Translations under genes and position numbers: made by a program | Source: Alphaproteobacteria bacterium | Lineage (GTDB): Bacteria > Pseudomonadota > Alphaproteobacteria > Puniceispirillales > Puniceispirillaceae | Direction of reading: 5' to 3' | NCBI GenBank assembly: GCA_016780775.1 | Contig: JADHLI010000020.1 | Location: 1-34,413 of the forward strand | Length of the DNA stretch: 34,413 nt | The notes under the pieces: generated by a model | Told to the model about the DNA's origin: nothing | The model's input: the letters and a program-made list of their open reading frames with translations, nothing else | Databases searched by the model: none | Shown here: positions 1-34,413 of the stretch, in pieces | Layout: every line of letters begins with the position of its first letter | Position numbering within the stretch: the stretch's first letter is position 1

Positions 1-137
1 TGACCGCGCAAAGCTATGCATTTCAGCATGATTTTCTTGCCCGTACAGCGACCCGTATCGTGAATGAGGTTAAGGGCGTGAACCGCGTGGTCTATGATGT
101 AACCAGCAAACCTCCCGGCACAATCGAGTGGGAGTAG
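1..137 (+). CDS. guaA: GMP synthase, C-terminal end (partial)
   Basis: The gene enters from the left edge, so only the last 44 codons are present. The reading frame starting at base 3 ends in [19 protein letters not shown] followed by TAG, which is the characteristic C-terminus of GuaA, the glutamine-hydrolysing enzyme that converts XMP to GMP. The final seven codons (117-137) also form one half of the direct repeat that bounds the genomic island. The C-terminus seen here is therefore probably supplied by the island rather than being the original one. An integrase gene follows 138 bases later. Confidence 0.93.
117..137 (+). repeat. attL-like direct repeat in the guaA 3' end
   Basis: These 21 bases encode G-T-I-E-W-E-stop of guaA. 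They recur at 10736-10756 with 17 of 21 identities, in the same orientation and reading phase. The longest identical block is GAGTGGGA (126-133), a plausible overlap region for a tyrosine recombinase. The four differences all fall on third codon positions. The guaA 3' end is a known genomic-island integration site, and an integrase gene lies just downstream. The exact crossover point is inferred. Confidence 0.82.
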
Positions 138-153
138 TTTTCGCATACTAAGT

Positions 154-217
154 TATTGAATTTATTGGAATTCAATATTACATAGTTCTTTCATAGCACA
201 TTGACTTTATTGGATTT
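154..217. promoter_or_regulatory. Candidate integrase/excisionase arm sites beside attL
   Basis: A perfect 9-bp inverted repeat, TATTGAATT/AATTCAATA with a 6-nt loop, occupies 154-177. A 17-bp sequence at 156-172 recurs directly at 201-217 with 15 of 17 matches (shared core TTTATTGGA), offset by 45 bp. Close to the other island end, 10649-10659 reads TTTATGGGATT, one mismatch from TTTATTGGATT at 207-217. Repeated motifs at this distance from a core site are typical of arm-type binding sites for integrase or an excisionase. The function is inferred. Confidence 0.42.
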
Positions 218-275
218 TACCTGTAATGTTGCTTAGAATATTGCATAGATTAAGCACTACTACAGGTAATAGCAC

Positions 276-1580
276 TTGAGCGGGATTACGGTAAAAAAGA
301 AACACTACAAGGAAAATGAAATCCCCATTTATGATGGAGAGGCAGTTTTATACTTGGTTGGTGAAACTTGGTATTACAGGTGCTGGCTTAAGGGCGAAAA
401 CAAATACGCAAGAAAAAGTCTGCGAACAAAAAGCAGAGAAATGGCTATAGAGCGTGGCAAAAGTGCTCATCGTCGTTTGCTTACAGACGTTGAAGATGGA
501 CGTTTATTTTTTGCAATAGATATCAAAGAAGCCATCAACAAATACTTAGACGACAAAAGAGACGAAGTAGTTGGTGACACGATTGAAGAACGTGGCACAC
601 AAGGCGGTATTACTAAAGGACGCTTTAAGACTATAGAAACGCACTTGCGGCACTTTTTGAATTACATTGGTAAGAACACAAAAGTTAGTGAGTTAAAAGA
701 TTACGACTTGGATGGTTATGTTAAAGCAAGGCGTAAAAAGGCGGTTGACATCACTATTAGGAATGAAGTTGCATCAATAAATGCGGCAATGGCTTGGATT
801 TTTGACAGGCTGAAACAAACAGACTTTAGAATGTTTTTGATCCCAAAAACTCTGAAGCACGTCACCAAAACAAAGAATAGTGCAGACAATCAACGCATCA
901 AACGACAGACATTTACACGTGAAGAATGGAAAGCGTTTGTTAAAGCGATGCGAACTTACACAAAGGATTGTGTCGCGCACGCTGACAAAGATTTTAATGC
1001 AAAAGAAAGATTGTTGGTTCGATACTTTTGCTTGTTTGCGGCAAACAGCGGTATGCGTAGTGGTGAGCAGTTTAACTTGCACTGGCGGTGTGTAAGCACA
1101 CAAACAGATAAGCACAACGGCAAAGAGATGACGATTGCAAAGGTGATTGTTGATTACGGCACAAGCAAGAAACGATTAGAACAGAGAGAATTTTGGTGCA
1201 GAGGTGGTGAATACATTGAACGCTGGGCTGATATAGCAAAACACGAGGACAATGACGGCTTTGTGTTTAGTGTTGACGGTAAAGCAAGAATGCCAAAAAC
1301 AAACTTTATGCGGCACTGGAATGCTATGCTTGAAATGGCTCAGTTTGATGAAGAGCGTAAGCAACACATTGTGCCGTATTCACTTAGACATTTTTGCGTG
1401 TCGCAACGTGTTTTGGCAGGTTTGAGTTTTATTGAGATAGCACAAAGTTTGGGAACAAGTGCAGTAGAAGTTGAACGGACTTACAACCATTTGCAGGACG
1501 AGGCACGCAAACGCTTTGCTGTTGCTGATTACAGAATAGTAAATGAAGTTGCTGTACCATTAGAGGTGTATGGCGATTGA
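276..1580 (+). CDS. int: Tyrosine-type site-specific recombinase (island integrase)
   Basis: This 434-residue protein should catalyse integration and excision of the island at guaA. It has an N-terminal DNA-binding part, a SAM-like core-binding region (about 80-200) and a C-terminal catalytic domain. Visible catalytic positions are R261 in NSGMRSGEQ, a probable K298, R371 in PYSLRHFC and nucleophile Y403 in RTYNHL. The usual first histidine of HxxR is Tyr368, and the GTS motif at 393-395 replaces the usual GH; both fit the YSLRH/GTS branch of phage-type integrases. The start is TTG at 276 with only a weak ribosome-binding site, so the true N-terminus could be shorter. The gene starts 138 bases after guaA and reads away from it, the usual arrangement for guaA-targeted islands. 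Confidence 0.92.
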   Translation: MSGITVKKKHYKENEIPIYDGEAVLYLVGETWYYRCWLKGENKYARKSLRTKSREMAIERGKSAHRRLLTDVEDGRLFFAIDIKEAINKYLDDKRDEVVGDTIEERGTQGGITKGRFKTIETHLRHFLNYIGKNTKVSELKDYDLDGYVKARRKKAVDITIRNEVASINAAMAWIFDRLKQTDFRMFLIPKTLKHVTKTKNSADNQRIKRQTFTREEWKAFVKAMRTYTKDCVAHADKDFNAKERLLVRYFCLFAANSGMRSGEQFNLHWRCVSTQTDKHNGKEMTIAKVIVDYGTSKKRLEQREFWCRGGEYIERWADIAKHEDNDGFVFSVDGKARMPKTNFMRHWNAMLEMAQFDEERKQHIVPYSLRHFCVSQRVLAGLSFIEIAQSLGTSAVEVERTYNHLQDEARKRFAVADYRIVNEVAVPLEVYGD

Positions 1581-1591
1581 GCTAATACGTC

Positions 1592-1753
1592 TCACTTTGC
1601 GTTCTTAAACGCTAGCTCTGTATAAAGCTCCAGTACACGCTTTTTGCTGTTCTTAAGTATTATCGTGTCGCTTAAGTTTTTTTCCAACCAAGCTTTATGG
1701 TTAAGTTCTCTGCTTATTTCTTTTTGTATTTTATGTATGCTGCGCTTCTTCAT
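1592..1753 (-). CDS. Small basic hypothetical protein (53 aa)
   Basis: A minus-strand ORF runs from ATG (1751-1753) to TGA (1592-1594). It starts MKKRSIHKIQKEI and is rich in lysine and predicted helix. I do not recognise a family. No clear Shine-Dalgarno is visible; a TATATT-like -10 box sits just upstream, so leaderless expression is possible. It is convergent with the integrase gene and lies downstream of hsdR on the same strand, separated by about 140 bases. A short basic helical protein beside an integrase could be an excisionase or regulator, but nothing shows that directly. It could also be a chance ORF. It fills most of the 314-base gap between int and hsdR. Confidence 0.35.
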   Translation of the reverse strand: MKKRSIHKIQKEISRELNHKAWLEKNLSDTIILKNSKKRVLELYTELAFKNAK

Positions 1754-1894
1754 GCTTAAAATATAGCATCAAGTGTCTGTTTTAAAACCACAAATCACTA
1801 TAAATGATAGGCGCATTCTAAGCGTCAACAGTGCACTTTAGGGACATTTTAGTAGTTTGGTAGCGGATAACGATGACTGGCGCGTAAGTGACGC

Positions 1895-4216
1895 TTAAAT
1901 CGCTTCTTTATATAGGTTTTTCTGAAACTCTATGAATGTCCGCTGAATTTCTTGCGGTGTTCCTAGTTTAAGCTGTGCTGCATGGATGCTTCCGTACTTG
2001 GCAGTTAACACTGTACTTAATTTGCTGACATCTAGCTCATCAACGCCAACATCCACATAGTTCCGCAATACATACTCAACAAAGTCACGTTGTGCGGCAT
2101 TCAGTAGGTTGTAGATATTGTCTTTGTTTGTTTCCACTCGTGCAGCACGCGAGACAGGTGATTTAGCGTACGCAATATATTCCAACACATCAAATAAATC
2201 GCTGTCTTGTGCTTCTATGAGTTCCTGCAGCTTTTCCAAATCATCCCTGTGACAGCCTGCATCCTCTAACTTTTTCAGTAATTCCCTGCGTGTCATTGGA
2301 TTTGCCCATAGTTCACGCAAACGTTCTTCACTTTCCAGCAATTCTGGTAATTTGAGAACATCAAATAGACGTTTGAGAAATTCTTCAGCACTGATTGGTT
2401 TGCCGTCTACATAGAAATAGGTGCTGCTCATACTTTGCAGCTCACGCACTTTTCCGTCGCTGAGCTTGATTTTAAGTTTGGTTTTTGGGGGATCATCTTC
2501 ACCACCACCGCCTGTGTCACCACCACCAGTGTCTCCGCCCCCCCCGCCAGTGCCGCCACCTTCACCGCCTTCTGGTTCAACAGGCTCACCATCCCATTCA
2601 GCGTCATTGAACATGTGATAGGCATTCACAAAATCAATAATTGTGAAGTAGTGCTTGCCCTCAAATAACCGTGTGCCACGCCCAATGATTTGTTTGAACT
2701 CAATCATGCTGTTCACAGGGCGCATCAACACGATATTGCGAACGTTGCGGGCATCGACACCCGTTGTAAGCTTTTGGCTGGTAGTTAGAATTGTAGGTAT
2801 CGTTTTGTCATTGTCTTTGAACTGGTTCAGATAGGTATCACCAATCGCTCCATCATTTGCTGTCACACGCACACAGTAATCAACGCTTGGGCTATCTGCT
2901 GTCTGATTGATTAAATCACGTATCATCCCTGCGTGGGCTTGGTTGGCGCAAAACACCAATGTCTTTTCATTTGGATTGATGGCGGCAAGCATGTCTTCCA
3001 CACGCTTCTTCTCACGCTCTCTTATGACAATTGTCTTGTTGAAATCCTTTTCCGTGTAGACGTGCCCTTCATCCACTTCACCTTCAATCACTTCATCGTC
3101 AGGCGTATAGATATATTCATCAATCGTTGTTTGGATGCGTTTGACTTTGAATGGGGTAAGAAAGCCATCTTGTATGCCTTCTTTAAGGCTGTAGGTGAAA
3201 ACAGGCTCGCCAAAATAGGCGTATGTATCCGCGTTATCTTTACGTTTTGGGGTTGCTGTGAGCCCCAAATGCACAGCACCAGAAAAGTAATTGAGAATAT
3301 CACGCCAGCTGCTTTCATCATTAGCACCACCTCTGTGGCACTCATCAATGATGATTAAATCAAAGAAGTCTGGTTCATATTCACCAAAATAAGGTTCGCC
3401 ATCTTTGCCACTCATAAAGCTCTGAAAGATGGTGAAAAAGACACTACCATTTTTGGGGACTTCACCACGTTTGGCGATGTCATTGGGTGTAATGCGAACC
3501 AGTGCCGCATCATCAAATGCGCCAAAATCCAAATAGGCTTGGTTCGCTAGAATGTTTCTATCTGCGAGGAATAAGATGCGAGGCTGCCGCTTGCCGTCAC
3601 GCTGTAGTGTCCAGCGGCTTTTAAACAGCTTCCATGCTATTTGGAATGCAATGAAGGTTTTGCCAGTTCCTGTGGCAAGCGTAAGTAAAACACGTTGCTT
3701 TTCTTCTGCTATCGCCTGAACGGCGTTACTGACGGCAAGTTGTTGATAATAGCGGGGTTGTCTCGTACCGTTGAAATCTTCAAACGGCACATTGCTAAAC
3801 TTATCTAGCCATTCATTGCCGCTGCCATAAACACGCTGCCACAGCTCCTCTGGTGACGGGAAAGCGTCAACTTCGCCTTCTACGCCATTTGCGTGGTTGA
3901 TTTCATAGATGGCTTTACCGTTCGCAGCAAAGCTGGTTTGCAGGCGAAGTTTTTCTGCATACAACTTAGCTTGTGCAACACCCTCAGACACATCCAACTC
4001 ATTGCTTTTAGCTTCAACAACAGCGAGCTTGGTATTTTTGTACTCAAGTATGTAGTCAGCTTTAAGCTGTCCTGTACGGATTCCGCTTGAACGGATTTCA
4101 CCAGCATTGATGTTGTATTCACGCCATACCCGCACACCTGTGTCAGCACTCGTAAACCAACCAGCGGCTTCAAGCTGTTTGTCTATGTATTGTGCACGGG
4201 TATCAGCTTCGTTCAT
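1895..4216 (-). CDS. hsdR: Type I restriction enzyme, R (endonuclease/translocase) subunit
   Basis: This 773-aa protein cleaves DNA after ATP-driven translocation in complex with HsdM and HsdS. The N-terminal nuclease has D54 and E68-A-K70 of a PD-(D/E)xK site. The SF2 motor shows ATGTGKT at 181-187 (Walker A), IIDECHRGG near 290, GLTATPKR near 318 and the motif VI region QIIGRGTRLFEGK. The length and C-terminal region fit the EcoEI-like branch. Between the motor and the C-terminal domain (about residues 547-573) is an extreme glycine linker of G, E, D and T whose coding strand contains a run of eight G (2538-2545). The gene is last in the operon and overlaps hsdS by 4 bases (ATGA), implying translational coupling. 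The reading frame is intact in this sequence. Confidence 0.95.
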   Translation of the reverse strand: MNEADTRAQYIDKQLEAAGWFTSADTGVRVWREYNINAGEIRSSGIRTGQLKADYILEYKNTKLAVVEAKSNELDVSEGVAQAKLYAEKLRLQTSFAANGKAIYEINHANGVEGEVDAFPSPEELWQRVYGSGNEWLDKFSNVPFEDFNGTRQPRYYQQLAVSNAVQAIAEEKQRVLLTLATGTGKTFIAFQIAWKLFKSRWTLQRDGKRQPRILFLADRNILANQAYLDFGAFDDAALVRITPNDIAKRGEVPKNGSVFFTIFQSFMSGKDGEPYFGEYEPDFFDLIIIDECHRGGANDESSWRDILNYFSGAVHLGLTATPKRKDNADTYAYFGEPVFTYSLKEGIQDGFLTPFKVKRIQTTIDEYIYTPDDEVIEGEVDEGHVYTEKDFNKTIVIREREKKRVEDMLAAINPNEKTLVFCANQAHAGMIRDLINQTADSPSVDYCVRVTANDGAIGDTYLNQFKDNDKTIPTILTTSQKLTTGVDARNVRNIVLMRPVNSMIEFKQIIGRGTRLFEGKHYFTIIDFVNAYHMFNDAEWDGEPVEPEGGEGGGTGGGGGDTGGGDTGGGGEDDPPKTKLKIKLSDGKVRELQSMSSTYFYVDGKPISAEEFLKRLFDVLKLPELLESEERLRELWANPMTRRELLKKLEDAGCHRDDLEKLQELIEAQDSDLFDVLEYIAYAKSPVSRAARVETNKDNIYNLLNAAQRDFVEYVLRNYVDVGVDELDVSKLSTVLTAKYGSIHAAQLKLGTPQEIQRTFIEFQKNLYKEAI
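2538..2545 (-). repeat. Homopolymeric G8 tract inside hsdR
   Basis: There are eight consecutive C on the plus strand (G on the coding strand) within the glycine-linker codons. The surrounding 2500-2575 is a simple GGN/ACN-type repeat. Tracts of this kind are prone to slipped-strand indels, which here would truncate HsdR after the motor domain. The tract is long enough to be suspicious, but slippage is not demonstrated. Confidence 0.6.
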
Positions 4217-5391
4217 GCTGCCTCACTTTGTAATTCTTGTGCGAGAATTGATGATTTTAATTTTTCTAGTTCTGAAAGCTTCTTTGTTTCTATAGTTCGA
4301 ATATTTTGAAACTGAATTTCTGTTTCTTTAAGTGTTTGGGAATAGGTGAGTTGCTTATCGATTGGAATGTTAGGAACTGGAAGTTTCTTTAAATCTGTTA
4401 TTGATAGATTTGGCTGCATTAGTGTGTTTACGTTGGAGAGCACGTAATCAAGCACCATTGATGAACTTAAGTATGAGTATAAAAATTCGCTATTCATCAG
4501 TTTTGGATTTGCTGACACACTAGCAACGCGCTGGTTCAAAAGTGCTCCTTCGTAATTTTTAGGTACAACGGCAACCTTTAAGCCGCCATTGATAACAGTA
4601 CGTGTTAGTGCGAAGACGATGTCACCCTGTTTGACTGCAAATTGTTTGTGTTTTGCTAAGAAATCCTTTGGGAGATTTACATCGTTTGTTTCAACAAAAT
4701 CCCTAATACCTACATTGGTAATTTTAATTACAGGTACCCCATTCGAATGCTGAAAATCACCACTTTTAAAGGCGTATCCATTTATTATTTCACTAGTTTT
4801 TTCTAATTCAATTAGTGAAGATGACAGATTGCTGAAGAAACTGCTTTTATTAGTTTCTTCCAATTTGAAATAGTTTTGTATCTTTATCTTTGTTGCGTGA
4901 ATAGCCTCATCAATCTCATCAAAGGCGGCATCAAGTTTGGCTACGATGCGTTGCTGCTCTGCGAGTGGTGGGAGCGGGACATCAAAGTCATAAATATCAT
5001 CTTTGCTAAAACCATTCTGAGCAGAGCGGCTTGAAACCTCCATTAGTGGTTTCTGAAACAGAGGTGATGTAAGGTACGCCTGAAGCCAACCTTTTGATAT
5101 AAGTTCTTCATTGGGAATGGTTTTCATTAGTGCAACATTATAGGCGCCTGATAAGCCGCTTAGTATCTGCCCCACAGATGCACCATATCTACCTATCAAA
5201 ATGTCAGTTTCTGAGCATAATCTATTTTTTTTTGCGGTTGGTATGTAGGTAATATTTTTGTCAGATTTAAAATCTCGTATTTGAAGAAACCTCACATAAC
5301 CATCTGCAGGCTCATAAACAAATTCCTTTTTGGGAGGTTGGCTGCCTCCTTCAAATTTGCATATTTCCCCAAGCTTCACCGTTTTCCACAT
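4213..5391 (-). CDS. hsdS: Type I restriction-modification specificity subunit
   Basis: The 392-aa subunit determines the bipartite DNA target recognised by the methylase and the restriction complex. It has two target-recognition domains: TRD1 starts MWKTVKLGEICKFEGG and covers about 1-140, and TRD2 starts near SEIINGYAFKSGDF and covers about 195-335. Each is followed by a helical spacer. The central spacer has the family hallmark LPPLAEQQRIVAKLDAAFDE; the C-terminal one has ETKKLSELEKLKSSIL. The gene overlaps hsdM by one base (TAATG) and hsdR by four, so all three are translated from one message. The target sequence cannot be read from the protein. Confidence 0.95.
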   Translation of the reverse strand: MWKTVKLGEICKFEGGSQPPKKEFVYEPADGYVRFLQIRDFKSDKNITYIPTAKKNRLCSETDILIGRYGASVGQILSGLSGAYNVALMKTIPNEELISKGWLQAYLTSPLFQKPLMEVSSRSAQNGFSKDDIYDFDVPLPPLAEQQRIVAKLDAAFDEIDEAIHATKIKIQNYFKLEETNKSSFFSNLSSSLIELEKTSEIINGYAFKSGDFQHSNGVPVIKITNVGIRDFVETNDVNLPKDFLAKHKQFAVKQGDIVFALTRTVINGGLKVAVVPKNYEGALLNQRVASVSANPKLMNSEFLYSYLSSSMVLDYVLSNVNTLMQPNLSITDLKKLPVPNIPIDKQLTYSQTLKETEIQFQNIRTIETKKLSELEKLKSSILAQELQSEAA

Positions 5392-6845
5392 TACAGCAAC
5401 TCCTTAATCGCCTGTAATGCTTGAGCAGCTTGAGTATCTAGTTCCTCAATCTCAGCAATAATTTCTGCTGGAGTACGGTTATCTGTTTCTTCAACACGAT
5501 TAGGGTTGTTAACTGTCAAATCCCATGTGTCTGTGTTGATGTCTGCAACATCCACAAGCCAGCTATTGTCGCTGAGTTCCTGCGTTTTAGACATCTCAAC
5601 AAATTCAGCCAAATCCTTTTCATTCAGCGGATTTGTCTTACCCATGTTTCTGCCAACATTTAGCTGGTAATACCAAACTTTATCAGTTGGCTTGCCCTTC
5701 TCAAAGAACAGAACAACTGTTTTGACGCCAGTGCCAATAAATGCCCCACCTGGCAAATCTAGCACAGCAAACAAATTACATTCCTCTAATAACTGCTTGC
5801 GAAGGGCGATGCTGGCGTTGTCTGTATTGCTGAGAAACGTGTTCTTAATAACTACGCCGCAACGCCCACCACTTTTTAGAATTTTGATGAAATGCTGTAG
5901 GAATAGATATGCTGTTTCACTGGTTTTGATTGGGAAGTTTTGCTGAATTTCTGCTCGCTCTTTACCGCCAAATGGCGGATTAGCAAGAACCACATCAACT
6001 CTGTCTTTTTGCTGAATGTCAGTAATGTTCTCAGCCAATGTGTTGCTGTGAACGATATTGGGTGCCTCAACCCCGTGCAGTATCATGTTCATAATACCAA
6101 TCACGTACGCTAACGACTTTTTCTCTTTGCCAATAAAAGTATTGTTTTGCAGTTGTTCGTAATCAGCTGCACTTAGCTCACCTTGTCCGCGCATCCATGC
6201 GTAAGCCTCACAAAGAAAGCCAGCACTGCCAACTGCACCATCATAAACAGTCTCGCCAATTTGCGGATTAGTGACTTTCACAATGCTTTTGATTAGCGGG
6301 CGTGGTGTATAGTATTCGCCGCCATTACGCCCTGCGTTACCCATATTTTTGATTTTATCTTCGTAAAGGCTGCTGAGCTCGTGTTTGTCCTCATTGCTTA
6401 GGAACTTTAGCTCATCCACCTTGTTGATTACGTCACGTAGAGCGTACCCACTTTGAAGCTTGTTACGAACCTCACCAAATATCTCACCTATTTTGTAGTT
6501 GAGGCTACGAGGGTTTTCAGCAGTTTGTTTGAAGCTGGCTAGATGTGGGAACAGCTTGAAATTCACAAAATCCCGCAAGTCATCGCCAGTCATTGCGGTA
6601 TTGTAATCTAGCGTACCATCAGCTCGCTTTGGCGCTGCCCATTCAGCCCAACGAAATTCGCCATCAATGATACGATTGTAGCTTTCACCGTTGAGAAGTG
6701 CCGCTGTTTCTTTATCAGCCTCAAAGTCATCCAAGTATTTGAGAAACAGTATCCAGCTGGTTTGCTCAATGTAATCAAGCTCGCTGCTACATCCAGCGTC
6801 TTTCCATAGAGTATCGTCAATATTTTTGAATGCTGCTTCGTACAT
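5391..6845 (-). CDS. hsdM: Type I restriction-modification DNA methyltransferase subunit
   Basis: This 484-aa N6-adenine methyltransferase subunit modifies the HsdS-defined site using S-adenosylmethionine. It has an N-terminal HsdM helical domain (SWILFLKYLDDFE), then GEYYTPRPLIKSIV, a SAM-binding motif DGAVGSAGFL (a variant of DPAxGTGGFL) near residue 205 and the catalytic NPPF motif (VVLANPPFGG) near 290. ATG 6843-6845 starts the gene, preceded by a GGTGG ribosome-binding site that lies inside an inverted repeat (6848-6913). It is first in the hsdM-hsdS-hsdR operon. A possible promoter (TTGCCT, 16 bp, TAATAC on the minus strand) lies in the 79-base gap after the serine recombinase. Confidence 0.95.
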   Translation of the reverse strand: MYEAAFKNIDDTLWKDAGCSSELDYIEQTSWILFLKYLDDFEADKETAALLNGESYNRIIDGEFRWAEWAAPKRADGTLDYNTAMTGDDLRDFVNFKLFPHLASFKQTAENPRSLNYKIGEIFGEVRNKLQSGYALRDVINKVDELKFLSNEDKHELSSLYEDKIKNMGNAGRNGGEYYTPRPLIKSIVKVTNPQIGETVYDGAVGSAGFLCEAYAWMRGQGELSAADYEQLQNNTFIGKEKKSLAYVIGIMNMILHGVEAPNIVHSNTLAENITDIQQKDRVDVVLANPPFGGKERAEIQQNFPIKTSETAYLFLQHFIKILKSGGRCGVVIKNTFLSNTDNASIALRKQLLEECNLFAVLDLPGGAFIGTGVKTVVLFFEKGKPTDKVWYYQLNVGRNMGKTNPLNEKDLAEFVEMSKTQELSDNSWLVDVADINTDTWDLTVNNPNRVEETDNRTPAEIIAEIEELDTQAAQALQAIKELL

Positions 6846-6847
6846 GT

Positions 6848-6913
6848 GCCACCAATAAGTTTGTTTAATCCAGTATTATCAAATTATTGATTTAAGGCAA
6901 TTATTTTGGTGGC
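6848..6913 (-). promoter_or_regulatory. Inverted repeat spanning the hsdM promoter and ribosome-binding site
   Basis: GCCACCAATAA (6848-6858) is repeated inverted as TTATTTTGGTGGC (6901-6913, with two extra T). On the minus strand the arm next to hsdM contains GGTGG, its only good Shine-Dalgarno, three bases before ATG. The other arm lies just below the end of the upstream recombinase gene. This could be an operator with two half sites or a long-range hairpin that masks hsdM translation. Either would fit controlled establishment of a restriction system. Confidence 0.4.
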
Positions 6914-6924
6914 TCGTAATTGCG

Positions 6925-7485
6925 CTAGGCTGCCACGTCAGTTTGTTTTTTGAGAGCGCGATGAACAGTCATCCTGCTTATGTTCAGATATTCAGCAATC
7001 TCTGTATTGTTCAATCCGTCAGCTTTCAGTTCAGAAATTCGCTTTTCACTTACCTTTTTGCTGCGCTTCCTATTTTCATAAACACCTTTTGCTTTTGCTT
7101 TGGCTATGCCTTCTGCCTGCCTTTTACGAATGATGTTTCGTTCAAACTCTGCAAAAGCCCCCATCATTTGTAGCTGTAGCTTGGCAAAAGCGTCATCACT
7201 GCTGCCGCTGAAGGTGAGGCGTTCACTAAGAAATTCAATTGAAACCCCTTTGTCGTTCAATTGGGTGATGATGCTTTGTAAATCACGTAAATCTCTTGCA
7301 AGTCTATCAATGCTGTAAACAACAACCTCATCACCACTGCGAACGTAACTCATCATCTCTAAGAGTTCAGTTCTGTCCGTGTCTTTGCCGCTGGCTTTAT
7401 CTTCAAAGACACGTTCAACGATGCCCAAGTCTTGTCTGTCCAAGTTTTGCTCTATCGTGCTTACCCGTCTGTATCCAACACGCAT
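6925..7485 (-). CDS. Serine recombinase of the resolvase/invertase family
   Basis: This 186-aa enzyme makes double-strand exchanges through a serine nucleophile. The catalytic domain starts MRVGYRRVST, with Ser9 as the nucleophile, and carries SIDRLARDL with R61 and R64. Next comes the long E helix (MGAFAEFERNIIRKRQAEGI), then a C-terminal helix-turn-helix (about 140-182, GLNNTEIAEYLNISRMTV), the Tn3-resolvase/Hin layout and length. ATG at 7483-7485 is chosen because CAGGAG lies six bases upstream; a start at 7527 would add 14 residues before the conserved N-terminus. It is divergent from the gene at 7700, across a repeat-rich 214-base region that may hold its sites. Its target (resolution, inversion or island dimers) is unknown. 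Confidence 0.92.
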   Translation of the reverse strand: MRVGYRRVSTIEQNLDRQDLGIVERVFEDKASGKDTDRTELLEMMSYVRSGDEVVVYSIDRLARDLRDLQSIITQLNDKGVSIEFLSERLTFSGSSDDAFAKLQLQMMGAFAEFERNIIRKRQAEGIAKAKAKGVYENRKRSKKVSEKRISELKADGLNNTEIAEYLNISRMTVHRALKKQTDVAA

Positions 7486-7491
7486 CGCGTT

Positions 7492-7620
7492 CTCCTGTGT
7501 AACATATAAGTCTAAACTTAATGCCACCTAGTCAGAAGAGCAACCAAAAGGCGAATAGAAAGCTGAAAATCTGTAACAGGCTGAGCTGTAACAGCTGAGT
7601 ACACTTAAATGTTACAGGAG
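7492..7620. promoter_or_regulatory. Four-copy CTGTAACA control region between divergent genes
   Basis: CTCCTGTGTAACAT (7492-7505) is mirrored by ATGTTACAGGAG (7609-7620), a 12-bp inverted match apart from a two-base insertion. Between them CTGTAACAG occurs twice in tandem (7571-7579 and 7586-7594), each followed by CTGAG with one extra G in the first. Clustered copies of a short motif upstream of a serine recombinase are typical of resolution sites or autoregulatory operators. The 7492-7505 copy also overlaps the recombinase ribosome-binding site, which favours self-repression. Confidence 0.5.
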
Positions 7621-7699
7621 TAAAAAACGCCGTTTTTAGGTGTTTCTGCTGTATTTGTAGCGAAAGAGATAAATAAAAATATAAGCAGGAATACAACTT

Positions 7700-8047
7700 A
7701 TGAGAAAACAGATAAAAGAAATGCGCGTTGGCAACATAGATGTGGAGAACGCGACACTTGCTAAACGACAACGGTGGGCGGAACTGCAGGCTAAAGACGT
7801 TGAAAAAATTTATGCTGACATCCAATCAAAACTTAAACAGATACCAAAAGACCAATGGACTGCTTGGGATGTTGAGAGCCTAAATCGAATTGAAGCTATA
7901 CTGGGTGACAGGCGAGCAGATGAAATTAGAAATGATATTGAAAGAATAATGACACTTGCTGGGCTATCATACGGGCTTGAGAGAGCGAGTCATTACAAGA
8001 AACATGAAATGCTGAAAAAGTTGAGAGACGAAGGAGAGGAAACATAA
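7700..8047 (+). CDS. Hypothetical island protein (115 aa)
   Basis: I do not recognise this family. It begins MRKQIKEMRVGNIDVEN, has an N-terminal charged helical stretch, a WTAWDVESLNRIEAILGDRR segment in the middle, and ends in a lysine/glutamate-rich helix. No signal peptide, membrane segment or cysteine cluster is visible. ATG is preceded by AGGAA at good spacing. The gene is divergent from the serine recombinase and shares its control region. It stands just upstream of the hairpin-dense non-coding stretch, so both could be on one transcript. Confidence 0.7.
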   Translation: MRKQIKEMRVGNIDVENATLAKRQRWAELQAKDVEKIYADIQSKLKQIPKDQWTAWDVESLNRIEAILGDRRADEIRNDIERIMTLAGLSYGLERASHYKKHEMLKKLRDEGEET

Positions 8048-8050
8048 GAA

Positions 8051-8735
8051 CAACACAGTGTCGTCAGCGACACCCTTTCAAACGAGACATAAGGTTAGCA
8101 CGCCAGCCGTTATTGTGCTGAGAACCCGTTCTGCTGTGAGACGGTAATCAATTGAACTGCTCGTTGTTCGCTTCAACAGACTACCGCATCCTCGTAGGTG
8201 CGATGCCTAAATGGTGTACTGCGTAATCACCGTTTCTGTTGTCGTAATGGTTGTAAGTCTAAAGGCTGTGAATACGGAGACAGGACTGAACGATGCTCTA
8301 ATATCAACAGATTTATTCGTTATGTGTTTAGGGAAATACATAGCGTCTTCGGCTAAAGTGAGAGGGAGACAACACTTGGTAACAAGTAACCCTCAAAGCA
8401 CTCAACAGGTGATACCCACAGATATCGTTGAGGCTTGCGTGGTGACACACTGAAAATGGGATGATAGCAAAACCTGCCCAGTCAGTTATGGCGTGTGTTT
8501 ATGTGGATGGCTGACACTTATATGGAAGTGCTTGGTTATACTGACGCCCAAAGTGGGCGTTGGTATGGCTTCTCCTAACTGGATGATGGCGACCTACACA
8601 AAGCAAGAATCCACCATAAAAAAGTTAATTAATAAAAGTGAATACAAGAAAGAATTCCAACAAGTGAGGTGAGTGCTTTGCGAAGTAAAGTATGAACATC
8701 ACGTAGTTGGATGATTACTGCGAAGCAGTAAGCAA
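8051..8735 (+). ncRNA. Candidate large structured RNA, hairpin-dense and without a convincing gene
   Basis: About 700 bases between two small genes hold no convincing coding frame but many perfect or near-perfect hairpins. Examples: GTGTCG/CGACAC with a 4-nt loop (8058-8073); GGTTAGCAC/GTGCT..AACC (8093-8126); GAGGG/CCCTC (8362-8394) enclosing ACTTG-GTAA-CAAGT, a GNRA tetraloop; AAGC-CTCAAC/GTTGAG-GCTT (8396-8436); GTCAG/CTGAC (8481-8515); ACGCCC/GGGCGT (8544-8560); TTACTGC-GAA-GCAGTAA (8715-8731). The block looks richer in G+C than the neighbouring island genes, as expected for a folded RNA in AT-rich DNA. Size and hairpin density recall the large mobile-element RNA classes (GOLLD, ROOL), but I cannot match it to one. 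Strand is assumed from the flanking genes. A decayed gene is the alternative. Confidence 0.4.
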
Positions 8736-8762
8736 AACACTAAACACAAAGGATAACAAACA

Positions 8763-9155
8763 ATGACATTTACTGAGCAAACTTACGAAAAACTAAGCAC
8801 CATTACAAATTTAAGCACAGATGAGTTTAGCATGGATTGGCTGGGGCAAAGCAGAAGCTATTACTCATCAAACAAAGCAAGAGGGCTTGAAGCAAGTATT
8901 TCTGCACTTGTAAAATTGATGAATAAACTCACAGACCAAACGAAGGCATTAGAAACGGGAACTAGTCATCCATTACTACTCAACACCGCAAAACAATACC
9001 AACAACTTGCTAATGATGTAGCTACAGAAGTCGCTTATCGTTCAATGAAGACAAGTCTTGCTAATCAAACAGTAAAAGAGATGCTGTATAAAATTGTTTC
9101 GCAAATGAATGATAAAAAGTATCCAGCAAGTCCAGCAATCGTTTTAGGTTTTTAG
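8763..9155 (+). CDS. Small hypothetical protein, possibly DUF6626-like
   Basis: The 130-aa protein begins MTFTEQTYEKL and has the segment FSMDWLGQSRSYYSSNKARG followed by ISALVKLMNKL. That pattern reminds me of the small alphaproteobacterial DUF6626 family, which looks like a helix-turn-helix-type fold; this is from memory and uncertain. The remainder is helical and polar, with no membrane segment. AAGGAT about 12 bases upstream of ATG is the probable ribosome-binding site. The gene follows the structured non-coding block on the same strand, and its ribosome-binding site lies just after the 8715-8731 hairpin, which could influence its expression. It is convergent with the next gene. Confidence 0.72.
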   Translation: MTFTEQTYEKLSTITNLSTDEFSMDWLGQSRSYYSSNKARGLEASISALVKLMNKLTDQTKALETGTSHPLLLNTAKQYQQLANDVATEVAYRSMKTSLANQTVKEMLYKIVSQMNDKKYPASPAIVLGF

Positions 9156-9215
9156 TATTTACTTACTTAGAAAAGCTGATCTTGCTCTCGCTGGCGTTCA
9201 AATAATCCGTTCAGT

Positions 9216-9638
9216 TCACTCTACTATGTAATCGTGTACCCAGTACCCATAGTCTTCCAATACTTCAAATATTAATTCCTCGTCTTCCAAATCCTCAGCA
9301 ACGATGTCTTTCGGGTGATCCGCAGATTTAGACATAATGTTTATAATATTACTTAGGTTCCCATTTATCTCCTTGTTAGAGAAATCGAAAAAGTGAGTCT
9401 CTAAATTAATATTACTGGCATCCGTAACGTCTTTTAATCTTGCGGAATGTTCCCGTAGTTTATTGATTGCTTGATCAATAGCTTCATAGCAATTTTGAAT
9501 TGCACTATTGTCTGCAAGCAGCCAATCACGTTGAAGTCCCTGCTTCACATTATCAATTTCTGATACGAGTTTTCTGCAATAGTTTTCCAATTCGTTACCA
9601 ACCATTTGGGCTTCAGTGGGTTCAATTTTGTATTTCAT
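9216..9638 (-). CDS. Small acidic helical protein with WXG100-like spacing
   Basis: The start is ATG 9636-9638, preceded by GGAG at seven bases; an in-frame start at 9686 lacks this. The 140-aa product has a helix about 8-36, a turn with RDWLLADN (Trp39), a second helix about 46-72 rich in heptad leucine/isoleucine, and an acidic tail (AEDLEDEELIFEVLEDYG). Two helices joined by a W-containing turn is the layout of WXG100/ESAT-6-type proteins, but the exact WXG triplet is absent and no secretion genes are nearby. Family assignment is therefore only a suggestion. The gene is divergent from the 9772 gene. Confidence 0.68.
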   Translation of the reverse strand: MKYKIEPTEAQMVGNELENYCRKLVSEIDNVKQGLQRDWLLADNSAIQNCYEAIDQAINKLREHSARLKDVTDASNINLETHFFDFSNKEINGNLSNIINIMSKSADHPKDIVAEDLEDEELIFEVLEDYGYWVHDYIVE

Positions 9639-9771
9639 AATATTCTCCGTTAAGTTTTTTATTTGAGACTTCCTTTTCAATCTCACTCATTAAATATGCC
9701 ATATTTTTGTATTAATTTTCGAATAGAATTAAAGTAGTATTTAAACTGTCTACATTATTGCAGGATTTTGC

Positions 9772-10581
9772 ATGAACCCTCGTCGTTTCAAATTTGCTCC
9801 ACCCCGTTTTACTCAACGAAAAAGTAAACGTAGATTGCCAAGTGGAGGCATGTATTTGGAGGAAGACGAGGACAAATACAAAGCGAGTGTTTACTACTGG
9901 TGGTATGAGTACTTGCGCAGAAGTGATGAATATAGAAAGTGTTGTGAGCGTGGAGGTAGGGGCAAGCTTGCAAAGCTATATGAGGACTTTGGAAATGTGT
10001 TTGCTGAAGCAGATACAGAGAAGGAAGCATTTAGAGTTTGGTGGCGTGGACATGCACACTTGTTTTGGGAGCAAGAAGGCAGGAAAGTTGACGAGATAAA
10101 CAAGGTGAATGACTTAGAAGAAACTGACTTAGTTGTAAGGCTGCCTCTTAACGAAACTGCAAATTACATTGTGAAACATGTACGACGTTTGCTTATGGAA
10201 AAGAGTGAACAAGTTAGACGTGCACGTGAGCACAGTAGAGCTGTGTACCCAGTTGCCACAAAAGTGCGTATGACAACTCTGCAAACGCAATTGCATGTCT
10301 ATGACGTTCACATTGCTAATCCTAATATGAAGCTACATGAGCTTGCTGATGAAGCAGGTTTAAGTGTTAACAAGCAAGTAAACTATTACGATGAGGATGG
10401 TGAGCTTGCAGGTACGCAGACTGTAGAGTGGCTTTTACGAAATGGATTTGAGGTAGATGCTAAAGAGGGCAAAGCTGTTGTTAAGCGTAGAAAACGGCAA
10501 ATAGCCAGACAGCATTTGGAAGCGGCTAAAGAGTATATTTCGAATGTACAACTTGGTAAGTTTCCATTACGTAAAAGATAA
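9772..10581 (+). CDS. Hypothetical island protein with Trp/Tyr-rich N-terminal domain
   Basis: The 269-aa protein starts MNPRRFKFAPPRFTQRK, a strongly basic N-terminus. It continues with an aromatic-rich region (YYWWYEYLRRSDEYRK near 41-57 and FRVWWRGHAHLFWEQE near 87-102), a central basic helical part, then a possible DNA-binding helix-turn-helix (MKLHELADEAGLSVNK, about 186-201) and a basic tail. The WWYEYLRRS pattern resembles a hypothetical family I associate with genomic islands, but I know no function. The basic ends and the HTH-like segment suggest DNA binding. It is the last gene before attR, separated by 154 AT-rich bases that hold the distal arm-site candidate. Confidence 0.78.
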   Translation: MNPRRFKFAPPRFTQRKSKRRLPSGGMYLEEDEDKYKASVYYWWYEYLRRSDEYRKCCERGGRGKLAKLYEDFGNVFAEADTEKEAFRVWWRGHAHLFWEQEGRKVDEINKVNDLEETDLVVRLPLNETANYIVKHVRRLLMEKSEQVRRAREHSRAVYPVATKVRMTTLQTQLHVYDVHIANPNMKLHELADEAGLSVNKQVNYYDEDGELAGTQTVEWLLRNGFEVDAKEGKAVVKRRKRQIARQHLEAAKEYISNVQLGKFPLRKR

Positions 10582-10735
10582 GAAAACTTGTTGCATAGAA
10601 TGCAAGGTGAAAAGTTATAAGTTATTGTTTGAAAATAAAAAAAGATGTTTTATGGGATTGTTGATTTTGAATAAAACTTTCTTAAATCTTACATAGCCCT
10701 AAAATATTATAATGATATCAATAATATACAAGAAT

Positions 10736-10756
10736 GGCACTATTGAGTGGGAATAA
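10736..10756 (+). repeat. attR-like displaced guaA 3' end
   Basis: This 21-bp copy of 117-137 still reads G-T-I-E-W-E-stop in the same phase, with synonymous changes at four codons (ACA/ACT, ATC/ATT, GAG/GAA, TAG/TAA). It is not attached to any coding sequence on its left; similarity stops at the first GGC codon. It is best read as the original chromosomal end of guaA, pushed 10.6 kb away by the island. Just upstream, around 10700-10730, is an AT-rich near-palindrome centred on GATATC. Confidence 0.8.
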
Positions 10757-10810
10757 TTTTTACATCTCTCCATTAAACAGAAATTTTGAAAAAGGGGGCG
10801 GCTGGGACTT

Positions 10811-11038
10811 ATGCGCGCTTATGCAAAATATCTAGAATGGTTTGGGGTCGCAACAGCGATTGCTTATTCCTTGCTGGTGGCATCAAACACAGCGTCGGAA
10901 TTTCTAGGCTTCTAGCTATTACTGATATCGGCTATCGCTATCGGGCTTTGGGCATGGACTGGCCGGCATAAAGGCATTTTGCTCCTGCAATTCTTTTACG
11001 CAGCAGCGGGGCTAATCGGCATGTTCAGATGGTTTTAG
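10811..11038 (+). pseudogene. Small membrane protein gene interrupted by an in-frame TAG
   Basis: From ATG 10811 the frame reads MRAYAKYLEWFGVATAIAYS, then meets TAG at 10913-10915 after 34 codons. The same frame then continues with LLLISAIAIGLWAW and ends LIGMFRWF before a second TAG at 11036-11038. Joined, it is a 76-codon, two- to three-helix membrane protein resembling small PnuC-like proteins that end in a RWF motif. The hydrophobic pattern carries through the stop, so a single point mutation (for example TGG to TAG) is more likely than two genes. It lies directly after attR, so its ancestor stood directly after guaA. Sequencing error is possible. Confidence 0.6.
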
Positions 11039-11140
11039 CCGCAAATCTTTAGCGCATCATTTAACTTGCTCTAGCGCCTTTTTTAAGATGTGATGAGGGG
11101 CAGGGTTTCGTGCCCGCTTCCGGCGTTGAGGAGTGCGTTT

Positions 11141-11470
11141 TTGAGCATAAATTACATCTATTTATTTGTGGCGATTTTGCTAGAGGTTACCGGCACTATG
11201 TTGCTGCCTGTAACCGCAAATTTTACCCGCATTGGCCCAACTATCATTATGGCGATTTGCTATATGGCGGCATTTTGGCTGTTGACCTTTGCTATTCGTA
11301 CTATTCCAATTTCTATTGTTTATGCAACTTGGAGCGGGCTGGGCGTTTTTACTATTGCCCTATTGGGTGTGTTGATTTTTAAACAAACCCTTAGCTGGCA
11401 GGCAATAGCGGGTCTATTCCTCATTGTTATCGGTGTTATTTTGGTTAATCTTTATAGCTCGGCGCATTAA
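11141..11470 (+). CDS. Small multidrug resistance (SMR) family efflux protein
   Basis: An EmrE-type four-helix inner-membrane exporter that trades protons for cationic or guanidinium-type compounds, acting as a dimer. The TTG start at 11141 is preferred: GAGGAG lies six bases upstream, the product is then 109 aa (family 105-115), and it opens as YIYLFVAILLEVTGT with the essential membrane glutamate at residue 15. A start at 11090 would add 17 residues of non-family sequence. The segment YATWSGLGVF and the final helix (LIVIGVILVNL) match the family. Substrate cannot be told from sequence. The dioxygenase gene follows after 65 bases on the same strand. Confidence 0.9.
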   Translation: MSINYIYLFVAILLEVTGTMLLPVTANFTRIGPTIIMAICYMAAFWLLTFAIRTIPISIVYATWSGLGVFTIALLGVLIFKQTLSWQAIAGLFLIVIGVILVNLYSSAH

Positions 11471-11535
11471 AGGAAATGCTGGATTGATATAAAAATAGGT
11501 GTCATTGATAAAGCATAAAAGGGAGGGGCTAGGCC

Positions 11536-12732
11536 ATGTTAACGCCTGATTTTGATATTTATGCCACGCGGCATATTACAGGTCTTGAGGTCAGCCCACT
11601 TGGGCTATCTGTCTTTTATGATGATGGGGCGGTTAGCCGGCATTTAGCGGCTGATTTGCGGGAACATAGCCCTGAGGGGCACACCACGCACCCCATGACC
11701 AGAGAGACACTTCTCTCGCCGCTTGATGTACCTGATAATTTTCATATCACGCATGCAGAATTGGATGAAAATGGCCTAGTTGCCTTGCATTGGTCAGAAA
11801 AATTAAGTGCAGACGATAACGGGGTATCCTGCTTTCATCCGGGCTGGCTTTATCAAACGGGTCTTTCTGGGGAAACCGATTTTGGTGTGGATTTATCGCG
11901 TCAACTGTGGCGCGCAGATGATTTTGCTGCAATGCCAACGGTGGATGGGCGCAAGGTTTTAGAGGATGAGGAAGCGTTTTTTGCCTTTCTTGCTCAATTT
12001 ATTCGCACCGGGGCTGTAATTGTTCGTGGTTTGCCGCAAACGCCTGAGATGATAGAGATATTGCCGCAGAAAATAGGGGTTATTCGTACCTCTAATTTTG
12101 GTCATGTCTTTGAGGTAAAGATTAAGCCAGAGGCAGATTCCAACGCCTATACAGGCGAAGAGCTTCTTGCTCATACAGACCTTGCAACGCGCGAATATAT
12201 GCCCGGCTTGCAATTCCTGTTCTGTTTGCAAAATGATTCAGATGGCGGGTTTTCTACCCTTGCGGATGGTTTTGCGATTGCTGAGCATATTAAGCAGACT
12301 AATCCTGATGCCTATAAGCTTTTGGCAAGCCGGCCTATTGATTTTGTGAATAAGGCAAAAACCTCAGACTACCGGATGCATGTACCGCTATTTCATTGTA
12401 ATGCTGCTGGTGATCTGGATGAGGTGCGGTGGACGAGTTGGCTACGGGCGCCTTTGCGCGGTGAGCTAGAGGAAATGGCGCAGATTTATAAAGCCCAAAA
12501 GCTGGCCTATCAGCTCGGTAATAGCGATGAATTTAAAGCAAAGTTTAAGCTGCAACCCGGCGATATGATGTGTTTTGATAATCGCCGTGTCTTGCATGGG
12601 CGCACATCTTTTGACCCTAGCAGTGGCGGGCGTTGGCTTCGTGGGTGCTATATGGAACGCGAAGAGTTATGGTCAGGTCTTCGGATGTCTGCGCGTCGGC
12701 GTCGGCAAGCAGATTTGCCCGCCTCTTTCTGA
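11536..12732 (+). CDS. Gamma-butyrobetaine hydroxylase-like Fe(II)/2-oxoglutarate dioxygenase
   Basis: The 398-aa protein has an N-terminal DUF971-like beta domain (about 15-110, ending SCFHPGWLYQ) and a TauD-type double-stranded beta-helix. Iron ligands are visible as H213-T-D215 (LLAHTDL) and H354 (RRVLHGRTSF), with the 2-oxoglutarate arginine in GRWLRGCYM. This is the layout of gamma-butyrobetaine and trimethyllysine dioxygenases, which make carnitine or its precursor. The Zn-binding cysteines often present in the N-terminal domain are not evident. ATG follows a strong GGGAGGGG ribosome-binding site. The adjacent genes give no carnitine context, so the substrate is uncertain. Confidence 0.85.
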   Translation: MLTPDFDIYATRHITGLEVSPLGLSVFYDDGAVSRHLAADLREHSPEGHTTHPMTRETLLSPLDVPDNFHITHAELDENGLVALHWSEKLSADDNGVSCFHPGWLYQTGLSGETDFGVDLSRQLWRADDFAAMPTVDGRKVLEDEEAFFAFLAQFIRTGAVIVRGLPQTPEMIEILPQKIGVIRTSNFGHVFEVKIKPEADSNAYTGEELLAHTDLATREYMPGLQFLFCLQNDSDGGFSTLADGFAIAEHIKQTNPDAYKLLASRPIDFVNKAKTSDYRMHVPLFHCNAAGDLDEVRWTSWLRAPLRGELEEMAQIYKAQKLAYQLGNSDEFKAKFKLQPGDMMCFDNRRVLHGRTSFDPSSGGRWLRGCYMEREELWSGLRMSARRRRQADLPASF

Positions 12733-12752
12733 TATCCTTATTCACCAAAAGC

Positions 12753-13811
12753 TTACTCTAGATGTAATTTTTGGCCATGTTGCAGGGCAAGGAAACGCGT
12801 TTCTTCAATTCCTGCATCACGCAAGGCAGCTGTTAAGCGCAAGGGCGGTTCCTGCAACGGCTCTAGCGTTAGCTTGAATGTCCCCCAATGGACGGCTACA
12901 GCCTGTTTGGGCATCAGATCGGTAAAAATCTGCACAGCTTCTTCTGGGTTCACATGCGATGCTTTCATAAAAGGGCGCGGATTATAAGCGCCGATAGGTA
13001 TAGCGGCTAGGTCAGGCGCGCCCAGACGTTTACGCGTTTCAAGAAAATCAGATGAATAGCCAGTATCGCCAGCAAAATAAAAGCTAAATTCCGGCCATTT
13101 GACCATCCATCCTGACCACAAGGTTTCATTGCGATCAAAACCGCGGCGTGATGACCAATGGTGAACTGGTGTTGCGGTAAATTCGATATTATTATGGCTA
13201 GCACTCTGCCACCAATCTAGCTCTGTAATCTGGATAATACCTGCCTTTTTTAGTAAATCAGTAAGGCCAAGCGGAACAAAATATTGAATATCGGGTTGCA
13301 GCTCATTTAAAGCCTTAAGGCTAGGAATGCTAAGGTGATCATAATGATTATGCGAGATAATCACCGCATCAATGGGCGGTAATTCGGTTATGGCAAGCGG
13401 CGTTTTACCCGCGCGCTTTGGTCCCATGAAGCTGAAAGGGGAAGCCCGGCCAATAAATATCGGGTCGGTCAATATGTGCTGGCCATTAATGCTCACCAGC
13501 AAGGTTGAATGGCCTACCCATGTTACTTGCCGTCCAGTGGGGCTGTCAGGCTGATTAGCTGGGCTGAGGGTGTCAAACCCTTTATCCTCTAGCGGGTCTT
13601 TAGCTCTGGTAAGAAAGGCTTTTGCCATTTTAAGAAGCTGACCGGGGCTCTTTTTATTCTCGCTACCATCGCTATTGTGGAAGCGGCCTGTTTCGGTATT
13701 AAAATTTTCAGATTTCAACATCGTATCACTCGCTGGTTTTTGAAAGATACTACAAGAGGTAAACAGGCTAAGGCAGAAGATAAGAGCAACAAGTTTCAAA
13801 GAAATAGGCAT
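12753..13811 (-). CDS. Lipoprotein of the metallo-beta-lactamase fold, NAPE-PLD/UlaG-like
   Basis: The 352-aa product starts with a signal peptide (MPISLKLVALIFCLSLFTSC) whose lipobox-like end points to lipidation at Cys20, placing it in the periplasm on a membrane. The hydrolase domain has the N-terminal WVGHSTLLV, metal motif HNHYDH at 154-159, FAGDTGYS and the late AVHWGTF histidine. These match the NAPE-phospholipase D/UlaG-type group of metal-dependent hydrolases. The real substrate (phospholipid, lactone or other) cannot be deduced. It is convergent with the dioxygenase gene (20-base gap) and divergent from the MFS gene. Confidence 0.88.
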   Translation of the reverse strand: MPISLKLVALIFCLSLFTSCSIFQKPASDTMLKSENFNTETGRFHNSDGSENKKSPGQLLKMAKAFLTRAKDPLEDKGFDTLSPANQPDSPTGRQVTWVGHSTLLVSINGQHILTDPIFIGRASPFSFMGPKRAGKTPLAITELPPIDAVIISHNHYDHLSIPSLKALNELQPDIQYFVPLGLTDLLKKAGIIQITELDWWQSASHNNIEFTATPVHHWSSRRGFDRNETLWSGWMVKWPEFSFYFAGDTGYSSDFLETRKRLGAPDLAAIPIGAYNPRPFMKASHVNPEEAVQIFTDLMPKQAVAVHWGTFKLTLEPLQEPPLRLTAALRDAGIEETRFLALQHGQKLHLE

Positions 13812-13979
13812 AAAGGTTTCTACCTTGCTAAAATGGGGGCGCCGGCAAGTGCGAAAATAGGCGATACGCCTTTCTTAAACTCAATTAATGATAGCGCCAT
13901 AGTGTAAAATAGTTATGATGACAGGGTTGGGTGGCACGCGATGATCTCTTTAAAATTGTACGCCTGAAGTTCTGCTGCC

Positions 13980-14008
13980 AGATTACCTTGAGAGGTAATC
14001 TCTTTTTT
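13980..14008 (+). terminator. Terminator-like leader hairpin just upstream of the MFS gene
   Basis: AGATTACCT (13980-13988), loop TGAG, AGGTAATCT (13993-14001), then C and six T: a perfect 9-bp stem with a U-tract on the plus strand. It ends nine bases before the MFS start codon, where no plus-strand gene needs a terminator. A TAAAAT-like -10 box lies near 13907, giving an approximately 90-nt leader. This is the arrangement of an attenuator or riboswitch expression platform. I could not match the leader to a known riboswitch class. Confidence 0.55.
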
Positions 14009-14016
14009 CAAATCAA

Positions 14017-15354
14017 ATGAGTGAGCCGAAAACCATGTCTGCCAAAAGTGTGAAAACAACAGGGGCAGGCGCCAAAGTGCCACAAAGCTGGTTTGACCGA
14101 CAAGAAAAAGGCAGTTTTTATGCTGTGCTGATCTGGTCATTGGCAGCTATCTCCTTTGGTTATGCGTTTTTCCACCGCGTAGCCCCATCGGTAATGGTCA
14201 GCGATTTGATGACCGATTTTGCCATAGGCGGGGCAATGCTGGGCATGCTTTCTGCTCTATATTTTTATCCCTATGTGTTGCTGCAAATTCCGCTTGGCGC
14301 GCTTTTGGAAACGGTGGGCGCGCGGCTCTTGCTAACGCTGGCCTTAAGTTGCGCTGGTGTCGGTTCTATTTTATTTGGTATCGCGGAAAGCTTATATGTT
14401 GCCTATCTTGGCCGTGCGTTAATCGGGGTTGGGTGCGGGGTTGGGTTTTTAGGATCGCTTGCGCTGGCCTCGCGCTGGTTTCCGCCCTCGCGCTTTGGTT
14501 TTCTAGCTGGGCTTACCATGTTTATGGGTATGGGTAGCGGTATGCTTGCCCAAGGTCCTTTAGCGCTATTTGTTTTATCTTATGGCTGGCGTACTAGCCT
14601 GTTTATGCTTGGGGCAACTGGATTTATTCTGGCAGCAGCTATTTTTATTCTGGTGCGTAATGCGCCCTTTGGCAGTGTTGATAAAAAAGCCCAAAAGGCA
14701 GATAGATTACCGCTTCTGCAGGTTTTGAAAAAGGCTTCGCTGACGATTGAAGTATGGAAGATATCACTGGTAGCTGCGACCATGTCTGGGCCTATGCTGG
14801 TACTGGGCGGATTATGGGGAACGCCTTATATGATGGCGGCTTATGATTTGGGCAGGCCAGAAGCTGCCTTTCTGGTGTCATTATTGCTGCTAGGGTGGGC
14901 GGTTGGTGCGCCTGCCGGGGGGTGGCTATCAGACCGAATCGGTAAAAGGCGGCCTATTTTAATCTGTGGTTCAGCATTGGTGTGCGTGTCTTTAACTGTT
15001 CTTATTTTTGTCCCCAACCTGCCTTTGGTTCTGTCGGTTGGCTTGTTTATCCTAATCGGGCTTGCAGGCGGCTTTATGGCCTGTTGTTTTGCGCTAGTAA
15101 GAGAGGTAATGCCCGCCCAAATCGTTGGCGGCGCAACAGGGATTGTTAACTCTCTGACGGTGGCTTCAGGGGCAGTTTTGCAGCCACTAGTTGGATGGAT
15201 GTTAGACCTGCAATGGCGTGGAGAGCTAGAGGGCAACGCCCCCGTTTATGATGCTTCTGATTACCGTACGGCCTTTATTCTAGTGCTGGTTAGTGCAGTT
15301 CTAGGCCTTATGATGTGCTGGCGTTTGAAAGAGAGTAAAAAAGTCACATTTTAG
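14017..15354 (+). CDS. Major facilitator superfamily transporter
   Basis: The 445-aa protein has a polar 35-residue N-terminus and twelve predicted membrane helices, with conserved features such as FFHRVAPSVM after helix 1 and GWLSDRIGKRRP between helices 8 and 9. It resembles the OPA/ACS-like organic anion or sugar-phosphate permeases. Substrate is unknown; the position before a purine ABC transporter and xdh genes makes a purine-related or organic-acid substrate a reasonable guess. Start ATG 14017 lies right after the leader hairpin; ATG 14035 is an alternative. The next gene begins 108 bases later. Confidence 0.88.
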   Translation: MSEPKTMSAKSVKTTGAGAKVPQSWFDRQEKGSFYAVLIWSLAAISFGYAFFHRVAPSVMVSDLMTDFAIGGAMLGMLSALYFYPYVLLQIPLGALLETVGARLLLTLALSCAGVGSILFGIAESLYVAYLGRALIGVGCGVGFLGSLALASRWFPPSRFGFLAGLTMFMGMGSGMLAQGPLALFVLSYGWRTSLFMLGATGFILAAAIFILVRNAPFGSVDKKAQKADRLPLLQVLKKASLTIEVWKISLVAATMSGPMLVLGGLWGTPYMMAAYDLGRPEAAFLVSLLLLGWAVGAPAGGWLSDRIGKRRPILICGSALVCVSLTVLIFVPNLPLVLSVGLFILIGLAGGFMACCFALVREVMPAQIVGGATGIVNSLTVASGAVLQPLVGWMLDLQWRGELEGNAPVYDASDYRTAFILVLVSAVLGLMMCWRLKESKKVTF

Positions 15355-15462
15355 GGCTTTTTGTTTTCCTTTCTCGCTTTTTTCTTTCTGTCATAGACTC
15401 ACTTTCAAAACCAGATTAGAGTGCGTGTTAGTATCCTATCGTGAAGTTATGAAAATCGCCGA

Positions 15463-17058
15463 ATGGTTAGTCCTAAAACGTCAAAATCATCTGCGTCGCC
15501 GCCCCTTTTAGCAGGGTTCGGCTTAACGAAATCCTTTGGAGATTTCACGGCTAACCGCAACATTGATTTCACTATTTACCCAGGCGAGTTGCATGCGCTG
15601 TTAGGTGAGAATGGGGCTGGCAAATCCACCTTTGTTAAGATGATTTACGGGCTTCTGCAGCCAGATAGCGGTTATTTTGAATGGCAAGGCAAGCCTATCC
15701 ATTTCAGCAATCCGCAAGAAGCACGGGCAGCTGGTATTGGCATGGTGTTTCAGCATTTCTCGCTATTTGAAGCAATGAGTGTGGTGGAAAATATCGCGCT
15801 GGCGCTACCACCTGAATTTCCAAAAGAAGGGTTGCCAAAGCTTATTGAGCAAAAATCAGCTGAATATGGCATCCCGTTGCGCCCACATTCTCTGGTCGCA
15901 GATCTGTCAGTGGGGGAACAGCAGCGTGTAGAAATTATGCGTTGCTTGTTGCAAGATCCATCCTTGCTGATAATGGATGAGCCAACCTCTGTACTTACCC
16001 CACAAGAAACCATGCAACTTTTTGATGTTCTGGTTAAGCTTGCCAAGCAGGGATGTGCGGTTTTGTTTATTTCCCACAAACTTGAGGAAATTAAACAGCT
16101 TACAAGCCGAGCAACTATCTTGAGGGGCGGGGATAAAATTGCTGAGGTGGATACACACACTAAATCAACTAATCAGCTTGCCGAATTAATGGTGGGCACA
16201 AAAATCGCCGCAATAAAGCCGCCTATTGCACCGAAAAATGCGCCAGCTATCATGCAGATCACTGGCTTGAGCCGACCTGCCGATGGACCTTTTGATACGG
16301 CTTTGCGCGATATTAACCTGACCGCCCATGCTGGTGAGGTGTTGGGTATCGCTGGTATTGCCGGAAATGGACAGTCTGAGCTAATGGATGCGCTGACAGG
16401 TGAATGGCGCGGCACACAAATAGGTGTTTTCAAAAAAGGCGCAGAAGATATAAGCCAGTTGAACCCGGCAGAACGGCGCTTAAATGGGCTGGCCTTTGTC
16501 CCTGAAGAGCGTAATGGTCATGCTGCTGTGCCCAGTATGCGCCTATCTGAAAATGCGCTTCTGACCAGTTTTGAGCGAGCGGGTGCAGTACAGATGGGCG
16601 TGGTTAATCAAAATTATGCAGCCCAATTTGCTGATAGGGTTTCAGCGATGTTTGATGTGCGCCGCCCAGAAGCTAATCCCCTAGCTTCCGCGCTATCTGG
16701 AGGTAACTTACAGAAATTTGTGGTCGGACGTGAGATTGCCAAAAAGCCAGAGTTACTGATTGTCTCGCAGCCTACTTGGGGGGTGGATGTCGGCGCCGCC
16801 CAATTTATTCGCAAAGCTATGATCGATTTAGCAGCAGGCGGGGCAAGCGTGATTGTTATCTCTCAGGATTTGGAAGAAATTTTTGCTGTATCGCATAAAA
16901 TTGCTGTCTTGCATGAAGGCAGCTTGTCTAAAGCCTATCCAGCAGCAGAAATGAATCCGCAAACTATTGGTTTGTTGATGGGTGGAAGCACTATTGATAA
17001 TGCAAGCAAGACGGCGCGCACAATATCCAAGAAAACGAATAACAGGGTGGCTGGCTAA
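15463..17058 (+). CDS. BMP-type nucleoside/purine ABC transporter, ATP-binding protein
   Basis: The 531-aa protein has two fused ABC domains. The first has GENGAGKST (Walker A), signature LSVGEQQRVEI and LLIMDEPTSVLTP. The second has the degenerate Walker A-like GIAGNGQSEL, signature LSGGNLQKFVVGREI and VSQPTWGVDVGAA. This asymmetric pair, with SQPTWGVDVGA, is typical of the NupO-type nucleoside/purine branch rather than sugar importers. It powers uptake through the two permeases that follow, overlapping the first by one base (TAATG). The ribosome-binding site is weak, so the start is not certain. Confidence 0.92.
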   Translation: MVSPKTSKSSASPPLLAGFGLTKSFGDFTANRNIDFTIYPGELHALLGENGAGKSTFVKMIYGLLQPDSGYFEWQGKPIHFSNPQEARAAGIGMVFQHFSLFEAMSVVENIALALPPEFPKEGLPKLIEQKSAEYGIPLRPHSLVADLSVGEQQRVEIMRCLLQDPSLLIMDEPTSVLTPQETMQLFDVLVKLAKQGCAVLFISHKLEEIKQLTSRATILRGGDKIAEVDTHTKSTNQLAELMVGTKIAAIKPPIAPKNAPAIMQITGLSRPADGPFDTALRDINLTAHAGEVLGIAGIAGNGQSELMDALTGEWRGTQIGVFKKGAEDISQLNPAERRLNGLAFVPEERNGHAAVPSMRLSENALLTSFERAGAVQMGVVNQNYAAQFADRVSAMFDVRRPEANPLASALSGGNLQKFVVGREIAKKPELLIVSQPTWGVDVGAAQFIRKAMIDLAAGGASVIVISQDLEEIFAVSHKIAVLHEGSLSKAYPAAEMNPQTIGLLMGGSTIDNASKTARTISKKTNNRVAG

Positions 17059-18170
17059 TGTTCATTCTTAAGCCGCGCAAATCAGTTCCCTTATCGCTGA
17101 CCTTGTTAGTTCCAGTGGTGGCAATTGCGCTCACCCTTTTGATGGGCGGCCTGATTTTTGGGTTTTTGGGTTATAATCCTGTTGAAGCTCTATATGAATT
17201 TTTTGTTGCTCCACTCTCTCGCCCAGACCAGATTGGCAACTTGCTGGTTAAGGCCTGTCCACTTATCATTATTGGTACGGGGTTGGTGTTTTGTTACCGT
17301 GCAAATGTCTGGAATATCGGTGCTGAAGGCCAGTTGGTTCTAGGGGCGATGGGCGCTGGTTGGCTAGCATTGTCTTTCCCAGATGCACAATCACCACTCT
17401 TTATTTTTGCGATGTCGGTAGCTGCAATGGTGGCAGGCGGGTTGTGGGGGGCAATCCCTGCTTTGCTGAAGATACGCTTTCGTACCAATGAAATTCTGGT
17501 TTCCTTGATGTTGACATATGTGGCGGCATTATTGCTGGACTGGATTGTTCGCGGCCCTTGGCGTGACCCGATGTCATTTGGGTTTCCATTAACAAAAACC
17601 TATCCAGACGCCGGATTGATACCTGCGTTAATTTTGCCCGGAATAGGCCGATTAGGGCAGTTGCATTGGGGGGTGGTTTTTGCCTTTATAATCGCGGCAT
17701 GTGGTTGGTTTTACCTAGCGCGGATGCTGTCTGGCTATCAGATAAAGTTGATGGGAGATGCCCCACGCGCAGGTCGTTTTGCAGGGTTTAGCCAGTCTTA
17801 TAATACCATGGCTGTGCTGGTGATTTCTGGCGCGTTAGCTGGGCTTGCCGGAATGATAGAAGTGTCGGCAAATATTGGGCAACTTCAGCCAAATGTATCT
17901 TTTGGTTATGGATTTACCGCCATAATTGTGGCGTTTTTAGCCCGGTTAAATCCTTTGGCTGTGATTGTCGCAGGCCTTGTTGTGGCGCTAGCGGAGCTTG
18001 GCGGTGATACGGCGCAAATTTCTATGGGAATTCCCAAAGTGGTTACGGGCATTTTTAAAGGCATTTTGCTGTTTATGTTGCTGGCTGGTGAAACTCTAAC
18101 CCGCTATGAGTTGGTGCGCGTTGTACGCATAAAGGCACATCAAACGCCAGCTCAACAGGAGGAGAGCTAG
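17058..18170 (+). CDS. BMP-type ABC transporter permease 1 (NupP-like)
   Basis: A 370-aa inner-membrane permease of the BPD_transp_2 family with about nine to ten helices. Hallmarks include CYRANVWNIGAEGQLVLGA, the motif following the first long loop in this family, and RFRTNEILVSLMLTYVA. It pairs with the 18172 permease to form the nucleoside/purine channel. Translation is coupled to the ATPase gene. The short cytoplasmic C-terminus ends in a glutamine/glutamate-rich tail. Confidence 0.92.
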   Translation: MFILKPRKSVPLSLTLLVPVVAIALTLLMGGLIFGFLGYNPVEALYEFFVAPLSRPDQIGNLLVKACPLIIIGTGLVFCYRANVWNIGAEGQLVLGAMGAGWLALSFPDAQSPLFIFAMSVAAMVAGGLWGAIPALLKIRFRTNEILVSLMLTYVAALLLDWIVRGPWRDPMSFGFPLTKTYPDAGLIPALILPGIGRLGQLHWGVVFAFIIAACGWFYLARMLSGYQIKLMGDAPRAGRFAGFSQSYNTMAVLVISGALAGLAGMIEVSANIGQLQPNVSFGYGFTAIIVAFLARLNPLAVIVAGLVVALAELGGDTAQISMGIPKVVTGIFKGILLFMLLAGETLTRYELVRVVRIKAHQTPAQQEES

Positions 18171-18171
18171 C

Positions 18172-19080
18172 ATGTTTGATGAGCTGTTATTGACGGTTTT
18201 GCTGACTTCTGTGCCGTTAATTCTGGCCGCAACAGGTGAGCTGGTTGTGGAGCGAAGCGGGGTGTTGAACCTAGGGGTGGAAGGCATGATGCTGATGGGA
18301 GCCGTGGCTGCTTTTGGTGCGGCTAGCCTGTCTGGTAACCCTTATATCGGTATTGTTGGCGGCGGGCTTGCTGGTATGGCGGTTGCAGGTGTCTTTGCCC
18401 TTTTTGTTTTAGGGCTAGCAACTAATCAGGTGGCAACTGGACTTGCTTTGACAATATTTGGCACAGGTCTTTCTGGGCTTATTGGTGCGCCGCTTGTTGG
18501 CCAAGCTATTGACGGGCTGCCTTCTATGACGCTGCCGCTCTTATCGGATATTCCGCTTATTGGCGTGTTCTTTCAGCTGGATATTATGGCCTATCTTTCC
18601 ATTTTAATTGTTGCATTAACATCGATATTTTTGATGCGTAGCCGTGCCGGCCTTATCTTGCGCTCGGTTGGGATTAATCATGACAGTGCTCATGCGCTGG
18701 GCTATAATGTATTACAAGTGCGATTCTTCGCCATTTTGTTTGGTGGGTTTATGGCAGGGCTAGGCGGCGCCTATCTGCCGCTGGTGCTGACACCGCATTG
18801 GGCAGAAGGCATGACAGCAGGCAGGGGATGGATAGCCCTGGCATTGGTTGTATTTGCATCATGGCAACCCTGGCGGGTTTCGATTGGCGCCGTTTTATTT
18901 GGTGGGGTGACGATTATGCAACTTGCAGGACAAGCGCGAGGCTGGACAATACCAGCACAGTTTTTGTCGATGATGCCTTATCTGGCGACGATTGTTGTTT
19001 TGGTGACAATTTCAGGCAGAGGTAGAAATGTGTTTGGGGCGCCAATGCATTTAGGGAAAAGATTTTTTATGACGCGTTAA
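18172..19080 (+). CDS. BMP-type ABC transporter permease 2 (NupQ-like)
   Basis: A 302-aa membrane protein, shorter than its partner as usual. It has ERSGVLNLGVEGMMLMGA, the EGMM motif that marks this permease class, and then ALGYNVLQVRFFAILFGG. The gene starts one base after the preceding stop, with GGAGAG serving as ribosome-binding site inside the end of the upstream gene. The binding-protein gene follows 19 bases later. Confidence 0.92.
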   Translation: MFDELLLTVLLTSVPLILAATGELVVERSGVLNLGVEGMMLMGAVAAFGAASLSGNPYIGIVGGGLAGMAVAGVFALFVLGLATNQVATGLALTIFGTGLSGLIGAPLVGQAIDGLPSMTLPLLSDIPLIGVFFQLDIMAYLSILIVALTSIFLMRSRAGLILRSVGINHDSAHALGYNVLQVRFFAILFGGFMAGLGGAYLPLVLTPHWAEGMTAGRGWIALALVVFASWQPWRVSIGAVLFGGVTIMQLAGQARGWTIPAQFLSMMPYLATIVVLVTISGRGRNVFGAPMHLGKRFFMTR

Positions 19081-19099
19081 CAAGATAGAGGAGTTGAAA

Positions 19100-20224
19100 A
19101 TGAATAAAATTGCAGTATTTTTGGGCGTTGCGTTAATTGCAATAATCGGAGCTTTTTTTCTATTTCAAGATGAAAAGGAGGTAATGACTGCCGGTAAATC
19201 AGATAAGCTAAAGGTTGGATTTGTATATTTGACTAATCCTGGAGACCATGGTTGGACGTATGCTCATGAAGTTGGTCGTCAGCAATTACAAAAACATTTT
19301 GGGAATAAAATTGAAACAACCTTTGTTGAAAATGTGCCAGAGGGTCCTGACGCGGCACGTGTTATTCGTGACCTAGTTGCTCAGGATAATAAAGTAATTT
19401 TCACCACCTCTTTTGGCTATATGGAGCCAACATTGAAGGTGGCAAAGGAATACCCTGATGTAATGTTTGACCATATTACAGGTTATAAGCGCGCGCCAAA
19501 TATGGCTACTGGTAATATCCGCTTTTATGAAGGCAGATATGTACAAGGTGTGGTTGCGGGTCTAACCACAAAGTCAAACACTATTGGCTATCTGGGGGCT
19601 TTCCCAATTCCAGAAGTTATTCAGGGTATTAATTCATTTGCACGTGGTCTGCGTTCTGTGAACAAAGAGGCTAGCATCAAGGTGGTTTGGGTCAATAGCT
19701 GGTATGATCCGGTGAAGGAATCAGATGCAGCAAAAGTTCTTATCGCAGAAGGCGCAGATGTGCTGGCTCAGCACACAGATAGCCCGGCAATGTTGCAAAC
19801 AGCTGAAAAAGCTGGTGTTAAGGGCTTTGGTCAATCCTCTGATATGCATGAATTTGCGCCAAAGGCACAGCTATTTTCTTCTGTAAATAACTGGGGTCCT
19901 TACTATATCTCGCAAGTTCAAAAAGTACTGGATGGCAAATGGTCAACAGGCGATGGACCAGATCATTGGGCAGGCAATACCTGGAAAGGGATTGGTGATG
20001 ATTTTCTGGTGCTGACAGAGTTTAAAAACATGCCAGCTAGCGTAGCTGAAAAGGCAGAAACTGTGCGTGCTGGTATCGCGGCAGGCACTTTGAATATCTT
20101 TGAAGGGCCAATGAAAGATAATCAGGGTAATATGGTTCTAGACGCTGGCAAGGTGCTGGATGATGGCGGCTTGTGGGGCATGAACTATTATGTTGAGGGT
20201 GTTGAAGGTAGCATTCCTAACTAA
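19100..20224 (+). CDS. BMP family (PnrA-like) substrate-binding protein
   Basis: The 374-aa periplasmic protein captures purine nucleosides or bases for the transporter. After a hydrophobic leader (about 2-23) come KVGFVYLTNPGDHGWTYAHE, the GPDAARVIRDLVAQ segment and GQSSDMHEFAPKA, all typical of the Bmp/PnrA family. ATG 19100 is preferred because GAGGAG lies six bases upstream; the in-frame TTG at 19094 abuts it. No lipobox cysteine is present and the cleavage site is unclear, so it may be soluble or stay anchored by its leader. It is last in the transporter operon; xdhA follows after a 130-base gap holding a strong hairpin. Confidence 0.92.
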   Translation: MNKIAVFLGVALIAIIGAFFLFQDEKEVMTAGKSDKLKVGFVYLTNPGDHGWTYAHEVGRQQLQKHFGNKIETTFVENVPEGPDAARVIRDLVAQDNKVIFTTSFGYMEPTLKVAKEYPDVMFDHITGYKRAPNMATGNIRFYEGRYVQGVVAGLTTKSNTIGYLGAFPIPEVIQGINSFARGLRSVNKEASIKVVWVNSWYDPVKESDAAKVLIAEGADVLAQHTDSPAMLQTAEKAGVKGFGQSSDMHEFAPKAQLFSSVNNWGPYYISQVQKVLDGKWSTGDGPDHWAGNTWKGIGDDFLVLTEFKNMPASVAEKAETVRAGIAAGTLNIFEGPMKDNQGNMVLDAGKVLDDGGLWGMNYYVEGVEGSIPN

Positions 20225-20251
20225 GGTGAACGCCTGATAAAATATTTTGAT

Positions 20252-20280
20252 GGGCGTTTCTGATATTTTCAGATGCGCCC
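20252..20280 (+). terminator. Strong intercistronic hairpin between the transporter and xdhA
   Basis: GGGCGTTTCTGA (20252-20263), loop TATTT, TCAGATGCGCCC (20269-20280): eleven of twelve positions pair. Only GTTT follows, so this is a weak or partial terminator, or an mRNA-stabilising structure ending the transporter message. GGCGTT (20253-20258) could instead pair with AACGCC (20229-20234), so two exclusive folds are possible. Confidence 0.5.
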
Positions 20281-20335
20281 GTTTAACATTTTCGCCACGC
20301 CGCTAGAAAATCAAGGCAGCAGAAGGGCGATGAAG

Positions 20336-20352
20336 AACACCAAAGGGGTGTT
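20336..20352 (+). promoter_or_regulatory. Hairpin over the xdhA ribosome-binding site
   Basis: AACACC (20336-20341) and GGTGTT (20347-20352) form a 6-bp stem. Its loop, AAAGG, together with the next two G of the stem, is the xdhA Shine-Dalgarno (AAGGGG). ATG follows two bases after the stem. The structure could tune translation, but it may be incidental. Confidence 0.33.
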
Positions 20353-20354
20353 TT

Positions 20355-21890
20355 ATGACTAAAACAATTTGTTTTTTTCTGAACCAGGAAAAAATAGAAA
20401 TTGAGTTAAATGAAGGGGGCGGGTTGCGCCCCGATACCACCTTGTTGAACTGGTTGCGAGAGCGCCGGAAACTCACTGGTACCAAAGAGGGATGTGCTGA
20501 AGGGGATTGCGGCGCTTGTAGCGTCGTTATAGGCCGGCTGACTAGCGATAACACGCCTAACTGGCAGGCGGTAAATGCCTGTATTTTATTTTTACCAATG
20601 CTACATGGCAGCGTGATCACAACTGTTGAAGGGGTGGCAAATGCCGATGGAGAGCTACACCCTGTCCAGCAGGCGATGATAACGCATCATGGCGCCCAAT
20701 GTGGTTTTTGTACCCCCGGTTTTGTGATGTCTTTATATGCAGGCTGGTGCGCAGGCATGGATTTTACGAATGTTGCAGAAATAGAAACATTGCTTAGTGG
20801 TAATTTATGTCGCTGTACTGGCTATGGTCCAATTGTAAGCGCTGGTGAAGCGCTGGCGAGATGGGCGCGCCCGCAATGGGCAACTGACAGGGTGCTAGGG
20901 GATATTTCAGCGCTAGCGCAGATGGCTGCTACCACAACAAAAAGTCTGGATTTAAAATGTCAGGGTCAGCGCTATAGCGCCCCAGCTAGTTTAGAGGAAT
21001 TGCAGACACTCTATGCAGAAAATCCGTCTGCGCAGATATTGTCTGGGGCAACAGATATCGGGCTGTGGGTGACCAAGCAGCATCGCCAATTACCCCACCT
21101 TATCCATATTGGCAATGTGGCAGAATTAGATAGCCTTAAAAAAACAGATGGCCATATCACAATTGGGGCAGGGGTTACCCACCAGCAGGCAATGGAGGCG
21201 CTTGCAGAAGATTATCCAGCTTTGCAGGAAATCTGGTCTCGCTTTGGTTCTGCCCAAGTGCGCGCATCAGCTAGGGTCTGCGGTAATATTGCTAATGCCT
21301 CGCCAATTGGCGATCTCTCCCCATGTTTTTTGGCTCTTGATAGTCAGATTGTCCTCAATAAAGCAGGTAAGCGTCGCCAGATTAAGCTGGATAGTTTCTT
21401 TATTGATTATGGCAAGCAAAACCGTGAGGCAGGGGAGTTTGTTGAAGCCATTATACTGCCACGCTTGCAAGCAGGGCAGCAGTTATTGGCCTATAAATTA
21501 TCGAAACGTTTTGACCAAGATATCTCCGCTGTTTTGATGGCGGGATGTATAGATGTTCAGGCCGGTAAAATAACAGATATTAAAATTGGCTTTGGCGGTA
21601 TGGCCGCTATCCCCAAACGTGCGATGCAGTTAGAAGCTTATCTGAAGGGGCGGGAAGTATCTGTGTTTGCGGGCGAGATGGATGCCAAGCTTGCAACAGA
21701 TATCGCGACTTGCCTGAGCCAAGATTTTGACCCGATTGACGATATGCGTGCTAGCCGCTCATACCGTTTGCTTGCTGCTGCCCAGTTGGTACAAAAAATG
21801 TTTATCGAATATCAATCTGGCTATATGCGCCTATCAAAGCCGCAGCATTTTCGCACACCAGAAGATTTCACCGCTACAGTGCAGGCTTAG
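20355..21890 (+). CDS. xdhA: Xanthine dehydrogenase small subunit (2Fe-2S and FAD)
   Basis: This 511-aa subunit passes electrons from the molybdenum site to NAD+ during oxidation of hypoxanthine and xanthine to urate. A plant-type 2Fe-2S cluster is set by C47, C52, C55 and C76 (EGCAEGDCGACS). The second, helical cluster uses C116, C119, C152 and C154 (QCGFCTPG; NLCRCTGYGP). An FAD-binding domain follows from about 195 (ILSGATDIGLWV, and CGNIANASPIGDLSP). The length fits the bacterial XdhA with separate subunits. It starts the xdhABC cluster. Confidence 0.96.
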   Translation: MTKTICFFLNQEKIEIELNEGGGLRPDTTLLNWLRERRKLTGTKEGCAEGDCGACSVVIGRLTSDNTPNWQAVNACILFLPMLHGSVITTVEGVANADGELHPVQQAMITHHGAQCGFCTPGFVMSLYAGWCAGMDFTNVAEIETLLSGNLCRCTGYGPIVSAGEALARWARPQWATDRVLGDISALAQMAATTTKSLDLKCQGQRYSAPASLEELQTLYAENPSAQILSGATDIGLWVTKQHRQLPHLIHIGNVAELDSLKKTDGHITIGAGVTHQQAMEALAEDYPALQEIWSRFGSAQVRASARVCGNIANASPIGDLSPCFLALDSQIVLNKAGKRRQIKLDSFFIDYGKQNREAGEFVEAIILPRLQAGQQLLAYKLSKRFDQDISAVLMAGCIDVQAGKITDIKIGFGGMAAIPKRAMQLEAYLKGREVSVFAGEMDAKLATDIATCLSQDFDPIDDMRASRSYRLLAAAQLVQKMFIEYQSGYMRLSKPQHFRTPEDFTATVQA

Positions 21891-21911
21891 CAAGAAAGGA
21901 GATGGGCATAA

Positions 21912-24209
21912 ATGAGCAGTGATTTACATAAACCCATTGCCCATGATAGTGCCGCGCTCTACGTCACCGGCGCCGCAAAATTTACCGATGATATCTCCTT
22001 TCCAGAAGATGGCTTGCATATCGCGCTTGGGCTGTCCTCTGTTGCCCATGGCAAATTGGTCAGCATAGATTTAGAAGAAGTGTTAAAGGCTGATGGGGTG
22101 GTTTGCTGTCTAACTGCAGAGGATATCAAAGGTAAGAATGACGCCAGCCCTATTTTTGGTGACGACCCTGTCTTTGCAGATGGCTTGGTTAGCTATCATG
22201 GGCAATCTATTTTTGCGGTTGTTGCTGGCTCTGCTAAGCAGGCACGCATGGCGGCATTAAAGGCACAAATCGTCTATGAAGAACTGCCTGCTATCCTGAC
22301 CATTGATGATGCGATTGCCCAAAACAGCCTGCTTCGCCCGCCCCACCATAAAGAGACAGGCGATGTAGATAGGGGGCTGTTGGCCGCGCCGCGCCGCTTG
22401 CAAGGGCGGATAAAAATTGGTGGACAAGAGCATTTTTATCTAGAAGGGCAGGCAGCTATTGCTCTTCCCGGTGAGGCGGCGGAGGTGCATCTGCATGTTT
22501 CCAGCCAACACCCAACCGAAATTCAGCATAAAGTTGCTGAAGCGCTGGGGATCGGTTTTCATCAGGTCAGCGTGCAGGTCAGGCGAATGGGCGGGGCCTT
22601 TGGCGGCAAGGAAAGTCAGGCTAATCTGCCTGCAATTATTGCTGCGCTGGCAGCGGTTAAAACAGGTAAGCCTGCGAAACTCGTTTATGACCGTGATGAA
22701 GATATGCGGGTTACGGGCAAGCGCCATGATTTTCAGATTTCTTATGATGTTGGCTTTAATGATGAAGGGAGGATTCTTGCGCTGAATGTAGCCCAATTCC
22801 TGCGTTGCGGGATGTCTTTTGATCTCTCACTTGCTATTGCCGACCGGGCTATGATGCATGCCGAAAATGCCTATTTCATTCCAGATATGCGCACTACTTC
22901 AACTTTGTGTAAGACCCACACCCCCTCTAATACGGCCTTCCGCGGTTTTGGCGGCCCGCAAGGTATTATGGGTATGGAGCGGGTTATTGATGATATTGCA
23001 GCCACCCTAGGGTTGGACCCCCTGATTGTTCGTCAGCGTAATTTCTATCCTGATAAGGACGCGTCTGACGGGGGAAAACCTACCCCCTATGGCCAGCCAG
23101 TAACAGACTGTATTATCGGCCAGCTAGCAGATAAACTTGCCCGTGATGCACACTACCATGAACGTCGCAAAGAGATTGTTAAATGGAATGAGGGGCATCC
23201 TATCTTGCGCAGAGGGATTGCGCTAACGCCTGTAAAATTTGGAATTTCTTTCAATAAAACAATGCTTAATCAGGCCGGTGCATTGGTGCATATCTATACT
23301 GATGGGACGATACATCTCAATCATGGCGGCACAGAGATGGGGCAGGGGCTGTTTACAAAAATAGCCCAGATTTGTGGAGATGCGTTTGGTGTGCCGATTG
23401 ACAAGGTTGCTATTACCCCTACGCATACAGGAAAGGTGCCAAACAGCTCTGCCACCGCTGCTTCTTCTGGCACAGACCTGAACGGCATGGCAACAGCCGC
23501 CGCCGCAGAGACCCTAAAGGCACGAATGGCAACCTATCTAGCAGCACAATATCAGGCAGATGTAGCGCGTGTGCGCTTTGCAGATGAAAAGGTGTATGTG
23601 GGCGATGAGGCGATAAGCTTCGCCAAGGCTGCGATGATGTGCTGGCAGGGGCGCATATCGCTTTCAGCAACCGGATTTTATGCAACCCCCGATATCCATT
23701 GGGATCCTGATAAAGCTAAAGGCGCGCCTTTTTATTATTTTGCCTATGGTGCGGCGGTAACAGAAGTAGCAGTGGATAGGCTAACCGGAGAGAATAGGTT
23801 ATTGCGGGTCGATATTTTGCATGATGTTGGACGCTCGATTAACCCTGCCCTTGATAGAGGCCAAATCGAGGGTGGTTTTATTCAAGGGGCTGGCTGGTTA
23901 ACCACCGAAGAGCTGGTCTATGGCAAAGATGGACGCCTGCAAACCCATGCCCCAGCAACCTATAAAATTCCGGCCTGCTCTGATAGGCCAGCTATCTTGA
24001 ATATTGACTTATTTGAAAGTGGCGGCAATCCAGCACATACTATTCACAAATCAAAGGCCGTGGGCGAGCCGCCTTTCATGCTTGCCGCAAGTGTGCATTC
24101 GGCCCTGCGTCATGCCATTGAAGGGCTAGCAGAAGAGCGCATGCCAAATCTGGATGCGCCTGCCACAGCAGAACAGCTCTTGATGACCTTAAAAGGCATG
24201 GCACGTTAA
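21912..24209 (+). CDS. xdhB: Xanthine dehydrogenase large subunit (molybdopterin)
   Basis: The 765-aa molybdenum-cofactor subunit carries the active site. It has EHFYLEGQAAIA, the cofactor motif MGGAFGGKES, FRGFGGPQGIMGMERV, HGGTEMGQGL and, near residue 719, the KAVGEPPFML segment with the catalytic glutamate. A clear AAGGAGA ribosome-binding site precedes ATG, 22 bases after xdhA. It forms a heterotetramer with XdhA. Its stop overlaps the start of xdhC (TAATG). Confidence 0.96.
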   Translation: MSSDLHKPIAHDSAALYVTGAAKFTDDISFPEDGLHIALGLSSVAHGKLVSIDLEEVLKADGVVCCLTAEDIKGKNDASPIFGDDPVFADGLVSYHGQSIFAVVAGSAKQARMAALKAQIVYEELPAILTIDDAIAQNSLLRPPHHKETGDVDRGLLAAPRRLQGRIKIGGQEHFYLEGQAAIALPGEAAEVHLHVSSQHPTEIQHKVAEALGIGFHQVSVQVRRMGGAFGGKESQANLPAIIAALAAVKTGKPAKLVYDRDEDMRVTGKRHDFQISYDVGFNDEGRILALNVAQFLRCGMSFDLSLAIADRAMMHAENAYFIPDMRTTSTLCKTHTPSNTAFRGFGGPQGIMGMERVIDDIAATLGLDPLIVRQRNFYPDKDASDGGKPTPYGQPVTDCIIGQLADKLARDAHYHERRKEIVKWNEGHPILRRGIALTPVKFGISFNKTMLNQAGALVHIYTDGTIHLNHGGTEMGQGLFTKIAQICGDAFGVPIDKVAITPTHTGKVPNSSATAASSGTDLNGMATAAAAETLKARMATYLAAQYQADVARVRFADEKVYVGDEAISFAKAAMMCWQGRISLSATGFYATPDIHWDPDKAKGAPFYYFAYGAAVTEVAVDRLTGENRLLRVDILHDVGRSINPALDRGQIEGGFIQGAGWLTTEELVYGKDGRLQTHAPATYKIPACSDRPAILNIDLFESGGNPAHTIHKSKAVGEPPFMLAASVHSALRHAIEGLAEERMPNLDAPATAEQLLMTLKGMAR

Positions 24210-25147
24210 TGAAAGATTGGGGTGAGAGGATAGAGGCCTATATTGGTGCTGGCCAGTTAGTCTGCCGGATTGTTGTTGCTGAGGCTAAGGGCTCTACCCC
24301 GCGTGAGGCTGGCGCAGATATGTATGTTACCCAAGCTGGGATATGGGGCACTATTGGCGGCGGCGCGCTTGAATTTGAAGCAATGAAAATTGCTCGCCAG
24401 ATGCTGGCAGAATTGGCAGACACCCAGTCTAGGTTTGCACGTCAGTTTCGCAACTTTCCTCTAGGGCCTAATCTGGGACAATGTTGCGGCGGTCAAGTCA
24501 CGTTACTATTTGAAGGTTTCACACCTGATTGTCTGGCAGAACTAACAGCTATTCTTAGCAATCCTGCTAGCGGTTATATTCATCAAGCAGGTAGCCTTGT
24601 AATAGCCCAGCTATCCCCAAAGCCTGTAGCAAAGATATCTTTTGATAGCAAAAAACAGACCTTGTTGATGCCGCCCATATTGCCCAATACCCCGCTTTAT
24701 TTATATGGGGCTGGGCATGTTGGCCGTGCCGTGATGGGCGCGGTCAGTGGATTGGCATTAGACAGGGTATGGGTGGATACCGACAAGAGCCGCTTTCCAG
24801 AAGATACAGACCCAGCTATTACGCTAGCTCCCGCTACTGATATGACAATTATTGCAGAACATGCCCCACCCGGTGCCATCCATATTGTGATGAGCTATTC
24901 TCATGCGCTCGATGAAGCACTGGTTTACACGATTTTAAGGAAAGGAAATTTTGCAAAATTGGGCCTGATTGGATCGCGCACGAAAAAGCAGCGTTTTTGT
25001 AATGCCTTGAAAAAACGCGGCATTGATGAATCCGCACTTAAGCAGCTTATCTGTCCTATCGGCTTGCCAGATTTGCGTTCTAAATCGCCTGCCCATGTTG
25101 GCTTGTCTATAGCGGCGCAAATAGCTATTTGGCTAGAGAAAAATTAA
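24209..25147 (+). CDS. xdhC: XdhC, molybdenum-cofactor maturation chaperone for xanthine dehydrogenase
   Basis: In known systems XdhC binds the molybdenum cofactor, promotes its sulfuration and inserts it into XdhB. The 312-aa protein has an N-terminal XdhC/CoxI domain (VVAEAKGSTPREAGADMYV; GTIGGGALEFEA; PNLGQCCGGQ) and a C-terminal Rossmann-like domain (LYGAGHVGRAVM; IGSRTKKQRF). It is translationally coupled to xdhB. Its stop codon overlaps, tail to tail, the stop of the deaminase gene on the other strand. Confidence 0.95.
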   Translation: MKDWGERIEAYIGAGQLVCRIVVAEAKGSTPREAGADMYVTQAGIWGTIGGGALEFEAMKIARQMLAELADTQSRFARQFRNFPLGPNLGQCCGGQVTLLFEGFTPDCLAELTAILSNPASGYIHQAGSLVIAQLSPKPVAKISFDSKKQTLLMPPILPNTPLYLYGAGHVGRAVMGAVSGLALDRVWVDTDKSRFPEDTDPAITLAPATDMTIIAEHAPPGAIHIVMSYSHALDEALVYTILRKGNFAKLGLIGSRTKKQRFCNALKKRGIDESALKQLICPIGLPDLRSKSPAHVGLSIAAQIAIWLEKN

Positions 25148-26622
25148 AGCCCGCGATTAAGAAGTGCGCGTGCTGCTGCATCATGGCGGGTAAGCAATGC
25201 CCCTAAATCGAGGCGAGATAACCTTCCATCCGTGACCACCATTCGGCCAGCTGTCATCACATGGCGGGGCTTTACAGGTCCACATAAAACAAGTGCGGCA
25301 AGCGGGTCTGACTGGGTGCCAGAAAAATCAATGCAATTTCGGTCAAAAATCGCTAGATCAGCAGCAAAATTAGGGGCGATTTGGCCAATATCGTGACGGT
25401 TTAGCGTCTCAGCTCCGCCTCTGGTTGCAACACGCAGCGCTTCTCTTGCGGTCATTTTATCTGCGCCGCCCAGCACCCGTTGTAACAGCATAGTCTGGCG
25501 CGCTTCGTTCATTAGATGTCCGCTATCACTTGAAGAAGATCCATCCACACCTAAGCCAACCTTCACGCCAGCATCCAGCATCTGGCGTACCGGTGCAATT
25601 CCGCTAGCAAGGCGCATATTAGAGCAAGGGCAATGCGCAACACCTGTACCAGTACGAGCAAATAAATCAATTTCTTGACTATCTAGCTGGACACAATGCG
25701 CGTGCCAGACATGCGCCCCTGTCCAGCCTAGATTTTCAACATAATCCCCCGGACGCTGGCCAAACTGGGCAAGCGAGTAATCAATATCTTCCACATTTTC
25801 GGCTAAATGGGTATGCAACCCAACGCCTTTGTCAGCGGCCATCAAAGCAGTGTCGCGCATCAACTCGACACTGACTGAAAAAGGCGAGCAAGGCGCAAGA
25901 GCGATGCGGGTCATAGCATATGGGCTATCATCATGAAAGGCATCAATAACGCGCAAACAATCTTCTAAAATCCTATCCTCTTGTTCAGTTAAGCTGTCTG
26001 GCGGCAACCCTCCTTTGCTCTCACCAATGCTCATCGAACCTCTAGTGGCGGTAAAGCGGATGCCAACATCTTGAGCCGCTTCAATGCTGTTATCCAGTCG
26101 GCTGCCATTGGGATAAAGATAGAGATGGTCAGACGAAGTGGTGCAGCCGCTTAAAGCAAGCTCAGACAGGCCGATTACCGCTGAGATATAAATATCATCA
26201 GGGGTCAGTTGTTGCCATATAGGATAGAGGGTCTTTAACCAGCCAAACAGACTCTCATTCTGTGCTTCGGGAATAAGGCGGGTTAGATTTTGAAACAGGT
26301 GATGATGTGTATTCACAAGGCCGGGAATAACAATATGACCAGATAAATTCATCACCTCATCAACGCGCGCAGCATGGCTGGCTAGGCTTGCATTACTGCC
26401 AACCGCTTTGATGACACCATTTTCAATTAGGATAGCTGCGTCCTGTAACTCTTCACCGCAACCAGCATTACGAGGTGACTTAGAGTTCCCAGGCAGGCCA
26501 TTATTCCCAGGCAGGCCATTATTCCCAGGCAGGCCATTATTCCCAGACGGACCATTGTTCCCAGACGGACCATTGTTCATAGTCGCCAGAACATCAATTT
26601 TTGTTAGCAACAGGCTAGTCAA
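25144..26622 (-). CDS. Guanine/8-oxoguanine deaminase-type amidohydrolase with collagen-like insert
   Basis: A 492-aa metal-dependent hydrolase that should deaminate guanine (to xanthine) or 8-oxoguanine (to urate). Motifs: NTHHHLFQN (HxH), LHTHLAENVED, HCPCSNMRLASG and LGVDGSSSSDSGHLMNE with the metal aspartate. The SGHLMNEARQ and LGGADKMTAREALR stretches resemble the 8-oxoguanine deaminase branch more than classic GuaD. Between the first two strands of the N-terminal beta domain there is an insertion: residues 18-47 are ten Gly-X-Y triplets (NNGLPG-type), encoded by five 18-bp repeats. The core frame is intact. It is the last gene of a minus-strand operon with the two Lin0512-like genes (21-base gap) and is convergent with xdhC, which fits supplying xanthine. 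Confidence 0.9.
   Translation of the reverse strand: MTSLLLTKIDVLATMNNGPSGNNGPSGNNGLPGNNGLPGNNGLPGNSKSPRNAGCGEELQDAAILIENGVIKAVGSNASLASHAARVDEVMNLSGHIVIPGLVNTHHHLFQNLTRLIPEAQNESLFGWLKTLYPIWQQLTPDDIYISAVIGLSELALSGCTTSSDHLYLYPNGSRLDNSIEAAQDVGIRFTATRGSMSIGESKGGLPPDSLTEQEDRILEDCLRVIDAFHDDSPYAMTRIALAPCSPFSVSVELMRDTALMAADKGVGLHTHLAENVEDIDYSLAQFGQRPGDYVENLGWTGAHVWHAHCVQLDSQEIDLFARTGTGVAHCPCSNMRLASGIAPVRQMLDAGVKVGLGVDGSSSSDSGHLMNEARQTMLLQRVLGGADKMTAREALRVATRGGAETLNRHDIGQIAPNFAADLAIFDRNCIDFSGTQSDPLAALVLCGPVKPRHVMTAGRMVVTDGRLSRLDLGALLTRHDAAARALLNRGL
26486..26575 (-). repeat. Five 18-bp tandem repeats encoding a collagen-like loop
   Basis: Three identical units of TTCCCAGGCAGGCCATTA (plus-strand reading, 26486-26539) are followed by two identical copies of a variant, TTCCCAGACGGACCATTG (26540-26575). 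On the coding strand each unit gives six residues, NNGLPG or NNGPSG. Whole-codon units keep the frame whatever the copy number. Near-identity within blocks points to recent expansion. Confidence 0.92.
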
Positions 26623-26643
26623 AATAGCCTCCTTTTTTAAGGG

Positions 26644-27003
26644 CTACCTCGTAAGTTCCCAATCATCTGGATTTATATCAAGACAGGCTTCCACCGCAGC
26701 TGTTGCGATAACTGAACATGTGTCATTATCTTTGTCATGCACATCTAGCCCCCCCTTTACAACGGTAACTACTGCATTTCCGCGCGGTAATTCATCTGCA
26801 ACTATTTTTGTATCAACAGAATCGGGCTTTTGCACGCCGATGGTAACATTCACCTGCATATCTTCGTGGCTAAGCCCTAGCGAGCGAAACAGTACCAGTG
26901 AGCTATGATGAAGTGCATCCTGAACCGCTCGGCAAGCTGCCTTGGTGTAATCTTCCCCATATAAATCATTGCCTGTGCCCATTTCCAAGATTAGTCGTTT
27001 CAT
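26644..27003 (-). CDS. Lin0512-like family protein, second paralogue
   Basis: The 119-aa protein starts MKRLILEMGTGNDLYGEDYT and contains AVQDALHHSSL, VTIGVQKPDSVD and VVKGGLD, the pattern of the Lin0512 family, whose biochemical role is not known to me. It is clearly homologous to the gene just upstream: IGVQKP, GGLD and the TKAA.RA.QDAL block align. The start codon overlaps the stop of that gene by four bases (ATGA). Such side-by-side paralogues often form a hetero-oligomer. The shared operon with a guanine-type deaminase suggests a part in purine turnover, which is inference. Confidence 0.85.
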   Translation of the reverse strand: MKRLILEMGTGNDLYGEDYTKAACRAVQDALHHSSLVLFRSLGLSHEDMQVNVTIGVQKPDSVDTKIVADELPRGNAVVTVVKGGLDVHDKDNDTCSVIATAAVEACLDINPDDWELTR

Positions 27004-27395
27004 GCGCTTGCCCCTTTGTTAGTGGCAGGTTGCATATTAAAAAAGACGTTCACTGCTGCGTTGGCGATAACTGTTTTGTCAGTATCTGCTGGCGGTTTGC
27101 CCAAGCTTTTATCAGCTGGTTTGGCAATATCTAGCCCGCCATGTACAACTATGACCGACCCTTTGCCATAGGGCAGAATAGCTTTGACCGCTTCAATATC
27201 TACCGCTTCTGGCTTTTGGACACCAATTTCCACCTCGACAATCATATCCTCACGCGAAAACCCAAACGCATCTGCCATAGTCAGGGAATTATGCCAGAGT
27301 GCATCTTGCAAAGCCCGGATTGCTGCTTTGGTATAATCCTGGCGACGCAGGGAGGTGCCCATGCCTAGTTCCATCGCAACCTTTTTCTTTGCCAT
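27000..27395 (-). CDS. Lin0512-like family protein, first paralogue
   Basis: The start is ATG 27393-27395, beginning MAKKKVAMELGMGTSLRRQDYT, because GAGGAAAG stands just upstream; the frame open to 27446 has no such site. The 131-aa product shares MG.G.....DYTKAA.RA.QDAL, EIGVQKPEAVD and VHGGLD with its neighbour, and carries an extra loop (KPADKSLGKPPAD). No signal peptide or membrane segment is seen. It opens the three-gene minus-strand operon and is divergent from the LysE-type gene. Confidence 0.85.
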   Translation of the reverse strand: MAKKKVAMELGMGTSLRRQDYTKAAIRALQDALWHNSLTMADAFGFSREDMIVEVEIGVQKPEAVDIEAVKAILPYGKGSVIVVHGGLDIAKPADKSLGKPPADTDKTVIANAAVNVFFNMQPATNKGASA

Positions 27396-27569
27396 TCTTT
27401 CCTCTTTTTTTAAAAAGCAATAATTCGATTTTTTCTTATTCTTCAAAAAAGCTAGACCTATTTACATAATTTGTCATATTTTTCTAACGATTTTATGTCC
27501 ATTTTTCGCAAGTTGATTTGGGTTGAATTTTTTTTGGCTTGCATCTCATCAGATCATAACGGTGTTCTA

Positions 27570-28202
27570 GTGCTCTCAGCCTTTATTTCCGGATTTTTTA
27601 TCAGCCTGTCCCTGATTTTGGCGATAGGCCCGCAGAATAGTTTTGTTATCCGGCAAGGCTTACTGAATCAGCATGTTTTGGCGGTGGTATTGTTTTGCGG
27701 GATATCGGATGCTCTGCTGATCTGTTTAGGGGTGCTTGGGCTTGGCACCATTATGGCACCTATTTTTGAAGATTATGCAGACTGGTTGTTTGGTATATCC
27801 GCGCTTTGGCTGGGCGTTTACGGTCTGGGGCGGCTGCGTGCTGCCTATCAAGCGGCGGATAGCATTACAGCAGATAGCACAGGCGAGCCTGTCACAAATT
27901 TACGCAGTATTTTTAGCCTGCTAGCAGTGCTGACTTTTGCTAATCCGCATGTGTATCTGGATACAGTTGTTTTGCTAGGGGCGGTTTCCATTGGCTATAT
28001 CGGGCTTGAAAAGCTGGTCTTTGCTAGTGGTGCATCGCTGGCTAGCTTGTCCTTTTTTGCCAGTATTGGATTTGGGGCAAAACGCCTTAGTCCGCTGATG
28101 CGCTCGGCGCGTGCCTGGCGAATGCTAGATATTGTAACCGCGCTTATAATGTTTGTTTTTGCCGTAACGTTGCTAGCGCAAACCAGCTGGGTGACAGGAT
28201 AA
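27570..28202 (+). CDS. LysE/ArgO-type amino acid exporter
   Basis: An inner-membrane exporter with about six helices. The family signature is LSAFISGFFISLSLILAIGPQNSFVIRQGLL at its N-terminus, with FANPHVYLDT later. The GTG at 27570 gives 210 aa, the family's usual length, and places the signature at residue 2. The frame is open upstream, with possible starts at ATG 27495 and TTG 27471, but those add a non-family extension. None of the candidates has a strong ribosome-binding site, so the start is uncertain. Basic amino acids are the usual LysE substrates; the neighbouring purine genes do not explain it. Confidence 0.85.
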   Translation: MLSAFISGFFISLSLILAIGPQNSFVIRQGLLNQHVLAVVLFCGISDALLICLGVLGLGTIMAPIFEDYADWLFGISALWLGVYGLGRLRAAYQAADSITADSTGEPVTNLRSIFSLLAVLTFANPHVYLDTVVLLGAVSIGYIGLEKLVFASGASLASLSFFASIGFGAKRLSPLMRSARAWRMLDIVTALIMFVFAVTLLAQTSWVTG

Positions 28203-28209
28203 CAGGCCT

Positions 28210-28419
28210 CTAATCCAAATCTTCGCTTAGCACAGTTAGTTGAATGTGATAGCAAAGCTCCCCCTCATCATCATCGCGATAGACAACACCAAAGGTTTCT
28301 CCATCTAGCTGAAATTCTACTGAATCCTTAGCCTCTGGTCTGGCGATGAGTGTGATATCATGATTGCCGAAACGCTTGCGCAAAAAACGTTGCAGTTTTT
28401 GGGTTTCAGTCGGTGTCAT
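28210..28419 (-). CDS. DUF3126-like small protein
   Basis: A 69-aa protein starting MTPTETQKLQRFLRKRFGN and containing VEFQLDGETFGVVYRDDDEGE. This matches my recollection of DUF3126, a family largely confined to Alphaproteobacteria with no known function. It is convergent with the LysE-type gene (7-base gap). Confidence 0.8.
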   Translation of the reverse strand: MTPTETQKLQRFLRKRFGNHDITLIARPEAKDSVEFQLDGETFGVVYRDDDEGELCYHIQLTVLSEDLD

Positions 28420-28567
28420 TCGGCAAGCCTCATATCGGTTTAGAAGTAAAAATAAATATTGGTTAAAACGTACTCAGCTTAAGACAAGGCAGAGCCCTTT
28501 GTCTAGATCAGATAAGCCGTTTGTAAGCCTGTAATGTTCAGATAAGGGTCAGAAATTTGAAAATAGA

Positions 28568-28846
28568 TTAGCCGTGACGGGCGATTTGTCCGCCATAACG
28601 CGGCCACGCTGGCCGGGCTGCCACGTCATGTGTTCCGCAATTACTACAGCGCAGATAAACACCTAATTCTGGTACAGGAAATAGTGGGCCTAATCTTTCT
28701 ATCAGTGTATCCACGGGTAGATCTGCATTGTGGCTGCATCTATTACACCAGCAAAACACATCAAGATTTTGCGCTGCCAGATGATGTAAACATACAGGCT
28801 GATGCGGTTCTGTCTTTTTAATTTCCTGTTCTTTAAACCTGCCCAT
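28568..28846 (-). CDS. Small cysteine-rich, probably zinc-binding protein
   Basis: The 92-aa protein has CWCNRCSHNADLPVDTLIER and LRCSNCGTHDVAARPAWPRYGG. Two CxxC pairs about 35 residues apart look like a zinc ribbon. Similar short proteins occur in Alphaproteobacteria as conserved hypotheticals; I know no function. The start ATG is followed by a basic stretch and its ribosome-binding site is weak. About 150 bases on each side contain no gene that I can support. Confidence 0.75.
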   Translation of the reverse strand: MGRFKEQEIKKTEPHQPVCLHHLAAQNLDVFCWCNRCSHNADLPVDTLIERLGPLFPVPELGVYLRCSNCGTHDVAARPAWPRYGGQIARHG

Positions 28847-29003
28847 AACCTGACGCCAATATTTGTTTAGATAAATCTGTTCTTGTTTTGTTCTAATTTA
28901 GTTATATCTAAATCTTTAGGCAGAGGCAAGGTAAAATCCAGCCTATTAAGAGACAGGGTTTGCTGAAACTATAGATTATTAGCTTTTGGTTTTCAGGAAG
29001 GTT

Positions 29004-29333
29004 TTACGCCCTTATCAGGCGAGGCAACCGGTGCAGATAGCTTGTCAGCTCAGGTAATTTGCGTGTGCGAAACAGCGTTTTTTTACGATCTTTAAGGATA
29101 AATACGGGCTTCTCAGACCCCTTAATGCGCTGTTTTTCAATGGTGAAAAGGGGCTGTTCATGGGCATGTTTAAAAATTGAGAAAATAGCACAATTATCAA
29201 TATGGTCTAGCGCGTAATCACGCCAATCACTGTTGGCAACACGCGCAGCATAAGTTGAGAGAATATTGGATAATTCCGTCCGTGAAAAATAGAGGGTCTT
29301 GGTTTTTTTACGTGAAACAGAATGAGATGACAT
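29004..29333 (-). CDS. DUF2794-like protein
   Basis: A 109-aa protein with YFSRTELSNILSTYAARVAN, then DWRDYALDHIDNCAIFSIF and PLFTIEKQR. This is the DUF2794 pattern, a conserved alphaproteobacterial family of unknown function. The basic N-terminus has no signal peptide. It is divergent from the YfgM-like gene across about 270 bases. Confidence 0.83.
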   Translation of the reverse strand: MSSHSVSRKKTKTLYFSRTELSNILSTYAARVANSDWRDYALDHIDNCAIFSIFKHAHEQPLFTIEKQRIKGSEKPVFILKDRKKTLFRTRKLPELTSYLHRLPRLIRA

Positions 29334-29532
29334 TTATTGCTGCTACCTGCTCTTTCATTGGTCTCGTTATCATCTAGCGCGGTCTTAATAAAAACGCCTG
29401 CTTTAACTTTATATCCCTACCTAAAGAGTGGCTAAAGCGCTATCAAAGGTCAAGCCTTATAGAACGCTGAAAATTCGCTGAATATTGCTATTCTGACTAA
29501 ACGCAAAAAAAACTGGAAAACAAACGCCTAAT

Positions 29533-29555
29533 AGACGTATAAGGGCAGACGTATA
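29533..29555 (+). promoter_or_regulatory. Short direct repeat in the leader of the YfgM-BamB-Der operon
   Basis: AGACGTATA occurs at 29533-29541 and again at 29547-29555, 14 bases apart, 51 bases before the YfgM-like start codon. It may be a regulator site. Nothing else recognisable lies in the 29334-29605 intergenic region apart from AT-rich sequence suited to divergent promoters. Confidence 0.25.
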
Positions 29556-29605
29556 TAGATGAGCAAATTTAAATTAATAGGCCTGAAATCTCAGGGTGAG
29601 TGCAT

Positions 29606-30244
29606 ATGGCAGATATATTTGACGAGATTAACAACGAGCTGAAACAGGACAGGCAAGCTGTGTTGTGGCAACGCTATGGCAAATATGTCATTGGTGTCGC
29701 GGTGCTGATTATCGTGCTTGTTGGCGCGCGTCAGGGATATGTGTATTGGAAAGAGGCGCGCGATGGCGCCGCTGCTACGGCTTATTATCAAGCAGCTTCT
29801 ATCGAAGATGCGGGTGAGGCGTTAGAAGCAGCTGGAGACACGCTAACGCCTGGCTATCAGGTGCTGGCTGATTTTACTATTGCCCGCAAATTAGCTGAGC
29901 AAGGCAGAGCTAGCGATGCTGAATCTGCTTTTCTAATCCTAGCTGAGCGTGATGATATTGACGGCTTTTACCGGGATGCTGCGCTGTTATTGTCGGTGAT
30001 GCATGCTCCCGAAAATGCGAATAGTGATGATTTGCTCGCGCGTCTTTCTGTGCTGACCGATACAGCCGGACCTTTGCAGGGGCTGGCGCTAGAGCAGGCA
30101 GCAGGACTTGCCTTAAGAGGGGGGCGTGCGCAAGATGCGGCGGCCTTCTTGGAAAAAATAACTACACTTAGCGAAGTGCCTTCTAGCCTGCGTCAACGCG
30201 CATCACAATTGCTGACTATTGTTGGCGGTAAGGTGTCTGGGTAA
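29606..30244 (+). CDS. YfgM-like membrane-anchored TPR protein
   Basis: The 212-aa protein has a cytoplasmic start (MADIFDEINNELKQDRQ), one membrane helix (about 26-42, YVIGVAVLIIVLVGARQ) and a periplasmic region of TPR-like helices. This is the layout of YfgM, which links the Sec translocon to periplasmic chaperones. ATG 29606 with GGTGAG upstream is preferred over the GTG two codons earlier. It overlaps the BamB-like gene by one base (TAATG), and the yfgM-bamB-der order is also that of E. coli. Confidence 0.85.
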   Translation: MADIFDEINNELKQDRQAVLWQRYGKYVIGVAVLIIVLVGARQGYVYWKEARDGAAATAYYQAASIEDAGEALEAAGDTLTPGYQVLADFTIARKLAEQGRASDAESAFLILAERDDIDGFYRDAALLLSVMHAPENANSDDLLARLSVLTDTAGPLQGLALEQAAGLALRGGRAQDAAAFLEKITTLSEVPSSLRQRASQLLTIVGGKVSG

Positions 30245-31593
30245 TGAGAAGCGCATTCGGGCAAATCTATCTATTAGGGTCAAGTCTGCGAGGCGGAGCC
30301 AGCTTGCTGGGCGCGCTGTTAATGCTAGCTGCATGCGCTGATAATGAGCTTATCTTGAAAGGGGAGCGTGAAGCGGTTTTGTTGGAAACTTCCAGCTTGG
30401 TTATTGATGATGGCGCCGCGGCCGAATTCGGCGCAATCGGTTCTGCAATAACAAACCAAGATGCTGGACATCCCGGCCTTTCTGCTGGTCATGCAGGTGG
30501 GCATCTTACCCTAGAGACGCCGCTGAAACGGGTTTGGCGTTCCAGAGTTGCTGCCCCTGAAGATGATGTGGTTAGTCTGCCACAGCCGATGATTGCTGAC
30601 GGGCGTATCTATGCGCTTGGGGCGGATGCGCTACTTACTGCTTTTGATTTGGAAAGCGGCGATGTATTTTGGCAGTTTCAGGTAAATGCGCCTGATAGTG
30701 GCCTGTTTCCAGGCAAAGCAGGCGGTATTGCGACAAATGGTGAGGTGGTCGCTGTGCATGCAGCGCGCGATAGCCTTAGCCTGCTGGATGTGAAAAATGG
30801 CTCAGAAATCTGGCGCGTTGAGCATGACAGCCCGTTGGCAGGTGGCCCAACTCTTATCGATAATGCGGGTGTTGTTGTCACGGATATTGATGGATATGTT
30901 TTTGTCTATCGTCTAGCAGATGGCGAGCTGGCATGGCAGTCCGTTGGTTTGCCCGTGGATACAGTTGTGTTTGGTGCGCCATCGCCGGCAGTTAGTGGCG
31001 CTGAGCTCGTCCTAGCAGGGGCGGGCGGCGAAATTGCCATTCAAAAGGTCGAGAATGGCCAGCTTTTATGGGCAGATAGCCTTGCGACCTTATCGCCAAC
31101 TACCCCGCTACAAGAACTGGGTGATGTATTAGCCCATCCCATCCATGATGGTGAGAACATCTATGTGATAAGCCAATCTGGCCTGCTAAGTGCTTATGAA
31201 TCCAAAACTGGTTTTCAGATTTGGGAGCATCCAATAGCTGGCGTGCAGATGCCGTGGATAGCAGGGGATAGCTTGTTTGTCTTGTCGGTAGAGGGGCATG
31301 TTATCGCTTTGCGTAAATCAGACGGGGCAGTCAGATGGATGACGGCGCTAGATGGAAGCGGCGAGCTAGGTTCAGCTAAGCCTGGAACCGTTACGGAATA
31401 TTTTGGTCCTGTTGTGGCCTCTGGCATGGTGCATGTCTTATCAGAGGGGGGCAAGCTGGTTAGCCTGAACGCTGAGACAGGCGCAGAAGTTTCCAGTCAG
31501 TCTTTAGGTAGCAAGGTTAATATTCCCCCGCAAATCGCTCAATCTAGCTTCATTTATCTGACAGAATCTGGTCAGCTAAACGTAATGCGCTAA
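30244..31593 (+). CDS. bamB: BamB-like outer-membrane assembly lipoprotein (PQQ-type beta-propeller)
   Basis: BamB assists BamA in inserting outer-membrane beta-barrels. The 449-aa protein has a signal peptide ending LLMLAAC, predicting lipidation at Cys31. After a linker come repeated PQQ-type blades (AFDLESGDVFWQF; LLDVKNGSEIWRVEH; VYRLADGELAWQS; YESKTGFQIWEH; LRKSDGAVRWM). The family assignment is supported by its place between the YfgM-like gene and der. der begins five bases after its stop. Confidence 0.87.
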   Translation: MRSAFGQIYLLGSSLRGGASLLGALLMLAACADNELILKGEREAVLLETSSLVIDDGAAAEFGAIGSAITNQDAGHPGLSAGHAGGHLTLETPLKRVWRSRVAAPEDDVVSLPQPMIADGRIYALGADALLTAFDLESGDVFWQFQVNAPDSGLFPGKAGGIATNGEVVAVHAARDSLSLLDVKNGSEIWRVEHDSPLAGGPTLIDNAGVVVTDIDGYVFVYRLADGELAWQSVGLPVDTVVFGAPSPAVSGAELVLAGAGGEIAIQKVENGQLLWADSLATLSPTTPLQELGDVLAHPIHDGENIYVISQSGLLSAYESKTGFQIWEHPIAGVQMPWIAGDSLFVLSVEGHVIALRKSDGAVRWMTALDGSGELGSAKPGTVTEYFGPVVASGMVHVLSEGGKLVSLNAETGAEVSSQSLGSKVNIPPQIAQSSFIYLTESGQLNVMR

Positions 31594-31598
31594 AGCTG

Positions 31599-33023
31599 AT
31601 GAGTGTTACTCTTGCCATTGTTGGACGGCCAAATGTTGGCAAATCCACTTTATATAACCGCCTGACTGGCACTCATCATGCGATTGTTGATGACCAACCT
31701 GGTGTTACCCGCGACCGCCGTGAGGGGGATGCCTATCTAGCAAGTATGGAATTTCGCCTGATCGATACGGCTGGACTGGAAAAAGCAAAAGCAGGTAGCT
31801 TGCAAGACAGAATGCGAGAGCAAACAGAGATGGCGGTAGCACAAGCCGATATCACGTTGCTAGTGATTGATGCGCGCGCAGGTATCTTGCCAGATGATGT
31901 GCATTTCGCGCGTCAGATACGAAAATCTGGAACCAGCGTGATTTTGCTTGCTAATAAATGCGAAGGTAAAACAGGGGCAGAAACACTGGCCGAAGCATGG
32001 CAATTAGGGTTAGGCGCACCCGTACCGCTATCTGCAGCACATGGTGACGGGCTGATAGATTTGTTTGATGCCCTGCGCGAGACGGCGCGTGAAATAGGTC
32101 TTGAAGATGCCCTTTTTGCGGCCGCAGATGCCAGCAAAGAAAAAGCAGAAGAGATTATCATACCAGAAGATGAAGATGGACCAGATGTCTGGATTGATGA
32201 CCGTGATAAGAGCCCGATCCGAATGGCAATTATTGGCCGCCCGAATATGGGCAAATCTACTCTTGCTAATACTTTGCTTGGCGAATCACGTCTCTTAACA
32301 GGCCCAGAAGCAGGGATTACACGCGATAGCATCACCTTGCCCTTTGATTGGGAAGGTACAGCTTATGAGCTGGTAGATACAGCTGGTATGCGCCGGCAAG
32401 CCCGTGTAACCGACAGGATTGAGCGGTTGATGGTCAATGATGCTGAACGGGCTATCCAATATGCCAAGATTTGCGTGCTTATGCTGGATGCCCGACAGCC
32501 GCCTCATAAACAGGACATGGTTATTGCCCGCCAGGTTACTGATGAGGGGCGTGCGCTTATTATCGCCGCTAATATGTGGGATGATGTGGCGGACAAGCAA
32601 AAAGCGATGCAGCAAATAAATGACCGTCTGCAAACCTCGCTAGCTCAGGTGCGCGGTGTGCCAGTTGTACCGATTTCCGGGATGTATGGGCGCGGTTTGG
32701 ATAAGTTGATGAAGGCCGCACATGATATTCATCAGAAATGGAACACACGGATTTCAACCGGCCGGCTAAATCGGTGGCTGGAGCCAATGCTGGAAGCCCA
32801 TCCCCCGCCCATGTCACAAGGCAGGCGCTTGCGCATCCGCTATATGACGCAAGTCCGCACCCGCCCGCCAACATTTGCGCTGTTTGCCAGCCGTCCCGTT
32901 GATATCCCTGAGAGCTACCTGCGTTATCTGATAGGGGGCTTGCGTGATGATTTTGGGCTAGAAGGCGTGCCAGTACGGATGATGCTGCGTAAGGGCAACA
33001 ACCCCTATCAGCCTAAATCTTAA
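31599..33023 (+). CDS. der: Ribosome-assembly GTPase Der (EngA)
   Basis: Der is an essential GTPase needed for maturation of the 50S subunit. This 474-aa protein has two tandem G domains: GRPNVGKST at 8-16 with DTAGLE and ANKCE, and GRPNMGKST near 212-220 with DTAGMRRQ. The acidic linker between them is EEIIIPEDEDGPD. The C-terminal KH-like domain follows (RLRIRYMTQVRTRPPTF). In the second G4 motif NMWD replaces the usual NKWD. Start ATG 31599 has a weak ribosome-binding site and may depend on coupling with bamB. Confidence 0.97.
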   Translation: MSVTLAIVGRPNVGKSTLYNRLTGTHHAIVDDQPGVTRDRREGDAYLASMEFRLIDTAGLEKAKAGSLQDRMREQTEMAVAQADITLLVIDARAGILPDDVHFARQIRKSGTSVILLANKCEGKTGAETLAEAWQLGLGAPVPLSAAHGDGLIDLFDALRETAREIGLEDALFAAADASKEKAEEIIIPEDEDGPDVWIDDRDKSPIRMAIIGRPNMGKSTLANTLLGESRLLTGPEAGITRDSITLPFDWEGTAYELVDTAGMRRQARVTDRIERLMVNDAERAIQYAKICVLMLDARQPPHKQDMVIARQVTDEGRALIIAANMWDDVADKQKAMQQINDRLQTSLAQVRGVPVVPISGMYGRGLDKLMKAAHDIHQKWNTRISTGRLNRWLEPMLEAHPPPMSQGRRLRIRYMTQVRTRPPTFALFASRPVDIPESYLRYLIGGLRDDFGLEGVPVRMMLRKGNNPYQPKS

Positions 33024-33031
33024 GACGCGCT

Positions 33032-34075
33032 TTATAATGTGTTCTCTATCTGGGTTATCAGCCTATCCAGTGTAGCACTGATAGCGATAAGGGCGGCACT
33101 ATCCAAATAACCGGTAGCTTTTTTTCCCGCCGCAACGCTACCTTTGGGATTTAAAAACAGGGTTCTATTGACCTCTATTTGCAGGACAGATACGCGTCTT
33201 TCAGCAGATTTATTAAAGCTAAGCCCATAGTGGCGGGTTGTATAGCCGCCGGCATAAGGCGCATTCCACCCCCAGCTATAATTTTGTGAACCCATCACCG
33301 TATCTATTACCTCAACCAGATGGGCAGGCAGGGTTGCACCATGCAGATTGCCAAAGATAAAGTCTGGTAACGCGCGCCGTGGGACAGGGGCTTTTTTCTG
33401 GTTAAATTGGCGCGCAGGGTCTGGCATAGAATGCAAATCTACCAGCAATATATGCGATGCTGTCTCCAGCATTGCCTCTAGCCGGTTTAATAGAAGTGTG
33501 TGATAGGGACGGTGACAGCGGGTGATAATCTGGGCGACTTCATCGGGACTAAAAGGAGCTGAATAAAGCGGCTCTCGCGCAGCGGACAGGCGTGGAATAA
33601 CCCCATAACCTGCGGCAATGTAGGGCTTATATACAGAAGCAGGCTTAAATATCCCTTCTGGGCAAAGCTGTTTATCCATCGCTTCTTCTGGCCGGTTTAA
33701 ATCGCATAAAGCGCGCCCTATTTGCGCAATCAGGGCAGGGCGGTGGGGGGCTGCTAGCATCAGACCCAGAATATCAGTGCCTGTATCTTCTAGCGTACGC
33801 GCGCGTGCTTGGCGAATATCATCAAACCAGCCATGTGGATAGCATCGCCCGCCATGCGGCACCGATAATATGCTTTTGGCTACTGCCTCTCCTTCTACGA
33901 GCAAGGGCTGTGGCAGCGCATCAAAATTAACGCTTATGCTCTCATTTGCAAGCCTCTCCCCATCCAGCGATAGATAATGCAAAGCAGCTTTATTTTGTGT
34001 GCTATCGAAAGCAGGGCCAGTTAGTGGCAGACGCGTGTCAAGGTAGGTTTGTTGTGTCACGTTTTTTTTGAACAT
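33032..34075 (-). CDS. N-formylglutamate amidohydrolase-family protein
   Basis: The 347-aa protein contains SVPHGGRCYP (N-terminal metal-site region), CDLNRPEEAMD, LVDLHSMPDP and NAPYAGGYTTRHYG, the conserved blocks of the FGase/HutG-like amidohydrolase family. Classic members hydrolyse N-formylglutamate at the end of histidine breakdown. No other hut gene is nearby, so another acyl-amino-acid substrate is possible. No ribosome-binding site is obvious at the ATG, and the first 60 residues look poorly conserved. It is convergent with der (8-base gap). Confidence 0.87.
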   Translation of the reverse strand: MFKKNVTQQTYLDTRLPLTGPAFDSTQNKAALHYLSLDGERLANESISVNFDALPQPLLVEGEAVAKSILSVPHGGRCYPHGWFDDIRQARARTLEDTGTDILGLMLAAPHRPALIAQIGRALCDLNRPEEAMDKQLCPEGIFKPASVYKPYIAAGYGVIPRLSAAREPLYSAPFSPDEVAQIITRCHRPYHTLLLNRLEAMLETASHILLVDLHSMPDPARQFNQKKAPVPRRALPDFIFGNLHGATLPAHLVEVIDTVMGSQNYSWGWNAPYAGGYTTRHYGLSFNKSAERRVSVLQIEVNRTLFLNPKGSVAAGKKATGYLDSAALIAISATLDRLITQIENTL

Positions 34076-34174
34076 AGCCCAAACACTACGTGGTTTTCAG
34101 GTGGCTCGGCAAATGAATTAAGCTATCTCTATAATTTTGAATCTTTTATCAGAAAGCCTAACCTTCCTATAAGC

Positions 34175-34202
34175 TTGACTTGATAAGCAATTCGCCTTAA
34201 AT
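34175..34202 (+). promoter_or_regulatory. Sigma70-type promoter for tRNA-Val
   Basis: TTGACT (34175-34180) and TTAAAT (34197-34202) are separated by 16 bases. Transcription would start near 34209, about 45 bases upstream of the tRNA. Confidence 0.6.
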
Positions 34203-34253
34203 CTTGCCCTGCATTGGCACAAAGCGCATCAATGCATGGTTTAGATGGGTTGG

Positions 34254-34328
34254 GGAGCGTTAGCTCAGCGGGAGAGCACCACGTTGACATCGTGGGGGTC
34301 ACTGGTTCAATCCCAGTACGCTTCACCA
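34254..34328 (+). tRNA. tRNA-Val (anticodon GAC)
   Basis: A full cloverleaf can be drawn: acceptor GGAGCGT/ACGCTTC (one G-U pair), D stem GCTC/GAGC, anticodon stem CCACG/CGTGG with loop TTGACAT (GAC at 34286-34288), T stem ACTGG/CCAGT with TTCAATC, discriminator A, and CCA encoded at 34326-34328. It reads GUC and GUU valine codons. It has its own promoter and a hairpin downstream. No integrase lies next to it in the window. Confidence 0.97.
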
Positions 34329-34345
34329 TCTAAAAGCCCAAGTAT

Positions 34346-34365
34346 ACAGCGCCTTTTGGCGCTGT
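34346..34365 (+). terminator. Hairpin downstream of tRNA-Val
   Basis: ACAGCGCC (34346-34353), loop TTTT, GGCGCTGT (34358-34365): a perfect 8-bp GC-rich stem 18 bases after the tRNA. TGTGC and then TTTTT follow, so it resembles an intrinsic terminator with a displaced U-tract. Confidence 0.65.
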
Positions 34366-34394
34366 TGTGCTTTTTGGGGTGTTTTCAAAAAAGT

Positions 34395-34413
34395 TTAGTC
34401 TTCATCTTCACTA
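34395..34413 (-). CDS. C-terminal end of a minus-strand gene (partial)
   Basis: On the minus strand the last bases read S-E-D-E-D followed by TAA (34395-34397). An acidic tail ending close to a tRNA hairpin is plausible for a real protein that begins beyond the window. Six codons are far too few to identify it. Confidence 0.3.

Follow-up and report, generated by a model that had tools for sequence, protein, structure and literature searches.

The window is the whole 34,413-nucleotide stretch of contig JADHLI010000020.1, from an alphaproteobacterium of the Puniceispirillaceae. It carries an island with a tyrosine integrase (276–1580, + strand; PF00589, E = 6.6e-8) and a serine resolvase (6925–7527, − strand; PF00239, E = 3.1e-35). 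Open reading frames at 1895–6845 on the − strand resemble a type I restriction-modification set (R, S, and M; by eye). The block under study, 8051–8735, lies between two + strand reading frames. The upstream frame (7700–8047) is small, has no Pfam family over cut-off, and is directly 5′ of the RNA described below on the same strand. The downstream frame (8763–9155) encodes a DUF6626 protein (Pfam PF20331, E = 1.5e-11) and is followed by a 156-aa − strand reading frame with no Pfam family over cut-off (9216–9686) and then by the YWWW protein common to the islands (9772–10581, + strand), which has no Pfam match at E ≤ 1. A strong hairpin (GTGTCG..CGACAC, 8057–8074) sits directly 3′ of the upstream frame and outside the conserved RNA; it is terminator-like on the − strand, a count of 1 site versus 1.2 expected.

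The original prediction was that this block lacks a credible coding frame, is richer in G+C than its flanking genes, and may be an undescribed large structured RNA. The first two claims held: the longest stop-free run in the window RNA is 80 codons, a length reached by 33% of shuffles, and the G+C fraction of 8051–8735 is 0.444, compared to 0.411 for the upstream and 0.369 for the downstream frame. The four hairpins given with coordinates are all present. The first, at 8362–8394, has a GTAA loop in agreement with the claimed GNRA loop; those predicted at 8396–8436 and 8544–8560 are placed here at 8401–8432 and 8543–8561; and the fourth is found at 8715–8731 as predicted. Hairpin density alone is weak evidence because the fold energy is only modestly better than that of shuffled sequences (z = −2.5 on the + strand and −1.4 on the − strand; for either strand, 1 of 20 shuffles gave an equally good fold). 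Covariation among relatives lifts the structure of the block above chance.

Relatives were collected by blastn and by pattern searches. The block matched one other genome of the 101 searched by blastn, G013, where a finer comparison located two conserved segments next to a DUF6626 gene, and it had no blastn match in any of the 7 other genomes of the window's genus. The pattern GATGATAGCAAAACCTGC occurs in four IMG/VR contigs, namely three near-identical phage contigs (L016, L017, and L019) in which the remainder of the RNA is present as well, and a chance match, L018. Further IMG/VR patterns from a three-way comparison returned 16 loci (L021 and L029 by chance), 18 loci, and 14 loci. A pattern search of bacterial genomes returned 12 loci, and the genuine ones (L041, L046, and L047) are labeled as a Sphingomonadales, a Methylococcaceae, and a Yoonia MAG, respectively. 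Besides L018, L021, and L029, the loci dropped as chance pattern matches were L042–L045, L048–L052, L062, L064, and L066, along with 30 of 31 and 31 of 31 loci in two further pattern searches.

A covariance model of 165 positions and 19 pairs, termed R1, was built from 17 sequences. R1 gives 84–132 bits for 19 members and no more than 14.2 bits for the remainder of the 42 loci. Seventeen of the 19 members built the model, so they match by construction. Copies that were not used in R1 comprise 6 further bacterial copies (79–122 bits), L116 (96 bits), and 10 viral contigs (31–103 bits); the best chance scores are 14.2 bits among the 42 loci and 10.0 bits among other DUF6626 loci. The 20.6 bits of L057 indicate that the family shades into divergent forms. 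R1 matches 25 viral contigs in IMG/VR at E < 0.001 (14 + 10 + 1), some of them near-identical to each other, and eight near-duplicate viral contigs (L017, L019, L025–L027, L035, L037, and L040) were left unscored. Bacterial copies number 11 in nine genomes: the window genome, G013, G489 (L041), G490 (L046), G491 (two copies, one being L047), G780, G561, G608 (two copies), and G667. Such copies are infrequent: R1 matches just two genomes, the window genome and G013, among 385 in the class, and five among 295 in the family to which G491 belongs. No GenBank phage record was found by blastn with eight family members as queries, and no plasmid was found by blastn with two. The family spans integrative islands in Alpha- and Gammaproteobacteria as well as IMG/VR viral contigs; those contigs whose genes were examined belong to tailed phages.

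The conserved part of the block is an RNA of subtype A encoded at approximately 8086–8575 on the + strand, on the evidence of MAFFT alignment and pair counts. It is 490 nt long in the window, and the remaining 11 sequences of alignment A7 range from 389 to 440 nt. The 3′ tail (8576–8735, + strand), including the hairpin at 8715–8731, is not shown to belong to the RNA; no clear conservation is seen at 8576–8640 in two alignments, and 8641–8735 lies outside the alignments. Loops of the GCGAAGC type occur 3′ of the RNA in several relatives too (by eye).

Base pairing was counted on A7, a MAFFT alignment of 12 sequences that was not fitted to the model. A7 consists of subtype A, window included, together with L060 and L058, and leaves out the G561 copy (its 3′ half is unalignable), the second G491 copy, and subtypes B and C. 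The 3′ ends were set at one alignment column for nine sequences and were chosen by hand for L060 and L058. The counted structure has 38 pairs in eight helices. It derives from the 45-pair consensus that RNAalifold gives for A7 itself, with 7 pairs removed: the four of a GGTT/AACC helix, a single isolated pair, and a terminal pair from each of P1 and E. In A7, 92.9% of cells pair compared to 75.6% after shuffling, and two-sided changes occur in 24 of 38 pairs compared to 13.8, a result reached in 0 of 500 shuffles. Alignment A1 (MAFFT, 17 sequences) has 93.8% of cells paired compared to 77.3% shuffled, two-sided changes in 12 of 19 pairs, and a covariation score of 0.496 compared to 0.161 (0 of 500 shuffles); slid versions of its helices reach at most 44%, a comparison that favors the A1 helices because they were chosen after inspecting the alignment. 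The model-fitted alignment A4 (25 sequences) has a covariation score of 0.550 compared to 0.163. Relatedness among the sequences inflates these covariation counts, and R-scape was not applied. In eight sequences outside R1, helix Pb is 100% paired in the model-fitted alignment.

All elements of the RNA are on the + strand. Helix P1 (GCAC/GTGC, 8098–8118) lies within the 5′ signature AAGGTTnGCACGCC, which served as a search pattern, and is 100% paired in 12 sequences; three of its four pairs are invariant and the remaining one is A-U, G-C, or G-U. In a pattern test of P1, loci with the intact GCAC/GTGC signature match the model in 11 of 14 cases (10 at E < 0.001 and L057 at 0.014), compared to 1 of 31 with compensated GCGC/GCGC (L116) and 0 of 31 with a broken helix, and the lone match cannot separate the latter two. 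Helix Pa (CCGT/ACGG, 8126–8144) has two-sided changes at 3 of 4 pairs in A1 and 4 of 4 in A4; it is absent from the A7 consensus, and G491, G608 (contig 3), and G667 differ at this site. Hairpin P2 (TGAAC/GTTCG, 8153–8170) has 94.8% of cells paired and two-sided changes at 3 of 5 pairs in A7. Helix Pb (8174–8241), formed by CAACAGA (8174–8180) and TCTGTTG (8235–8241), closes a multibranch domain and has two-sided changes at every pair; pairing is 100% for six pairs in both A1 (17 sequences) and A4 (25 sequences), and 98.8% for seven pairs in the 12 sequences of A7. Within this domain, hairpin Pc (8185–8202) lies 5′ of the conserved GATGCCTnAAATG and is 94.4% paired with two-sided changes at 5 of 6 pairs (A7); its loop is UUCG in L022 and GUAA in L024 (by eye). 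The evidence is weaker for hairpin Pd (AAATGGTG/CACCGTTT, 8209–8235), which has 87.3% (A1) and 89.7% (A4) of cells paired, is partly invariant with its last pair mostly broken, and is absent from the A7 consensus.

The 3′ portion begins with helix Pg (GAGGG/CCCTC, 8362–8394), which has an inner GNRA-capped hairpin and is the nested hairpin of the original prediction. A perfect 5-bp Pg helix forms in 12 of 12 sequences with 10 distinct arms, compared to a shuffled mean of 1.58 and a maximum of 7 in 5000 shuffles. Helix Ph (CTCAAC/GTTGAG, 8401–8432) is suggestive only; a perfect 6-bp helix forms in 6 of 12 sequences, and shuffles (mean 0.99, maximum 6 in 5000) equal this count. Element D (8460–8478) is the conserved GATGATAGCAAAACCTGCC of the A7 alignment, which also served as a search pattern. 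The terminal hairpin E (GACGCCC/GGGCGTT, 8543–8561) has 83.1% of cells paired and two-sided changes at 5 of 7 pairs in A7.

The alternative that the block is protein-coding was examined by comparing the window RNA with 11 relatives. In each relative, between two of five and all of the indels in the 5′ domain are not multiples of three and break the frame, and no open reading frame common to the relatives was found. Counter-evidence comes from G491, whose reverse strand stays open for 123 codons, a length reached by 0.5% of shuffles; this open stretch is absent from the other sequences. The frame-breaking indels and the absence of a common open frame reject the protein-coding reading, and homologs that align as a protein, which would have refuted the original prediction, were not seen among the relatives. 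There is very little doubt that a noncoding, structured RNA family exists and is encoded at 8086–8575 of the window.

P1, Pb, and the sequence surrounding them are common to the family, and the 3′ part splits into subtypes (by eye). Some viral forms have altered versions of Pc and Pd. Subtype A contains the window RNA, other bacterial copies, and the L016 group, and has AAAGTGA, element D, and terminal hairpin E; L055, L058, L060, and L116 are near it. Subtype B (L020, L056, and others) and subtype C (T4-like L022, L028, and others) have the 5′ domain in common and differ downstream; these assignments were all made by eye. The G561 copy (L090) keeps the 5′ domain with a 3′ half that cannot be aligned with other copies, DUF6626 was not found in its genome, and this copy is probably a remnant.

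Rfam 15 contains no relevant family matching at E ≤ 5 in nine sources (window positions 7500–9200, L002, L016, L020, L022–L024, L028, and L031). The matches in these sources are unrelated and below gathering scores, with two in the 7500–9200 segment, and the only match in the window at gathering scores is one tRNA at its far end. Rfam includes models of ROOL, OLE, HEARO, and the phi29 pRNA. GOLLD, to which the original prediction had likened the block along with ROOL, is a large ornate RNA of phages and prophages that has one conserved and one variable half and no known function (PMC12286853). The present RNA is alike in being a large phage RNA of unknown function with one half conserved and the other variable. 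However, the 3′ region of GOLLD is conserved and its 5′ region less so, whereas here the 5′ domain is shared and the 3′ part varies (subtyping by eye), and many GOLLD members exceed 800 nt compared to 389–490 nt for the A7 sequences. The GOLLD model (RF02032; gathering score 150 bits) matched none of eight RNA-bearing viral records at E ≤ 10 and nothing in the window, and this threshold is loose, with 5 of 14 control genomes giving matches below cut-off. Identity with GOLLD is rejected on the lack of an RF02032 match and the opposite domain conservation. ROOL, a large structured RNA that phages and prophages carry and whose function is unknown (PMC12286853), is alike in its phage setting and unknown function and differs in that no Rfam match appeared at E ≤ 5 in the nine sources. 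OLE (PMC12286853) and HEARO are large ornate RNAs that have a linked gene or protein partners; both resemble the present RNA in this respect and differ in that the linked gene here is DUF6626 and there is no Rfam match. No description of an RNA of this kind was found in the titles and abstract openings of the open-access literature searched, which does not show that it is unpublished. The RNA is likely a separate family of a known sort, the large ornate RNAs of mobile elements, that matches no relevant Rfam 15 family. With relatives, covarying stems, and no relevant Rfam match, the claim of an undescribed large structured RNA held, the transcript being untested; the likeness to GOLLD and ROOL held for setting and size class and not for GOLLD membership, and ROOL was without an Rfam match.

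In bacteria, the RNA is associated with DUF6626: for 8 of the 11 copies, a gene for this protein is no more than 510 bp away from the model match. A cis-regulatory leader, or long 5′ untranslated region of the next gene, DUF6626 in the window, would place the RNA upstream of that gene on the same strand, as observed in the window and in both G608 copies, and in G667 at a distance of 3.9 kb. Against this reading, DUF6626 is divergent from the RNA in G013, G489, G491 (two copies), and G780, and the following gene varies among phage lineages, making a cis leader very unlikely. No DUF6626 gene was found in genomes G490 and G561. The link is also one-sided: of the five DUF6626 genes in G491 only two adjoin the RNA, and of the four in G780 only one; there is no R1 match at the DUF6626 loci of six other genomes, and whole genomes G249, G196, and G300 have no R1 match. 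DUF6626 was not found in the viral contigs, where one peptide pattern only was used. The AlphaFold2 model of DUF6626, made with 10 sequences, is all-helical (pLDDT 90.8). Fold searches of two libraries gave no match at E ≤ 0.001; weak matches at E 1–4 include HTH/XRE-type proteins (P22 c2 repressor, GraA, and HigA) among unrelated helical proteins. No paper on DUF6626 was found in the open-access literature searched.

Several DUF6626 loci have features of their own. On contig 16 of G491 (L084, L085), three DUF6626 genes are spaced by about 15 kb (792639, 807801, and 822549) and RNA copies adjoin the last two, an arrangement that could be a tandem array of islands. The 1.5-Mb genome G300 (L009, L011–L015) has six DUF6626-domain genes, two of which follow a resolvase-like gene (by eye), and no detectable RNA copy. 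Noncoding gaps of about 600–700 nt adjoin DUF6626 in L003 (1800–2480) and L005 (890–1470) and have GAGCGA-type hairpins like those 3′ of the RNA elsewhere (by eye). The best R1 score at these two loci is 10.0 bits (E 0.84, filters off), and it is possible that the gaps hold a divergent or different RNA.

Phage satellites carry an integrase and a gene set common to other islands, and a helper phage mobilizes or packages them. Among 11 island loci, two of them on one contig, the shared clusters are tyrosine recombinases (10 loci), the YWWW protein (9), DUF6626 (8), a DUF6641-like protein (6), a 270-aa protein (5), an AAA ATPase (5), and the resolvase (3). The window island contributes members to the recombinase, YWWW, DUF6626, and resolvase clusters and none to the AAA, DUF6641-like, and 270-aa clusters; it meets the satellite trait of an integrase plus island-shared genes (Pfam for integrase and resolvase, and the clusters). 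An anti-phage role would have the island RNA mimic the phage RNA and titrate its partner in defense or competition. The occurrence of subtype A in islands and in phage contigs L016, L017, and L019 is consistent with this idea, as are the type I restriction-like reading frames of the window island (by eye). On the other hand, whole-length conservation fits mimicry and shared function alike and there are no functional data, and this inferred role is considered unlikely.

In the phages that were checked, the RNA neighbors packaging, neck, tail, or SbcC-like genes; a PHROGs scan covered ten proteins, two of them without known function, and gene order in other contigs was read by eye. A packaging RNA with a role like that of the phi29 pRNA in the DNA-packaging motor, used by islands for their own packaging, is suggested by several of these positions. 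TerS is directly downstream of the RNA and TerL 2.4 kb downstream in L016, in L023 and L034 TerL follows the RNA at a distance of about 3.5 kb, and a TerS-like reading frame lies about 2.5 kb downstream in L038 (by eye). In T4-like L028, MazG, a head-tail adaptor, and a tail sheath surround the RNA, which precedes the adaptor and sheath. Three observations count against this role. In L058, the RNA follows an SbcC-like gene and not packaging genes. The L028 neck protein has relatives in 58 GenBank phage records (12 of them at 36–38% identity), and two of these phages, PA5oct and XaC1, keep the neck-sheath order without room for the RNA because the neck gene is only 35 and 55 bases, respectively, from the preceding gene. 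The phi29 packaging RNA, which is alike in a possible role near packaging genes, differs in its length of 174 nt and in having no Rfam match here. A packaging RNA is regarded as unlikely.

An intron-like element or other ribozyme was considered on the basis of GACTA and GATATAGTC motifs in some phage copies (by eye), which we take to be reminiscent of group I P7. The two motifs do not covary (L022 pairs GACTA with TAGAC), there is no Rfam intron match, and the RNA is located between genes. The group I intron reading is rejected on these grounds and a ribozyme element of any kind is all but excluded.

Signals for transcription are indirect. Terminator-like hairpins with T-runs just upstream of the RNA in L056, L059, L061, L063, L065, and L068 (by eye) suggest that the RNA forms its own transcription unit. 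The T4 late-promoter sequence TATAAATA (≤ 1 mismatch) occurs within 110 nt upstream in 10 of 26 sequences compared to 2.5 expected, which is only a hint given the partial redundancy of the set and the differing distances of the sites. The gap between DUF6626 and the RNA in G013, G489, and G491 holds GATAAATA, which faces TATTTATC in G489 and G491 (by eye); these elements could mark a divergent promoter, an inference from sequence alone. In the window there is no promoter-like site 5′ of the RNA on the + strand (3 sites in the region compared to 3.1 expected), and thus the RNA may be processed out of a longer transcript.

The explanation we favor, by a modest margin, is a trans-acting ornate RNA of phages that is also borne by islands; its transcription and function are inferred. 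Action in trans is proposed because the neighbors vary (TerS, MazG with a head-tail adaptor, SbcC-like, and DUF6626), as does the strand relative to DUF6626. The RNA would be made during phage or island activity and would act as an RNA, or an RNA-protein particle, that folds independently. It may be homo-oligomeric, by analogy only with GOLLD and ROOL, for which homo-oligomeric RNA nanocages are characteristic. It may help virion production or take over a host factor, and islands would hold a copy because they depend on phages or interfere with them. For DUF6626, which is small, helical, and weakly HTH-like at its N-terminus, two alternative roles are proposed: binding of the RNA, or control of the promoter region that separates the two genes. 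Against this explanation, transcript evidence is lacking, the DUF6626 link is one-sided, and the window has no + strand promoter-like site.

A bolder reading is that the family represents a novel ornate RNA class, separate in origin from neither more nor less than known families such as GOLLD and ROOL but independent of both, that forms a multimeric RNA or RNA-protein particle in infection by uncultivated tailed phages, and that islands captured the RNA and DUF6626 to exploit or block those phages. Taken jointly, these proposals are more likely to fail than to hold. GOLLD, ROOL, and OLE are three ornate large RNAs that were recently solved and have poorly understood functions (PMC12286853). 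A further family with strong covariation, a link to a protein gene in bacteria, and copies in both phages and islands would provide an independent handle on ornate RNA function, and R1 is a marker for a group of islands and uncultivated phages. Should any carrier genome come from a cultured strain, the RNA could be deleted there.
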